Shown: piece after piece, positions 1 to 64,000 of the stretch | Position numbering within the stretch: position 1 is the stretch's first letter | Layout: each line of letters starts with the position of its first letter | From: Thermostichus lividus PCC 6715 | GTDB taxonomy: Bacteria; Cyanobacteriota; Cyanobacteriia; Thermosynechococcales; Thermosynechococcaceae | Direction: 5' to 3' | DNA length: 64,000 nt | Assembly (NCBI RefSeq): GCF_002754935.1 | Contig: NZ_CP018092.1 | Coordinates: 2,356,001 to 2,420,000 of the forward strand | Position numbers and translations under genes: made by a program | Notes under the pieces: model-generated | Told to the model about the DNA's origin: nothing | What the model saw: only the letters and a program-made list of their open reading frames with translations | The model's database searches: none

Positions 1-543
1 ACTGCCTTAAAAGGGTGCCAGCGGATTTTTGCTACCGTTGGCCGTGATGTTGCCGATTTAGCCCTTCCCTGCTGGCCACCGCGCGAGGGCGCACCGCAAC
101 TGTTAGGTACCGGTACCGCTGCGCTCATCTTTGGTCGCGAGGATCGCGGCTTAACGAATCAGGAACTCGCCTTAGCCCAAGGACTCATTCGCATTCCCAC
201 AGCAACCCTCTACCCATCTTTGAATCTGGCCCAGGCTGTGGCCGTATGTTGCTATGAATTGTGGTGCGCTGCCAGCAACCCAGCGGGAACTTCCGATCAG
301 GAGTCTGCCGTCACATTTGAGCGGTTGCAAGGGTTCTACGACCACTTAGAGCAGCTATTGCTCAGGGTTGGTTTTTTGTACCCCCATACGGCAGCCCGTC
401 GCATGGAAAAGGTGCGATCGCTCCTGGGCCGTGCTTACCCAACAGAGGCAGAAGTGGCTCTGCTGCGGGGGATGGTACGGCAATTGGAATGGGCGATTGG
501 TCAGCCTTCCCCCACAAAATCAGACACATTCCCTTTACAGTAG
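1..543 (+). CDS. tRNA/rRNA 2'-O-methyltransferase, SpoU/TrmJ family (5' end outside window)
   Basis: The reading frame is open from base 1 to the TAG at 541-543, giving about 180 C-terminal residues; the start lies upstream. It has the SpoU (SPOUT, alpha/beta-knot) signatures: LIFGREDRGLTNQEL near residues 43-57 and YPSLNLAQAVAV near residues 70-81, which form the S-adenosylmethionine-binding knot. The layout with a helical C-terminal tail (about residues 100-180) fits the TrmJ/TrmH group 1 enzymes that 2'-O-methylate tRNA. The exact target base cannot be read from the sequence. The next gene starts 4 bases after the stop, so it probably heads or belongs to the tightly packed operon that follows. 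Confidence 0.85.
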   Translation, partial: TALKGCQRIFATVGRDVADLALPCWPPREGAPQLLGTGTAALIFGREDRGLTNQELALAQGLIRIPTATLYPSLNLAQAVAVCCYELWCAASNPAGTSDQESAVTFERLQGFYDHLEQLLLRVGFLYPHTAARRMEKVRSLLGRAYPTEAEVALLRGMVRQLEWAIGQPSPTKSDTFPLQ

Positions 544-547
544 TGGC

Positions 548-1600
548 ATGGTTGCACGGTATCGATCGATGGTTCAACAGTCTAACCTTTCCTCACTCCC
601 CCGTTATACTTCTGCACCGTCGTCGCCACCCCATCCTCGCCCTAACCTATTGCTGATCAGCTTTCGCTTTGGGGTGAGCGTCGTTGCCCTTGCGGCTATT
701 GTTGGCACGCTGCTGTCCATCCTGCAACCGCGGGAACTCTCCTTAGACACGGTTGCTGCGCAGGCGATCGCCCCCGATGTGACCAACGCTGATCTACCGC
801 CGGAGCGCCCCTTAGGGAATTTGCAGCAAAAGATTCAGCAGTTAGTGACCCGTCAACCCAAACTCAGTGCTGGGTTTGTACTTTTTCAACCTTGACTCCG
901 GTGCAGCACTGAACGTCGGTGGTGACGATGTCTTTCCTGCCGCCTCAACCATTAAGATTCCAATTCTGGTGGCCTTTTTCAAAGCAGTGGATGAGAACCG
1001 CATTAGCCTGAGTGAGCGCCTGACCATGCGACCCGATTTAATTGCGCCGGAGGCAGGAACCTTACAGTACCAAAAACCCAACTCCCAGTATCCAGCCCTA
1101 GAAGTGGCCGACTTGATGATTACCATCAGTGACAACACCGCCACCAATATGCTGATCGATCGCCTAGGGGGTGCCGCCGTGCTCAACCAACAGTTTCAGG
1201 AGTGGGGCTTAAAGAATACAGTGATCAATAATCTGCTGCCGGATATGGAGGGCACCAACACCACCAGCCCTCGGGATTTAGCTACCCTAATGCTGAAGAT
1301 TGGCCAAGGGGAACTGGTCTCTCCCCGCAGTCGCGATCGCCTCCTCGATATTATGCGCCGCACGGTTACCAACACGCTGCTACCGGCTGGCATTGGCCCA
1401 GGTGCCACCATTGCCCATAAAACAGGTGACATTGGCACCGTCGTGGGGGATGCTGGCATGGTGGATATGCCCAACGGTCAACGCTATGTTGCCGCCATGA
1501 TGGTCAAGCGCCCCTACAATGACCCCAAGGTAGTGAGCTGATCCGTCAAGTGTCGCGCTTAGCCTACCAAGCCTTTGAAAAAACACCGCCGCAGCCATGA
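548..1600 (+). CDS. class A beta-lactamase-like serine hydrolase, two compensating frameshifts
   Basis: An N-terminal basic segment and one membrane span (about residues 33-58) precede a penicillin-binding-type fold. The catalytic motifs are present: ASTIK (SxxK), ISDN (SDN) and HKTG (KTG). The glutamate of the omega loop is not clearly in register (EGTN near the expected ExxxN). The frame breaks twice: an extra T in the TTT at 875-877 and a missing G at the GG at 1529-1530. With both corrected the frame runs from the ATG at 548 to the TGA at 1598-1600, 350 residues, and that TGA overlaps the next gene's ATG, which supports the reconstruction. It may hydrolyse beta-lactams or act on peptidoglycan; many cyanobacterial members are uncharacterised. 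Confidence 0.75.
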
Positions 1601-2370
1601 GTGGGGCAGCCGTCCTGACCCTTAGAGAGGTCAGCCGTACCTTTGGTGGCCTGAAGGCCGTGGATCGGGTATCGCTGACGGTTGAAGAGGGGGAAATTTT
1701 TGGCATTATTGGCCCCAATGGTGCGGGCAAAACCACCCTCTTTAATCTGCTCACGGGGCTGATTCCCCTCACTAGTGGCGACATCTACTTTCAGCAGCAG
1801 CGGTTGACCCATGCGCCCCCCCACCAGATTGCCGCCTTGGGGATTGCCCGTACGTTTCAGAATATTCGCCTGTTTAAGGAGATGACGGTGTGGCAGAATG
1901 TGCGGCTGGGGCAGCATCGCCACGGCTCAACGCAGTTTTGGGCCAATCTGCTGAACACTCCTGCGGTGCAACAACAGCAGCGCCGCTTGGCCGATCGCGC
2001 CACTGAGCTTTTATACTGGCTGGGTCTCTACGATCGCCGCGATGAATTGGCCGGCAATTTACCCTACGGAGAGCAGCGCCGCCTTGAAATTGCTCGTGCT
2101 CTGGCCTTGCAACCGAAGGTACTGTTGCTGGATGAACCAGCGGCGGGGATGAATCCGGCTGAAAAGCAAGCACTGTGCGAATTGATTGACCGTCTGCACG
2201 AGGCATTTCAGTTAACGGTGATCGTAATTGAGCACCATGTTCCCTTAGTGATGAATCTCTGCGATCGCATCGCCGTGCTGGATTTTGGTCAACTGATTGC
2301 CCTAGGTGACCCCCTCCGGGTTAAAAATGATCCCAAGGTCATTGAGGCGTACTTGGGTGGTGATGTTTAA
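1597..2370 (+). CDS. natA: branched-chain/neutral amino acid ABC transporter ATP-binding protein (LivG/NatA type)
   Basis: A 257-residue ATPase subunit. It shows Walker A (GPNGAGKTT, about residues 39-47), the LivG-type signature region [11 protein letters not shown] (about 150-160) and Walker B followed by [12 protein letters not shown]. The final segment [11 protein letters not shown] is typical of LivG proteins. In cyanobacteria the equivalent NatA powers the N-I neutral amino acid uptake system together with NatE, the permeases NatC and NatD, and the binding protein NatB. None of those partners is in this window, so the substrate is inferred from the family. The start ATG overlaps the TGA of the preceding gene, and the stop overlaps the next start. 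Confidence 0.85.
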
Positions 2371-3223
2371 GGACACAACCGCTTACTTTCACGGACGAAC
2401 CGCCATTCTAGCCACAAAGCATGGCAAGGAGCAGGTGATTGCCCCAGCGCTTGCGGCACTGGGAATCCAAGTCGAGGTGGCAGCCGCCATTGATACGGAT
2501 CAGTTTGGCACCTTTAGCCGCGATCGCCCCCGCTGCGGTACTCAAGAGGAGGCTGCTGAAGCAAAAGCCAACTTGGTGCTATCTGAAACGGGGGCTGATT
2601 TGGCGATCGCCAGTGAGGGGAGTTTTGGCCCCCATCCCCAGTGTCCCTTAGTCCCGGGCGATCGCGAGCTGGTGCTGCTTGTGGATCGTCTCCACGATCT
2701 AAAGTTGTGGGGGGAGGTCATCTCCCTAGACACTAACTTTAGCCATGCCACCATCCGCAGCCTGTCTGATGCCTTAACCTTTGCCAAAACGGTGGGGTTT
2801 CCCAGCCATGGCTTAATTGCCATGGTCAGCTCTGACCCAATACCGAATACGCCGATTTTTAAGGGCATTAAAACTGTGGAGGAACTTGAAGCAGCGATCG
2901 CGGCGCTACACCCGCATAGCCCGGATGGCCGCCTCCACCTAGAAACCGATATGCGCGCCCACATGAACCCAACCCGCATGGGCGTGATTGCCAGCGCCAC
3001 CGCTGAACTGGTCAAGGCCATGCAACAGGGTTGCCCCCAGTGTGGTCTGCCCGGCTTTGTCGCAACAGAAACTATCCCCGGTCGCCCCTGCGCCCTGTGT
3101 GGTGCACCAACTAGCCAGACCAAAGCAGTCCGCTACCGCTGCCAACGCTGCGCTCACGTCCTCAGCGTCCCGACTCAAGAACCTCTGGCCGACCCAAGTC
3201 AGTGCTACTTTTGTAATCCCTAG
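2363..3223 (+). CDS. conserved protein with C-terminal zinc-ribbon cysteines (DUF6671-like)
   Basis: 286 residues from the ATG at 2363, which overlaps the stop of the ABC ATPase gene. Residues 1 to about 220 look like a compact mixed alpha/beta domain without a motif I can tie to a known enzyme. The C-terminal 65 residues hold four CxxC pairs (CPQC, CALC, CQRC, CYFC), which should bind two zinc ions. The arrangement resembles proteins annotated as DUF6671, but I name that family from memory and it needs a profile search. Translational coupling with the transporter ATPase and the beta-lactamase-like gene suggests shared expression, not necessarily shared function. Confidence 0.7.
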   Translation: MFKDTTAYFHGRTAILATKHGKEQVIAPALAALGIQVEVAAAIDTDQFGTFSRDRPRCGTQEEAAEAKANLVLSETGADLAIASEGSFGPHPQCPLVPGDRELVLLVDRLHDLKLWGEVISLDTNFSHATIRSLSDALTFAKTVGFPSHGLIAMVSSDPIPNTPIFKGIKTVEELEAAIAALHPHSPDGRLHLETDMRAHMNPTRMGVIASATAELVKAMQQGCPQCGLPGFVATETIPGRPCALCGAPTSQTKAVRYRCQRCAHVLSVPTQEPLADPSQCYFCNP

Positions 3224-3348
3224 GCCAAGAACTTGCTATAATTGCAGCATTTCTTCAGTGCCATCCTCAACAGCCCTTGGATGCGTTCTGGCACCTGAAT
3301 GCTCTGCCCGTCGTCACCCGCTTACATGGATCGTGAGGAGTACTATAG

Positions 3349-3676
3349 ATGAAGCGTCACCTTTTTACCAGTTGCGCCCTTTGCGTTGCTCAGCTTGAGT
3401 GTGTGTGGTGTTGTTATGGCTCAGATCCGGCCCACCAACAACCCCATGGACGGTTGGCAGCAAAATGACTCGGGGAGTGGAGACCTCAACTCTATCCTCA
3501 ACCCCAGTCAAAACTCCAATTTTTCGGTGCCGGGCTTAATGAATCGGCTGCGGCTGCTCGATGGCCGCGATCCCAACGAAATTGCTGCAGATCAAATGGA
3601 AAATCTTAGCTCTGAAGCCGAAGCGTTTCGGCAGCGGCAGCGGGAGCAATTCCAAAACTCAACGGTGACTCCCTAA
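3349..3676 (+). CDS. small exported hypothetical protein, frameshift in signal peptide
   Basis: A GAGGAG ribosome-binding site (about 3335-3340) precedes the ATG at 3349 (MKRHLFTSCAL). That frame leaves the coding sense after 11 codons. The downstream frame (LLSLSVCGVVMAQ, then a hydrophilic domain) has no start of its own because a TGA lies at 3350. Removing one T from the TTT at 3380-3382 joins both parts into a 108-residue protein with a plausible signal peptide ending VVMA|Q. The mature part is rich in Gln, Asn and Ser and ends in a charged helix. I do not recognise the family. gpsA follows after 18 bases. Confidence 0.6.
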
Positions 3677-3694
3677 GGGACGACAACTGTTTTC

Positions 3695-4624
3695 ATGCAC
3701 CCCCATTCCTCTGTACTCATTCTTGGTTTAGGTAGTTGGGGACAAACACTCTCCTATCTGTTTAGACAACAGGGATGTGCTGTGCGCTTGTGGGGGCGAT
3801 CGCAAGGAGCGCTAGGGAAAGACCTCCTAGACAATATAGACCTCCTTGTATCGGCGTTGCCCATCAAGGCAGTGCGCGACGTTGCCCAGCGGGTGGCGGC
3901 TCTACAGCCGAGTCCGGATGTTATTCTTGTCAGTGCCACCAAAGGACTGGAGGCAGAAACCGTTTCCACCGCAGCAGACATCTGGCAAACCTACTGCCCC
4001 AATCAAGCGCTGGTGGTGCTATCTGGGCCGAACTTAGCGGCAGAAATTCAACAGGGGTTACCGGCAGCAGCGGTGGTTGGCGGTCAAGCCACCGCTACCA
4101 AGCAGGTACAGGACTTGCTCGGCAGTGCCACGTTTCGGCTCTACAGCAATGAGGATCGGCGCGGGGTTGAAATGGGTGGCATTTTCAAAAATGTCATCGC
4201 GATCGCCTGCGGGGTCAACGATGGCTTAGGCTTAGGGGTTAATGCCCGCTCCGCCCTAATTACCCGTGGCCTAGTGGAAATGGTACGGGTTGGCTGTCAC
4301 TGGGGAGGGGAAGCGGCAACATTTTATGGCCTATCTGGACTCGGGGATCTCTTGGCCACCTGTACCAGCTCCCTCAGCCGCAATTATCAGGTGGGGTGGC
4401 ACCTCGGCCAAGGAAAATCCCTGCCCCAAGCCTTAGAGCTAACCCATGGCACCGCAGAAGGGGTCAATACCGCGCTTGTGTTGTATCGGTACGCTCAGCA
4501 CCACGGCCTAGAGATACCCATTACCGCAATGGTGGCAGCAGTGCTCCAAGAGCAACTCACCCCCCAAGCGGCTCTCACCCATCTCCTAGAGCGACCCTTC
4601 AAGCCTGAAACTACCCCCTGCTAG
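3695..4624 (+). CDS. gpsA: NAD(P)-dependent glycerol-3-phosphate dehydrogenase
   Basis: 309 residues. It reduces dihydroxyacetone phosphate to sn-glycerol 3-phosphate, the backbone of membrane glycerolipids. The N-terminal Rossmann motif is GLGSWGQTL (about residues 11-19). SGPNLAAEI and the GGIFKNVIAIACG segment carry the conserved active-site lysine, and the helical C-terminal domain includes NARSALITRG. It is slightly shorter than the usual 330 residues because of a short N-terminus. It is the last gene of the plus-strand block: its TAG is separated by one base from the end of the convergent chemotaxis operon. Confidence 0.93.
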   Translation: MHPHSSVLILGLGSWGQTLSYLFRQQGCAVRLWGRSQGALGKDLLDNIDLLVSALPIKAVRDVAQRVAALQPSPDVILVSATKGLEAETVSTAADIWQTYCPNQALVVLSGPNLAAEIQQGLPAAAVVGGQATATKQVQDLLGSATFRLYSNEDRRGVEMGGIFKNVIAIACGVNDGLGLGVNARSALITRGLVEMVRVGCHWGGEAATFYGLSGLGDLLATCTSSLSRNYQVGWHLGQGKSLPQALELTHGTAEGVNTALVLYRYAQHHGLEIPITAMVAAVLQEQLTPQAALTHLLERPFKPETTPC

Positions 4625-4625
4625 A

Positions 4626-7212
4626 TCAGCGCTTCCCAAGAAGTTGCGCCACCGTTTCGAGCATGGCTTGGGGCTGGAAGGGTTTTGTAATATAACCATT
4701 GGCACCCAATTGCAGTGCTTTCTGGCGATGGCGATCGCCCCCCCGCGAGGTTAACATCGTTACGGGCAGGTGTTGCAGCGGTGCTGCGGTGCGAATTGCC
4801 TCGAGTAAGCCATAACCATCTAAGCGCGGCATTTCTACATCGGTAATGACCAAGTCAACCTCTTGCCCTTGCCCCAGCAACGTCTCTAGGGCTTCTTTGC
4901 CATCGCGACATTGCACGACTTCGTAGCCAGCTTGACGCAACACCCGATCCAATAGCCGCCGCACCGCAATAGAGTCATCCACAATCATCACTTGGGGAGT
5001 GGTGCGTCGTGCCGGAGGCTCACTGGGAACTGCAGGGGAGCAGGAGTTGCCAGCAGCGCCGTAAAATTATCGGGCGCAAGAACAGGCACCACCTCACCGC
5101 TGCCTAGCACCGTACACCCCATAATGTAGGGGGGGACGGGCACCGTCTGATCAAAGGGCTTGACCACCAGTTCCCGCTCAGCAATGAGGTAGTTCACCCC
5201 TAAGGCAACGGGTTGCCCTGCAACATCCACCACAACCCCCACCCCCAACGGTTGTAGCGGGGCAGTCGTGGGGCGTTGGTAGGGCAAGAAGCTGTGCAGC
5301 GGATAGAGGGGGACACTTTGCCCTTGCCAGCGAATGGTGGCACTCGGTTGATGAATATCGGTGTACTCTTTGAGGGCAATGACTTCGCGAATACTCAAAT
5401 CAGGAATGGCCAAGGTTAAATCGCCAACCTGACACAGCACCATCGGCAAAATGCTCAGGGTCAACGGCAGAGTCAGGGTAAAGGTCGTGCCCTGCTGCGG
5501 CTCAGTGGTAACCTTAATGCTGCCGCGCGATCGCTGCACTTGCTCGCGAACCACGTCCAGCCCCACGCCCCGTCCCGAGAGGTCGCTCACCTGTTTAGCC
5601 GTTGAGAAACCCGGCAAAAAGAGGAACTCAAGGATTTGCTCACGGCTAAGCTCTGGCATTTTTTCAATGGGGCAGAGATTGAGCGCCACTGCTTTTTGCC
5701 GTACCCGCTGCAGATCAATGCCACGGCCATCATCGGCCACTTGAATCTCCACTGCATTACCCCGCAGCTTTGCCCGCAGATAGATGGTACCCATGCTGGG
5801 CTTGCCCCTCGCTTGGCGCTCATTGGGAGGTTCTAGACCATGGTCAAAGGCATTGCGGACTAAGTGGGTGAGCGGAGCTTTCAATTGCTGCAAAATCACT
5901 TGATCGACTAAGGTGTCCCCCCCTTCAATCACCAGTTGCACAGGTTTCTGGTGGCGATCGCCAAGGGTTTGCACAGCCGTGATAAATTTCTCGGCTAACT
6001 GGCGAAAGGGAACAAGGCGTGAGTCTGTCAGTTCACTGTAGAGATTATTCAGGTGTTGCCGCCCCAGATCGAGGGCTTCTTGGAGGTCGCGGTTGAGCAG
6101 GTCAATGTCTGCCCCGATCTCTTGAATCCGCGCCAGTAATTCCTGAAAGTCTTGGAGGGTGGTGTGCAGTTCCGTATAACGGTCAAATTGCAACGCATCA
6201 AAATCATGCGTTTCATGGCCATGGCTAACCATTCCCCGCGCCGCAAGGGGCGTGGCCAAGCGATCGTAAACGGTCTGCACCTGATCCCGAATCGGACGGA
6301 ATTGTTCAATACGGCGCTTCAGTTGGCGGTTTGTCTGGGAAAATTGCTGCTGGTAGAGGGTTAACCGCTCTTGACCAATGAGCAGCTCACTGACGGTGTT
6401 GCCCAGCCGATCTAACTTGCTTACCGGAATGCGCACATAAAACTCGTCTGGCTGCGGCACCGTTGGCGGGGGAGGAGGAGCGGCGGCAGCTAATTTGGTT
6501 AGCTCTGCCTCTCGCAGTTGGCGAAATTCCGCAATGACCGCGGGCACTAATTCTGCCAAGGGCATTTCCGCCACTAGATTGGGGAGTTCTGCGGCCAATT
6601 GGCTGAGCCAAGGTACCTGATGGCGATCGCCGAGGGTTTGGGCTGTCCTCACTAGAGCCATAAACGCTTCCTCGCGCTCGGCATCGGTGGTGCTGACTTC
6701 TAAACCCTGTAAGCAGGCGTCTAGGTCGTTCGTTAGGGCACTCTGGAGATCTCCCCCAGAGAGGGGCGCAGTCGTCGCAGGCGGGGGGACGGTTTGCAAC
6801 AGTTCCGCCAAGCCAGCGAGTAGTGCCTGCCGTTGCGGGGTGGGTGTCACTGGCCGCTGCTGTTTTGCTGCCTCCAGTAGCTCATGGGTTTGCTCAATGC
6901 CTTGCAGCAATAATTGGTGGGCACGGGGGCGATCGCCCATCTGATTGTCTTTGAGGGCTTCAAGCACATCCTCAAGACGATGGGTTAGCTCCTGTAGCTC
7001 TGCCAACTGGGCAATGCCTGCCCCCCCTTGAGGGAGTGTGCCGCTCGCATCAGCGTGTTGTAGTCGTCGGGGCTATAGCGGCGCTGCGGGTCTGCCGCAA
7101 CCTGCTCTGCCCACTGCTCTAAAAGCAGTAGGTACTCTGGGGCATCCTCGTAGAGAAAGCAATTACGGGCTTCTTGGGTAATGGCATCCAATTCTGCAGC
7201 ATTTAGGGTCAT
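4626..7212 (-). CDS. CheA-type hybrid histidine kinase/response regulator of the pilus-phototaxis system, two frameshifts
   Basis: The sequence shows three pieces in three frames: an N-terminal HPt domain (phosphorylatable His in RAAHSLKGG), a long middle part with the dimerisation, ATPase and CheW-like domains (NAFDHGLEPPNER, DDGRGID, FSTAKQVSDLSGRGVGLD), and a receiver domain (IVDDS, Asp in ITDVEMP, Lys in YITKPF). Adding one base in the C7 run at 7021-7027 and one in the G4 run at 5035-5038 fuses them into one 862-residue protein. The joints become HSLKGGAGIAQLAELQ and a proline-rich linker TTPQVMIVDDS. It should phosphorylate the CheY-like proteins encoded upstream and so steer type IV pilus motility. 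It is the last gene of the operon and a PilL/TaxAY counterpart. Confidence 0.85.
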
Positions 7213-7242
7213 AGCGCACCGTCCCACGCATTGCCAATGGCC

Positions 7243-8811
7243 TTAGGTTTCAACACGGAACCGTGACACCGACGACTGGAGTTCTGCCGCCACCGTGACC
7301 AAGCTCTCCATCGCTGCGACCACCGCTGCCGAGGCCGAAGAGGTCGTCTGAGCCATCTCAGCCACAGCCTGCATAATCTGAGTCACTTCCGCGGCAGTGG
7401 CTGTCTGGGAGACGGTACGCTCAGAAATCGCTTGTAAGCGCGAGTCAATTTGCTGGTTCAGCCGCGCTAGCCCCTGTAGGGTTGTTTTGGTTTGACTCAC
7501 CAGCTGGGTGCCTTTGACCACCTGAGCCGTGCTGCCCTCCATCTGCTGCAATACGTCAGCAGTTTCCTGCTGAATGCCAGTCACTAATTGCTCAATATCA
7601 CGGGCTGAATCAGTCACTCGCTCAGCCAAGCGCCGAACCTCGTCGGCCACAACCCGAAACCCTTGACCATGCTCCCCGGCTCGCGCCGCCTCAATGGAAG
7701 CGTTAAAGGCCAAAAGGTTCGTTTTCTCAGAAATACCTGAAATAATATTAATAATTTTGGAGATTTCCTGGGACGATTCCGCCAAGCGTTTCATTTTTTT
7801 GGCGGTATCGGCTACACTGAGGCGGATATTTTCCATGCTGTCCACCGTGGTATCCATTGTGGCATCCCCTAGTTCCGCTGCGGCTAAGCCTTCCGCAGCA
7901 ATGGTTGCAGCGTCTTGGGCAGATTTGGCCACATCTTGCACAGAGGCTGCCATGGCTTCCACCGCTTGTAGGGTGCGCTGAATATCCTCGGCTTGCTGGG
8001 TTGCCCCTTCGACAAGGCCAGCGATCGCCTGCTGACTGCTTTGAGCCGCAGCTTGCACTTGATTTGCAGCGGCCTGCACCTGCACAACAATTTGCCGCAG
8101 ACTGCGCACCGTAGCATTAAAGGCATCGGCAATCGACCCCATCTCACCTTCATCAACCTTGGCGCGAACCGTGAGATCCCCCCGCTGTGCCCCCTCAATA
8201 TCCAACAGCAGATTAATCACAGCCTCCTGCATTTTCATGCGCTCTTGGCGCTGTAGTTGACTATCCGATTGCCGCTGCGCCTCTAGATCCATGATTTGCT
8301 GCTGCTGCTGTTGCAATTGCTCGACCAAGGCGGCAATTCCTTGGGCAATTCCTCGCAACTGGGGATCACCCACCTCTGGTAAGGGGGTCTGCCACTGCTG
8401 TTGATTCAGTTGCACGAGCGCGCTTTCTAGGGCATGTAGTTCCTGTCGCAGTTGTTTGATTTGGCCACGACCAAAGCTCATCGCTGTGGGGCGAACTGGC
8501 GCGGCGGGGCGTGTTGGTATCGCAGGGGTTGCAGGGGGAGAGTTATCCCGCAAGAGGGCAAGGGCATTACGGGCGCTTTGGCCAAAAATCCCCTGATCCC
8601 CTTGGGCGATCGCACCGTACAGTTCCGTGGCAGCGGCGATCTCCCCCTGATGCTCTAGGGCAGTGGCCAAGGTTAATTGAACCAAGTAATCCGTTGGGTC
8701 TTCGCTTAAAATATCCCGTAGGGTCGGAATATCCTGAGTGAGGATGGCGTTAAAGTAGCGATCGCTCAGGGGGCGAGTCGGGCGACGAGCATTATCGGCA
8801 AGGGATGTCAT
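7243..8811 (-). CDS. soluble methyl-accepting chemotaxis protein (PilJ-like)
   Basis: 522 residues. It signals to CheA through the highly conserved hairpin tip ([19 protein letters not shown] and [15 protein letters not shown], about residues 365-400). A HAMP-like stretch (about 200-260) and long coiled coils precede the tip. The N-terminal 80 residues look like a helical TPR-type repeat. No membrane segment or GAF domain is visible, so it differs from the PixJ photoreceptor and from membrane-anchored PilJ. The start ATG overlaps the stop of the cheW-like gene (ATGA). It probably takes input from a cytoplasmic partner. Confidence 0.88.
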
Positions 8812-9314
8812 AGGCTGAGGGCAGAGGAGGACAACGGTGAACGAGCCACGGCCTGGAAAATTGCTTCAATGTTTAACAGTAAAATGGGTAACCGCTCCAT
8901 TTGCACAAATCCCGCCAAGTATTGGCGAACCTCTCGTTGCAGCCGCTTGGGAACAGGTTGAAGTTGATCCGGCAGGACACTCATAATGCCCCGTAAACGG
9001 CTCACAATACAGGCAAACTGGCGGGGCTGCTGCGGCGTTGCCTCCCTGACCACTAAGGCCGTCAAGCGTTCATTGGTGGTCTGGCCACTGGGGTGATTCA
9101 ACCCTAGGAGTTGCAATAAATCTAACATCCACAGGAGGCGACCGCGCTGATTACTAATGCCCAGCAGTGCTGGCGATACCCCCGGGATCAAGCAAATATC
9201 CCGCGCTTGCAGGCTCAGTACCTCTGCGGTTTGATCAAGGGGAATGGCCACGTTCACCCCTCGAGGCAACTCAACATGAAAGTACTCGGTAGCACGCAGG
9301 GAACCAGTTGCCAT
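8808..9314 (-). CDS. CheW-like adaptor protein (PilI-like)
   Basis: 168 residues with a CheW fold: the hydrophobic [17 protein letters not shown] start, the [20 protein letters not shown] core and the REVRQYL region. CheW proteins couple a methyl-accepting receptor to the CheA kinase in the signalling array. It lies between the CheY-like gene (3 bases away) and the receptor gene (overlapping stop and start), the usual order in cyanobacterial pil/pix clusters. The C-terminal tail ([15 protein letters not shown]) is as expected for this subgroup. Confidence 0.85.
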
Positions 9315-9317
9315 AGC

Positions 9318-9692
9318 TTACTCAGCAGGATTTAAGTACTCACCAATCGTCTGAATGAGGTCTTCCGGTTCAAAGGGCTTTGTCAGGTAGGCATTTCCAC
9401 CTTGTCGGAGTGCCCAAAAGCGATCAAAGTCTTGATCCTTAGAGGAGCAAAAGACAATGGGGACGTGTTTTAACTCAGGGTTAGCCCGCACTTCGCGGCA
9501 CAGCTCGAGACCATTGACACCGGGCATGACAATATCTAGGATAATCAAATCCGGTGGCTGATGGTTGGCCAACCACTCCAGTGCTTTTTCAGCGCTTTCG
9601 GCAAGATGAGCTTTGTGACCTAGCTTTTCAAGGATAGAAACAATCATTGTTTGATCCGCTCGCGAATCTTCAACCACTAGCACCCGCTTCAT
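9318..9692 (-). CDS. CheY-like response regulator (PilH-like)
   Basis: 124 residues forming a single receiver domain. The phosphoryl acceptor is the Asp in LIILDIVMPG, the acidic pocket is VVEDS near the N-terminus, and the conserved Lys is in AYLTKPFEP. There is no output domain, so it acts by binding a target such as the pilus machinery or by draining phosphoryl groups. Its ATG overlaps the stop of the upstream PatA-type gene by one base, so the two are translated as a coupled pair, as with PilG and PilH. Confidence 0.88.
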   Translation of the reverse strand: MKRVLVVEDSRADQTMIVSILEKLGHKAHLAESAEKALEWLANHQPPDLIILDIVMPGVNGLELCREVRANPELKHVPIVFCSSKDQDFDRFWALRQGGNAYLTKPFEPEDLIQTIGEYLNPAE

Positions 9693-10885
9693 CAGTTCGT
9701 CTCCAAAACTGCGGAATGAGCAAATCGCTCCGCTAATGATAGTAACTCTTGCGGGGTAAAGGGTTTTGTTAAATAATCGGTGGCACCCACCATGCGGGCG
9801 CGAATCCGATCCACGAGGCCATCACGCCCCGTAAGCATCACCACGGGGACATCCTTGAGGGTGTCGGTTTGCCGCAACTGACGGCAGAGTTCATAGCCAT
9901 CCATCTCTGGCATCGAAATATCCATCAGCACTAGGTCGGGCTTGGTATCGGTAAGGGTACTGAGGGCATGGGTTGGCTGCATTACCTCTAGTACTCGATA
10001 GCCAGAGGTCTCTAAAATTAACCGCACATTGCGCTGAATGGTGCGACTATCGTCAATACAGGCAACGACGGGGCGATCGTCGCGTTTGGGAGGGGTGTGG
10101 GGATACTGCACAATCGCGCCATTCATTAGGGCAGGGCGCAGCAGTTGAGCCGTGGCGATCGCCTCTAAGCGTAACTGGGTTGCAATTTCGTAGAGCACAG
10201 GGGTCTGAGCTAACAGTTGGGGCAAAGCAGCCGCCACATGACGACCATAGTCCTCTTGCCAAAGGCTTGGATGAAGCCTGTCTGCATGCGCCACACCCAG
10301 ACGTTGTAGGGGTGAGTTCAGGTAGGCGCGGGTTTGTACCGCTTGACTAATACCATCGCGCAACTGGCTGAGGGTTTGCTTGATAGGAACACACAGGACA
10401 AGGTGATCTAAGCCCAAGACCCGCTCAACTGAGAGGGAGGCTTGGGGCATGGCAAAGATATGAATCAGCGCTTCTTGGGTAAACAAGAACAGGAGCTTCC
10501 GCAATTGGGGGAGGGTTAATTGCCCAGACTGCCAAAGGCGACAGAGATACTGGTACTCAGTGTCGCCCTCTGGCAACGTCCCAGCTAATTGTGGGCAGTA
10601 CCGCTGGCACAGGTAGTCAAACCGCTGCTGATAGCCAGTGTTGCTGGTGGCATAGTGAAGTTGGCCACTCCCTACATAAAGGTTCCACGCAATAGACACA
10701 TCATTGGGGTCTGTAAATGTCAACCGCCCCGAGAGGCGATCGCCCATTACCCGCTGTATAACCCGTGCTGGAAAAACAAGTGCCTTATTGGCTTGGGGTG
10801 CCTGCTGTGGGGTCAGTGCTGGTGATGGCGTAGAGGTCATAGTCATAGCGCTGTTAAGTTCCCTAGACAAAATTGTGGTGGTCAT
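9692..10885 (-). CDS. PatA-type response regulator (PilG-like, PATAN plus receiver)
   Basis: 397 residues. The N-terminal region (about 35-260) matches the PATAN type of domain (VFPARVIQRVMGDRLSGRL, then a hydrophobic LYVGSGQLHYATS strand) found in PatA and PilG proteins that regulate type IV pilus extension. A C-terminal receiver (about 272-390) has CIDDS, the acceptor Asp in LVLMDISMPEMDG and the Lys in YLTKPFTP. It is the first gene of the five-gene chemosensory operon. The start is uncertain: an in-frame ATG 13 codons later is also possible, and neither has a strong ribosome-binding site. Confidence 0.82.
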   Translation of the reverse strand: MTTTILSRELNSAMTMTSTPSPALTPQQAPQANKALVFPARVIQRVMGDRLSGRLTFTDPNDVSIAWNLYVGSGQLHYATSNTGYQQRFDYLCQRYCPQLAGTLPEGDTEYQYLCRLWQSGQLTLPQLRKLLFLFTQEALIHIFAMPQASLSVERVLGLDHLVLCVPIKQTLSQLRDGISQAVQTRAYLNSPLQRLGVAHADRLHPSLWQEDYGRHVAAALPQLLAQTPVLYEIATQLRLEAIATAQLLRPALMNGAIVQYPHTPPKRDDRPVVACIDDSRTIQRNVRLILETSGYRVLEVMQPTHALSTLTDTKPDLVLMDISMPEMDGYELCRQLRQTDTLKDVPVVMLTGRDGLVDRIRARMVGATDYLTKPFTPQELLSLAERFAHSAVLETN

Positions 10886-11380
10886 TTCATAAAATACATT
10901 CAGTACATTCAGTGTTGAACCGACTGTAGAGGTTTTGCGGTACGGAGACCTAAGACCGTCTCAAGTAAAACCGTAGGCCAGATGTCATGCCAGCTTGCAT
11001 CAGCGAGAACACACAGTACAAGCCACTGGTTCAACAACAGATCCCCCATCAGCTGAATTTTGAGAAAAAAGGGCGACTAAGGCACTACATGGAGCCACTA
11101 TCGTCTTTACTCTAATTTATTCTAAAATTTACCCTTGCCAGTAAAATGTATTCTAAGTAACGATTTGTTGGTCTTAATGTTACCCAGAGGACACTAAACT
11201 ATTTCTAGAAATCATCAAGGGCAATAGTTGCCCAAATAGGTTCCCCTAATTAAATCTGTTGCAGCAGCCCTTGGAGCTAGGCGACCTAGGCGAGAGATTG
11301 TACGATTAATCGTTTAGTTTATACTCAACTGGACTACTCTCTCACCTAACCTAATAGACCACCACTGCACCGTAATCATA
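10886..11380. other. intergenic region upstream of the chemosensory operon
   Basis: About 500 bases without a convincing gene, between the start of the pilG-like gene and the peroxiredoxin terminator. It is A+T-rich compared with its neighbours. Directly next to the pilG-like start there is a 9-base tandem repeat (10895-10912). The rest should hold the operon's promoter and long leader. I see no tRNA, no open frame of note and no obvious hairpin with a T-tract. Confidence 0.6.
10895..10912. repeat. tandem duplication of TACATTCAG
   Basis: Two perfect adjacent copies of a 9-base unit (10895-10903 and 10904-10912) lie 10 bases upstream of the pilG-like start on the minus strand. They sit in the 5' untranslated leader. 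Confidence 0.8.
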
Positions 11381-11412
11381 AAAATAAAAAACCCACCCTA
11401 GGGGCAGGTTTG
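11381..11412 (-). terminator. intrinsic terminator of the peroxiredoxin gene
   Basis: Read on the minus strand, a stem AAACCTGCCC/GGGTGGGTTT (pairs include two G-U wobbles) with a CTA loop is followed by a T-rich tail. It lies about 33 bases after the peroxiredoxin stop. Confidence 0.8.
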
Positions 11413-11444
11413 GACTATGAGATCAGTTCACTCAGCAAGAAGGC

Positions 11445-12038
11445 TTAGCCAACGGCCTCAAAATACACTTTTGACTTCACTGGATCCGGATTCATCGTTT
11501 TGTCACCGGGTTGCCAGCCTGCGGGGCAGACTTCATCGGGATGGGACTGCACGTACTGAATGGCCTGTAAAACCCGCAAGGTTTCATCAACACTGCGACC
11601 AAAGGCTAAGTTGTTAATTGTCGCGTGTTGAATCACCCCTTCTTTGTCGATAATGAATAGTCCTCGCAGCGCAACGCCTTCCTCAGTCAACACATTATAG
11701 GCTGTGCTAATTTCTTTTTTGAGATCAGACACTAAGGGGTACTTTAGATCTCCGACACCACCAGATTTGCGGTCAGTTTGTGTCCAAGCCAAGTGGGAAA
11801 ATTGGCTATCAACGGATACCCCTAACACTTCAGTATTGAGTTGGGCAAATTCAGCATAGCGATCGCTGAAGGCCACAATTTCGGTGGGACACACAAACGT
11901 GAAGTCCAAGGGGTAGAAAAAGAGGACGACATATTTGCCGCGATAATCGGACAGCTTGATGGTTTTGAACTCCTGATCATACACCGCAACCGCTTCAAAG
12001 TCGGGGGCTGCTTGGCCAACACGCAAACATTCAGACAT
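11445..12038 (-). CDS. 2-Cys peroxiredoxin (AhpC/TSA family)
   Basis: 197 residues, the normal length for a typical 2-Cys peroxiredoxin. It reduces hydrogen peroxide and alkyl peroxides and is recycled by thioredoxin. The peroxidatic cysteine is in [10 protein letters not shown] (about residue 51) and the resolving cysteine in EVCPAGW (about residue 172). The C-terminal tail ([10 protein letters not shown]) is of the Prx type that can be overoxidised. It is a single-gene unit with its own terminator. A perfect inverted repeat lies 55 to 74 bases upstream of its start and may be an operator. Confidence 0.93.
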
Positions 12039-12092
12039 AAAACCTTGTGCTCCTAACTACAACAGCTCTGCATGGAACAGATCGATAGCGGA

Positions 12093-12112
12093 CTGTTAAC
12101 ATTTTTTAACAG
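12093..12112. promoter_or_regulatory. perfect inverted repeat upstream of peroxiredoxin
   Basis: CTGTTAA (12093-12099), a 6-base spacer, then TTAACAG (12106-12112). The site lies between the peroxiredoxin start (12038) and the end of the permease gene (12148). It has no T-tract of terminator length on the permease's strand, so an operator for the peroxiredoxin promoter is the better guess. The cognate regulator is unknown. Confidence 0.45.
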
Positions 12113-12147
12113 CCATGCCTACTATATCATACTCATAACGATTTTGA

Positions 12148-13023
12148 CTACGAAATGCCACTGTGACTAAAGCGGCGTTCACAATAGCGCAAGAGGCGCG
12201 ATAGGGGATAGCAGAGGGCAAAATAGAACAGAGCACCCAAAATATAGATAAAGAGCTTACGCTGGGGATCGGTGATGGGATTGGCAAAGGTGCTGGTCAT
12301 GTTCTGGAGTTCTGGTACTCCAATCACGGTCAGGAGGGCGCAATCTTGGATCAAGGTAATAAAGTTATTGGTGAAGGGAGGAAGCATAATTAAGATGGCT
12401 TGAGGGAGAATAATCCGCCCCATGGTTTGCCGAGGGGAGAGTCCTAAACTGAGGCTGGCTTCTGTTTGTCCTTGGGGAATTCCTTCAATGCCGCTGCGAA
12501 AGACCTCACTCAGGTACGCACCATAATTAAAACCGAGACCAAGGATACCGTAAAAAATAAAGTTAAAGAGGGGCGACACCAAGCGGTTGCTGTGCAGGAC
12601 AGTCATGATGTCAAAGGCAATCTGTCGTGGGTCAACCCCCAAGTGTCCCAGCAGGCCACCAATGCCAAACCCCCACACCAAGAGTTGCACCAAGGTGGGG
12701 GTGCCGCGCACAAACTCAATGTAGAGGGTGCTAGCCAGTCGCAGTAATTTAGCTGAATGCAGCCGTGCCCAAGTGGCGATCGCCCCCAAAATAACTGCTA
12801 AAACAAGGCTAACTAGGGCAATTAAAAACGTAGTGACAGTAGCTTGAAACAGAAAAGGCGCGTAAAGAACAATCGTAGAGCGGTAGTAAAAGAGATAGCG
12901 AGCAAAAGCCACCCCCCCCACAGCAACTGCAATTAAGAAGGCACTATTGAGAACCACTGCCCACGCAGGAGTAAAAGGGGGCGCGATCAGCCGCTGTAGT
13001 CTCAAGATCAGCACGACCCTCAT
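12148..13023 (-). CDS. polar amino acid ABC transporter permease (HisMQ/GlnP type)
   Basis: 291 residues with about five to six membrane spans. It carries the cytoplasmic EAA loop of the amino acid importer family (TEASLSLGLSPRQTMGRIILPQA region, about 200-222) and the inner-membrane signature FVRGTPTLVQLL (about 118-129). It should form the membrane channel for a glutamate, glutamine, histidine or arginine-type importer. A matching ATPase gene (21290-22057) lies 8 kb away on the other strand; no binding protein is in the window. The start ATG lies 13 bases after the ferredoxin stop, so the two genes probably form one transcript. Confidence 0.87.
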   Translation of the reverse strand: MRVVLILRLQRLIAPPFTPAWAVVLNSAFLIAVAVGGVAFARYLFYYRSTIVLYAPFLFQATVTTFLIALVSLVLAVILGAIATWARLHSAKLLRLASTLYIEFVRGTPTLVQLLVWGFGIGGLLGHLGVDPRQIAFDIMTVLHSNRLVSPLFNFIFYGILGLGFNYGAYLSEVFRSGIEGIPQGQTEASLSLGLSPRQTMGRIILPQAILIMLPPFTNNFITLIQDCALLTVIGVPELQNMTSTFANPITDPQRKLFIYILGALFYFALCYPLSRLLRYCERRFSHSGIS

Positions 13024-13035
13024 TCCTGTTGAGTG

Positions 13036-13356
13036 CTATGGCTTTGTCTTGACCGATACCGGACCGTTAACCAAGGTTTGACACGCCAAGCGGTAGTTGT
13101 CCGGCTTGCGGCGGAGCTTGCGCTCTTCCACCGCGGTACGGGGCGATAAATGCTCCATGCCTTCGAGAATTTCAACAATGCAGGTGCCACACTGGCCATA
13201 GCCGCCACAGTTAAAGAGCTTACCCTTTAAGGTGTACAGATCAACCCCCGCTTCCATTGCTTTTAAGCGCAAATTTGCCCCTTGAGCCGCAACAATTTCT
13301 TGGCCTTCGTTAACAAACTTAATATTTGTACCCACAAACTCAGCTTTGCTTGCCAT
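13036..13356 (-). CDS. plant-type [2Fe-2S] ferredoxin-like protein
   Basis: 106 residues with the iron-sulfur ligands arranged [10 protein letters not shown] near residues 50-59 and a fourth Cys in LACQTL (about residue 92). The spacing of the first three cysteines differs slightly from photosynthetic PetF, so this is one of the minor cyanobacterial ferredoxins that carry electrons to specialised partners. It is encoded back to back with psbB (190 bases apart), an arrangement seen in other cyanobacteria. The partner is not visible here. Confidence 0.88.
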
Positions 13357-13545
13357 AGCGACCCACGCTAGTTACCATTCTTAATACATTCTCATTCTGG
13401 CAGAAAAACTGACCAACCAGAGCTGAAGTTACGGGTAACTTGGCCGTTAAACTCTTAGTAGGGAAGCGGTTGTCACCGTGATCCGGCTGCTTAATAAAAT
13501 TTGTTCATGCAAACGCTAAACTTTTGTATAGGAGGAGCGTAGTCA

Positions 13546-15078
13546 ATGGGACTACCCTGGTACCGAGTCCACACCGTCTTGATCAATGATCCGGGGCGGT
13601 TGATTGCGGCCCACCTGATGCACACGGCACTGGTCGCCGGTTGGGCAGGGTCGATGGCTCTTTACGAGCTAGCTATTTTTGATCCCAGTGATCCAGTTTT
13701 GAACCCGATGTGGCGGCAGGGGATGTTTGTCCTGCCCTTCATGACCCGTTTGGGGGTGACTGGTTCCTGGAGTGGCTGGAGCGTCACCGGTGAAACTGGC
13801 GTTGATCCCGGATTTTGGAGTTTTGAAGGGGTTGCCCTCGCCCACATCGTCCTTTCCGGCCTCTTGTTCCTTGCGGCCTGCTGGCACTGGGTGTATTGGG
13901 ACTTAGAATTATTCCGCGATCCCCGCACGGGTGAGCCTGCCCTCGACTTACCCAAAATGTTTGGGATTCACCTGTTTCTATCGGGACTGCTCTGCTTTAG
14001 TTTTGGCGCATTTCACCTCACGGGCCTATTTGGGCCGGGGATGTGGGTCTCTGATCCCTACGGTCTCACCGGAAGTGTGCAACCTGTGGCACCGGAGTGG
14101 GGGCCTGATGGGTTTAACCCCTTCAATCCGGGCGGAATCGTAGCTCACCATATTGCTGCGGGAATTGTAGGTATTATTGCGGGGCTGTTCCACCTGTTGG
14201 TGCGACCCCCACAACGCCTCTACAAAGCCCTGCGCATGGGGAATATTGAAACAGTCTTGTCCAGCAGTATTGCCGCTGTTTTCTTTGCTGCCTTTGTTGT
14301 TGCTGGCACCATGTGGTATGGCAGTGCGACGACCCCTATCGAACTATTTGGGCCAACCCGCTATCAGTGGGATAGCAGTTACTTCCAGCAAGAAATTAAT
14401 CGTCGCGTCCAAGCCTCTTTGGCGAGCGGCGCAACGCCAGAAGAAGCATGGTCGGCAATTCCAGAAAAACTGGCCTTTTACGACTACATTGGCAATAATC
14501 CCGCCAAGGGTGGCCTGTTCCGCACTGGGCCAATGAATAAAGGGGATGGTATTGCCCAAGGCTGGAAAGGTCATGCGGTGTTCCGGGACAAAACGGGCGA
14601 AGAGCTATTTGTGCGCCGTATGCCTAACTTCTTTGAAACGTTCCCCGTCATCCTCACCGATAAGAATGGGGTTGTGAAGGCGGATATTCCTTTCCGGCGG
14701 GCTGAGTCGAAGTATAGTTTTGAGCAGCAGGGTGTAACCGTCACCTTTTATGGTGGTGAGCTGAATGGCCAAACCTTCACGGATGCACCAACAGTGAAGA
14801 GCTATGCCCGTAAGGCCATATTTGGGGAGATTTTCGAGTTTGACAAGGAAACCCTCAACTCCGATGGTATTTTCCGCACCAGTCCCCGGGGGTGGTTTAC
14901 CTTTGGTCATGCCGTATTTGCCCTACTCTTTTTCTTTGGTCACATTTGGCATGGTGCCCGTACCCTCTTCCGCGATGTCTTCTCGGGGATTGATCCTGAG
15001 CTGTCGCCGGAACAGGTGGAATGGGGTGTCTACCAGAAAGTGGGTGATCTGAGCACCCGTCGTAAAGAAGCTGTTTAG
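13546..15078 (+). CDS. psbB: photosystem II CP47 chlorophyll apoprotein
   Basis: 510 residues, full length. CP47 is the inner antenna that passes excitation to the D1/D2 reaction centre in the thylakoid membrane. The N-terminus [18 protein letters not shown], six membrane spans with paired histidines, and the large lumenal loop between spans five and six (about residues 260-440) are all present. A strong ribosome-binding site (GGAGGAGCG) precedes the ATG. psbT follows after 22 bases and both end at the hairpin at 15281. From memory the protein is very close to the T. elongatus CP47. Confidence 0.99.
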
Positions 15079-15100
15079 CTAGTACTCCTAGGGACTTACC

Positions 15101-15199
15101 ATGGAAACTATCACCTACGTTTTCATTTTTGCCTGTTTAATCGCCCTCTTTTTCTTTGCGATCTTCTTCCGTGAGCCGCCGCGGATCACGAAAAAGTAA
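15101..15199 (+). CDS. psbT: photosystem II reaction centre protein T
   Basis: 32 residues, METITYVFIFA at the N-terminus and a REPPRITKK tail, with one membrane span. PsbT sits at the photosystem II dimer interface and helps stabilise the acceptor side and repair. It lies 22 bases after psbB, the conserved psbB-psbT pair. Confidence 0.98.
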   Translation: METITYVFIFACLIALFFFAIFFREPPRITKK

Positions 15200-15280
15200 G
15201 ATTGAGGTTGGCTGATCTCGGCTTGGGGGTTGGCCAACTGTCATCATTAGGCATCTAAAAATAAAAAATGTCTTAGCTCA

Positions 15281-15313
15281 ACGAGCGATCGCCCTCAGCG
15301 GTGGCTCGTTTTT
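15281..15313 (+). terminator. intrinsic terminator of psbB-psbT
   Basis: Stem ACGAGC/GCTCGT with an inner imperfect stem that includes a HIP1-type GCGATCGCC, followed by TTTTT. It lies 82 bases after the psbT stop and just before the CheR-like gene. Confidence 0.75.
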
Positions 15314-15345
15314 GTTACGGTGTAAGCTGGTGCACTACAGCCGTC

Positions 15346-16758
15346 ATGGACGATCAATTACTCGAGCAATTTTTACAATTAATTCGCCGCCAAACCGGGA
15401 TTAGTATTCGGCCACAGGACAGACCGCAACTAACCAAGAAGCTCCTGATGCGCTGTCGTGCCCTAGACTGTCAGCATCCCAGCCAATATCTCGCCCTACT
15501 GGTGAATTCAGAGTCCGTGGCAGGCCAAAAGGAATGGCAGCACCTTGCGGATCTGATTACCACGGGTGAGAGCTACTTTTTCCGCGACCACGGCCAAATT
15601 AAAGTTCTGCGCGAGAGTATTTTGCCGGATCTGATTGCCCGCCATGAGGGCGATCGCACCTTGCGAATTCTGAGTGCAGGCTGCGCCAGCGGCGAGGAAC
15701 TCTATTCCATTGCCATCTTACTCAAGGAACTGATTCCCAACCCAGAACGCTGGCAATTGAGTCTTGTTGGCTACGATCTTAGCCAAAATGCTGTTGCTCA
15801 AGCTCGGGCAGGGGTGTATAGCCGCTGGTCATTTCGCGGCATGAATCCGACCTTACAGGCGCGCTACTTTCAGGAAACAGCCCAAGGTTGGGTCATTGAT
15901 GCAGCCCTGCGGCAATGGGTGCGCTTTCGTTGCGTCAATTTACTGTGTCCAGAAGACTACGATCTGTTGCCCGCAAGTCTTGACCTCATCATCTGTCGCA
16001 ATGTATTCATTTACCTTGACAGCACCGCCATCAGCCAAATTTTAGGCACCTTTGTGTCTCTACTGCGTCCCCAAGGTTATCTGTTAACGGGTCATACCGA
16101 GCTACAAGGACAAGAGATCAGCCCGCTAGAGATCCTCAGCTATCCTGAATCAGTGGTGTATCAACTTGGGATTGATCCGCCCGTACGGCCACAGCCGACC
16201 CCGCCGCCAATCTCTGCTCTAGAGGAAGCCCGCGCAGACTTTGCACAACGGAACTATACCCGTGCATTGGCCTTGGCTCAGCAATGGCAAGCAGGCCACC
16301 CCAAGGATGAGGACTGCTTGCTACTTATGGCACAAATGTATGCCAATCAGGGTCGCTACACGGAGGCGATCGCCACCAGTCAACAGATATTAAGCGTGAA
16401 CCCAGAAAATGTGAATGCACTTTTCTTACTGGCTCACATTGCTGAAGAACAGGACGATAAAGCCACAGCAAAGGAGTACCTGCGACGAATTATTTTCTTA
16501 AGCCCCAACACTGTGGCTGCCTACATTGAACTGATAGAGCTGCACCTGAGTGAGCAAGAGACTGATGCCATTCCTTCCTTGCTGGCAACTGCACAAATGT
16601 TATTACTACAGCATCATGATAGGAATGAAATTATTCCTTTCCGTCAGGGAGTGACAGTAGCAATGTTGCAGCATTATCTGACTCACATTGCAGCCACGAC
16701 ATTGAGTAAAAACACCTCAAGTTGGCCACATTTGAATGGCGTGACCACCCAGGTTTAA
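15346..16758 (+). CDS. CheR-type protein-glutamate methyltransferase with C-terminal TPR domain
   Basis: 470 residues from the ATG at 15346; an upstream in-frame GTG at 15301 overlaps the psbT terminator and is less likely. Residues 1-60 are the helical CheR N-domain. The catalytic domain has the SAM site LSAGCASGEELYS and the LIICRNVFIYLD motif. After a proline-rich linker (about 283-291) come three or so TPR repeats (about 295-430). CheR enzymes methylate glutamates of chemoreceptors; TPR-bearing forms dock on partner proteins. It stands alone, about 6.5 kb from the receptor gene, and no CheB is visible. Confidence 0.85.
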   Translation: MDDQLLEQFLQLIRRQTGISIRPQDRPQLTKKLLMRCRALDCQHPSQYLALLVNSESVAGQKEWQHLADLITTGESYFFRDHGQIKVLRESILPDLIARHEGDRTLRILSAGCASGEELYSIAILLKELIPNPERWQLSLVGYDLSQNAVAQARAGVYSRWSFRGMNPTLQARYFQETAQGWVIDAALRQWVRFRCVNLLCPEDYDLLPASLDLIICRNVFIYLDSTAISQILGTFVSLLRPQGYLLTGHTELQGQEISPLEILSYPESVVYQLGIDPPVRPQPTPPPISALEEARADFAQRNYTRALALAQQWQAGHPKDEDCLLLMAQMYANQGRYTEAIATSQQILSVNPENVNALFLLAHIAEEQDDKATAKEYLRRIIFLSPNTVAAYIELIELHLSEQETDAIPSLLATAQMLLLQHHDRNEIIPFRQGVTVAMLQHYLTHIAATTLSKNTSSWPHLNGVTTQV

Positions 16759-16776
16759 GTACTGGTTTGAACTTTA

Positions 16777-16850
16777 CGGGCTTGGAGGGACTCGAACCCC
16801 CGACCTGCTGATCCGTAGTCAGCCGCTCTAATCCACTAAGCTACAAGCCC
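16777..16850 (-). tRNA. tRNA-Arg (ACG)
   Basis: 74 bases on the minus strand fold as a cloverleaf: acceptor GGGCTTG/CAAGCCC with discriminator G, a D arm, anticodon stem GCTGA/TCAGC around loop CTACGGA (anticodon ACG, read as ICG after deamination), and a T arm GGGGG-TTCGAGT-CCCTC. No CCA is encoded. Confidence 0.95.
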
Positions 16851-16924
16851 CAGTCAGGATTCTTATCCTATCATGAATGCACAACAATGCCAACGCCTAA
16901 TCTCACTAGATCTCAGGGATTGAC

Positions 16925-18307
16925 TTAGGACGCAAGGGAGGCCGGTGAGTTATTGAGCAACGCATCCATGGACGCTAGCATATCGGTATTGGCCAGAGCC
17001 GTCAAGCAACCGGACATCCCCATTAAGGAGGCGGCAAACAACTGGCGATAAAGTGCTCCCATTTGCAGGGCGATCGCCTGCCAGTCAAACTGAGCAGCCA
17101 CGCGCTCACGACCATTTGCACCCAGCATCTGTGCCCATTGGGGGGCATCAATCAGCCGTTGAATTGCTGCGGCTAAGGCGGTTGCATCTTCAGGGGGCAC
17201 TAGCAGGCCAGTTTCTTCGGGTACCACCGTAAACTGAAGGCCGCCAACGGCAGAGGCAATGACCGGAGTGCCGCAGGCCATCGCTTCGATCGCCACCAAG
17301 CCAAAGGGTTCGTAGTAGCTAGGCACCACACAGACATCGGCAGCGCTATAGTAAGCGCCTAGGTCTTCGTGCGCCACTTGCCCCACAAAGGTGACGCGAT
17401 CGCCTAAGCCGTACGCCTGAACTAGCCCCTCAATTCGGCATCGCTCTGCCCCATCACTGCGCTGGGGGTCACTCCCCCCAACAATCAACAGTTGTCCACG
17501 GGGTACCTGCGCTAGGGCTGCCACAAGGGTTTCTAACCCCTTACGCCGATCAAAGCGTCCCACATAGAGAATCAATGGCTCTTGGTGGGGAATCTGCAAC
17601 CGGCGGCGGGCATCCGGCTGAGGATAAAATAAGCTTAAATCGGTGCCACAGGGAATCAGGCGAATGTGCCCTAGGCGCGAGACCAGCGATCGCAAGTAGG
17701 CTTCTTCCTGTGGACTAGTGGCAATAACGCAATCTGCCTGCTCCAAAATATCCGCTTCTACCCTGAGGCGAGTGTCATCGCGGTTAGCTTGCTCAGAGGC
17801 CACCTGATACTTCACCACCCCAAGGGAATGATAGGTGTGTAGCCACTGGAAATGTAACTCCTGACGCAACTGGCACCCCACCCAGCCCGATAACCAGTAG
17901 TTCGTGTGGACAAGGGGGTAACCCACCTTGGTGTGATAGCGCTTAAACGCCTCAACAAAATCCGGCAGAGTATCAAAAAGATGCTCGCGGGGGATATAGG
18001 TTACAGGTCCAGCTTCAAGGCGAATAGTGCGACAGTGGGAACCATGCTCAACCACATCAGCATCTTCAGGATTTACCTTGCGAGTAAACATATCAACGTG
18101 CCAGCCTGCTGCTGCCAGAGCTTCCCCTAATTGCCGCACATAGATATTTTGGCCACCTGCGGACTCGTGCCCTACTGCAGCCGCTGGATCGCCATGCACC
18201 GAGATCAGGGCAATGGGCTGGCGGGCAGGAATTTGAGGTTGTGGCGCTGCAAAAGCTCTCGGTAGTGTATTTTTTGCCTTTCGAGTCGAAGCTGGGAATG
18301 ATTGCAT
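16925..18307 (-). CDS. GT4 glycosyltransferase, probable sucrose-phosphate synthase
   Basis: 460 residues forming one GT-B glycosyltransferase of family GT4. The N-domain has SAGGQNIYVRQLGEALAAAG (donor loop); the C-domain has VGRFDRRKG and the PSYYEPFGLVAIEAMACG motif with the ExxxxxxxE pair that holds the nucleotide sugar. The form resembles the short, single-domain sucrose-phosphate synthase of Thermosynechococcus, which makes sucrose 6-phosphate from UDP- or ADP-glucose and fructose 6-phosphate. There is no fused phosphatase domain. Family resemblance is clear; the sucrose assignment is an inference. Sucrose is a typical compatible solute in this group. Confidence 0.7.
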   Translation of the reverse strand: MQSFPASTRKAKNTLPRAFAAPQPQIPARQPIALISVHGDPAAAVGHESAGGQNIYVRQLGEALAAAGWHVDMFTRKVNPEDADVVEHGSHCRTIRLEAGPVTYIPREHLFDTLPDFVEAFKRYHTKVGYPLVHTNYWLSGWVGCQLRQELHFQWLHTYHSLGVVKYQVASEQANRDDTRLRVEADILEQADCVIATSPQEEAYLRSLVSRLGHIRLIPCGTDLSLFYPQPDARRRLQIPHQEPLILYVGRFDRRKGLETLVAALAQVPRGQLLIVGGSDPQRSDGAERCRIEGLVQAYGLGDRVTFVGQVAHEDLGAYYSAADVCVVPSYYEPFGLVAIEAMACGTPVIASAVGGLQFTVVPEETGLLVPPEDATALAAAIQRLIDAPQWAQMLGANGRERVAAQFDWQAIALQMGALYRQLFAASLMGMSGCLTALANTDMLASMDALLNNSPASLAS

Positions 18308-18643
18308 AAATACACCTTATTGAATAACTACTAAAGAAAAATTAAAAATGCCGGAGCAACTCTAGTTTGCCAACAATTCTAGAGCATAGGTTTGGTGATT
18401 ATTATGCAGGACGGCATGGTCAAGAACAGTATCACAGATTGCCTCCTCGTCATTTACTAGAATTGAACAACTCGGCAATGGTAAAGACGCATCGCGTAAT
18501 ATGCCGCTGCCCCAACTATAGTTACCCCCCGTCCCTCGCCAAGGGGGACAACCCCTACCATCGTCTTCGGCAAGCCGTACGGCAGTGGGACTGGTTCGCA
18601 TCCCCTACTCAATCAACAAACCTGTGTTTAAACACAAAAGCGG
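18308..18643. other. intergenic region between the glycosyltransferase and metK
   Basis: Divergent promoter region of about 390 bases to the metK start. Two overlapping open frames cover it (plus strand 18367-18648, minus strand 18362-18601), but neither has a ribosome-binding site, recognisable motif or convincing composition. The stretch 18400-18480 on the minus strand (DEEAICDTVLDHAV) looks more protein-like and could be a relic. A G/C-rich patch at about 18525-18560 shows partial self-complementarity. Confidence 0.5.
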
Positions 18644-18649
18644 TATAAT
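18644..18649 (+). promoter_or_regulatory. -10 element of the metK promoter
   Basis: A perfect TATAAT lies 50 bases upstream of the metK start codon. No good -35 box is seen at the expected distance, which is common for cyanobacterial promoters. Confidence 0.6.
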
Positions 18650-18698
18650 TTTGGAATTTAGCGTCTGTAGTATGACTCTTTCATGACGCAACAGGAGT

Positions 18699-19955
18699 GT
18701 GATTTTGCGGTACTTGTTTAGTTCGGAATCCGTGACAGAGGGGCATCCTGACAAGATCTGCGATCAAATTGCTGACGCGATTCTGGATGCTCTCCTAACC
18801 CAAGACCCCCATAGTCGTGTTGCCGCCGAGGTGGTTGTCAATACCGGCTTAGTGCTGATTACGGGTGAAATTACCACCAAAGCACAGGTGGATTATGTCC
18901 ACATTGCCCGCCAAAAGATTCAGGAGATTGGTTATACCGATGCTGAAAACGGCTTTGCAGCCAACAGTTGTGCCGTGCTGGTGGCCTTAGATGAGCAGTC
19001 GCCAGATATTGCCCGCGGTGTAGATACTGCCCAAGAAGCGCGCGAGCAACTCAGTGATGCAGAACTGGATCGCATTGGTGCTGGCGATCAGGGGATTATG
19101 TTTGGCTATGCCTGCAATGAAACCCCTGAGTATATGCCGCTGCCCATTAGCTTGGCGCATCGTATGGCACGGCGCTTGGCAGCCGTTCGCAAAACGGGGC
19201 AGCTTCCTTACCTGCGACCGGACGGCAAAACCCAAGTCACCGTCATTTATGAAAATGGCCAGCCCGTTGGCATTGATACAATTTTGATCTCCACCCAGCA
19301 CGCCCCAACGGTGGCCGGTCTGACGGATGAAGCAGCTATCCAAGCCAAGATCAAAGCCGATCTATGGGACGCTGTGGTTCTACCAGTCTTTGCCGATTTG
19401 ATGATTCAGCCGGATGAGGCAACGAAGTTTTGGGTGAACCCTACCGGCAAATTTGTCATTGGTGGCCCCCAAGGAGACTCAGGGCTGACCGGTCGCAAAC
19501 TGGTGGTGGACACCTATGGTGGCTATGCTCGCCATGGCGGTGGTGCCTTTTCTGGTAAAGACCCGACAAAAGTAGATCGCAGCGCGGCCTATATGGCGCG
19601 GTACATTGCTAAGAATATTGTGGCGGCAGGGTTGGCACAAAAGTGTGAGCTACAAATTAGCTATGCCATCGGGGTGGCGCGGCCAATGAGTATTTTTGTC
19701 GATACCTTTGGCACCGGCACCATTGCCCCTGAGCAACTGCTGGAGCTAATTACTGCCCACTTTGACCTGCGCCCTGCAGCCATTATTCAAACCTTTGGGT
19801 TACGCCACCTACCGGGCGATCGCAACGGTTGTTTTTATCAACATGTTGCTGCCTACGGTCACTTTGGCCGCAACGATCTGGATCTGCCATGGGAAAGACT
19901 TGACAAAGTTCCCGCCCTGAAGGCAGCGGCAGCAGAGTTGCTCAGTACGGTTTAG
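18699..19955 (+). CDS. metK: S-adenosylmethionine synthetase
   Basis: 418 residues from the GTG at 18699. The enzyme makes S-adenosylmethionine from methionine and ATP, supplying all the methyltransferases of the cell. Signatures are GHPDKICDQ near the start, [12 protein letters not shown] (about 127-138) and the P-loop-like [19 protein letters not shown] (about 280-300). The length is normal. An AGGAG site lies 8 bases before the start. The IS200/IS605 element begins some 20 bases after the stop. Confidence 0.96.
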
Positions 19956-20016
19956 CGTTTTCGGCAGTGTAGTTGGCGTGACACTCCCCGCTGTGGAACG
20001 GCGAGGCTTCTCTAAG

Positions 20017-20649
20017 TTAGGCTAGAGCAAAACCAATCTGCCCTAACTTGACCTTAGAAGGGGCTGCCACAGCCCCTCTACATACTCCACTCAAATCGAT
20101 ATTGAGCTTTGTGCTTACCTTTCTCATGATGTTGCAGGCTCCATTACAGTCTGCATTGATGAGCCATCCTTGCGCAGTTCGGTACAGACCTCTAAGAACT
20201 CGTTTTCCTGATGCCTTCCACCCTTCAGGTTTTTCGCCGAACGTAGGCAAGAAGTCATTATCGAAAAACGAGGCTTGAGACGTATACGATTCTTCGGTTT
20301 CGACTAATCGAATCCCGAAAATTAAACAAAGCTGCTTAATTCGTCCAAACAGCTTGTAGTGCGGAATTTGCACGAACTCCTGATTCGTTTTTGCACCCAA
20401 ATTGATTTCATCTTTCTGCCCGTTGTTTCGACCGTAGATGATCGTATCGATGTCGTTTTCCAAGCAGAAGTAGAGGTTGACATAATTCAGAACCTTGAAC
20501 GGTTTCCGTCCTTGCTCAAAGAAGTATTGCCGAGACTCATACACGCCTTGGTTGTAGAGATTGTTGGCAAGACGCGCTAACTCAGTAAGCAACTGAGCAA
20601 GCTGCTTGTCAGGTTGAAAAACATCTTTTTGGACGGCTAAAAGCATCAT
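20017..20649 (-). pseudogene. tnpB: TnpB (IS605 OrfB) with a central deletion
   Basis: 210 residues, whereas full TnpB is about 370-420. The first 57 residues (to YFCLEN) read as the TnpB N-terminus, and from DIDTIIYGRNNGQKDE on it is the C-terminal third with ETEESYTSQ and NADCNGACNIM, the second and third acidic sites of the RuvC fold. The middle, which contains the first catalytic Asp and most of the guide-binding region, is missing. The joint is in frame. It should be inactive as an RNA-guided nuclease. The classical CxxC zinc finger is replaced by a longer insert, as in one TnpB subgroup. Confidence 0.8.
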
Positions 20650-20678
20650 TAGGTTAAGATGGTATGCAGTTATTATAG

Positions 20679-21134
20679 ATGCCGATTTACGTGAATAGCA
20701 ACCGTATGAGAGAAGATGGCATACAGCTAAAATCGACTCGTCATTGCACGTATCAGTCAGGACATCACTTTGTCTGGATTCCGTTCAAGCGCCGCAAAAT
20801 ATTTACCAAGGAAGCAATCATTGAAGCAACCAAAAGGTATGTGACTGAAGCGATTGAAAACAAAAACAACGATATGGGACTAATCGCCATTGAGGTAGAC
20901 CGAACCTTGATGGATCATGTTCATGTGTTTGTGTCGTTTCCTCCTAGAATGTTAGCTTCTCAGGCGGTGACCATCATGAAAGGGTACAGTTCAAGACGGC
21001 TCAGAATGGAATTTCCACATCTCAAAAACCTGCATGAAAAATCCCAACTCTGGGCACACAGTTATTATTGGGGTACTACCGGGAACGTTTCAGCCCAGAC
21101 AGTGAAACGGTATATCGAAGAATGTCAAGGCTGA
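20679..21134 (+). CDS. tnpA: IS200-like single-strand transposase TnpA
   Basis: 151 residues of the Y1 HUH transposase family. The metal-binding pair is in DHVHVFVSF (about residues 88-96) and the catalytic tyrosine is in TVKRYIEECQ near the C-terminus (about residue 145). These dimeric enzymes cut and join single-stranded DNA at hairpins in the element's ends. All key residues are present and the length is normal (an internal ATG at 20706 is an alternative start), so this part of the element may still be active. Confidence 0.88.
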   Translation: MPIYVNSNRMREDGIQLKSTRHCTYQSGHHFVWIPFKRRKIFTKEAIIEATKRYVTEAIENKNNDMGLIAIEVDRTLMDHVHVFVSFPPRMLASQAVTIMKGYSSRRLRMEFPHLKNLHEKSQLWAHSYYWGTTGNVSAQTVKRYIEECQG

Positions 21135-21289
21135 CTCTCCCTACTGCCGTAGGCGCGGGAACCGTTCTGTATCCCCGTCGGGAACGAGCGAGGTTTTATC
21201 CGGTTCCCGAACCCTCCGGTTTCTATAAGCCGATTTGTCTAGAGTTTGATTAGGGATGAAAATATCAAAGAGTATTCTTGGAGGTTGGC

Positions 21290-22581
<1,292 letters not shown>

Positions 22582-22668
22582 TTAAGGGTGAAATTGACAA
22601 CAACAAAATAACCAAAAATAATCAAAGGCATTCAATGCTGTAGCTGAATGCTTCTGCATTGTACCGTC

Positions 22669-23865
22669 TTAGGGGGCCAAACTCGAAAAGCGGATGTTAG
22701 CTTGAGCCATCCGCTGCAACGCTTCCCCTAGGCGATCGCAGTTGGCAATTAAGCTAATGCGCACGTAGCCCTCACCCCCCTCGCCAAAGGCATTGCCCGG
22801 AGTCACAACCACGCCAGTTTCCTGAAGGAGCTTCAGGGCAAAGTCCGTCGAGCCAAGCCCCGGAGGAGTCGGCACCCACAAGTACATCGTGGCTTTTGTG
22901 GGCGGAATCTGCCAGCCAAGTTCTGCCAAGCCGCGAATTAAAAAATCCCGTCGCTGGCGGTAGCGATCGCACACCGCGGTCAAATAACTATCCGGCAAGC
23001 TCAGGGCAACTTCGGCAGCCTTTTGCAGCACCGAAAAAACCCCATAGTCTAAATTTGTTTTCAGGGTGCGCAGCCCTTGGATAATATGGCGGTTGCCCAC
23101 TACAAAGCCAACCCGCCAGCCCGCCATATTGTAGGTTTTCGAAAGGGTGTGAAACTCCACTCCAATCTCCTTGGCGCCGTCAATTTCTAGCAGGCTCGTG
23201 GGCTGATAGCCATCAAAAGCCAGCTCGGCATAGCACAGGTCATGAACCAAGAGAATGTGGTACTCCCGCGCAAAGGCTACGATCTCTTCAAAAAATGCGC
23301 GAGGAGCAGTAGCGGCGGTGGGGTTACTCGGGTAGTTAAAGTACAGCACCTTGGCTTGGCGAGCCACATCTGTGGGAATCTCGCTCACGTCAATAAGCCA
23401 CTGTTTCTCAGCCTTAAGGATAAGAGGATAGATATTGGCACCGGCGATCGCCGGCCCGCGAAAATGAGCCGGATAGGCGGGGCTGGGAACCAGAACCACA
23501 TCGCCTGGGTTCACGTAGGCCAAGGCGAGGTGAGTCAGTCCCTCCTTAGACCCCAACAGCGGCAGGGCTTCGCCATCGGCATCGAGGGAGACATTGTAGC
23601 GACGGTCATACCAGCGGGTAATCGCTTGCCGGAATACCGCTGTTCCCTCGAAGGGCGGGTAGCCATGATAGCTGGGTTCCTCAAAGGCAGCGATCGCCGC
23701 CTCAATCACTGGGCGGGGTGCCGCACCATCGGGGTTGCCCATCCCCAAATCAATGAGATCCAGACCTTGCTGGCGGGCTTGTAACTTTAGCTCGTCAAGA
23801 CGCGCAAAGACGTAAGGGGGTAATGTTCCGAGGCGATCGGCGGGCGCAATCCAATCTAGACCCAT
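22669..23865 (-). CDS. class I aminotransferase (LL-diaminopimelate/alanine/aspartate type)
   Basis: 398 residues of the fold type I PLP enzymes. The N-terminal substrate region DLGMGNPDG, the YPSNPTAATA motif, LVHDLCYAELAFDG (PLP pyridine-binding Asp) and the PLP lysine in HTLSKTYNMAGWRVG are seen, and the C-terminal Arg is in GYVRISL. Many cyanobacterial relatives are annotated as LL-diaminopimelate or aspartate aminotransferase; substrate cannot be settled here. The next gene on the strand (dehydrogenase) ends at the base adjoining this start, so the two are co-transcribed. Confidence 0.85.
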   Translation of the reverse strand: MGLDWIAPADRLGTLPPYVFARLDELKLQARQQGLDLIDLGMGNPDGAAPRPVIEAAIAAFEEPSYHGYPPFEGTAVFRQAITRWYDRRYNVSLDADGEALPLLGSKEGLTHLALAYVNPGDVVLVPSPAYPAHFRGPAIAGANIYPLILKAEKQWLIDVSEIPTDVARQAKVLYFNYPSNPTAATAPRAFFEEIVAFAREYHILLVHDLCYAELAFDGYQPTSLLEIDGAKEIGVEFHTLSKTYNMAGWRVGFVVGNRHIIQGLRTLKTNLDYGVFSVLQKAAEVALSLPDSYLTAVCDRYRQRRDFLIRGLAELGWQIPPTKATMYLWVPTPPGLGSTDFALKLLQETGVVVTPGNAFGEGGEGYVRISLIANCDRLGEALQRMAQANIRFSSLAP

Positions 23866-25027
23866 TCAACGGGCACTCCCATCCATCACCTTAGAGGTAT
23901 AGCCGACCAGCGTGGACACCATGGCTTCTAGCACTAATTCCGGGGTCACGGCAAAGGGCAGGTAATGAATATCCGACTCAGGCGCACAGGCCACGGTGGC
24001 CGCGTACTGGAGTTGTGCCAAACTTGCCTCCTGCAAGCCTAACTGCTCAAGATTTAGAGGTAAGCCCACCTGCTCATAGAACTGGCACAGTTGCTGCCGC
24101 GCACTGGTCGCTAGTTGACTCCCCTGCACCAATTCTTCCAATCGTAATTGCACTAAAATGCCGTAGGCCACTTTTTTCGCCGTGGAGGGTGCGCTTACTT
24201 TGGGGCAGGTGGGTGAGGCCATTATGGATGGCATGGGCAGCAACAGTACGACACTGGGCACCCCCTAGGCCACCGATCATCCCCGCTACTAAGGTGGTGG
24301 CATCCACAACATTCTCCCAAGCAGGGCTACCCACCTCGTTGAGAGCACTCACAGATTGCTGTAGTAACAAGTCCCGCAAAACTCGCGCCTGCTGAACTGC
24401 GGCGACGGTGAGGGTGGCCTGAGTGCTGCCGCTACTCACAGAGGCTTCGTACCACTTGGCAAGAGCATCGCCAATACCCGCTACTAGGGTGCGCTTGGGG
24501 GCACTCTGTACCAAGGCATAGTCTAGAAGCAGAAGATCGGGGCAGCGCTTTAGGGGAACATCGTAAGCAAAAGCGCCAGTCTCGGTGTAAATATTGGCTA
24601 AGGCCGTCCATGCTGCACAGGTTGCTGCTGAGGTAGGAATCGTAACCACCGGCACGCCTAATTGATCTGCCAGTAGCTTTGCGGTATCAAGAGCCTTCCC
24701 ACCCCCAATCCCAATGATGAGATCACACCGGTGCTCCGTTGCCTCCTGCTGCAATGTGGTTAGGGTCGCTTCGCTGCATTCACCGTGAAAGGTTCCCACC
24801 TTTAACTCAAGGCGTTGGGCGATCGCCCCTAAGTCTGCCTCTATGGATTGGTAGCGCCGTGGAGAGGCTACCACCAAGGCACGCTGCCCTAGATGGGCAA
24901 TGGCCTCTCCAGCTTTAGGGAGAATCGACCACCCTCGATAGACGTGGGTTGGCGCAACGCACAACAATGAAAGATCAGCCGCAGTCACAGGCACGATAAA
25001 ACCTACATGCTCTAGATACCTTGGCAC
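23866..25027 (-). CDS. iron-containing (GldA-like) polyol dehydrogenase, frameshifted
   Basis: Two overlapping frames are joined by removing one base from the T6 run at 24172-24177 (minus strand A6), giving 386 residues. The restored junction reads KRTLHGEKVAYG. The N-domain binds NAD (IIGIGGGKALDTAKLLA, IPTSAATCAAWT). The C-domain carries the metal ligands: the Asp in LVAGIGDALAKWYE, the His in AHAIHNGLT and the later His in LHGEK. The pattern is that of glycerol dehydrogenase and its relatives; a glycerol-1-phosphate or other polyol substrate is also possible. The GTG start is tentative. Confidence 0.78.
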
Positions 25028-25063
25028 ATAGACGTTATCGAACTAGTGCCATAGAGATCTATA

Positions 25064-25174
25064 TTAGTTACTTTTCTGCTGACTTTCTGTTTGCACGTAC
25101 AAGATAATGAGAAACACCGTTGGCACCAGTACAAACATCGCGGTTGCCACTAAGCCGAGATCGTTGACTTCCAT
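25064..25174 (-). CDS. psbM: photosystem II reaction centre protein M
   Basis: 36 residues: [14 protein letters not shown], one membrane span and the conserved tail [11 protein letters not shown]. PsbM lies at the photosystem II monomer-monomer interface. A TATGAT-like -10 element is visible on the minus strand at about 25305-25310, some 130 bases upstream. Confidence 0.97.
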
Positions 25175-25322
25175 AGTGTCCTGCTTTCTGTTGACTAAGG
25201 TTTAAGTAGGGTTACGCTACAGGCTAAGCTGGCCAGATCAGTGGTTATGGCGGCTCATGCACCCGAGCAGCCCATGAATCAAGCGCAGATAGACTGCAAG
25301 AGTTATCATACCCCATTGCGCT

Positions 25323-25961
25323 CTAGGCTTGAATGATTCCCTTAGAGCTAGGGATTTGCTGGTCACGTCGTGGGTCAATGGCGATCGCCATCCGTAGTGC
25401 CCGCGCAAAGGCTTTGAAGGTGGCCTCAATGATATGGTGAGAGTTCAAGCCGTCAAGCTGCCGCAGGTGCAGGGTCATGCGGCTGTGGTTCACCAGCGCC
25501 ACAAAAAATTCCCGTACCAGTTGGGTATCGTAGGTGCCCACCCGTTGAGTTGGAATGGTCAGTCCGTAGCTGAGGTGGGGGCGACCGGAGCAGTCCAGTG
25601 CCACCTCCACTAAACTTTCATCAAGGGGAGCAACAAAATGGCCAAACCGCTGAATACCCCGGCGATCGCCCAAGGCTTGGTCTAAGGCCATCCCCAAAGT
25701 AATTCCCACATCTTCATTGGTGTGATGGTCGTCAATGTGAGTATCTCCGGTGGCCTGCACCCGTAAATCTAGTAAGCCATGGGAGCACAACTGATCCAGC
25801 ATATGATCCAAGAAGGGAATTCCCGTCTGATTGTGGGCTATTCCCGTGCCGTCTAAGCACATCTCGACGTGAACACGGGTCTCCTTGGTTTGGCGATCGA
25901 CAATCGCCTGCCGTGGCAGCACCTCACGACCTTGAGGGGTAGATACGTCAGAAACCATCAT
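25323..25961 (-). CDS. hisB: imidazoleglycerol-phosphate dehydratase
   Basis: 212 residues. It catalyses the sixth step of histidine synthesis, dehydrating imidazoleglycerol phosphate. The two manganese-binding histidine clusters are [14 protein letters not shown] (about residues 77-90) and [18 protein letters not shown] (about 180-197). The start is one of two adjacent ATG codons (25961 or 25958); the longer frame upstream runs into the preceding gene. It follows an exported-protein gene after 7 bases on the same strand. Confidence 0.94.
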
Positions 25962-25968
25962 GGACAGG

Positions 25969-26562
25969 TTAGTTACTAGGCGTTGGCGTGGCCGGCGTTC
26001 CCGTGGCTGCCGGAACCGTGCCAGCGCGCGGAAACGGCACATCCACAAAGCCCAATTCTAGCAATTGCTGATACGCTTTTTGCCCCAGTTCGCGGGTGGG
26101 GTTTTGACTGCGAATAATTTCCACAAGCAGGGGCACCGCTAGCTCTGGTTGGTTATTTGCCCGATAGACAAGGGCAAGCTGAAATGTGGCTTGATCTCGC
26201 AATTGCGCAGTTTCCAGTGCCCGTCGTCGGCTACTGTCGGCGGCATTGCTATCAATCCCCAAAAAACTTGAACTCAGGGATTGGTAAAAATTGGACAGTT
26301 GGTTCATCACGGTACGCGCTTCCAACAGCTTCCGTGCCGCTAAGGGATAGTTACGGCCACTCACTGCCGCTGCCGCCTCATCCATGAGTCGTTTGCCCCC
26401 CTCGATGGTATAGACCGAGCCACCGGCGGGAGGGGTCGGAGCTACAATTTCAACGCTTGGCGACGCTGTTTGAGCCAGCACCGCTCGGGTCGGTACTCCC
26501 AGCAGTACAACCCCAAGCAGGAGGGATGATCTTGACCAGTTGGCAGAGGTGGTAACGGGCAT
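25969..26562 (-). CDS. exported TPR-like hypothetical protein
   Basis: 197 residues. A signal peptide (hydrophobic stretch about residues 12-30, AVLAQ cleavage region) is followed by a helical domain: [27 protein letters not shown] (in part) and [20 protein letters not shown] have the spacing of two TPR-type repeats. The C-terminus is Pro/Thr-rich. I do not recognise a named family. It is followed directly by hisB and is divergent from ftsQ, 124 bases away. Confidence 0.7.
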
Positions 26563-26686
26563 GGTGCTGACCCTTTATAAGATGGAGGCAGTCAAGACGA
26601 CAATTGACAACGGGTATCTTATCACCAAGCATGACAAAGAGTTTACATTTAAGGTTCCAATTCCCAAGATTTCTGAGGCAGTGGGT

Positions 26687-27604
26687 ATGGTAAATCCCTC
26701 CCGCCAAGGTGCAGCGGCCAACGATGCCATCCGTGAACGCCGCCGTCAACTGCAAAGTAAGCGTCGCTGGCGGCAACTAGCTGGTTTATGGCGAACAATG
26801 GTGCTGTTGGGGTTGACTGGCGGGCTGGTGTGGGGGCTGACACTGCCCGACTGGATTATTCGTCGCCCCGATCAAGTGCAGATTCGCGGCAATGTGTTGC
26901 TCAAGACAACGGCCATTCAAGCCCAGCTAGCCCTAGATTATCCCCAATCCCTGCTGCGGCTACAGCCTCAACCCCTGATTCAAAGCCTAGAGGCAACCTT
27001 ACCGCTACAGCGAGTCACCATTGCCCGCCAACTTTTTCCTCCCCAGCTCATCGTTGAGGTACAGGAACGCTTACCCGTGGCCGTCACCACCTGTCGCCAG
27101 TGCTTGGTGATCAGTGAAGGGGGGCAACCCCAAGGCCCTGCTAGTCGCTGGTTTATTGACGCGACAGGGGCGGTGGCTCCTAGTACCAGTTACCAAGCAA
27201 CTGCCCTGAATCCGGCTCCCACACTGATGATTCAGGGGTACTTTGTGGCAGTGAGTACGCCATCTCGCCCCAATCTGCTGGCGGTCTCCCGCGATCGCCA
27301 ACAACAATGGCAGCAGCTTTACCGCCTCCTGCAACGCCAATCCCTGCCGATTATTGCGATAGACTGGCGCAATGAGCAAAACTTAGTTGTGCAAACACCG
27401 TTGGCACCCGTGCATCTTGGCGCAGTGCAGTGGAACAGCCATGTCCTTGAGCAACAACTGATGGCTTTGGTAAATTTGCAGCAACTCCCTGACTATCTGG
27501 ATCCGCGCCAAATTGTTTTTATAGATTTGGTGAATCCTCAAGAACCCCTTGTGCAAATGCGCAATCAGCCCACGCAGCAACCCTTGCCACGGCGGACCCC
27601 TTAG
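26687..27604 (+). CDS. ftsQ: cell division protein FtsQ
   Basis: 305 residues from the ATG at 26687. A basic cytoplasmic N-terminus (RERRRQLQSKRRWRQ), one membrane span (about residues 40-60) and a periplasmic POTRA domain starting at RRPDQVQIRGN are seen. The following domain carries the LFPPQLIVEVQERLPVA segment typical of FtsQ/DivIB. FtsQ links early and late divisome proteins at the septum. A longer frame exists upstream, but it would run through the promoter region between the divergent genes. ftsZ, its usual neighbour, is not here. Confidence 0.85.
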   Translation: MVNPSRQGAAANDAIRERRRQLQSKRRWRQLAGLWRTMVLLGLTGGLVWGLTLPDWIIRRPDQVQIRGNVLLKTTAIQAQLALDYPQSLLRLQPQPLIQSLEATLPLQRVTIARQLFPPQLIVEVQERLPVAVTTCRQCLVISEGGQPQGPASRWFIDATGAVAPSTSYQATALNPAPTLMIQGYFVAVSTPSRPNLLAVSRDRQQQWQQLYRLLQRQSLPIIAIDWRNEQNLVVQTPLAPVHLGAVQWNSHVLEQQLMALVNLQQLPDYLDPRQIVFIDLVNPQEPLVQMRNQPTQQPLPRRTP

Positions 27605-27630
27605 TGCGCCCAATAATTTGGAATACTGCT

Positions 27631-28146
27631 ATGCCAACTGATTTAGTTTATCCATCCACGCTGTTGCTCACCAGTCTATTAGCCATTGGCTTTGTCTTTT
27701 TTGTGCGAGCCTCCACGAAGGAGCGCTTAGAAACAAAGGTGTGGGCGATCGCCCGTCCAGTCGCCGAGGTGGGCGACCTGCTGAAGCAGTATTTTCAACA
27801 GCGAGGGTATCGGCTGCACTCGGTGAGCAGCGATGGCCGACAGGTTACGTTTCAGGGAACCGTGGCCGCTAGTCGTTTTTTAGCGGCTCTCCTCTTTGGC
27901 TTGGCGGTCGCTGGAGCCACCTGTATTGCCCTAGCGCTGACGGTTTTATTTCCCAAAGGCGGGATTTTAGCCTTTGGCTTGGTGGGCTTGGCGCCTGTGG
28001 CACCGTGGTTTTACTGGCGCGGGGCGCAGCGGGTTGAAACGGTTCAATTAGTTTTAGAGCCGCAGCCTGAGCACACGCAAGTCACCATGAGCGGGCATCG
28101 CGATGAGTTAATTGCCTTTGCCAAGTATCTGGCCACGTTGGTCTGA
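27631..28146 (+). CDS. cofactor assembly of complex C subunit B (CCB2/CCB4-like)
   Basis: 171 residues. The N-terminal span (STLLLTSLLAIGFVFFVRAS) followed by TKERLE, a central cytoplasmic domain (YFQQRGYRLHSVSSDGRQVTFQG) and a pair of spans (about residues 85-130) match the cyanobacterial and plastid family needed to attach haem ci to cytochrome b6. That identification is from recalled family pattern. The ATG at 27631 is preferred over a GTG overlapping the ftsQ stop because it starts at the typical MPTDLVYPS position. Confidence 0.72.
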   Translation: MPTDLVYPSTLLLTSLLAIGFVFFVRASTKERLETKVWAIARPVAEVGDLLKQYFQQRGYRLHSVSSDGRQVTFQGTVAASRFLAALLFGLAVAGATCIALALTVLFPKGGILAFGLVGLAPVAPWFYWRGAQRVETVQLVLEPQPEHTQVTMSGHRDELIAFAKYLATLV

Positions 28147-28214
28147 GGACTGCTTGGTAAGGGAAGGGCGGGGAGTATGTCACAATACCTCTAGGTTGCT
28201 GCATGAGGAGACCT

Positions 28215-29419
28215 ATGGATACCCGCGCCTTTAAGCGATCGCTACACAGTTCTGGAAATTATCACCGCAAAGGGTTTGGCCACGGGGAAGTAGTCAACGA
28301 ACAACTTCAAGGAGAGTACCAAAGTTCTCTCATTCAGCAAATTCGTGATAATGGCTACCGCTGGCAGCACGGCGATGTCACTATTCGTTTGGCGGAAGCC
28401 TTTGGCTTTTGCTGGGGGGTGGAGCGCGCCGTTGCCCTTGCCTACGAAACCCGCACTCACTTTCCCACAGAGCGGATTTGGATTACCAACGAAATTATTC
28501 ACAATCCGTCGGTGAATGAGCGGCTGCGGCAGATGCAGGTGGAGTTTATTCCCGTCCTTAACGGCGTGAAGGATTTTAGCAATGTTGCGCAGGGGGATGT
28601 TGTGATTCTGCCTGCCTTTGGGGCAAGTGTGCAGGAGATGCAGTTACTCAATGAGCGCGGCTGCACCATTGTGGATACGACGTGTCCGTGGGTGTCAAAA
28701 GTGTGGCACAGCGTTGAGAAGCACAAAAAAGTGAGTTTCACCTCAATTATTCACGGTAAATATAATCACGAAGAAACGATTGCCACGAGTTCCTTTGCGG
28801 GGACGTACTTGATTGTGCTGAACCTTGAGGAAGCCCGCTACGTTTGCGATTACATTCTCCATGGGGGCGATCGCGATGCCTTTATGGCAAAGTTTGCCAA
28901 GGCAGCATCAGCGGACTTTGACCCAGATCGAGACTTGGTGCGGGTGGGGATTGCCAACCAAACAACAATGCTCAAGGGTGAAACAGAGCAGATTGGTAAG
29001 TTATTTGAGCGGACGATGATGCAAAAGTATGGCCCCGACCAACTGAACAATCACTTCCAAAGCTTTAATACCATTTGCGATGCCACCCAAGAGCGGCAGG
29101 ATGCCATGCTGTCCTTGGTTGAGGAACCCTTGATTTGATGGTGGTGATTGGGGGCTATAACTCTTCCAATACAACCCACCTCCAAGAAATTGCTATTGAG
29201 CACGGCATTCCCTCGTACCATATTGACGCTGCCGATCGCATCGGGCCTGGCAATCGGATTGAGCATAAACCGCTCAATCAGGAGTTAACCGTAGCCGAAA
29301 ACTGGCTTCCCGATCGCCCAGTGACTATTGGGGTGACTTCGGGAGCCTCAACCCCTGACAAGGTGGTGGAAGACGTTCTCCAGAAAATTTTTGCCCTCAA
29401 GGCACCCTGCCTCCTCTAG
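28215..29419 (+). CDS. ispH: 4-hydroxy-3-methylbut-2-enyl diphosphate reductase, single-base frameshift
   Basis: It catalyses the last step of the MEP isoprenoid pathway, yielding IPP and DMAPP, with a [4Fe-4S] cluster. Cluster cysteines are in [19 protein letters not shown] and [12 protein letters not shown]. The frame breaks at the CCC at 29127-29129: one more C gives [18 protein letters not shown] and a continuous 401-residue protein. The gene should be essential, so a sequence error is more likely than loss. The start is the ATG at 28215; the earlier ATG at 28203 overlaps the GAGGAG ribosome-binding site. Confidence 0.92.
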
Positions 29420-29431
29420 CGGGACTTAGAC

Positions 29432-29572
29432 TTAAAGGTTACCACGGCGCACAGCCAAGAGGAACACCACCATAGGGCCAGCAAGACCAATCATGCTAAT
29501 CATCGTCAGTTGGGCAATGACTTCAAAGTTAATGTTGGCGACAAAATCAATAATTCCGTTGAAGATTCCCAT
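29432..29572 (-). CDS. psb30: photosystem II protein Psb30 (Ycf12)
   Basis: 46 residues: MGIFNGIIDFVANINFE, one membrane span and a VRRGNL tail, the well-known Ycf12/Psb30 sequence. It is a peripheral low-mass subunit near PsbJ and PsbZ in photosystem II. It is convergent with ispH (12 bases between stops). Confidence 0.96.
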   Translation of the reverse strand: MGIFNGIIDFVANINFEVIAQLTMISMIGLAGPMVVFLLAVRRGNL

Positions 29573-29641
29573 AGGTTCTCCCGAGCAATCAGCGGTAGGT
29601 CATTGTGGTTCTATTTTACGGCAGGTTGGAGCACTCTAAGC

Positions 29642-30007
29642 ATGGCAACATGGCAATGTATGCAAGGCTGTGGGGCGTGTTGCTATCTCGACTTGAGCGA
29701 TCGCCCAGAGGTGGCCACCATCCTTGATGAGGCTGAGTTTGCCCTGTACCAATCCCTGATTGGTGAGGATGGCTGGTGTATTCACTTTGAGCCAATCACC
29801 CGCCGCTGCCAAATTTATGCTGAGCGTCCGCGGTTTTGTCGCGTTACCCCTGAGGTGTTTGCCGATCTGTACGGTATTACGGCTGAGGAACTAGACGAGT
29901 TTGCAATCGCCTGCTGTCGTGAACACATTAGCGATCGCTACGGTGAGCGCAGCTTGGAGCTACTTCGCTACGAGTATGCCCTGACACAGTCTCTAGCGGA
30001 TAGCTAG
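29642..30007 (+). CDS. YkgJ-family cysteine cluster protein
   Basis: 121 residues with MQGCGACCYLD at the N-terminus, CIHFEPITRRCQIY, RPRFCR and ACC in the middle. This Cys pattern defines the YkgJ-type family presumed to bind zinc or an iron-sulfur cluster. The role is unknown. The ATG at 29642 is chosen because the longer frame runs into the psb30 promoter region. The stop is shared with convergent dprA (CTAG). Confidence 0.82.
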   Translation: MATWQCMQGCGACCYLDLSDRPEVATILDEAEFALYQSLIGEDGWCIHFEPITRRCQIYAERPRFCRVTPEVFADLYGITAEELDEFAIACCREHISDRYGERSLELLRYEYALTQSLADS

Positions 30008-31128
30008 GGGAGAAGATAGCGGTTGCCGGGTTCCTGCTGCACCACCCCGAGAAGTTCTAGGGTCAGCAGTTCAGCCGCCACAGTGCCGGTATCGAGGGGT
30101 ACTGCCTGCACAATGTCATCAAAGGCAATGCTGCCAGTGTGCCCTTGGACGCTGAGGTGACTCAGGGTTTGCAAAATTTGCTGCTGTTGAGGCGTCAGCT
30201 GTGGCACGGCTGGGGGAGAGGGTAGCTGAAGGGGAGGCGTTTGCCCCAGTTGTTGCAGCAGTGCTTCTTCCCCCAAAATAATGTGTGCTCCCTGATTCAC
30301 TAAGCTAAGTCCCCCCTTGGAGCGATGGTTATCGAGGTGACCCGGCAGAACATAGACATCGCGGCCATACTCGGCAGCATAGCGTGCCGTAATCAGGGCA
30401 CCGGATTTGAAGGGGGCTTCAACAATAATGACCGCGCGGCACAGACCAGCAATAATGCGATTGCGGCGCGGAAACTGAGCGCGATCCGGACTAGTACCAC
30501 GGGGATACTCACTCAAGAGCGCACCGCGCTGTACCAGTTGCCAATACAGAGCTTGGTTTTCAGGTGGGTAAATCATATCCACCCCAGTGGCTAAAACGGC
30601 GATGGTGCTGCCACCACTCTCAAGGCAGCCCCAATGGGCTTCAGCATCAATGCCAGCGGCCATCCCCGAGACCACGACAAAGCCAGCTTGGCCTAGGCAG
30701 TATCCCAGCTTGCGTGCCCAGCGGCGACCGTATTCCGATGGATCTCGGGTGCCCACAATGGCGATCGCCCCCTGTGCCGACGTGAAGACACTCGCACCTA
30801 AGGTGCCACCGTAGTACAACAGGGGGGGTGGATCCGGAATTTCCGTGAGGAGGTGGGGATACCCTGTGTCACCATAGACCCAATGCTGCGGGTTTTGCCG
30901 AGCATGCTCCGCATAGGCGCGTTCAGGAGTATCGCTAGATCGCTGCTGCTCAATCACCGCCAAGAGTTTTGTGCCAATCCCCTCTACGGCTCCTAGGTCA
31001 CGCAGCGGCGCCTCCCATGCCGCTTTCAGCGTGCCAAAGTGTTGCCGTAGGCGTTGCAACAGTACCGGCCCAATGCCGGGAACCTGTGCCCAGCTATACC
31101 AGTAGGCCGCATCGGTGGGAACAGCCAC
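30004..31128 (-). CDS. dprA: DNA processing protein DprA
   Basis: 374 residues. DprA loads RecA on incoming single-stranded DNA during natural transformation, a process known in Thermosynechococcus. The N-terminal helix-hairpin-helix part (VPGIGPVLLQRL), the Rossmann-type DNA-binding core (VGTRDPSEYGRRWA, VVSGMAAGIDAEAH, AVLATGVDMIYPPEN, PRGTSPDRAQFPRRNRIIAGL) and the winged-helix C-terminus (about 310-374) are all present. The start is a GTG at 31128, 9 bases beyond the ndhJ stop. Confidence 0.94.
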   Translation of the reverse strand: MAVPTDAAYWYSWAQVPGIGPVLLQRLRQHFGTLKAAWEAPLRDLGAVEGIGTKLLAVIEQQRSSDTPERAYAEHARQNPQHWVYGDTGYPHLLTEIPDPPPLLYYGGTLGASVFTSAQGAIAIVGTRDPSEYGRRWARKLGYCLGQAGFVVVSGMAAGIDAEAHWGCLESGGSTIAVLATGVDMIYPPENQALYWQLVQRGALLSEYPRGTSPDRAQFPRRNRIIAGLCRAVIIVEAPFKSGALITARYAAEYGRDVYVLPGHLDNHRSKGGLSLVNQGAHIILGEEALLQQLGQTPPLQLPSPPAVPQLTPQQQQILQTLSHLSVQGHTGSIAFDDIVQAVPLDTGTVAAELLTLELLGVVQQEPGNRYLLP

Positions 31129-31137
31129 TGGCGATCG

Positions 31138-31649
31138 CTAGTAAGCTTCCTGAAGTTCGTAAAAGTCAGGGGTGATGTAATCCTTGCGCAAAGGCCAGCC
31201 CACCCAATCTTCAGGCATGAGTAACCGTTTCAGGTGGGGGTGCCCCTCATAGACAATGCCAAACATATCGTAGGATTCCCGCTCTTGCCAGTCCGCTGTT
31301 TTCCAAATCCAATACACTGAAGGAACCCGAGCATCATCCCGCGGCACAAATACCTTGAGGCGAACTTCTGGGGGGCGATCGGCCGCATCGCTCAGCTTAA
31401 TGAGATGGTAGGTGCTCACTAACTCTTGCCCCGGACCAGCATCGTAGGCCGCTTGGCACTGTAAATAGTTAAAGCCATCGGCGTAAAGTGCTTGACAAAC
31501 GGCTAACAGACAATCGCGCTCCACCTTCAGCAGCTCTACTCTAGAGGCATCAAGCCCTAAGTATTCTACGGTCAGGTTTTGAGACTGCAACCAGCGGCTA
31601 ATCGGGCCTGCCTCAACAATAGGGGCATCGCTATGGGGGTATCAGTCAT
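31138..31649 (-). CDS. ndhJ: NAD(P)H-quinone oxidoreductase subunit J, frameshift near the start
   Basis: It is the peripheral-arm subunit of cyanobacterial NDH-1, used in respiration and cyclic electron flow. The main frame covers 150 residues ([12 protein letters not shown] to FYELQEAY) with [15 protein letters not shown] and [10 protein letters not shown]. The N-terminal 20 residues lie in another frame, starting at the ATG at 31649. One more G in the G5 run at 31635-31639 joins them ([15 protein letters not shown]) into 170 residues. It follows ndhC after 70 bases; ndhK, which often sits between them, is absent. Confidence 0.9.
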
Positions 31650-31719
31650 GGGTTGGCTCCAACACTATTGCAGAACGGCGAGAGAGAGATACATACAAAG
31701 TCAGAGAGTTGCAGGATAG

Positions 31720-32082
31720 CTACGACCATTCCAGCGCGCGCTTACGCCATGCATAGACCAAGGCAACCACAAGCACGGCAATGAATATCAAGGCTTCGAT
31801 AAAGGCCAGCACCCCTAACTGGTGGAAGGCCACTGCCCAAGGGTACAAAAACACCGTTTCCACGTCAAAAATAACGAACACCAGCGCGAACATGTAGTAG
31901 CGAACATTGAATTGAATCCATGCGCCACCAATGGGTTCCATCCCCGATTCGTAGGTGGTGAGGCGGATCATCCGGCCTGACTTGGGTCGGACAGCGGCGG
32001 AGGCCGCAAGGGCAAGAACCGGTACTAACCCACAAATGAGCAAAAAGCCAAGGAAATACTCGTAGCCCGTGAGAACAAACAC
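31720..32082 (-). CDS. ndhC: NAD(P)H-quinone oxidoreductase subunit 3
   Basis: 120 residues from the GTG at 32082, giving the family's normal length and the usual N-terminus [13 protein letters not shown]. Three membrane spans are visible. The conserved [14 protein letters not shown] loop between spans one and two faces the quinone cavity of NDH-1. Longer in-frame extensions upstream are unlikely. It pairs with ndhJ on the same strand. Confidence 0.95.
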
Positions 32083-32198
32083 AGTTGCAGCGCACCTTTC
32101 TATGTTGGAATCGCTACCATTTTGACACACTCCCCCAGCAATCGCTAGGCTAGGGATCAATAGAAAAAACTAAATCCACTAATAGCAAATTATTAGCA

Positions 32199-33182
32199 AT
32201 GTCAGAGGCTACTGTTTTATGCTTCGGTGAGGTTCTCTTTGACTGCATCGAAGGAGATGATGGGGCAAAGGAATGTTTTCTGGGGGGCGCACCCGCGAAT
32301 GTGGCCTGTGGCTTGGTCAAACTGGGGGTACCTACGGCATTTTTGGGGGCGGTTGGCAAGGATGCCTTAGGGGAGCAAGCGCGATCGCAATTGGCCGCTA
32401 TAGGGGTGGATGTTAGTAGCATGGAGACCATCCCCAGTGTGCCGACTCGACAGGTGCGGGTCAAATTGAGTGCCACGGGCGATCGCCAGTTTGTGGGCTT
32501 TGCCCCCACCAATACCTTAGCCTTTGCAGATACCCAATTTCTAGGGAGCACCATTTCCCCTAGGCAGGTCGCAGCGGCGCAGTTTCTGGTCACAGGAACC
32601 CTTGCCTTAGCCGCTGAGCCAACGGCAACCACTCTCCGGAACCTCGTGCAGCAGATGCACAGCCAAGGTAAAGCAATTTTAATCGATGCCAATTGGCGAC
32701 CTATTTTTTGGCCGGATACCGAGGCAGCGGTGGCGCAAATTCGCCCCTTTTTGGAAGCCGCCAATTTTCTCAAGCTGGCGAAGGAAGAGGCAGAACTATT
32801 TTTCTCTAGTAGTGATCCCCAAGTGGTTTATGGGCGCTTATGGGGGGATGTGGGCGATCGCGCCGTTGTCATTACCGATGGCGGTGCCCCCATTCGCTAC
32901 TGTTGGCATGGCCACCTTGACACGATTGACCCCCCATCAATGGCAGTTGTGGATACGACGGGGGCAGGGGATGGGTTTGTGGCGGGGTGGCTCTATCAAT
33001 TGCTCACAGGCACACCGGAAGACTATCGCCAACCAGACTGGCAGCACAACTGTTTACAGTTTGCAGTTGTTGTCGGTGCCTTAGTGACGACCCAAAAAGG
33101 GGCGATCGCCGCCCAGCCTACCCTTGAAGAGGTTACAGCATGGCTTCGGGATCATCCTCAAAGAAAAATAAAGATGTCGTAA
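32199..33182 (+). CDS. PfkB-family carbohydrate kinase (fructokinase-like)
   Basis: 327 residues of the ribokinase fold. The N-terminal substrate region is CFGEVLFDCIEGD with GGAPANVACGLVKLG, and the C-terminal ATP site is VVDTTGAGDGFVAGW with the catalytic Asp in GAGD. Fructokinase (fructose to fructose 6-phosphate) is the usual annotation for this sequence type in cyanobacteria and would fit sucrose turnover, but the sugar is not proven. The 3' end overlaps the convergent cysteine-rich gene by 50 bases. Confidence 0.85.
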   Translation: MSEATVLCFGEVLFDCIEGDDGAKECFLGGAPANVACGLVKLGVPTAFLGAVGKDALGEQARSQLAAIGVDVSSMETIPSVPTRQVRVKLSATGDRQFVGFAPTNTLAFADTQFLGSTISPRQVAAAQFLVTGTLALAAEPTATTLRNLVQQMHSQGKAILIDANWRPIFWPDTEAAVAQIRPFLEAANFLKLAKEEAELFFSSSDPQVVYGRLWGDVGDRAVVITDGGAPIRYCWHGHLDTIDPPSMAVVDTTGAGDGFVAGWLYQLLTGTPEDYRQPDWQHNCLQFAVVVGALVTTQKGAIAAQPTLEEVTAWLRDHPQRKIKMS

Positions 33183-33411
33183 TTGGGGGTACTGCCGTCT
33201 GCAATGAGGAGGGAAGGGAGTCTGCCCTAGTGGGAGCGACTGCTAAGGAGCACGCACGCCAAAACCCCCGCACAGGCACATTTAATTTTTCACACGTTCC
33301 CCCACGCCGCCCTTCGGAATGATAGAAGGAGCAAAAACGACAGGTAGGGGGGGAATCACTGGGGTATCCATCGCGGGGATCAACTCCGAAGCAATAAACC
33401 TCTACCTCCAT
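33133..33411 (-). CDS. small cysteine-rich hypothetical protein
   Basis: 92 residues. The first 57 residues are dense in a pattern that looks conserved in cyanobacteria: YCFGVDPRDGYP, PTCRFCSFYH, GGTCEKL and WRACSLA, with four to five cysteines that could bind a metal. The last 35 residues are less ordered and overlap the sugar kinase gene on the other strand. The ATG at 33411 is tentative and no function is known to me. Confidence 0.6.
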   Translation of the reverse strand: MEVEVYCFGVDPRDGYPSDSPPTCRFCSFYHSEGRRGGTCEKLNVPVRGFWRACSLAVAPTRADSLPSSLQTAVPPITTSLFFFEDDPEAML

Positions 33412-33567
33412 CCTACGAAATTGCCACAGGTCGATTTTTATCTGATCACAGGTTCAAACCCATCGCCATAGGCTATTTCAGCGATCCCCATTTTTAAAAA
33501 GAGCTTTTAGAATCTTTTCATACTTACGCAATGTTTCGCAACATTATAGCAATAATTTTTATCAAAA

Positions 33568-33602
33568 CAATAAAAAAGGTTATGCTCCCTTGAGCATAAC
33601 CC
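33568..33602 (-). terminator. intrinsic terminator of acsF
   Basis: A perfect 10-base stem GGTTATGCTC/GAGCATAACC with a 4-base loop, followed on the minus strand by TTTTTTATTG. It lies 37 bases after the acsF stop. Confidence 0.92.
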
Positions 33603-33638
33603 TGACCTTATCTTTTATCTTGCTAACGAGAGGATGCC

Positions 33639-34780
33639 TTAGCGAACGGGTGCGGAGGTTGGTGCCTTCACTGGCAGTAAGAACAGCTTCACCATTTGCA
33701 CCACGTTAGAGAGATAGAGGGGGAGCTTTTTCAGGAACCCACCGCCCGCACGGGCGATCTCGCTGAGCTTCGCATTGTTCTCAACACATTTCTCAAGGCG
33801 AGGGTAGAATTCGGGATGATCGACATCCAAAATAATGGGGAAGACTCGCCCAGCAGTCTCATTGGTTTTAGCAATCACCTCGCGATCATACTCCCGGGCA
33901 TCGAGGCCAATGGCTGCATAGAACTTCGCACGCTGCAGATCGTTGAGGTACATTGTGGCAAAGACCGATAGGAGGAAGAAGCGGCACCAGAGGGTGGGTG
34001 GCAGCCAGCAGATCATGAAATAGCGTGCCCATTTCTTGCCTGACAACGAGAGCGGCATTTCTTTAAGTTTTTGCCAGAAGGAACGGGGGCGATCCAGCAT
34101 CTGTGGCTGGGCACGCATAATGGCATCAAAGAAGTCTCCATGGCGGTTTTCATCTTGGCACCAATTTTCAAAGAAGCGGAAAATTGGGTAGATGCGATGC
34201 TCAGGGTGCTTCTCGAGATGGCGATAGATGGTGATATAGCGCCAGTAGCCAATTTTTTCAGAGAGGTACGTGGCGTAGAAAATGAATTCTGGCTCAAAGT
34301 AGGTATAGCTGCGACTTTGGGTGAGGAACCCCAAATCAAGGGATAAGTTAAAGTCCGACATGGCTTTATTGAGGAAGCCCGCATGGCGCGCTTCATCCCG
34401 AGACATTAGCGCAAAGCATTCTGCCAGTACTGGGTTGCGATCTTTAAGCTTGCGGCTCAGTTCTTTGTACAGCAGGAAGCCAGAAAATTCTGCGGTACAA
34501 GAGCGCTCTAGGAATTCAATAAAGAGTTGCCGCGTTTCGCCATCAATGTGATCCCACGATTGCTCAAATTCCGCATCCCGCACAAAGTGGTGGCGGTTGT
34601 AGTCGGTGCGGAATTCTTCAAGGATAGCCTGAAGTTCTGCCTCATTTTCAGTAATGCTCATTTCCGCCATCGCTTCAAAATCGGTGGTGTAGAAGCGGGG
34701 GTGAGGATGGTTTCTTGAGCGGGGGCTTTGACGCCCGGACGCAGTTCTTCAAACTCGGGCTTAGCTACGGTATTGACCAT
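33639..34780 (-). CDS. acsF: magnesium-protoporphyrin IX monomethyl ester (oxidative) cyclase, frameshift near the start
   Basis: A di-iron enzyme that forms the fifth ring of chlorophyll using oxygen. The ferritin-like core shows [10 protein letters not shown] and [11 protein letters not shown], the two ExxH metal motifs. The main frame begins at [14 protein letters not shown], but the natural N-terminus ([13 protein letters not shown]) is in another frame starting at the ATG at 34780. Adding one base to the G5 run at 34697-34701 joins them through [16 protein letters not shown], 380 residues in total. The C-terminus has a short extra tail (PTSAPVR). Confidence 0.92.
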
Positions 34781-34878
34781 AAAACGCTGTGTCTCGCTGT
34801 CGCTAACGGCACTCTATAGAGCATGGTAGCGAAAATACGACACTGCATTACGGCTCATTACAGAACCGTTACATTCTG

Positions 34879-35271
34879 CTAGGGATGAAACCAACGGTTC
34901 CATAGGTTTTGCAGGCGATCGCCCCAGGAGGCTGACCAGTCTTGAGTCGCCAGCTCCTCTAGGAGGGATTGCCCCAAGGGGGTAAGGCGATAGCGATCGG
35001 TCAACCCTTGGCCATCGACTTCACGGCGCAGTAGGCCAACTTGGATCAACCAATCCAGTTCCGCTTCGACTACTAAGGCTGGCAGCGGCGATCGCGTAAA
35101 GCCCGCTTCCACCCCCTTGTGGGCAGCAATTTCTAAAAGCGCAACACTTCCTTGCTGCATCGCACGGAAGAGTTGGGGTAAAAATGGACTACACCGCAGG
35201 GCGCGATCGCCCCGTTGGCGGACATGGACGGAATAGGGAATGGGCACAGTGTCTTTACGTTGCAGGAGCAC
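34879..35271 (-). CDS. Npun_F0494-type conserved cyanobacterial protein
   Basis: 130 residues. The segment CSPFLPQLFRAMQQGSVALLE and AELDWLIQVGLLRREVDGQG resemble a winged-helix fold. I recall this pattern from proteins named after Nostoc Npun_F0494, with no known function. It is 3 bases from the next minus-strand gene, with which it probably shares a transcript. Function remains unknown; a DNA-binding role would be only a guess from the fold impression. Confidence 0.65.
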   Translation of the reverse strand: MLLQRKDTVPIPYSVHVRQRGDRALRCSPFLPQLFRAMQQGSVALLEIAAHKGVEAGFTRSPLPALVVEAELDWLIQVGLLRREVDGQGLTDRYRLTPLGQSLLEELATQDWSASWGDRLQNLWNRWFHP

Positions 35272-35274
35272 TAC

Positions 35275-35935
35275 CTAGCCGTGGCCGGAAAACTGGGTAT
35301 CGATAAGGGTGGCGCGATCGTTGGCGGAGTTACTGACTGCCGGACTGGCAGGCGAGGGAGACTTAGCGGCTGGTGACGTTTCAGGTTGCCCCATCCGCCG
35401 ATCCGGAACGACCACACGCTCCATAATAAATTCAATGGTGCCTTTGCGTAACCAACCTCGCGCCACTAGGATATCGCCAAGGCGAGCACCCGTAGAGCGC
35501 TGATCCGCAAGCGCAACTTCAATTTGGGCTGGGGTGACTAACTCTGCTTCAACCAGATAATTCCCTAGGCGTTTTGTATAGCTATCATCCTGTGGCCGTT
35601 GAATAAACGGGCGGTTTTTTCGCTGGGGTCGCTGGCGCTGCGGGCACATCGGGTAGGCTTTCAGCCATTGCCCGATCGCCGGCCAAGGCAACCAAGCAAT
35701 CTTTGATCTTCATTAAAATCTCAGCAGCACGCCGGGGCTGATTCTGATGTGCAGCTTGCTCCAGTAGCCGTGCTTCGGCTTCAACAAGCGTCTGCCGCGA
35801 GGCAACCGCAGCGACCTGCAGAATACGTGCTTGCTGCTGAAGAGCAGCCATATCATGCTCCAGCAGTGCTTTTTTACATTGCTTGAGGACAAGAGATCCC
35901 TGTTTGAGCAGGACTTTTTCGGCGGCAGTGGTCAT
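35275..35935 (-). CDS. hypothetical protein with a PilB/GspE N-domain-like C-terminus, frameshifted
   Basis: Two frames on the same strand overlap by about 107 bases, which is unnatural for two genes. Removing one base of the T6 run at 35615-35620 (A6 on the coding strand) joins them at ATPAKNRPFIQRPQDD into 219 residues. The N-terminal half is a helical, Ala-rich domain (LLKQGSLVLKQCKKALLEHD). The C-terminal half has LGNYLVEAELVTPAQIEVALADQ and LGDILVARGWL, reminiscent of the N-terminal domain of type II/IV secretion ATPases. Function unknown. Confidence 0.65.
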
Positions 35936-36216
35936 AGTCAAGAACAGTGAGCGTTTGCTATTGGGGGGTTATATCTATTTTTTTTTAGTCAGTTGTTTAG
36001 TCGGTCAATGCTCGCTGTAGCCTACAATGCTATCAGTTTTCAAAGGCTACCGACAACTCAACACGTTATGCTTATCCTTGTGCTTTTACTATAATCTTTT
36101 TTGCGGTGGCGATCGCGAGAAGTACAAATGGTTTCACAATTATTGTTAAAAACACCCCGATGGGCTAGAAAGGGTGGCACACTGGCTACAAGCGCTCTCG
36201 AATTGGGATGAGGACC

Positions 36217-36627
36217 ATGAACAGTTGTGTACTCTTTGCCGAGGTCATTGAGGCTCCGGAACTGCGTTATACCCAAGACAACCAGATGGCGGTGGCAACC
36301 ATGGTGGTGCAGTTTCAGGGCATTCGTAGTGAGGAGCCACCGATGAGTTTGCGGGCAGTGGGCTGGGGTGGCCTTGGCCAAAAAATGCACGCTGAGTGCC
36401 ATGTGGGCGATCGCCTGATCCTTGAGGGTCGCCTCAAGATGGATACCATTGACCGTGCCGAAGGCTTTAAGGAAAAGCGAGCGGAATTGGTTGTCAGCCG
36501 ATTTTATGCGGTGGAGGGCAATGTGGTTGATCATGTGGCTCACCCCAGTAGTGTTCAGAGTGCCCCTAAGGTGCCCGTCGCACCACCGCCGCCAGAGGAT
36601 TTGAATCTCGACGAAGTGCCGTTCTAG
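36217..36627 (+). CDS. ssb: single-stranded DNA-binding protein
   Basis: 136 residues with an OB-fold (NSCVLFAEVIEAPELRYT, then the RLILEGRLKMD strand) and the acidic tip DLNLDEVPF that binds partner proteins such as RecO, RecG and exonuclease I. The start ATG at 36217 is preferred because GAGG lies just ahead, overlapping a weaker upstream ATG at 36208. The stop is shared with the convergent mannosidase gene (CTAG). Confidence 0.88.
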   Translation: MNSCVLFAEVIEAPELRYTQDNQMAVATMVVQFQGIRSEEPPMSLRAVGWGGLGQKMHAECHVGDRLILEGRLKMDTIDRAEGFKEKRAELVVSRFYAVEGNVVDHVAHPSSVQSAPKVPVAPPPPEDLNLDEVPF

Positions 36628-39600
36628 CCCTTAGCTGCCATCCCCAAGCGTAACGTTAGAAATTGCCATGGCTTTAAGCGGGTTGGCCACGGCAGGGACT
36701 GCGGGGGAGCTTCTAAGAAGTTGTGCTGCTCTGTGGGGTACCACGGCAGCAGGCTAGGCTGAAGGGTGAAGGTGCCCCCGTCGCCGTAGGCATCGGCCAC
36801 TCTCAGGATCCAGCCCCTAGCGTCTTCGGCCTGCTTCAGCGCCATCAGGTGGAGGTTTGGGTCAGACCATGCCAGCAGTGAGCCATGACTGGGTAGGGAA
36901 CCTGAGGTTGATAGGGGGGCGATCGCCGCCGTGAGGGGGTGGTTAAAGGCTGCTGCTTGATCGGGCACCCGTGCCTTCTGCCACGATTGACTGTGGGGAA
37001 ATAGGCCATAACTGAAGTGGTGTTCACCGCGATCGCTGTGGGGATCCGGCCACGTGGGCGATCGCAACAGCGTTAATTGCAGTTGTTGGGGCTGGGCATC
37101 CACCCCATGCTTGCAATCGCTCAAGAGGCTCAGGCCATACTCTGGCGTGCTTAAATCTACCCACGTGAGAAAGGGCACCTCCCACTTCGCTTGGGCATGG
37201 GGGTCTAGATCACGATTGGGAAGCGTGGGGCGCTCTGTGATACCGCCGGGGGTTTCACAGGTGATAGTTGGTGCACTGATGGCCAAGGGAAACGCGGCTT
37301 TTAGCAGAATATGCGCTTCGTGCCAGTCAAGGGACGTGTCAATACGCAGCCATGGAGTCTGGTACTGCAGGACATACTCTTGCTGAATCCGTGAAGACTG
37401 GAATCGCCACGTCACCCGCAGCCGTTGCTCCAGTTGATGCCAGCAAACCCATTCAATGGACTCTAAGGTTGCCCCTGTCAGTGGGTGCTGGGCGTAGTTT
37501 GGGTCAATATTCCACGCATCCCAGTACTGGCCTTGATCGCGGAAAAATCTCAGTTGATTGCCCGGCCCTCCCAAGCAGGGGCGGTGGTTGAGTTTATCGT
37601 AGAGGTTGGTAATTTCCCCTGTCGTGGGGTCAATCTCTACGTGGAGATAGTCATTTTCAAGGACATAGCCGAGGGGCGGGGTTGGCAGCCCATCCGGTTG
37701 GGAGCGCGGACACACCCACAGCAGGTGATAGCCTACACTGGGGATGTCTTGCGCCCAAAAGCTCAGGCACTGTTGGGGGAGGTTGAGTTGCGCTGGTAAA
37801 TCGTAATCACCGCGCGGGCAATAGACGCGCCACGAGGGAACCGCTGTGGGCAGATCCGCCAAATTAAGGTGAATGACCCCAGCGCGATCGCCATTCAAGC
37901 CATTAAAGATCACTACTGGAATAGCACCCGTTTCTGGGGGAGATCCATCGGCGATCGCGGTGAGAATGGCTGCTTGAGCTTGGCTGAGCAGGTTTTGGGT
38001 GCTATCAATGAGGGTTTGCCAAGTGGGGTTAACCTCGGCATAGACCTCAGGGATAGAGGAACCCGGCAGAATATCGTGAAACTGGTTAAACAGCAATTGT
38101 TGCCAGAGAGCTTTGAGGGTGGTTTGGGGATAGGGGGTAGCGGTGGCGATCGCCGCTAGGGTTGACCATAGCTCTGCCTGTTGCAACTGCCGCTGGGCGC
38201 GATCGTGAGCCGCTTTTTGATCGCCGTGGCTGGTGTAGCAACCGCGATGGAATTCTAGATACAGTTCATCACACCAGATGGCCTGAGGAGGGGTTTCAGC
38301 CATCAACTGATCGAGGTAGGAGCGCACCGGTGTCCACTGCCACTGCGGCCCAATCCCTCCTAAGCGCTGCCAACGCCGCACGATCTCAGCCATGTCAGCG
38401 GTGGGGCCACCCCCGTGGTCCCCAACCCCCGGCAGCCATAAACTGCGCCGCGAGCCAGTTTGCTGAAACCACTCCTGAGCATAGGCCGCCATCTTCACCG
38501 GATCAACCCCTTCGCCGATGGGGGCAGACATCAAACTGGGCAGGCGTGCTCCCGCTGCATCCTGCCACTGAAACCAACCGTAGGGAAAGCGAGTGGTGTC
38601 GTTCCAGCGGAGTTTTTGGGTGACAAAGTAGCGAATCCCCGCCTCGGTTAGGAAGCTAGGTAACCGCGCCGGAAAGCCGAAGGTATCCGGTAGCCAAGCA
38701 ATGGGGCTGACCTCCCCAAACGCCTGTTGTAGGTAGTGTTGACCGTAAAGAAGTTGGCGGACAATGGACTCACCACTAATGAGGTTTAACTCCGGCTCTA
38801 CCCACAGTCCAGCCGCAACATCCCACCAGCCCTGCGCGACAGCAGTTTGAATCGCCCTAAACAAAGCGGGGGCATGGTGTTCCAGATGGGCATATAACGC
38901 CGGGGTGGAATGGGTAAAGGTCAATTCTGGGTAATTTTTTTTCAGGGCTAGCACTGAGGCAAAGGTGGCCTGCGCCACAGACCACGTTTCAGAAATCGGC
39001 CACAGCCAAGCAAGGTCGAGGTGGGCATGGCCGCACAGATGCATCTGAAATTGGCGCAGTGGTTCGGCGCAGTCCTGTAGGCGATCGTGGAGGTGATGGA
39101 GGAGGGGATCTAAGCGATCGCCCCCTGTTTCCAAGAGCTTAGAGAGCAACGGTGCGAGGGCGTTGGCCTCTACGTGTTCTGCAAACGTTTCTAGAATCTC
39201 TAGCTCAGCGGCCACAAACCCAGGGTCAACCCCCTCAGGTGATTCCCATAGGAGTTGCGAGCGCACCAACGCCCCCTCATCGTGGTGGGGACTGACCAAT
39301 TCCACGACAACATCCCACGTCTGGCCGGGGGTCACGGCCACGTCAAGGCACAACCGCACGGAATGGTCAAATAAATCACCATGGTGTACCGCCTGGCCAT
39401 TCACATAGACTGTGGCTCGATCTGCCCACCAAGTGAGCGCCAGCCGCAGCGTTAACCCCGCAACAGCGTAGCCCTGAACTGCCGTAGGAACCGTAATCCG
39501 CTGTCCTAACCACAGCGGGTGTCCCCCTTTGTCCCAAGCTAAATGTCCCTTGGCATTGCAAGGGTAGGGCAGACCCTCTGCGGGTAAGGGGTGGGCGTGG

Positions 39601-39692
39601 GGCGCAACGGCACACCACTGCCGCTGTAGATCAATGGTGGCCAGCTGGCATAGAAATTGACGGCTTTTTTTGAGCAATTCTGATAAAATCAT
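36624..39692 (-). CDS. alpha-mannosidase (glycoside hydrolase family 38)
   Basis: 1022 residues. The N-terminal part (about 1-215) is a beta-sandwich-like domain typical of the long bacterial forms. The catalytic domain begins with CGHAHLDLAWLWP (metal-binding HxHxD, about residue 221) and includes the nucleophile Asp in WLPDTFGFPARLP. The C-terminal half holds the beta-rich domains of the family. It should remove alpha-linked mannose from glycans or glycosylglycerate-type compounds; the natural substrate is unclear. No signal peptide is visible, so it is cytoplasmic. Confidence 0.9.
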   Translation of the reverse strand: MILSELLKKSRQFLCQLATIDLQRQWCAVAPHAHPLPAEGLPYPCNAKGHLAWDKGGHPLWLGQRITVPTAVQGYAVAGLTLRLALTWWADRATVYVNGQAVHHGDLFDHSVRLCLDVAVTPGQTWDVVVELVSPHHDEGALVRSQLLWESPEGVDPGFVAAELEILETFAEHVEANALAPLLSKLLETGGDRLDPLLHHLHDRLQDCAEPLRQFQMHLCGHAHLDLAWLWPISETWSVAQATFASVLALKKNYPELTFTHSTPALYAHLEHHAPALFRAIQTAVAQGWWDVAAGLWVEPELNLISGESIVRQLLYGQHYLQQAFGEVSPIAWLPDTFGFPARLPSFLTEAGIRYFVTQKLRWNDTTRFPYGWFQWQDAAGARLPSLMSAPIGEGVDPVKMAAYAQEWFQQTGSRRSLWLPGVGDHGGGPTADMAEIVRRWQRLGGIGPQWQWTPVRSYLDQLMAETPPQAIWCDELYLEFHRGCYTSHGDQKAAHDRAQRQLQQAELWSTLAAIATATPYPQTTLKALWQQLLFNQFHDILPGSSIPEVYAEVNPTWQTLIDSTQNLLSQAQAAILTAIADGSPPETGAIPVVIFNGLNGDRAGVIHLNLADLPTAVPSWRVYCPRGDYDLPAQLNLPQQCLSFWAQDIPSVGYHLLWVCPRSQPDGLPTPPLGYVLENDYLHVEIDPTTGEITNLYDKLNHRPCLGGPGNQLRFFRDQGQYWDAWNIDPNYAQHPLTGATLESIEWVCWHQLEQRLRVTWRFQSSRIQQEYVLQYQTPWLRIDTSLDWHEAHILLKAAFPLAISAPTITCETPGGITERPTLPNRDLDPHAQAKWEVPFLTWVDLSTPEYGLSLLSDCKHGVDAQPQQLQLTLLRSPTWPDPHSDRGEHHFSYGLFPHSQSWQKARVPDQAAAFNHPLTAAIAPLSTSGSLPSHGSLLAWSDPNLHLMALKQAEDARGWILRVADAYGDGGTFTLQPSLLPWYPTEQHNFLEAPPQSLPWPTRLKPWQFLTLRLGMAAKG

Positions 39693-39842
39693 AAAAAATA
39701 GTTAATCTCGCCGCGATCGGCCTAGGCCACTTGCTATGCTAGAGAAGTGAGGGCTCGTGATGATTGTTTGGCGTTTTTGGCTGACCCGCTTATCCACCTA
39801 TACATAACCCACTCACACTGTTTTCTGGGGAGGAGTGACCCA

Positions 39843-40649
39843 ATGGTAACCCGATTTGAGCAGTGGCGGGGTATTTTAACCTCCTCACTCTGTGCGCTAC
39901 TCACGGCTGTGGTGGTTCCCCCCCTGACGCTTGCCCAACCTGACGTAACCCCACCGAAGGCAGATCAGTTGCTGCAAGTAGTGCCCACGGCCACTGACCC
40001 TCTGCAAAGCCCTTTTCCCCTGCCGTGGACGTGGATTGAGCAGGGACACGAGGCAGCCCTAAAGGCGCAAAAGCCCCTCTCCTACCGCCAGCAGACGGCC
40101 CGCTACGTTTCCCCCGATGGTCGTTATGTGGCGGAAGCCACCCTCTACTTTCAGGCGGCACCCCAGGCGTTCGAGCAACAGTTAACGAGCATATTGGAGA
40201 TTACCGACCTGCACACGGGCGATCGCCAGCGCATCAACAGCCTTCAGGAAGTCCCGCCAGAGTTTTTAGCAGAGGTGCCTCGCCACCAAGGCTTGATTGC
40301 GGTATTAGTGCCGGTGGGGTGGTCGCAACGCGATAATCGTCTCTTGGTACGCCAGTTTATGGGGTTATTTGCGTCAGACCTCGTCACGGATGCCGCTTGG
40401 ATTTGGCAGCCTGGGCGCGGCCATGTGGCAACAGTGTATCCCACGGCAGCCGACTATGACGTTGCAACGCTTTTGGGCTGGAGCCACACGTACCCGGATC
40501 AGGTGCTCTTTCAAACCCACGTGATGGGGGACGCGCAGGCAACCCTTTGGGCGGTGGATAGTCATGGCAGCACCCAACTAGCCCAGGGCGATCGCCCCGC
40601 GGTCTATGGCACCACCCTACCAGCGACCGCCACTGCCCGCCAACCCTAG
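39843..40649 (+). CDS. exported hypothetical protein upstream of GT2
   Basis: 268 residues from the ATG at 39843, preceded by GGGAGGAG. A signal peptide (SSLCALLTAVVVPPLTLAQ) leads into a mainly beta-strand domain with RYVSPDGRYVAEATLYF, EITDLHTGDRQR and repeated strand-turn units, suggesting a beta-propeller-like or lipoprotein-type fold. It is conserved-looking but not recognised. It ends 2 bases before the glycosyltransferase start, so the two are coupled. Confidence 0.7.
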   Translation: MVTRFEQWRGILTSSLCALLTAVVVPPLTLAQPDVTPPKADQLLQVVPTATDPLQSPFPLPWTWIEQGHEAALKAQKPLSYRQQTARYVSPDGRYVAEATLYFQAAPQAFEQQLTSILEITDLHTGDRQRINSLQEVPPEFLAEVPRHQGLIAVLVPVGWSQRDNRLLVRQFMGLFASDLVTDAAWIWQPGRGHVATVYPTAADYDVATLLGWSHTYPDQVLFQTHVMGDAQATLWAVDSHGSTQLAQGDRPAVYGTTLPATATARQP

Positions 40650-40651
40650 GT

Positions 40652-41622
40652 ATGGGGAACCTGCCACCGACCCTGTCGATCGTCATTCCCTGTTTTAACG
40701 AAGAAGCCAATCTGGATGCACTATTTCAAGAACTATTGCCAGTCTTGACACAGTTAGGGTTGCCCTACGAAATTATTTGCGTCAACGATGGCAGTCGCGA
40801 TCGCACTCTCAGTGGGTTGCTCCAATGGCGCGATCGCCACCCCACGATTAAAATTCTCGATTTGTCCCGCAACTTTGGTAAAGACATTGCCCTCACCGCT
40901 GGGATTGATGCTGCCACGGGGTTGGCGGTTATCCCCATGGATGCGGACTTACAAGACCCGCCCGAGGTAATCCCTGACCTTGTGGAGCGCTGGCAGCAGG
41001 GATTTGATGTCGTTTATGCCACCCGACAGCGGCGGCGGGAGTCGCTCCTGAAGCAATGGACGGCGCACGGCTTCTATGCCTTGCTGCAAGGACTGAGTTC
41101 TGTGCCTATTCCTGCCAATACGGGGGATTTTCGGCTGCTAGATCGACGGGTGGTGGAAGCCCTCAAACAATTACCAGAGCGAGGACGCTTTATGAAGGGA
41201 CTGTTTAGTTGGGTGGGGTATCGCCAAACTGCGGTTTATTTTGAACGGCCAGCTCGCCGTCAAGGCCAGAGCAAGTGGAGCTACTGGCAATTGTGGAATT
41301 TTGCCCTAGGTGCCATTTTTGCCTTTAGCGTCAAGCCCCTACAGGTGTGGCTCTACGTTGGCCTGATGATCTCTGGGGTGGCGTTGATCTATGCCCTGTG
41401 GCTGGTCGTGCGCACCTTGCTTTTTGGTGCCGACTTACCCGGGTACCCCTCCCTCATGGTGGCCATTTTGTTTATGGGGGGGTGCAACTGCTGACCCTTG
41501 GCATCATTGGTGAGTACATTGGCCGCATTTACGAAGAAGTCAAACAGCGTCCCCTCTACCTTGTGCGCGATCGCTATGGTCTTGACCCGACACCTGCTGC
41601 AAATAGCGATCCAGCAAACTAA
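40652..41622 (+). CDS. GT2 polyprenyl-phosphate sugar transferase (GtrB/DPM1-like), frameshifted
   Basis: 323 residues after correction. The catalytic domain has [26 protein letters not shown] and the metal-binding [13 protein letters not shown]. Two C-terminal membrane spans follow [18 protein letters not shown]. These enzymes load glucose, mannose or a similar sugar on undecaprenyl phosphate. The frame is lost in the G7 run at 41476-41482; eight G's would restore [23 protein letters not shown]. The 3' end overlaps the convergent hydrolase gene by 83 bases. Confidence 0.88.
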
Positions 41623-42454
41623 TCATCACCGCCGGACACTCCAACTGGGGGGTTAGCCCCACCTCAGGCACAGTGTCAAAGGCACGAATTGCCTCTGGAT
41701 TCAGTTCAGCTAAGCGTTGCCCCACACGCAGCGGCGGCAACTTGGCCTGCTCGCCCCACACGATATAGGTCGGTACCGTTAAGTGGGGCAAACGATGGCT
41801 AAGATCGCAACAGAGATCCCCGCGCACAAAGGCCAGTGCCGCAATTTCTGCCCCTTCTGCCTGCGCCACTTGGGTGTAGGTGGCAATCATCTGTGGGCTG
41901 ATTCGTTGCGGCTGCGCAAATTGCTGATTCACCATAAACGACTGCACCCCCAAGGGATTGGCTACCGCCAGCCGATAGAAGACCACATCTAGGTAAGGTT
42001 GGCGAGCCAATTGGGCAATGAGGCTCTGACGGTAGTCTTGGCCAAAATCACTCAGACCCGTTGGACACACCAGAATTAAGGCACGAACGTACTGTGGCTG
42101 GGCGATCGCCGCTTGGATCGCAAACGCCGCCGTCAGCGAAGACGCAATCACCACCGCTGGCTCAGTTGCTAGCTGGCTGAGGCATTCACTGATGTGGGCA
42201 GCGTAGGCTGCAACCGTGTAGGGCTGAGCTACATGGGCAGAGGCACCCCATCCGGGCAAATCTAGGGCAAACACAGGATAATCCGCAGCAAAGGCAGGGT
42301 ACACAGCTGACCACTCGTAAGAACTGGAGCCTCCCCCGAGACCATGCCAAAAAAACAGCGGTGGCGTTGTAGCCCCGAGGTTGAAGTCATTTGTTCTATA
42401 GACCACATCGCCAAGACCAGTGGTGAGGGTGCGAGATCGCAAACTCTCGATCAT
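41540..42454 (-). CDS. alpha/beta hydrolase
   Basis: 304 residues from the ATG at 42454 (MIESLRSRT); the longer frame upstream runs through the secE promoter. The alpha/beta hydrolase markers are [17 protein letters not shown] (oxyanion HG), [11 protein letters not shown], the nucleophile elbow in [10 protein letters not shown] (ASSLT instead of a full GxSxG) and the acid region [12 protein letters not shown]. Where the catalytic His would be expected, the C-terminus has no clear GHxP motif, so activity needs checking. Substrate unknown. Confidence 0.75.
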
Positions 42455-42550
42455 GATATTCCCTAAACTAAAGAAACCTGCTACGATAATAAATCGCGCT
42501 GAATTAGACTGGTAGTAACAGGCTGCCCCTGTGCCCGAAGGAGTTCCGCC

Positions 42551-42766
42551 GTGACCAAAAGCACCGAAGGCGATAAGCCCAGCAGTGGCTTCAACCTCAC
42601 TGAGTTTTTCCGCGAGACCAAGGAAGAGCTCAACAAAGTGGTGTGGCCTGATCGCCAACGTTTAATTGGCGAATCTGCTGCTGTGATTTTAATTGTCTCT
42701 CTTTCAGCAGTCGTTATCTACTTGGTTGATGAACTTTTTCGCTGGTTGGCGAAACTTATTTTTTAG
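42551..42766 (+). CDS. secE: preprotein translocase subunit SecE
   Basis: 71 residues from a GTG start with AAGGAG 9 bases ahead. The amphipathic segment FFRETKEELNKVVWPDRQ and a single membrane span (AAVILIVSLSAVVIYLV) are the SecE hallmark. SecE clamps SecY in the membrane. It heads the conserved secE-nusG-rplK-rplA-rplJ-rplL string. Confidence 0.95.
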   Translation: MTKSTEGDKPSSGFNLTEFFRETKEELNKVVWPDRQRLIGESAAVILIVSLSAVVIYLVDELFRWLAKLIF

Positions 42767-42796
42767 GCAGCCCACAAGGATTACACGTACGCGCCT

Positions 42797-43477
42797 ATGG
42801 CTAGCGAATTTACAGATTACGATCAGCAGGATCCCCTCAATGACAGCATGAGTACCACGGATGACGAATCCGTAAAATCGGCAAAGCGATTTTGGTACGC
42901 TGTGCAAGTGGCCTCCGGCTGCGAAAAAAAGGTTAAAAGCACCATTGAGCAGCGGCTGCATACCTTAGATGTCGCTGATCGTATCTTCCGCATTGAAATT
43001 CCCCAAACACCAATCATCAAAATCAAGAAAGACGGCTCACGCCAAACCATTGAGGAAAAAGTGTTTCCGGGCTATGTGCTCATTCAAGTGCGGGCACAGC
43101 AGTCGCCAGACACCGGTGAGTGGCAGATTGATGATGAAGCATGGCAGGTTATCAAAAACACCCCCAATGTCATTAACTTTGTAGGTGCCGAGCAACGGCG
43201 GAGTACCGGCCGCGGGCGAGGGCACGTCAAACCCATGCCCTTGAGTGCGGCAGAAGTGGATCGCATCTTCCGCAAAGTCCAAGAGCAAGAGCCGGTTCAC
43301 CGCATTGATCTCAACAGTGGTGATAAGATCAAAGTTCTCAGTGGCCCGTTCAAAGACTTTGAGGGTGAAGTTATTGAAGTCAGCCCTGAGCGCAGCAAGC
43401 TCAAAGCATTACTCTCGATTTTTGGCCGCGAAACACCGGTTGAACTCGAAGTGAATCAAGTGGAAAAAGAAGGATAG
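42797..43477 (+). CDS. nusG: transcription antitermination/termination factor NusG
   Basis: 226 residues. The NGN domain ([22 protein letters not shown] and [10 protein letters not shown]) binds RNA polymerase, and the C-terminal KOW domain ([19 protein letters not shown]) contacts ribosomal protein S10 or Rho. The acidic N-terminal tail (about 35 residues) is longer than in E. coli, as in other cyanobacteria. It is 30 bases after secE. Confidence 0.96.
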
Positions 43478-43491
43478 GACGCTCAATCACT

Positions 43492-43917
43492 ATGGCGAAA
43501 AAAGTCGTCGCAATTATTAAGTTAGCGATTCAGGCAGGTAAAGCCAACCCTGCCCCTCCCATTGGCCCTGCCTTGGGTCAGCACGGTGTGAACATCATGA
43601 TGTTCTGCAAAGAGTACAACGCTCGCACCGCCGATCAGGTGGGTACCGTCGTACCGGTGGAAATTTCGGTCTATGAAGATCGCAGTTTTACCTTTGTTCT
43701 GAAAACGCCGCCCGCCTCGGTGCTCATCCAAAAAGCGGCAGGGATCGAGAAAGGCTCTGGGGAGCCCAACAAAAAACAAGTCGGCAGTATTACCCGCGCC
43801 CAACTGCGGGAAATTGCCGAGAAAAAAATGCCAGACCTCAATGCCAATGACATTGAGGCGGCCATGCGCATTATTGAAGGGACGGCGCGGAATATGGGGG
43901 TTGCCGTCACCGACTAA
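43492..43917 (+). CDS. rplK: 50S ribosomal protein L11
   Basis: 141 residues, normal length. [29 protein letters not shown] is the typical start region (given here in part: [17 protein letters not shown]) and [13 protein letters not shown] closes the rRNA-binding C-domain. L11 forms the GTPase-associated centre with 23S rRNA. It is 14 bases after nusG. Confidence 0.97.
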
Positions 43918-43998
43918 GGGGTTTTCGTGTGTTCGCTGTTAAATTGTTGTGTTGGGGGAGAAACCGAGTTTCGCTTGCACCCCGTGGAGGTTAACCAA

Positions 43999-44712
43999 AT
44001 GCCTAAACTCTCGCGACGACTGCGTGACCTCTATGCCAAAGTAGAGGATCGCCCTTACCCACCCCTTGAAGCACTCCAACTGCTCAAGGAAACCGCCACT
44101 GCTAAATTTCCGGAATCGGCAGAAGCCCACATTCGTCTAGGGATTGATCCTAAATATACGGATCAGCAATTGCGAACCACTGTGGCGCTCCCCAAAGGCA
44201 CAGGGCAAACCATTCGGGTGGCGGTTATTGCCCGGGGTGAAAAAGTGACGGAGGCCAGTGCCGCTGGTGCTGATGTGGTGGGGTCTGAAGAGCTGATTGA
44301 TGAAATCCAAAAAGGGCGGATGGACTTTGATTTGCTGATTGCCACCCCAGATATGATGCCCCAAGTGGCTAAGGTGGGTCGAATTCTTGGGCCGCGCGGC
44401 CTCATGCCCTCTCCCAAAGCGGGTACTGTGACCTTTGATCTGCCCCAAGCGATTGCTGAATTTAAGGCCGGTAAGGTCGAATTCCGCGCCGATCGCACCG
44501 GAATTGTTCATGTCCTTTTTGGCAAAGCGAGCTTTAGCGCTGAGGATCTGCTGGTGAACCTGAAAGCCTTGCAGGAGGCCATTGATCGCAACCGACCCAG
44601 CGGTGCCAAGGGGCGCTACTGGCGCAGTGTCTATGTAACGGCGACCATGGGGCCGAGTATCCAAGTGGATATTAATGCCCTGCGGGAGCTGAAGCTGGCG
44701 GACGTGGCCTAA
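43999..44712 (+). CDS. rplA: 50S ribosomal protein L1
   Basis: 237 residues from the ATG at 43999, chosen because GGAGG sits 8 bases ahead; a longer in-frame extension from 43927 lacks such a site. The L1 signature [19 protein letters not shown] is present. L1 forms the mobile stalk at the ribosomal E site and in many bacteria represses its own operon by binding the rplK leader; I cannot point to that site here. Confidence 0.96.
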
Positions 44713-44739
44713 GGAGGAGTTGCCTATTGCCCAAACCCA

Positions 44740-44844
44740 AAAAATTGAGTTCTTGAAACCGAAGACCGCAGGGGTCTGGCGACTGCCAAGACATAATCGT
44801 CCTGCTGAGGTTTGCGATGTCCATCTTGCGGGATTGGGCGATCG
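44740..44844 (+). promoter_or_regulatory. ribosomal protein L10 leader
   Basis: The 184-base gap between rplA and rplJ contains the L10-leader signature: CCGAAGACCGCAGGGG (about 44758-44773) pairing with CCTGCTGAGG (about 44802-44811) around a variable stem. The L10-L12 complex binds this kinked RNA and feeds back on rplJ-rplL expression. The assignment is by recalled consensus. Confidence 0.75.
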
Positions 44845-44870
44845 CCCCGGCAGCACTGCTGGGGTTTTTT
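44845..44870 (+). terminator. attenuator-type intrinsic terminator in the rplJ leader
   Basis: Stem CCCCGGCAG/CTGCTGGGG (one G-U pair) with a CA loop, followed by TTTTTT. It lies 27 bases before the rplJ start and directly after the L10-leader signature, so it would stop transcription before rplJL when formed. Confidence 0.85.
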
Positions 44871-44896
44871 CTTGAAACCATAGGGAGGTGATCCGC

Positions 44897-45424
44897 GTGG
44901 GACGCACGCTAGAAAATAAAAAACAAATTGTAGCCGAACTCAAAGACCGCTTGAGTCAAGCCCAAATGGCACTGGTGATTGACTATCAAGGTCTCACCGA
45001 TGCTGAACTCAAGGACTTACGACAGCGCTTGCGCAAGTGCAATGCCAGTTGCAAAGTTACGAAAAACACGCTGATGGAACTGGCGGTCAAAGACAGTGAC
45101 CACTGGCAACCTCTGACCCAGTTCTTGCAAGGACCATCCGCCTTTTTGTTGGCCACGGATGACTTGGGGGGCACCATTAAAGCCTACCAAGAATTCCAGA
45201 AAGCCACGAAAAAGACAGCCTTGCGCGGTGGTGTCCTAGAGGGACGCGCCCTTGACGAAGCCCAAGTCAAGGCCATCGGCGATCTGCCCTCCAAGGAGCA
45301 ACTCATGGCGCAAATTGCCGGTGCCCTCAACGCTGTCACGGCCAAGATTGCCATTGGCATCAAGGAAGTTCCGGCTTCCTTGGCGCGGGCAACGCAGGCG
45401 ATCGCCGACAAAGAGGCGGCATAG
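44897..45424 (+). CDS. rplJ: 50S ribosomal protein L10
   Basis: 175 residues from the GTG at 44897 (MGRTLENKKQ). The upstream GTG at 44888 lies inside the GGGAGGTG ribosome-binding site and is rejected. The N-terminal rRNA-binding region includes LRKCNASCKVTKNTLMELA, and the C-terminal helix binds L7/L12 dimers to form the ribosomal stalk. Confidence 0.96.
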   Translation: MGRTLENKKQIVAELKDRLSQAQMALVIDYQGLTDAELKDLRQRLRKCNASCKVTKNTLMELAVKDSDHWQPLTQFLQGPSAFLLATDDLGGTIKAYQEFQKATKKTALRGGVLEGRALDEAQVKAIGDLPSKEQLMAQIAGALNAVTAKIAIGIKEVPASLARATQAIADKEAA

Positions 45425-45494
45425 ATCATCCTGCTTTTGGGTTCTGTTTGAGAATCCACCTGTTGTTTTATTTACTACACTTTAGGAGTTAACA

Positions 45495-45890
45495 ATGTCT
45501 GCTGCAACCGATGAAATTCTCGAAAAATTGAAATCCCTAACCCTGTTAGAAGCTGCCGAACTGGTCAAACAAATTGAAGAGACCTTTGGCGTGAGTGCGG
45601 CTGCGCCGGTCGGCGGCATGGTGATGGCGGCTCCCGTTGCTGCCGGTGCCGCTCCTGCGGAGGAAGTCGAAGAAAAAACTGCTTTTGATGTCATCCTCGA
45701 GGACGTTCCTGCCGACAAGAAAATTGCCGTTCTGAAAGTCGTCCGTTCCTTGACAGGGCTGGGGCTAAAAGAAGCTAAAGAAGTGGTGGAATCAACCCCC
45801 AAAGCTGTCAAAGAGGGGGCTACCAAGGAAGATGCCGAAGCTGCCAAGAAAGAGCTAGAAGAGGCTGGCGCCAAAGTCAGCATCAAATAG
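45495..45890 (+). CDS. rplL: 50S ribosomal protein L7/L12
   Basis: 131 residues. The N-terminal dimerisation helices ([21 protein letters not shown]), an Ala/Pro-rich hinge (about residues 40-60) and the C-terminal domain ([20 protein letters not shown]) that recruits translation factors are all seen. TAGGAG lies 7 bases before the ATG, and a strong terminator follows. Confidence 0.97.
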
Positions 45891-45916
45891 CTTAATTTCT
45901 GGTATCTTGACCGCCA

Positions 45917-45958
45917 AGGGTAGTTCGACTGTCAGAGCTACCCTATTTATTATTTTTG
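45917..45958 (+). terminator. intrinsic terminator of the ribosomal protein operon
   Basis: 10-base stem AGGGTAGTTC/GAGCTACCCT (one G-U pair) with an 8-base loop, then ATTTATTATTTTT. It begins 26 bases after rplL. Confidence 0.88.
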
Positions 45959-45977
45959 CTAATTTGGAAGGTATCCG

Positions 45978-46580
45978 ATGCTAAGCGATGAGCAATACCG
46001 CCAAAAAATGCAGCAACGTAAAGCGGTGCAGGCACAACGACTGGCAGAGCGCAACCGCGAAAAGGGGCTGATCATCGTCCATACCGGCAATGGTAAAGGT
46101 AAGACAACTGCCGCTCTGGGAATGGTTGTCCGCTCTTTGGGGCACGGCTACCGCGTGGCCATTATTCAGTTTATTAAGGGGGCGTGGGAACCCGCTGAGA
46201 AAGCCGTTCTGAGCCATTGGCCAGAGCAGTTAGCCTTCCATGCCATGGGAGAAGGGTTTACATGGGAAACCCAAGATCGGCAGCGGGACATTGCCCATGC
46301 CCTAGCGGCCTGGGAATTAGCGCTCACTTACCTGAGAAATCCGGAGTATCGCTTGGTGCTTTTGGATGAAATTAACGTTGCCTTAAAACTGGAGTACCTT
46401 GCGGTGGAGACAGTCTTGGCTGGTTTGAGTCAGAAACCCGCCATGACCCATGTGATTCTCACAGGGCGCGGTGCGCCTGCAGCTCTGATTGAGGCCGCAG
46501 ACTTAGTGACGGAAATGACCCTCGTGAAACATCCCTTCCGCGAACAAGGGATAAAAGCCCAACCTGGCATTGAATTCTAG
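45978..46580 (+). CDS. cobO: corrinoid adenosyltransferase (CobO/BtuR type)
   Basis: 200 residues. The enzyme adds the adenosyl group to cobalt in cobalamin synthesis. The unusual P-loop for this family is VHTGNGKGKTTAALGM (about residues 35-50). YRVAIIQFIKGAW, LLDEINVAL and VILTGRGAPAALIEAADLVTEM complete the pattern. It starts 20 bases after the ribosomal operon's terminator and shares its stop with the convergent PhzF-type gene. Confidence 0.92.
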   Translation: MLSDEQYRQKMQQRKAVQAQRLAERNREKGLIIVHTGNGKGKTTAALGMVVRSLGHGYRVAIIQFIKGAWEPAEKAVLSHWPEQLAFHAMGEGFTWETQDRQRDIAHALAAWELALTYLRNPEYRLVLLDEINVALKLEYLAVETVLAGLSQKPAMTHVILTGRGAPAALIEAADLVTEMTLVKHPFREQGIKAQPGIEF

Positions 46581-47377
46581 TCCAGTCCTAGCAGTTCTCC
46601 TTGCAACACGGTAACGGCTTGACCAAAGAGGATGACGCGATCGCCTGCGCCTTGGACTTTGACGATTCCGCCTCGCCGCGAGGCTTGATACCCCACTAAT
46701 GTTTCCTTAGCAACGTGCTCTCGCCAGTAGGGATAAAGGCTACAGTGAGCCGATCCGGTGACTGGATCCTCAGGAATGCCTAATTGCGGAGCAAAAAAGC
46801 GCGAGACAAAGTCATAATCCTGAGCATGGCTTAATGCTGTCACAATCACCCCTCGACAGGGCAGGGTGGCAATTTGGGCAAAATCAGGGCTTAACTGCTG
46901 CACTAGGGTTTCATTGTCCAAGACAACAAATAAATCACTGGCGGTTTGACCAAGCCAAACGGGGGAAATCCCTAAGGCAGCAGTGAGTGTTTCAAGGAGT
47001 TTCGGATGCTCGAGGGAGTGCACCGGTTGTTGCGGAAAGTCCAAGGCAATCCAGTCCTCAGCTTGGCGGGCTACCAAGGTGCCGCTACGGGTATGAAATA
47101 GCAGATCACCAACCGCTCCCTGATGCTGCCAGAGGGCATGGGCTGCCGCCAGCGTAGCATGACCGCACAGATCGACTTCGGCCACGGGGGTGAACCATCG
47201 CAGATCAAATCCCGCAGCCGTGGGCACCACAAAGGCGGTTTCCGAAAGATTCATTTCCTGAGCGATCGCCTGGAGCTGATCGGACTCTAGGAACACTGGG
47301 AGAACACATACGGCTGCTGGGTTACCGCAAAAGGGAGTTTTAGTAAATGCATCAACTTGATAGAGTGGTAGCCCCAT
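46577..47377 (-). CDS. PhzF-family isomerase/epimerase
   Basis: 266 residues with two similar halves as in the diaminopimelate epimerase fold. The markers are DAFTKTPFCGNPAAVCVLP at the start, the catalytic Glu in MNLSETAFVV, RWFTPVAEVDLCGHATLAAAH, and EDPVTGSAHCSLYPYW in the second half. The family includes PhzF of phenazine synthesis, but no phenazine genes are near, so the substrate is unknown. Confidence 0.88.
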   Translation of the reverse strand: MGLPLYQVDAFTKTPFCGNPAAVCVLPVFLESDQLQAIAQEMNLSETAFVVPTAAGFDLRWFTPVAEVDLCGHATLAAAHALWQHQGAVGDLLFHTRSGTLVARQAEDWIALDFPQQPVHSLEHPKLLETLTAALGISPVWLGQTASDLFVVLDNETLVQQLSPDFAQIATLPCRGVIVTALSHAQDYDFVSRFFAPQLGIPEDPVTGSAHCSLYPYWREHVAKETLVGYQASRRGGIVKVQGAGDRVILFGQAVTVLQGELLGLD

Positions 47378-47433
47378 CTGGTACCTCTAAACCCGTAAAA
47401 TTTATGCTGTAGTGCAAGCAGAGGAACGACTGC

Positions 47434-47886
47434 GTGGAACGGACATTTCTAGCCATTAAGCCCGATGGTGTCCAGCGGGGTCTAGTGGGGACGATTATCC
47501 AACGATTTGAGCAAAAAGGCTACACATTAGTAGGTCTGAAAATGCTGCGGGTGAGCCGCGAACTGGCGGAGCAACACTACGGCGAGCACAAGGATAAACC
47601 TTTTTTTCCGGGGCTTGTGAACTTTATTACCTCAGGGCCTGTGGTAGCGATGGTATGGGAAGGTCGCGGTGTGATTGCCGCTGCCCGTAAGATGATTGGC
47701 GCGACAAATCCCCTGAATGCCGAGCCAGGCACCCTGCGTGGAGAGTTTGGTGTGGACGTGGGGCGCAATATCATCCATGGCTCTGATGCCGCCGAAACCG
47801 CAGAGCGCGAAATTAACCTCTGGTTCCAAACGCAAGAACTGGTTCCTTGGGAGCCATCCCTTACCTCTTGGGTGTACGAGATGTAG
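47434..47886 (+). CDS. ndk: nucleoside diphosphate kinase
   Basis: 150 residues from a GTG start. It balances nucleoside triphosphate pools via a phosphohistidine; the active-site His is in [16 protein letters not shown] (about residue 117). [15 protein letters not shown] at the N-terminus is diagnostic. The 3' end overlaps the convergent TerC-type gene by 26 bases. Confidence 0.97.
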
Positions 47887-48616
47887 GCTCCTGGGCTTGC
47901 GGGGTTATGGCTGGAGGGGGCTCGTCCGTCGCCCGTTTGGAAAACCCCCAAAGAAAGCACAGGGCAATGAGACTAATCATCAGCCAGTCAGGGGGAACAA
48001 GGGCATGGTTGACAACCCGCATAAGCAGCCGTAACCCCACCAAGGTGACGGTTAAGTAGCCAGCATCTTCAAGGCGAGGAAATTCCTTTAACCATCGAAT
48101 AAATAGCTCTGCCATAAACCGCAGCATAATGACACCGATGGTGCCCCCCAGCACCACCAGCCAGCGTTCATCCGACAGGGCGATCGCCGTTGTCACACTA
48201 TCTAAAGAAAACGCCAAATCTGCCAGCGCCAGCAGGGGTACCGCTTGCCAAAAGGAGCGAATCACCCGTTCGTGCTCGTGCTCTGGTTCGTTTGTGAAGA
48301 AAAAGTACTTGATCGCCAACCAGAGGAGGTAAAGTGCGCCCGCCAATTCAAACTGCCAGAACTGGAGTACCCAGCTTGCCGTAAAAATGAGGCCGATGCG
48401 AAAAATGTAAGAGATGGCCAGCCCCAAATTCAGGGCGTTGCGCTGCTCTTGCGGATCGTCAATGCCCTGTACTAATGCTGCCAGAGCAATCGCATTATCA
48501 GCGGAGAGAATTGCTTCTAACGCCAACAACACCACCAGCAACAGCAGCGTGTCCACCCCCCAATTGGGTGACAGTTCCAGCAACTCATCAATCATGTAGG
48601 CAGCATCTATCTCCAA
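47861..48616 (-). CDS. TerC/YkoY-family integral membrane protein
   Basis: 251 residues with about seven membrane spans. The acidic membrane motifs [13 protein letters not shown] (first part) and [17 protein letters not shown] (second) are the family signature; some members export manganese or protect against metal stress. In cyanobacteria and plastids TerC-like proteins are tied to thylakoid protein insertion and Mn homeostasis, but which role applies here is open. Confidence 0.87.
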
Positions 48617-48638
48617 AGCTCAACCATGGACATAATGT

Positions 48639-49964
48639 CTATGGTCGCATACCTGCTTCAGAAATCTGCCATTGCTGACCGGCAGAGTAGGTCGAAGCGT
48701 CTTGATAGATTTGGCTAATTGTTGCTGCTAAGCGCTCCATCCCCAGAGCAATTTCCTCATCACTGGCAGTGAGGCTAATGCGTAAGCATTCTTGCTTATG
48801 ATGCCATTCCTCGCTCAGACCGGGGAAGAAGGAGCTACCGGGAACCACAATCACCCCCGCTTGCTTCAAGTGCTGGTACAGTTCCCAATCCGTCATTGGC
48901 AAATTCCGCAGCCATAGCCAGGCAAAAATCGCCCCTTCACCGCGATGGAGGAACCATGGCAAATCTTGAGGTAAGGCGGTTCTTAGGGTTTCCTCTAAAA
49001 CAGCAAATTTACGTTGATAAAATGGCCGAATGACATTTAGTGAGACATCGGCAAGGGCACCATTGGCTATGGCCAAGGCAGCAATTGCCTGACCATAGCG
49101 GGAGGCATGAATACACGCATTGGTCTGAAACGCTTCTAGAACACTGAGAATGTCGCGATCGCCAATGGCAATCCCCACCCGCTCACCGGGTAAGCCCGCC
49201 TTAGACAAACTGAGACAGTGAACAATATTGCCACCAAACACAGGCACCAGTTCCGTAAAATTCAAGCTGGGATAGGGAGGGCCATAGGCGGCATCAATGA
49301 GCACGGGTACCCCGTAGGGCACCGCCAGATCTGCAATTTGCCGCACTTCCACATCGGTCAGAACATTGCCAGTGGGGTTACAGGGGCGCGAAAAAATTAC
49401 ACACCCAGTGGTGTCATCAATCTGTAACTGCTGAAAATCAGGACGGTACTTAAAGGCGTGCTCCGTTTCAAAAATCTCTAAGCGGGGACGGTAGGCCACT
49501 ACGGTATGGGGCATCAAACTCACGCCACCATAGCCGGTATATTCGGGACTCAAGGGCAGCACCACTTTCTTGGCTTGACCGTTCGCCGCAGCCCCTCCAA
49601 AGGCATTGGCAGCAAAGAAATAAATCGCTTGGCTGCCGGGGGTCACCAGCACATTCTGTTCACTGAGGTTCAAGCCATAGCGGCGGTTAAAGTCATCGAC
49701 AACGGCGGCAATGAGCGGCTCATAACCTTGGCTGGTACCGTAGCGACACACTACTTGGCCAAATTCTGGACTGGCCATGAGTTCTTGGGTGCACTCTCGC
49801 CACAGTTGCTCGACCTCCGGCAAAATCAGCGGGTTGCCTGCACTCAGGTTAATAAGATCCTGACCGCGATTCAGACGCAGGGTTTCGATAATATCCTTCA
49901 TGATTGCCCGTACTCCCGTCAGTTGGGACATTTGTTGGCCAATCTGGGAGAGTGCAGGATTCAT
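48639..49964 (-). CDS. valine-pyruvate-type aminotransferase (AvtA-like)
   Basis: 441 residues, fold type I PLP enzyme. The N-terminal MNPALSQIGQQMSQLTG and LINLSAGNPLILPEVE, the SRPCNPTGNVL motif, VLIDAAYGPPYP and the PLP lysine in HCLSLSKAGLPGERVG match the valine-pyruvate transaminase (AvtA) subgroup, which interconverts valine or alanine with 2-oxo acids. The C-terminal Arg is in ECLRISLTAS. Confidence 0.85.
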   Translation of the reverse strand: MNPALSQIGQQMSQLTGVRAIMKDIIETLRLNRGQDLINLSAGNPLILPEVEQLWRECTQELMASPEFGQVVCRYGTSQGYEPLIAAVVDDFNRRYGLNLSEQNVLVTPGSQAIYFFAANAFGGAAANGQAKKVVLPLSPEYTGYGGVSLMPHTVVAYRPRLEIFETEHAFKYRPDFQQLQIDDTTGCVIFSRPCNPTGNVLTDVEVRQIADLAVPYGVPVLIDAAYGPPYPSLNFTELVPVFGGNIVHCLSLSKAGLPGERVGIAIGDRDILSVLEAFQTNACIHASRYGQAIAALAIANGALADVSLNVIRPFYQRKFAVLEETLRTALPQDLPWFLHRGEGAIFAWLWLRNLPMTDWELYQHLKQAGVIVVPGSSFFPGLSEEWHHKQECLRISLTASDEEIALGMERLAATISQIYQDASTYSAGQQWQISEAGMRP

Positions 49965-50048
49965 AAGCGCAGGGGAATCATGACAGTAACGTTAGAATAA
50001 CACTTTGGCTTTGATGGTGTCTCAGACATGCGTTGGTGCAAATGTCCC

Positions 50049-50917
50049 CTAAGCTTCACCAGCGTGGTAAGAGCTTCGCACCAGTGGGCCTGAGCGTACA
50101 TGGCTAAACCCCAGCTCCTTGGCTATCTCACCTAAGCGCTCAAACTCTTCAGGGTGCCAGTATTTGACAACAGGAAGATGGTTAAGGGATGGGGGCAGGT
50201 ACTGCCCCAGGGTGAGGCGATCGCACCCCACTGCCCGTAAATCCTTCAGCGTGGCCACAATCTCTGCTTCAGACTCGCCGAGACCAAGCATCAGCCCCGA
50301 TTTGGTGGGAATCTGTGGGTTCAACGCCTTGACGGTTGCCAGTACCCGCAAGGAACTCTCATAGGTGGCGCCGCGCCGAACGGGTTTTTGCAGCCGTGCC
50401 ACGGTTTCCAGATTATGGTTATAGCAGGCGGGGTCTAGGGCAACAATTTGGGCAATGCAGTCGCGCTGGCTCAGCCGCCCGTGATCCATGCGAAAGTCAG
50501 GGGTGAGGACTTCAATGTGCGCTTGGGGTCGCTGTTGGCGAATGGCTTGGATGGTGGCCACAAACTGCCCGGCTCCCTGGTCAGGTAAGTCATCCCGCGC
50601 CACACTGGTTAAGACTACGTAGTCTAACCCCAGCGTAGCGACTGCCGCGGCTACCTTCGCCGGTTCCTGGGGATCCACCGCTAGGGGGGCGTGTCCCTTA
50701 TCCACTTGGCAAAAGGCACAGGCGCGGGTACAGGTTGACCCCAATAGTAAAAACGTTGCGGTTTTTTGGGCGTAGCACTCCCCCGATTGGGGCAGCGCCC
50801 CTCCTCACAGATGGTGTGGATGCCCTGCCGTCGTATTAACTGCTGTACGGTGGCGATATCGCTGGCTTTGCCGAGGGGTTTGCGTAACCAAGCTGGCAGG
50901 GGCTGAAGATGGGTCAT
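50049..50917 (-). CDS. lipA: lipoyl synthase, single-base frameshift
   Basis: Radical SAM enzyme that inserts two sulfurs into octanoyl groups to make lipoate. The radical-SAM motif is CTRACAFCQ; the auxiliary-cluster cysteines are in [13 protein letters not shown]. The frame breaks in the C5 run at 50780-50784 (G on the coding strand). One more base yields [18 protein letters not shown] and a 289-residue protein from the ATG at 50917. The C-terminal RSSYHAGE contains the Ser that ligates the auxiliary cluster. Cyanobacteria often have a second lipA. Confidence 0.9.
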
Positions 50918-51058
50918 AATGCCTTTGAATGATAGCAATAGAGCAGAGGACGTATAAATACAAAACTTAATGAATTATTGAGTCTATTTATTAAGTAACT
51001 GTAAATTATCAGTGGGGCACCCCCTAGGGGGCGATCGCTTCTGTGGCAGGATCAATAG

Positions 51059-52056
<998 letters not shown>

Positions 52057-52057
<1 letters not shown>

Positions 52058-52545
52058 TGCGGGCTGGCTTGGGACTAGGCATTGCAGCGGGACTGGTGAT
52101 CTCACCCATAACGGTGGCGATCGCCAACCCTCCCCCTCAGGCTGTGGTTACACAGTTCTATCAATGGCTGGTGCAACATCAAGACCAGAGTCGCCAACAA
52201 CTGCGGCAGCAACAACACCACTTCACACCGGAGTTGTATCAGCAGCTAACGGCAGCGTTTCGCAAACAACCCCAAGATGGGGCATGGCTAGACTTTGACC
52301 CCTTTTCCTACACTCAGGTGAGCACTCTGGGGATGCAAGTACGCAAGGTGACCCCCTCCACCACAGATCCGCGCAGCGCTGACGTGGATATTGATGTTAT
52401 TGCTGGGCTACGGGGGCGGCGGGGAACCCCCGTGCCCATTAAGGTGATCATGAAAAAGACGGGCGATCGCTGGCAGATTGACAATTTGGTTTATATCAGC
52501 ACTTGGGATAATCTGCGCTGTATTTTGCGGGAGATCAACCGCTAG
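52057..52545 (+). CDS. exported DUF3828-like protein
   Basis: 162 residues. A signal peptide (residues 1-24, ending IANPP) precedes a small domain with VVTQFYQWLVQHQ, FTPELYQQLTAAF and DFDPFSYTQ, which resembles DUF3828/YbjP-type periplasmic proteins of NTF2-like fold. That family name is recalled, not searched. It is translationally coupled to por by one-base overlap and its stop is shared with the convergent CHAT gene. Confidence 0.7.
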
Positions 52546-55220
52546 GGGAGCGATCGCCACTCGCCACTGGTTACAAACGCTGCCCAAAAGTAGGGAATTT
52601 GCCTGCTACTGTCTTGCATTAAGCTGAGCTGGGCTTGTCGCAATGCCTCACTGCGGCTCTTTCCGGCTGCTAAGTTCTGGTAAAAGGCTGTCATTAACTG
52701 TTGGGTTGTGGTGTCGTCCACCTTCCACAGGGAACTAACTTGAGTGCGTGCTCCGGCAAGGGTAAAGGCACGCCGCAACCCATAGACCCCATCGCCATTA
52801 AAAATGTCGCCCCGCCCCGTATCACAGGCAGACATCACCACGAGTTCTGTGCCCTCTAGGTTAAGACCGGTCACTTCTAGAGCCGTGAGCACGCCATCAT
52901 CACTACCGCTTTGGCGTTGATTGAAGCCAGCCATGGCCAAGCCAGAGCGCAACAGCGGATTCTCACCCCCAAAGGGTGCGTAGGCATTCAAGCCCCGTGT
53001 GTTCTGTAAACCCTGAGAACTGACAGCAGGACTCTCTAGAAAAAAGCCGTGGGTGGCCAAATGCAAAATGCGGGGACGATTCGCTTGCTTGATGGCCGTC
53101 TCTGTGGCATTGCTGCCGGTGAGCACTTGCGCTTGGGGCAATAGGTTGCTGAGGGTTTTGACTTCGGTCGCAGTTCCCGGTAGCTCGTTAAAGGTGAGGC
53201 TGCGCAGATCCAAGGAGCGGCTGCTACTGCTCTGCTGTGGGCTAGGGCGGCTCTGGCCAAAGGCAGGGTTCCCCACCACTAAGGGGGGGCTGGGCGATCG
53301 CCCGCGCTGTTGTAGCCGCAGCAAATCCCGACCCGAGGTGAGGAGAGTCACAGTGTAGGATTCCAGCAAGTAGCGATCTTGGCGATTGACTAGGGCTTCA
53401 AAGGGGAGAGTATTTAACTGACCATCAGGGGCGATGAGGAGGTGGGTACTGCCGCCAATGAATGGTTCCAGCGGTGCTAGCAAGGTCTCGTAGGCCGCCT
53501 TGAGAGGGGGCTTGACAATGTTGGGAGTCAAGCGCGGATCCGCCACCCGCGATCGCGCGGCATTGACGACCCTATCCACCTCAGCAACGGTGCCTAAATC
53601 TCGCCACTGCGGTGCACCGGTGGCTTTAAGGCCATAAACGGCATAGCGAGGTGCATCCCAGCGATTGGTTTTGGGATTGTAGGGCACGTACTGGATAAAT
53701 TCCAGCAAAACCGCATCGGCAGGAATGGCTTGCTGAACGGCCGCTAGGGTGACAGGGGTCACTTCGACACGGAAATTAGCATTTTGGCTGGTGAGTTGGG
53801 CTTCAAGCTGGCTGGCACGCTGCTCCAGTTGGCTAATTTGACTGCTGGGCGCTGGGCGATCGCGCATAAAGGTGAGGCTGGCAATCTGGGTGCGCAGCCG
53901 GATGAGTTCCTCCAGTTGCTGTTGGCCAGCAGCATCCAGTTGATGGCGCAAGCGGCTGGTGGTTTGTGCCAGCACATCCAGTAACCGCCCCTTGCGACGC
54001 AAAATAGTGGTTAAGGCCAGCGTTGCCGCTGTTGGATTCTGGGGATTGCCTTGCAGGTGGAAGGAGATGGCGGTATTCGTTGAGTCTTGGAAGGTGCTGA
54101 GATAGTTGCGTTTATAGGCTTCGGAACCCACCACTAAATTACGAGCAAGGTTAGTTTCTTCAATCTCAAGGGAGCGCGTCAGGGTGGCTAGAGCCTCCGG
54201 TATGTTGCCTTGTGCCCAGTAAGCTTTGGCCAGATTCGCCAAACTCAAGGCCAAATAAGGATGCTCATTCCCTAGGGTGCGCTGCCGCAGAGCAATGCTG
54301 CGTTGGTACAGCGGCAGTGCGGCGCTATAGTTATTTTGGCTACGGTAGAGTTCTGCCAAATTGTTGAGACTGGTGGCTACATCGGGATGATCTTGGCCAA
54401 GGACACGTTCGCGCAGACCCAGACTCCGCTGATACAGGGGTAAAGCCGCACCATAGTTGCCCTGTGCCCGGTAAAGTTCAGCCAAGTTATTGAGCAGCGT
54501 GGCCACAAGGGGATGATCTGCGCCAAGGGTGGACTCTACCACGGCAATGCTGCGCTGATACAGGGGTAGAGCCGCCGCCAGATTGCCTTGGAGATGGTAC
54601 ATCACTGCTAAGTTATGCAGGCTAACCCCCACATCGGGGTGATTGGCACCCAGTGCCTGCTCGCGAATGCTGAGGCTGCGCTGATAGAGGGGAAGCGCCT
54701 CCCCATAATTGCCCTGATCACTAAAAAGATTCGCTAGGTTATTCAGACTGGTGGCCACATCGGGATGGCGCGCCCCCAGTGCCTGTTCCTGAATGCTGAG
54801 GCTGCGTTGGTACAGCGGCACAGCAGCGCTAAAGTTGCCCAATTCTTTATAGAGGACGGCCAAATTGTTTAGGGTGGCGGCTACGGTCGGATGCGTCGGC
54901 CCTAACACCCGCTCAGCAATCGCCACTAATTCCTGAGACGGGGCGATCGCAGCGGTATAGTTTCCCTGCCGCTGTAATTGTTCAATTGAGTTCGTTAGGG
55001 CAATAACATTCCCACTATCGGCACCAAAGGAGGTTTGGCGAATCACATCCAACTCACTCACCGCCGTCGTGTAGCGCTGCTGCAGTGAGTCAAGGCGTTG
55101 CATAATGTCCCGTAACTGCTGGGACTCATTCTGCGCCATCACCGACCGTGCTAGCCCCCCCACCCCCAGTAGCACCAGAAGAAGCAGTAAGTGACCCCGG
55201 AATTGTAAAAAGGCAGCCAT
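52542..55220 (-). CDS. TPR-CHAT domain protein with N-terminal signal/anchor
   Basis: 892 residues. A hydrophobic segment (about 8-28, ending VMAQ) is followed by a coiled stretch, seven kinesin-light-chain-type TPR units of 42 residues (about 82-355), a helical linker (about 370-490) and a C-terminal CHAT caspase-like domain. The catalytic His is in ILHLATHGFF and the Cys in LVVMSACDTGRGD (about residue 790). CHAT proteases cleave specific partner proteins; in some systems they are switched on by a sensor. Here the N-terminus suggests an exported or membrane-bound protein. No partner with an obvious sensor role sits beside it. Confidence 0.85.
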   Translation of the reverse strand: MAAFLQFRGHLLLLLVLLGVGGLARSVMAQNESQQLRDIMQRLDSLQQRYTTAVSELDVIRQTSFGADSGNVIALTNSIEQLQRQGNYTAAIAPSQELVAIAERVLGPTHPTVAATLNNLAVLYKELGNFSAAVPLYQRSLSIQEQALGARHPDVATSLNNLANLFSDQGNYGEALPLYQRSLSIREQALGANHPDVGVSLHNLAVMYHLQGNLAAALPLYQRSIAVVESTLGADHPLVATLLNNLAELYRAQGNYGAALPLYQRSLGLRERVLGQDHPDVATSLNNLAELYRSQNNYSAALPLYQRSIALRQRTLGNEHPYLALSLANLAKAYWAQGNIPEALATLTRSLEIEETNLARNLVVGSEAYKRNYLSTFQDSTNTAISFHLQGNPQNPTAATLALTTILRRKGRLLDVLAQTTSRLRHQLDAAGQQQLEELIRLRTQIASLTFMRDRPAPSSQISQLEQRASQLEAQLTSQNANFRVEVTPVTLAAVQQAIPADAVLLEFIQYVPYNPKTNRWDAPRYAVYGLKATGAPQWRDLGTVAEVDRVVNAARSRVADPRLTPNIVKPPLKAAYETLLAPLEPFIGGSTHLLIAPDGQLNTLPFEALVNRQDRYLLESYTVTLLTSGRDLLRLQQRGRSPSPPLVVGNPAFGQSRPSPQQSSSSRSLDLRSLTFNELPGTATEVKTLSNLLPQAQVLTGSNATETAIKQANRPRILHLATHGFFLESPAVSSQGLQNTRGLNAYAPFGGENPLLRSGLAMAGFNQRQSGSDDGVLTALEVTGLNLEGTELVVMSACDTGRGDIFNGDGVYGLRRAFTLAGARTQVSSLWKVDDTTTQQLMTAFYQNLAAGKSRSEALRQAQLSLMQDSSRQIPYFWAAFVTSGEWRSLP
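54155..54975 (-). repeat. seven in-frame TPR units, about 126 bases each
   Basis: Inside the CHAT gene, units such as GNYGEALPLYQRSLSIRE and GNYGAALPLYQRSLGLRE recur every 42 residues with HPDVATSLNNLA between. The DNA units are similar but not identical. Confidence 0.85.
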
Positions 55221-55405
55221 AGGACAACACCAGTGCGCCTACTTCTATCCTACGCAGCAGGCTTTGATCTTGGTGGGGCATGGGCCACCCTAAGAGAGCC
55301 AACGACCCCACAGGATGTGGATGTCCGCGACACCCTAAACACCAGCATCCCGCTGCTTAAGCTAAAATTTTGGGGATAACTGGGCGTGAAGGGGATATTA
55401 ACGTC

Positions 55406-56350
55406 ATGGAATTCCGATTACTGGCAATGGGGTTAACCGTTGGGTTGCTGGCAGCAGGGATGGGCAGCAGCTATGCTGAGCCTCCCTTAGCAGTTTCTGA
55501 AGACAGTTCCCCTGCACCAACCCTCATCAATCCTGTCGAAGCGGTGGACAGTGACCCCCTTGTGTTTTCAACGGAACCGGTGGACCCGCCGGCGGGCAGT
55601 GAACCCCTCGAAAATTTGCTGCCTGCTCGCCCCTTGCCCGTTGTGCTGCAAGAGCGTTCCACCGGCTGCCAAGCAACGCTCCATGGCGCTGAGGAACTTC
55701 CCGCCTCTCTATGTGCCCCAGCGATCGCCCCTGCTACCCCTGCCACAATTGCCAGTTACCCGACCCATCACTCCTATCCGCCGATCCGTAGCGTATCACA
55801 CGCATCACAACCGAGGGCAACAACCACTTACGTCCGCCAACCCTTTCCAGGAGCCAATCCGCTGCGTTGGCTGAATTTTAATAATCGGCAAATGCTGTTT
55901 CCGCTGCCCTTTGCTGCCCCCATTACCTCTTCGTTTGGCTGGCGTGTGCATCCTATCTTTGGCGATCGCCGGTTTCACTCTGGCACTGATTTAGCTGCCC
56001 CTGAAGGAACACCCGTCCTTGCAGTATTTGATGGCCGAGTCGTTGAATCCAACCGGTTAGGGGGCTACGGCCTCACGGTCATTCTGCGACACCCGCCGGA
56101 TCAGCATGAAACCCTGTACGCGCATCTGTCGCAGCTATTTGTCAATCCGGGGCAGTGGGTTAAGCAGGGGGAGGTCGTTGGCTTGGTGGGTAGTACGGGA
56201 AACTCCACCGGTCCACACCTCCATTTTGAAATTCATGAAATGACCGCCCAAGGGTTGATTCCTGTTGCTCCTGAAGCTCGCCTAGCGTTGGCATTACAGC
56301 ATCTGCGCGAGGCGATCGCCCACGCTCGTAGCCAGCAAAATCCCAGCTAG
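55406..56350 (+). CDS. M23-family zinc metallopeptidase (LytM-type)
   Basis: 314 residues from the ATG at 55406. A signal peptide (LLAMGLTVGLLAAGMGSSYA) and a Pro/Ser-rich linker (about 25-170) lead to the M23 domain. Zinc ligands are in RFHSGTDLAAPEG (HxxxD) and STGPHLHFEI (HxH). Such enzymes cut peptidoglycan cross-links or act as activators of amidases at the cell wall. The upstream in-frame extension lacks a start with a ribosome-binding site. Confidence 0.9.
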   Translation: MEFRLLAMGLTVGLLAAGMGSSYAEPPLAVSEDSSPAPTLINPVEAVDSDPLVFSTEPVDPPAGSEPLENLLPARPLPVVLQERSTGCQATLHGAEELPASLCAPAIAPATPATIASYPTHHSYPPIRSVSHASQPRATTTYVRQPFPGANPLRWLNFNNRQMLFPLPFAAPITSSFGWRVHPIFGDRRFHSGTDLAAPEGTPVLAVFDGRVVESNRLGGYGLTVILRHPPDQHETLYAHLSQLFVNPGQWVKQGEVVGLVGSTGNSTGPHLHFEIHEMTAQGLIPVAPEARLALALQHLREAIAHARSQQNPS

Positions 56351-56490
56351 TGTAGCCAATTTAATCGTTCATCTGTGCCTGTGCCACTACTGTCACAGTT
56401 CAGTAGAGCGATCAGCTAAAATCTGTCACGATCAAGGTATCAGCGCTATCACACCACGCTTCGCTACAATTCGCTGTCGAAAGCTCTGGT

Positions 56491-56949
56491 ATGACCGTTG
56501 ACCATTCATTTACCTCGTCTCAGGTAGGTCCAGCAATGTTTTCAGTGCGGTTGTTTGGTCGGCAATTGTCTGTTTTGGTTGGTGTTGTCACGCTTTTTGC
56601 AGGGGGGGCGATCGCCCAACCCGTCAGCTTAATTGCTCGGCAAAACCAGCCTACCCAGTTAGCAGACGGTATCTATCTTTTTGGTGAATCTCCCCAGCCC
56701 CACCAGACGGGGCATGGCTATATAGTCTTTGAAGTCTCGAATCAACAAGTTCGTGGTGCATTTTACCTACCCAACTCTTCCTTTGATTGTTTTGTAGGAA
56801 CTGTTGGTGATCAGCAACTTGATGTCACTGTAGAGGCCACCTACGATGACGAAACCTATCCAGCCCACGTTGATCTGTTTAGTTTTTACAGCCTTGATCA
56901 CGTCAGTTCTGGCGATCGCGCCATCCTATCTGCGTGTCACGCAAACTGA
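56491..56949 (+). CDS. exported conserved hypothetical protein
   Basis: 152 residues (or 137 from the ATG at 56536, which gives a cleaner signal peptide FGRQLSVLVGVVTLFAGGAIAQ). The mature part has a compact beta domain: HGYIVFEVSNQQVRGAFYLP followed by SSFDCFVG. I recall similar exported proteins in other cyanobacteria but no function. It is convergent with psbC, with the psbC terminator between them. Confidence 0.68.
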   Translation: MTVDHSFTSSQVGPAMFSVRLFGRQLSVLVGVVTLFAGGAIAQPVSLIARQNQPTQLADGIYLFGESPQPHQTGHGYIVFEVSNQQVRGAFYLPNSSFDCFVGTVGDQQLDVTVEATYDDETYPAHVDLFSFYSLDHVSSGDRAILSACHAN

Positions 56950-56977
56950 TCGCTCGGATTTGTGCTCTTAAACGGTC

Positions 56978-57010
56978 AAAAATAAAAAGACTCCCATCTA
57001 AATGGGAGCC
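56978..57010 (-). terminator. intrinsic terminator of psbD-psbC
   Basis: On the minus strand a 9-base stem GGCTCCCAT/ATGGGAGTC (one G-U pair) with a 4-base loop is followed by TTTTTATTTTT. It begins 33 bases after the psbC stop. Confidence 0.9.
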
Positions 57011-57042
57011 TTAGACATGGTTGTGATATTTAGCCTTAGCGA

Positions 57043-58428
57043 CTAGTCAAGGCTTGGCATCGTCAGCACGGGTTCAGTTTCGCGATCAATGCCTTTCTCG
57101 AACCCTGCCGCAGCAGCGCGGGCACGTCCTGCATGCCACAGATGACCAACTAAGAAGAAGAAGGCCAGTACAAAGTGAGATGTGGCCAACCACGAACGGG
57201 GTGACACAAAGTTCACCGAGTTAATTTCGGTGGCTACCCCTCCCACAGAGTTCAAGGAACCCAAGGGTGCATGGGTCATGTACTCAGCAGCACGGCGAGC
57301 TTGCCATGGCTGAATGTCATTTTTGATCTTGTTCAGGTCAAGACCATTCGGCCCACGCAGCGGCTCTAGCCACGGGCCACGGAAATCCCAGAAGCGCATG
57401 GTTTCGCCACCAAAGATGATTTCACCTGTGGGCGATCGCATCAGGTATTTACCTAAACCAGTTGGGCCTTGAGCCGAACCAACGTTTGCCCCTAGCTTTT
57501 GGTCACGGATCAGAAACGTCATCGCTTGGGCTTGCGAGGCTTCAGGGCCTGTGGGGCCATAGAACTCGCTGGGATACACCGTGTTGTTGAACCAAACAAA
57601 GCAGGTGGCAATAAAGCCCATCATCGAGAGGGCACCCAAGCTATAGGAGAGGTAAGCCTCACCGGACCAGATAAAGGCACGGCGTGCCCAACCAAAGGGC
57701 TTGGTGAGAATGTGCCAGATACCACCAAAAATACAGATCAAACCAATCCAAATGTGACCACCGACCACATCCTCAAGGTTATTGACGCTGACGATCCAGC
57801 CATCACCGCCAAAGGGAGACTTGAGCAGATAGCCAAAAATCACCGTGGGATCAAGGGTGGGGTTGGTAATCACCCGCACATCGCCACCACCGGGTGCCCA
57901 AGTGTCGTACAGCCCCCCAAAGAACATGGCCTTCGCCACCAGTAGGAGGGCGCCAATGCCAAGGACGATCAGGTGAAATCCTAGGATCGTCGTCATTTTG
58001 TTCTTGTCTTTCCAGTCATACCCAAAGAAGGAGGAGTACTCCTCTAAGGTTTCGGGACCACGAATGGCGTGATAAACACCACCCAAGCCCAAGACAGCGG
58101 AGGAAATTAGGTGAACCACCCCCACCACAAAGAAGGGGAAGGTATCGACGACTTCACCGCCGGGGCCTACGCCCCAGCCGAGGGTCGCAATGTGGGGCAG
58201 TAGGATTAAGCCTTGCTCATACATCGGCTTTTCAGGGATGAAATGAGCCGTTTCAAACAAGGTCATAGCACCTGCCCAGAACACCATGAGGCCAGCATGG
58301 GCAACGTGGGCACCCAGAAGCTTACCAGACAGGTTAATCAGGCGGGCATTCCCAGCCCACCACGCGAACCCTGAGGATTCTTGGTCGCGGTTGGTGGCAA
58401 AAATAGAATTACTAGAGAGCGTTACCAC
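57043..58428 (-). CDS. psbC: photosystem II CP43 chlorophyll apoprotein
   Basis: 461 residues from a GTG start that overlaps the end of psbD by 17 bases, the arrangement known across cyanobacteria and plastids. CP43 is the second inner antenna and also supplies a ligand to the oxygen-evolving Mn4CaO5 cluster (the Glu and Arg in the [14 protein letters not shown] loop, about residues 340-353). Six membrane spans and the C-terminal [19 protein letters not shown] are intact. Confidence 0.99.
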
Positions 58429-59470
58429 GGGGGAGTACCTCTTCGGGGAAGACTAGGTTTTCATGGGGTTGGTCTTGCGGCGCCATCCACGCCCGAATCC
58501 CTTCGTTCAACAGAATGTTCTTGGTGTAGAACGTCTCAAACTCAGGGTCTTCAGCCGCACGAATCTCTTGCGAAATGAAGTCGTAGGAGCGCAGGTTCAC
58601 CGCTAACCCTACCACCCCAATCGCACTCATCCACAGACCTGTCACTGGCACAAACAACATAAAGAAGTGTAGCCAGCGCTTGTTCGAGAAGGCAATCCCA
58701 AAAATTTGGCTCCAGAACCGGTTCGCCGTCACCATCGAGTAGGTCTCTTCCGACTGGGTGGGGGTAAAGGCACGGAAGGTACTGGCCCCTTCCCCATCCT
58801 GGAACAGGGTATTTTCAACCGTCGCACCGTGAATGGCACACAGTAGGGCACCCCCCAGCACCCCGGCAACCCCCATCATGTGGAAGGGGTTCAAGGTCCA
58901 GTTGTGGAACCCTTGGAAGAATAGCAAGAACCGGAAAATCGCCGCTACCCCAAAACTAGGCGCAAAGAACCAGCCCGACTGCCCCAGTGGGTAAATCAAA
59001 AAGACACTCACAAATACGGCAATCGGCGCACTAAAGGCAATGGCGTTGTAGGGGCGAATGCCAACCAAGCGGGCAATTTCAAACTGCCGCAGCATAAAGC
59101 CAATGAGGCCAAAGGCACCATGGAGGGCAATAAACGTCCACAGGCCTCCCAGTTGACACCAGCGGGTAAAGTCCCCTTGGGCTTCGGGTCCCCACAGCAG
59201 CAGCAGGGAGTGTCCCATACTGTTGGCCGGGGTCGAGACTGCCACGGTCAGGAAGTTACAGCCTTCCAAGTAGCTGGAGGCTAAGCCGTGGGTGTACCAC
59301 GAGGTTACAAAGGTGGTGCCGGTCAGCCAACCACCCAGGGCAAGGTAGGCACAGGGAAACAGCAGGATGCCTGACCAGCCCACAAACACAAATCTGTCGC
59401 GCTTGAGCCAGTCGTCGAGAATGTCGAACCATCCTCGCTCCGCTGGCGCACGTCCGATTGCTATTGTCAT
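58412..59470 (-). CDS. psbD: photosystem II D2 protein
   Basis: 352 residues, full length. D2 pairs with D1 to hold P680, the active pheophytins and plastoquinone [18 protein letters not shown] at the N-terminus, five membrane spans, the redox-active Tyr D (in the RPYNAIAFS region) and the non-haem-iron histidines (IHGATVEN and FNHK-type SNKRWLHFF segments) are present. Only one psbD is in the window; cyanobacteria usually have a second copy without psbC. Confidence 0.99.
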
Positions 59471-59930
59471 GGAATTAAATCCTCTTGCAGATATTTAGAT
59501 GCCAGATTTAGAAGATGACAGTTGCTGGTATTGCTATTGTCACCCCCAAAGGGAGCGATCGCCCCAGCATCCTGTTAATTTGGCTTATAAATTAAAATCC
59601 AACCATTAACCTTGCCACAACATTATTAGGCGCTTTTACCTATTACGTATGGCAAGGGCTAGCGGTAGGCTTAGGTTCCCATCAGTGTTTACTGCGGGAG
59701 AACTATATTAACGTGATAGCGGAATTCTTACGAAATATCAAGGTGAATCGGGGGAGCTTTTTCAGCGTTCTCATAATTGATCTCTCTTGGGAAACCCCTT
59801 GATGCACTAGGCGTCTTGCTTTGGAGGATTGCTCTGTGCTTTAGCTTATCTTTAAGTTTTGTAAAGAAACCCTATCGGCACGTGGCTTACGGCGGCTGGT
59901 GTCTTATGGCAGACTAGGAAAGCACAGGCA
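59471..59930. other. divergent promoter region psbD / uspA
   Basis: About 460 bases without a gene. It should hold the psbD promoter and leader on the minus strand (AGAGGATTT before the ATG) and the uspA promoter on the plus strand. The minus-strand leader is A/T-rich around 59590-59640 with a TAATAAT that could serve as a -10 element. I see no tRNA or hairpin of note. Confidence 0.5.
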
Positions 59931-59945
59931 GTGAGTCAACGGGTA

Positions 59946-60377
59946 ATGTTCAAAACGATTCTGGTGGCACTTGATACCAGTGATTTAGCACAGCAGGTGA
60001 TGAAAGCGGTTGATCAATTGAACTTAGACCCTGATGCCCACGTTATTTTAAGTCATGTGATTTCCCCTACGGAGTCTGGCTTTGGGGTGAGTGCCGATCG
60101 CCCCTCACCGAATCCGCAGATCGGCACCTATCGCAGTATTGAGCAACACTTAAAGCAGTTCCAGGGCAGGCTTCCGTGTGACTCAGAGATCGAAATTGTG
60201 ACCGGCGAGCCAGTGGAGGAAATTTTACGACTGGCCAATATCTACAGTGCTGACCTGATTGTTTTAGGCAGTCGGGGCTTAACGGGAGTGCGGCGAGTGG
60301 TGCAAGGCTCCGTGAGTAGTGCGGTTGTGGCGGATGCTGCCTGCTCGGTGTTGGTGGTCAAGTCAGCAGATGTTTAG
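59946..60377 (+). CDS. universal stress protein (UspA family)
   Basis: 143 residues from the ATG at 59946 (MFKTILVALDTSD). The nucleotide-binding signature GSRGLTGVRRVVQGSVSSAVV (the G-2x-G-9x-G(S/T) pattern of ATP-binding Usp proteins) is near the C-terminus. Members bind ATP or other nucleotides and act in stress signalling. The P-type ATPase gene begins 3 bases after its stop, so the two are co-transcribed and may be functionally tied. Confidence 0.87.
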   Translation: MFKTILVALDTSDLAQQVMKAVDQLNLDPDAHVILSHVISPTESGFGVSADRPSPNPQIGTYRSIEQHLKQFQGRLPCDSEIEIVTGEPVEEILRLANIYSADLIVLGSRGLTGVRRVVQGSVSSAVVADAACSVLVVKSADV

Positions 60378-60380
60378 ACC

Positions 60381-62872
60381 ATGGACGACCTAACTGGGTT
60401 AACCGCTGCTGAGGTGGCTAAGCGGCAAGCACAGGGTCAGAGCAATCGACAGGTGAATGAGAGTCATCGTACCTATCGCGAGATTTTCTTGGAAAATCTT
60501 TTCACCTTTATTAATGGGGTGTTTGCCTTTATTAGTGTGATCTTACTGGGGCTAGGACGGCCAGGGGATGTCATCGCTATTGTTTTGGTGGTGTTCTTGA
60601 ATGCCATTATCAGTATCGTCCAAGAAATTCGTGCCAAACGCCAACTGGATGCCATTAGCGTGTTGACTCGACCCCGGGTGAAGGTGCGGCGCGATCGCCA
60701 CAATCAAGTCATTGACCCAGCGGAGGTGGTTGTGGGGGATATTGTGCTGCTGGAGCCAGGCGATCAGGTCGTGGCGGACGGCACCGTGGTAGGCAGCGGC
60801 AGCATCCACGTTGATGAATCGTTACTGACGGGCGAGTCAGACTTAATTCCGAAGCAAGCTGGCGATCGCCTCTACTCCGGCAGCTTTTGCGTGCGGGGGG
60901 CAGCAGCCTATGTGGCTGAGCAGGTGGGCAGTGCCAGTACGGCGCAACAGCTTACCGCGGCTGCGAAAACCCATCACCGTAAGCTCACCCCTCTACAACA
61001 GGAAATCAACCTAATTATTCGGGTGATTCTGGCGCTCGCTATTTTTCTGTGGTTATTAGTGCTGCTATCTCTGTTAGTACGCTTAACCACCCTACCCATG
61101 AGTGTGCAAACCGCAGCGGTGGTCGCGGGCTTAGTCCCGGTTGGCTTGTACCTAACCATTACCCTCACCTATGCGTTGGGGGCCATTCGCATTTCCCGCG
61201 CAGATGTGCTAGTACAGCAAGTGAATGCCATTGAGTCCCTCAGCAGTATTGATATTCTTTGTCTGGATAAAACAGGTACCCTAACCGCCAATACCCTTGA
61301 GTTACACAGCATTCACCTGTTAGCCCATGCACCGGCCAATACCCAGCAGCAGCTAGCAACCCTAGCCGCCAGTGTGAGTGCCCCCAACCGTACCGTGACG
61401 GCCCTGTGTGAGGCTTTGGGGGGAACCCCTGCCCCTTACGCTGCGAAATTCCCTTTTCTTCAGCTTATAAGTGGAGTGCCGCGGCATGGGATGAGAGCGG
61501 CGCTTATATTTTAGGCGCGCCGGATGTGCTGTTAGAGGGTGCTCAGAGTTATCCCGAAATAGAGGCGTACCTGCACGAAGGCAGAGAGCAGGGGCTACGG
61601 GTTTTGTTATTCGCCCACAGCCCAGCACTCCCGCAATGGGATGCCCAAAACGACGCACCATTGCTGCCTGCCAACCTCAGCCCCTTAGCTGTGATTTGGG
61701 TGGGCGATCGCCTGCGGCCTCAGTCTAAGGAGGTGCTAGAGCGGTTTCAGGCGGCGGGGATTCGCATCAAAATTATTTCCGGCGATCATGCGGATACCGT
61801 TGTTGCTCTCGGCAAACAGGTGGGGCTAGACCCTGAGGCGATCGCGGTCTCCGGCCAAGAATTAGCGCGACTGGATGAGCCAAGCTTTGATCAGATGGCG
61901 GTTAACGCCACGGTTTTTGGGCGCATTACCCCTAATCAAAAAGCGCAACTGGTCAGCCGTTTGCGCGCACAGGGACACCAAGTCGCCATGATTGGCGATG
62001 GGGTCAACGATGTCCTCTCTCTGAAGCAGGCCAACGTGGGTATCGCCATGGAAAGCGGCAGCGCCATTACCCGCAATGTGGCGGATATTGTGCTACTGAA
62101 GGATTCCTTTGCCGCCCTGCCGGAAGCCTTTCGCGAAGGTCAGCGCATTTACAACGGCATTCAGGATGTCACCAAGCTGTTTTTAGTGCGGGTGCTGAGT
62201 TTTAGTTTACTGTCCCTAGTCACCGTCATGGCGGGACGCGCCTTTCCGCTGCTAATTAAGCACAACACCCTGTTAACCCTGTGGGGTGTGGGGTTACCCA
62301 CCTTAGCGGTCGCCTTCTGGGCCGTGCCGGGGCCGCGTCCCTACCGTTCCCTGATTCGTTCGCTCTTGCACTTTGTTGTCCCTGCTACCCTCAGCTTGGC
62401 TTTATTGGCAATTTTCGTGTACCTCGGTGTATTGGCACGAGAGCTAACTCCCCTCATGGCACTGTTCCAGAGTGGGTTTGGCTCAGCCTTATTAAACCGT
62501 CAAGAGGTCATTGGCGATATTCAGCACAGCATCGCGATCGCCCGCACAGCATTGGTGACCACCCTCCTCTTGGCATCCCTTTGCTTGGTCTTGTTCCTGA
62601 AACCTCCCCATCCTGTATGGGTGGGTGGCGCCCCCTTAGTGGGGAACTGGCGCTATGTTGGTGTTGTGGTGGCTCTACTGGCACTATTTATCGGTATGAA
62701 TGTCTCCCCCCGCCTGCGATCGCTGATGGAGCTGGAGCCGATGTCGTGGCAGTTATGGGCCGGAACAGTCCTGATTGTCATCCTATGGGTGCTGATGTTG
62801 CGCACCTTCTGGCGCTACCGGCTCTTAGATCGCTTTTTAGGGGTGAGCCTAGATGGCTGCTACCCAACCTAG
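60381..62872 (+). CDS. cation-transporting P-type ATPase (CtpE-like), frameshifted
   Basis: 830 residues after correction. The actuator domain has LLTGESDL; the phosphorylation site is the Asp in CLDKTGTLT; the hinge is GDGVNDVLSLKQANVGIAM. About ten membrane spans are visible and there is no N-terminal metal-binding domain. The architecture recalls CtpE-type calcium pumps; in the fourth span the usual PEGL reads PVGL. The frame is lost near 61446-61450: one more A in the AAA gives AKIPFSSAYKWSAAAWDE and continuity to ILGAPDVLLEG. Ion specificity is not determined by the sequence. Confidence 0.85.
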
Positions 62873-63014
62873 GCCAGCACTCACTGAAATGAGTACTAGC
62901 AGCCGGAAATTTGGGGCAGGATAGGTGCCAATGCCTTGAACCTGCTTCTCATTACGGTTTAGAATGCAAAGTGCAACAATAATAAACATTTTTTAACTTT
63001 TCCCAATCCATATA

Positions 63015-63389
63015 ATGCGTTTAGTCAGCACAGTAGCGTCTGGTTCAAGCCTATGGCGGTGGGTACTCCCGTTGGCCATTCTGCTGACAGTGCTCGGTTG
63101 CTGGGGCGTAGCTCTACTACTGCCCTTAACGGATCCCTACGTGCAATCAGTGCGATCGCTAGTGGCGGATGTCAAGCGGGGGGAGCAAATTTATATCATG
63201 AATTGCGCAGGCTGCCACGGGCTGGAGGGAAAAGGGCAAGTCGGGCCAACCCTGATTCAAATTAGTCGGCGGCGATCGCAACCGCAGCTTATTCATCAGA
63301 TTGTAAGTGGTGAAACACCCCCCATGCCAAAGTTCCAAGCTCAACCCCAAGATATGGCCGACCTGCTGAGCTATTTGAAAACCCTGTAG
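63015..63389 (+). CDS. cytM: cytochrome cM
   Basis: 124 residues. An uncleaved-looking N-terminal membrane segment (LPLAILLTVLGCWGVALLLPL) anchors a small c-type domain with the haem motif CAGCH (about residues 65-69) and the axial Met in TPPMPKF. This fits CytM, the cyanobacterial cytochrome linked to suppression of photosynthesis or respiratory flux under stress. A TAGAAT-type -10 sequence lies about 55 bases upstream. Confidence 0.88.
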   Translation: MRLVSTVASGSSLWRWVLPLAILLTVLGCWGVALLLPLTDPYVQSVRSLVADVKRGEQIYIMNCAGCHGLEGKGQVGPTLIQISRRRSQPQLIHQIVSGETPPMPKFQAQPQDMADLLSYLKTL

Positions 63390-63511
63390 GTCTTCACACT
63401 ATTGCTTTGTTTAAGGAAATAAGGTAGCCTGTGCTTGGCAATTTAGCAGGGGATCATGCGTCTCTATTAAGTTACCGCAGCAATCATAAACTTATTTTAA
63501 GGACCTTGGTA

Positions 63512-63781
63512 ATGACCTCTTCTGAAGATAATATTCCTAACTATTTAATACCAGCGATTCTTTCGACAGTTTGCTGCTGCTTACCCTTTGGTGTTGTCGC
63601 TATTATCTTTGCTGCACAGGTGAATTCCAAATTGGCCGCCGGCGATCGCGCCGGTGCGCTCGATGCATCCAACAAAGCCAAACTATTCACATGGATTGCC
63701 TTTGGGTTGGGGTTTCTGGGATCAGCAGTTTACATTATTATTACAGTGCTAGCCATTATGGCAGAGCAAAGCGGGATGTGA
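63512..63781 (+). CDS. CD225/dispanin-like small membrane protein
   Basis: 89 residues from the ATG at 63512, with AAGGA ahead. Two membrane helices flank a short cytoplasmic loop: LIPAILSTVCCCLPFGVVAIIFA, then VNSKLAAGDRAGALDASNKAK (partial), then a second span. The CCC-LPFG-A-I-A pattern and the A-D-A-S-K loop define the CD225 (interferon-induced transmembrane-like) family, whose bacterial role is unknown. An in-frame upstream extension has no ribosome-binding site. Confidence 0.82.
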   Translation: MTSSEDNIPNYLIPAILSTVCCCLPFGVVAIIFAAQVNSKLAAGDRAGALDASNKAKLFTWIAFGLGFLGSAVYIIITVLAIMAEQSGM

Positions 63782-64000
63782 GTGCCTAATTGTCCCACAT
63801 AGGAATAGGGCAACAAGCGAGGCAGCGCAACAGCGGGGAGTATGTTACAACTGTAGCTAGCGCTTTCCTTGAAGTTTTTAGAACGTTCTCTTGAGATGGC
63901 TAACTGAGTTCTCGGAGCACCGGATCATTTCTGGGTGCATAGGTTATTGTAAATAAAATTCCGTCTCAATTCCTTAACCCCCTGTTTTTGCCCCCTTGGA

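Follow-up and report, generated by a model that had tools for sequence, protein, structure and literature searches.

A predicted Sec-exported TPR-CHAT protease of Thermostichus lividus PCC 6715, a member of a widespread cyanobacterial family

Introduction

Experimental knowledge of CHAT proteases comes from immunity in the cytoplasm, with Craspase and gasdermin systems, and from HetF. In the 64,000-nucleotide stretch of the Thermostichus lividus PCC 6715 genome analysed here (the window), the gene at 52542..55220 on the minus strand is predicted to encode a tetratricopeptide repeat (TPR) protein ending in a CHAT domain and starting with what looks like an export signal. The question raised by this locus is whether such a protein works outside the cytoplasm, and whether it does so alone or together with the genes beside it. 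A first-pass annotation had favoured the second possibility, with an exported protein and an M23 peptidase as partners.

Domain organisation and catalytic pair

The reading frame is open from an ATG start and gives a product of 892 amino acids. Pfam places the CHAT protease domain (PF12770, E 1.4e-95) at residues 571-887 (52560..53510, minus strand), and the match covers the whole domain (model positions 2-289 of 289, scoring 320.6 bits where the cut-off is 24). Ahead of it, at residues 65-364 (54129..55028, minus strand), Pfam TPR_12/TPR_10, PDB matches and a structure model all point to a TPR superhelix of seven helix pairs of the kinesin light chain type. The Pfam TPR models match about residues 110-355, with six TPR_12 stretches, and kinesin light chain and other TPR proteins make up the best 60 PDB matches. 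The AlphaFold model, built from a 3-sequence alignment, has a mean pLDDT of 49.3 with a poor CHAT domain, so that the TPR part alone is usable; here it predicts the seven helix pairs, with pLDDT of about 70-90 only at residues of about 90-330.

By analogy with the CHAT/caspase family, the catalytic residues would be His724 (codon 53049..53051, minus strand, motif LHLATHGFF) and Cys799 (codon 52824..52826, minus strand, motif VMSACDTG). Both columns were invariant in 46/46 aligned proteins picked from 112 at hand, the window protein counted, and each of the 46 also carries both CHAT and TPR_12. A motif search in 111 family frames found the His motif in 108, the Cys motif in 108 and both in 105; of the six frames in which a motif was missed, L137 has C799 in the alignment and the remaining five retain the residue in a variant motif. 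The architecture described at first pass, a signal followed by seven TPRs and a CHAT domain with His and Cys, is therefore confirmed by Pfam, the model and the N-terminus. The dyad, together with the selection described below, suggests that the protein is proteolytically active.

Signal peptide and export

A signal peptide is predicted at residues 1-29 (55134..55220, minus strand). The protein begins with MAAFLQFRGHLLLLLVLLGVGGLARSVMA, followed directly by QNE, and this has the features of a classical Sec-type signal, both by eye and by a simple home-made rule that places the cut after residue 29, between SVMA and QNE. The divergence of the orthologues points to the same site: among ten intact ones (window protein included), mean identity is 45% at residues 1-29 and 85-88% after the A/G-QNE junction, and position -1 of the predicted cut is A in nine and G in one. 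The rule passes 9/10 orthologues including the window protein, the one from genome G012 failing, and in 6/9 of those passing its top-scoring cut lies earlier than the QNE site. It also misses by this measure the neighbouring M23 protein, which fails although it looks exported by eye. The step in identity, the single cysteine and the signal rule thus support the exported appearance of the N-terminus noted earlier, and Sec export of the TPR-CHAT protein itself seems likely.

Signal-like N-termini were found in 69/79 sampled cyanobacterial CHAT frames versus 131/306 neighbouring frames (Fisher p 2e-13), the home-made caller being loose enough, with the best of six starts, to let through those 131 control frames. 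When only the first start codon was used, the counts were 57/79 and 83/306, with 169/1580 for shuffles. The sample of 80 CHAT loci (30 top matches and 50 random ones from the rest) leans to high-scoring relatives. It was drawn from a portion, copied by hand, of the best matches that were listed, and loci already fetched and some short or broken frames were not in that portion. One locus, L139, whose frame runs off the contig, is out of the signal count and is kept among the 111 frames, which also include L161, where no start codon was found. Export had been considered unusual for a CHAT protein; these counts say otherwise for cyanobacteria, where other CHATs ride on two-partner-secretion (TPS) exoproteins. 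The accompanying view of CHATs as cytoplasmic agrees with those known from experiments but does not extend to the whole cyanobacterial family.

The H-regions of the orthologues vary too much by eye to decide between periplasm and thylakoid lumen. More hydrophobic H-regions are linked with the lumen in one report (PMC12341915), a caspase p20-domain protein stands in the lumen-enriched table for Synechococcus PCC 7002 in another (PMC7880944), and "Secreted CHAT domain-containing proteins" have been named in print (PMC7522525).

Cysteine scarcity

Cys799 is the sole cysteine of the mature protein, and the same holds for the catalytic cysteine in 10/10 orthologues. A single cysteine that is the nucleophile fits an oxidising compartment, because spare thiols would misfold the protein there. 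Exactly one cysteine was found in the last 330 residues of 104/111 cyanobacterial CHAT frames (102 of the 104 have it within [ST]AC and two within SGC). Eight CHATs assumed to lack a signal have 2-6 there; they are a small, hand-chosen set mostly from other phyla, and the relatives compared are not independent. After residue 70, exactly one cysteine is present in 70/111 family frames, and the median is 1.2 cysteines per 1000 aa in the family versus 11.4 in the 306 neighbouring frames. The scarcity may come partly from TPR composition, though the CHAT domain alone shows it too, and it is an imperfect marker of export since L168 and L169 have a single cysteine despite no clear signal. The window protein has the single-cysteine trait, a criterion that is proposed here and is not an established one.

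The comparison set includes one protein of the same genome, L061, with a partial CHAT match. The N-terminus of L197 is cut, so its signal-less status is assumed, and the Methylorubrum protein is preceded by a transposase and could be truncated. Five proteobacterial CHATs whose N-termini resemble a signal or a lipoprotein signal, from Pseudosulfitobacter, Azospirillum oryzae, Sphingobium, Variovorax and Novosphingobium, were not included; their cysteines after residue 70 number from 1 to 12, so outside cyanobacteria an exported CHAT need not have a single cysteine. Fourteen plasmid records were fetched from the 60 listed of 222 matches, and 12 were analysed, leaving out L203 and L207, which had no annotation.

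The CHAT family in cyanobacteria and selection on the gene

The family is present in 105/117 cyanobacterial genomes in variable copy number, up to at least 18 among the matches scored. The orthologue group of the window gene is confined to the genus, at 79-87% identity, plus one copy in a sister genus at 81%, and scanning the genome contig with the CHAT region gave two loci only. In a midpoint-rooted CHAT tree, from which 13/117 proteins with no CHAT hit or a short one in a home-made profile were left out, the window group sits with a TPR-CHAT paralogue group. One relative (G006) carries only a CHAT remnant and another (a draft assembly) a broken copy, which makes the gene dispensable. The gene, with its intact dyad, is nevertheless conserved by purifying selection within the genus. 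Nei-Gojobori estimates of dN/dS between G000 and G010 are 0.090/1.81 for the TPRs and 0.092/1.12 for CHAT, dS being near saturation in distant pairs.

A TPS secretion domain precedes CHAT in 8/8 other proteins tested, one of them in the same genome, these having been preselected for TPS-like N-termini. Genome G000 holds one copy of the TpsB (ShlB) partner. In the literature that we searched, we met neither a substrate nor a localisation nor a protease assay for the cyanobacterial TPR-CHAT family. No paper there treats a "CHAT domain" together with "two-partner secretion", or a "CHAT protease" together with "periplasm", though for either pair of terms papers may exist elsewhere.

Gene neighbourhood and alternative explanations

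The gene stands alone, convergent with the gene at 52057..52545 (plus strand) and divergent from that at 55370..56350 (plus strand), neither of which is part of it. The former encodes a DUF3828 protein (Pfam E 2.8e-9) with an N-terminus that is signal-like by eye, and its 3' end shares 4 bp (CTAG) with that of the CHAT gene. The latter encodes an M23 peptidase (Pfam) and is separated from the CHAT gene by about 150 bp. Between 54900 and 55700, a search for promoters and terminators returned a single promoter-like site and none resembling a terminator; shuffled sequences have similar numbers, with means of 0.5 and 0.8. The DUF3828 gene had been read as coupled to the CHAT gene; its start instead overlaps the stop of the upstream protochlorophyllide reductase (LPOR) gene (TAATG, 52055-52059), so that any coupling would be with LPOR and not with CHAT.

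Twelve window neighbours (queries spanning 47434-61514, that for lipA being weak as it was read across a frame break) were searched at 10 orthologous loci, over about 8 kb on each side and less on one side in the G009 draft contig, and none was found at 10/10. We therefore reject an operon or system of CHAT with its window neighbours. An aminotransferase match of 23-25% was found only in loci of the second paralogue and was absent from the 10 orthologous loci. The lack of conserved neighbours suggests that the TPR-CHAT gene acts as a single gene without a fixed operon partner. The first-pass annotation had named two findings that would count against a system, no conserved neighbours and loss of the catalytic pair in close homologues; the neighbours are indeed not conserved, whereas the pair is invariant in 46/46 proteins. 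What had been called the best candidate in the window for a new gene system is thus a member of a widespread family and not part of a system with the genes beside it.

Two sets of genes could be considered as partners. An envelope module of CHAT with the M23 peptidase and the DUF3828 protein would account for N-termini that look exported by eye in all three (M23 failing the signal rule) and for their adjacency, but they are adjacent in this genome only: M23 orthologues occur in 11/11 genus genomes and lie elsewhere in the relatives, and DUF3828 occurs in 3/14 genomes, beside LPOR in all three. As a conserved module this grouping is already refuted, the neighbourhood data correcting the partner idea, and we regard a functional module of the three as extremely improbable. 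The other set is a MoxR-DUF58 locus, which lies next to the orthologue in most of the genus: recA - x - DUF58 is on one side of CHAT in 8/10 orthologous loci, and a second DUF58 in 7/10, MoxR in 6/10 and glgP in 7/10 are on the opposite side (DUF58 and MoxR named by Pfam, the first DUF58 below its cut-off, and recA and glgP by eye). In Nostoc, one study reports expression of a CHAT gene correlated with MoxR and VWA genes (PMC12691664). The orthologue is, however, convergent to its DUF58 neighbour; G000, G010 and G012 keep a DUF58 gene and a MoxR-DUF58 pair elsewhere with no CHAT beside them, and G006 keeps the MoxR-DUF58 locus with a mere CHAT remnant. Furthermore, MoxR-type proteins are cytoplasmic, and a functional partnership is very unlikely.

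Other explanations concern the role of the protein rather than its partners. It could be an envelope effector of defence or cell death, with TPRs that detect phage or damage and a CHAT domain that switches on a killing substrate, as in studied TPR-CHATs of the cytoplasm (Craspase); the high and variable copy number of the family and its lost or broken copies would agree with this. We nevertheless find it unlikely, given that PADLOC matched only a generic TPR model (E 3e-10), that there is no conserved partner across the genus, and that orthologues have a mean pairwise identity of 0.87 in the TPR part and 0.88 in CHAT, so that the TPRs show neither faster evolution nor an arms-race signature between orthologues. 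Alternatively, the protein could resemble the TPS-CHAT exoproteins, being secreted or displayed at the surface, with other cells or the matrix as its target. The existence of those exoproteins and of a TpsB copy would be in keeping with this, as would the TPR-motif proteins found in cyanobacterial exoproteomes (PMC11424642). Pfam finds no TPS domain in the window protein, though, and the location expected from a Sec signal by itself is the periplasm or the lumen, which makes such a role rather improbable.

Proposed function and significance

Computed from the sequences, the domain order, the intact dyad, the signal-peptide signature, the single cysteine, purifying selection and the absence of conserved neighbours are together consistent with a stand-alone Sec-exported TPR-CHAT cysteine endopeptidase of the cell envelope (periplasm or thylakoid lumen) with TPR-selected partners or substrates, and we consider this the probable explanation. 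The protein would be exported through Sec to the periplasm or the lumen and its signal peptide removed; the TPR superhelix would then bind a partner or substrate polypeptide and present it to the C-terminal CHAT domain, where the His724/Cys799 pair may cut it. Actual export, proteolytic activity, TPR-guided choice of substrate and location in one or the other compartment are the parts of this scheme that we infer.

The window gene is an ordinary member of a large and widespread cyanobacterial class, and it is the class that is interesting. Perhaps, with a chance a little short of even, cyanobacteria have a large class of extracytoplasmic caspase-fold proteases that leave the cytoplasm by two routes. 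Sec would take TPR-CHATs to the periplasm or lumen, TPS would take CHAT exoproteins to the surface, and most of these proteases would have only the nucleophile cysteine in the protease domain. If so, most cyanobacteria would have a caspase-like proteolysis network outside the cytoplasm, in which the TPR superhelix would be an exchangeable address tag. If most cyanobacterial CHATs are exported, as their N-termini and cysteine scarcity suggest, an abundant protease family would work in the periplasm, in the lumen or at the surface. The window orthologue is a convenient entry point, being present in one copy and intact, with a single mature cysteine suited to activity-based thiol probes.

Comparison with known systems

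The protein resembles the TPR-CHAT/Csx29 protease of Craspase (type III-E CRISPR) in combining TPRs and CHAT, in its caspase-type dyad and in a likely protein-directed cleavage. Craspase, however, is an RNA-guided complex with Cas7-11/gRAMP that cuts Csx30, whereas the window protein looks exported and has no CRISPR-type neighbour or array in view: no clustered direct repeats of at least 23 bases were found in window positions 34000-64000, Csx29 is absent from the best 60 PDB matches, and the neighbours scanned (LPOR, DUF3828, M23 and one protein with no Pfam family) include neither Cas7-11/gRAMP nor Csx30. Gasdermin-linked CHATs have an adjacent bacterial gasdermin gene, for which Pfam gave no match among the same four neighbouring proteins, one of them being without any family.

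Within cyanobacteria, HetF of Nostoc/Anabaena also combines CHAT and TPRs and is envelope-associated, at midcell and cell-cell junctions. In its description, the CHAT part is at residues 1-555 and the order is CHAT, TM, TPR, the opposite of the signal, TPR, CHAT order seen here (PMC8406250). Orthocaspases/metacaspases (peptidase C14) with N-terminal helices share the caspase fold and the cyanobacterial setting, and some are possibly exported, as stated in one report (PMC3501461), but they belong to the C14 p20 family and the window protein is a CHAT, not a C14, protein. The closest likeness is to the cyanobacterial "CHAT domain-containing tetratricopeptide repeat protein" family (PF12770 + TPR_12), which has the same signal-like N-terminus, TPRs, C-terminal CHAT, His/Cys pair and scarce cysteine; nothing essential differs, and the window protein is a member of it.

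Architecture and active site

The TPR-CHAT open reading frame (52542-55220, minus strand) encodes 892 aa. Its N-terminus is signal-like, TPRs follow, and some 200 aa of linker separate these from a CHAT domain spanning residues 571-887 (E 1.4e-95). The repeats are similar to those of kinesin light chain, and the seven counted in the first-pass annotation agree with seven helix pairs visible in a weak model of the predicted structure. The caspase-like pair noted there also stands: the expected catalytic residues are His724 (HLATHG) and Cys799 (SACDTG), and both columns are invariant in 46/46 aligned proteins, so that no loss of the pair was seen in close homologues. By motif search, the His motif occurs in 108 of 111 family frames and the Cys motif also in 108, with both together in 105. 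The six misses still have the residue, within an altered motif in five (two HMATHG, one HIAAHG, two SGC) and by alignment in L137. On these alignments, the predicted active site is well supported.

Conservation and loss

An intact orthologue (79-87% identity) was found in 8 of the 10 other genus genomes, and another in the sister genus (G012, 81%). The orthologue in the draft genome G009 is interrupted by a stop, and G006 has no intact copy. There, a 72-aa C-terminal remnant (L103:8250-8465, minus strand) next to the DUF58 gene marks a natural deletion, at the site that the whole gene occupies in most relatives. With dN far below dS in both the TPR and CHAT parts wherever dS was computable, the gene is under purifying selection yet dispensable in some lineages. 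A second paralogue (57-59%, 61% in G012) occurs in 8/11 genus genomes and G012, with a stop in one genome; the threshold applied detected none in the window's genome. Elsewhere, five long TPR-CHAT relatives lie inside 33 kb (G050:C1 1388869-1421401; L062, L063) and look like duplicated copies.

Genomic neighbourhood

The gene had been proposed to form an undescribed system with an adjacent DUF3828 gene and an M23 peptidase. This is not sustained by the comparison of loci, as no counterpart of the 12 genes flanking the window copy turned up in the surroundings of the 10 orthologous loci. M23 orthologues occur in 11/11 genus genomes, and none turned up close to the remaining CHAT orthologues inspected. 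DUF3828 is present in 3/14 genomes and in 3/3 adjoins protochlorophyllide reductase (LPOR), to which its role may be linked. In the window, these two genes (51089-52545), a pair kept in three genus genomes, overlap at TAATG, so that any coupling of the DUF3828 gene would be to LPOR and not to CHAT. The orthologous loci have recA, one further gene and DUF58 on one flank in 8/10, and on the other DUF58 in 7, MoxR in 6 and glgP in 7; the remaining two are in yet other places. G012, the window's genome and its closest relative G010 have DUF58 and MoxR genes with no CHAT adjoining. No CRISPR-like repeat array was found in window positions 34000-64000. With no conserved neighbours, the TPR-CHAT gene therefore works alone or with partners encoded elsewhere.

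The window belongs to a 2.66 Mb, single-contig genome (G000:C1:2356001-2420000), cyanobacterial by its protochlorophyllide reductase and by psbC and psbD, which were named by eye; from its size and gene content we take it to be Thermosynechococcus-like. A strong full-length Rfam match to IsrR (57828-58014, plus strand, 160.9 bits) lies antisense within psbC, not isiA, and may reflect isiA/psbC homology. Two further genes appear to be in pieces: one at 50049-50938 (minus strand), presumably lipoyl-synthase-like, shows a pair of overlapping ORFs that differ in frame (50681-50938, 50049-50744), and one at 60381-62872 (plus strand), which by its motifs we take to be P-type ATPase-like, is apparently split into ORFs in different frames (60381-61514, 61526-62872).

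Predicted export of cyanobacterial CHAT proteins

Four lines of evidence agree on export of the TPR-CHAT protein, which we consider well supported. Among 10 intact orthologues including the window copy, the signal region has a mean identity of 45% (minimum 14%), compared with 85-88% for the N-terminal helix, TPR, linker and CHAT parts, and this step coincides with a predicted signal-peptidase site, A/G|QNE. A simple, loose signal rule, which also misses true-looking cases, is passed by the window protein and eight other orthologues and failed by that of G012; in 6/9 passing orthologues its best-scoring cut precedes the QNE site. By this rule, the N-terminus is signal-like in 69/79 cyanobacterial CHAT frames of the sample compared with 131/306 neighbouring frames (26 window frames contribute 5 of the 131), or 57/79 compared with 83/306 when only the first start codon is used, and 169/1580 shuffled sequences pass. 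Several of the ten sample misses carry signals by eye (L121, L135, L145). Predicted export, first regarded as unusual, is thus common among these proteins.

The catalytic cysteine is the sole cysteine of the mature protein in 10/10 orthologues. Across the family, exactly one cysteine follows residue 70 in 70/111 frames, and the median is 1.2 per 1000 aa compared with 11.4 in the 306 neighbouring frames. The last 330 residues hold exactly one in 104/111, in the motif [ST]AC (102/104) or SGC (2/104), compared with 2 to 6 in each of eight CHATs assumed to lack a signal, a small set (seven from Streptomyces, Emticicia, Azospirillum and Methylorubrum plasmids, one from the window's own genome) in which, as throughout these counts, related proteins are not independent. 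A single cysteine would be expected because an oxidising compartment, if that is the location, would select against spare thiols; not all exported-looking proteobacterial CHATs share it. Plasmid CHATs of Proteobacteria (L199-L202, L205) have signal-like or lipoprotein-like N-termini by eye, with varying cysteine content.

The fourth line is a second route, seen in a 1751-aa protein of the window's genome, which joins a two-partner secretion (TPS) domain to a C-terminal CHAT (L059:9062-14314, minus strand; G000:C1 about 2248061-2253313) and has one cysteine after residue 70. The same genome has one ShlB-type TPS partner. The TPS domain was found in 7/7 further CHAT proteins chosen for their TPS-like N-termini (L145, L149, L170, L175, L180, L186, L189), L189 also having TPRs. 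The window's genome also encodes a short CHAT protein of 441 aa, signal-like by eye (L060:8235-9557, minus strand), and a CHAT frame without clear start behind haemagglutinin-like repeats (L058:8762-10438, minus strand), possibly a gene remnant. In G010, the TPR-CHAT gene is convergent with an apparently broken haemagglutinin-type exoprotein gene with DUF5649 repeats (L038:10756-14111, minus strand).

Proposed function and comparison with known systems

CHAT proteins occur in 105/117 cyanobacterial genomes, many with more than 10 copies, and the TPR-CHAT gene belongs to a large uncharacterised class, of which it is an ordinary member. What deserves specialist attention is the pattern across the class, namely export by two routes and a single cysteine. 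Our literature search, whose coverage lacked most subscription journals, yielded no paper that addresses what the exported kind does. In the available texts, 'secreted CHAT domain-containing proteins' of marine Synechococcus islands receive one clause (PMC7522525), HetF is described as a divisome protein bearing CHAT, TM and TPR (PMC8406250), and a phage-resistant Nostoc strain has two mutated genes, one being the CHAT gene all2170, whose mutation the authors suggest underlies the strain's loss of nitrogen fixation (PMC10811720).

We favour the TPR-CHAT protein as a putative Sec-exported cysteine endopeptidase of the periplasm or thylakoid lumen. A polypeptide, recognised either as a folded partner or through a peptide motif, would be bound by the TPR superhelix and then cut by the CHAT domain. 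In the parts of the sources available, a caspase-fold protein appears in a lumen-enriched table of another cyanobacterium (PMC7880944), and PratA, a periplasmic TPR protein, acts in photosystem II biogenesis. By analogy, Craspase may serve as the model, with cleavage guided by docking and not by sequence: in the available text, the residue pair that is cut differs among three orthologues, which the authors liken to the way certain caspases cleave gasdermin (PMC11106740).
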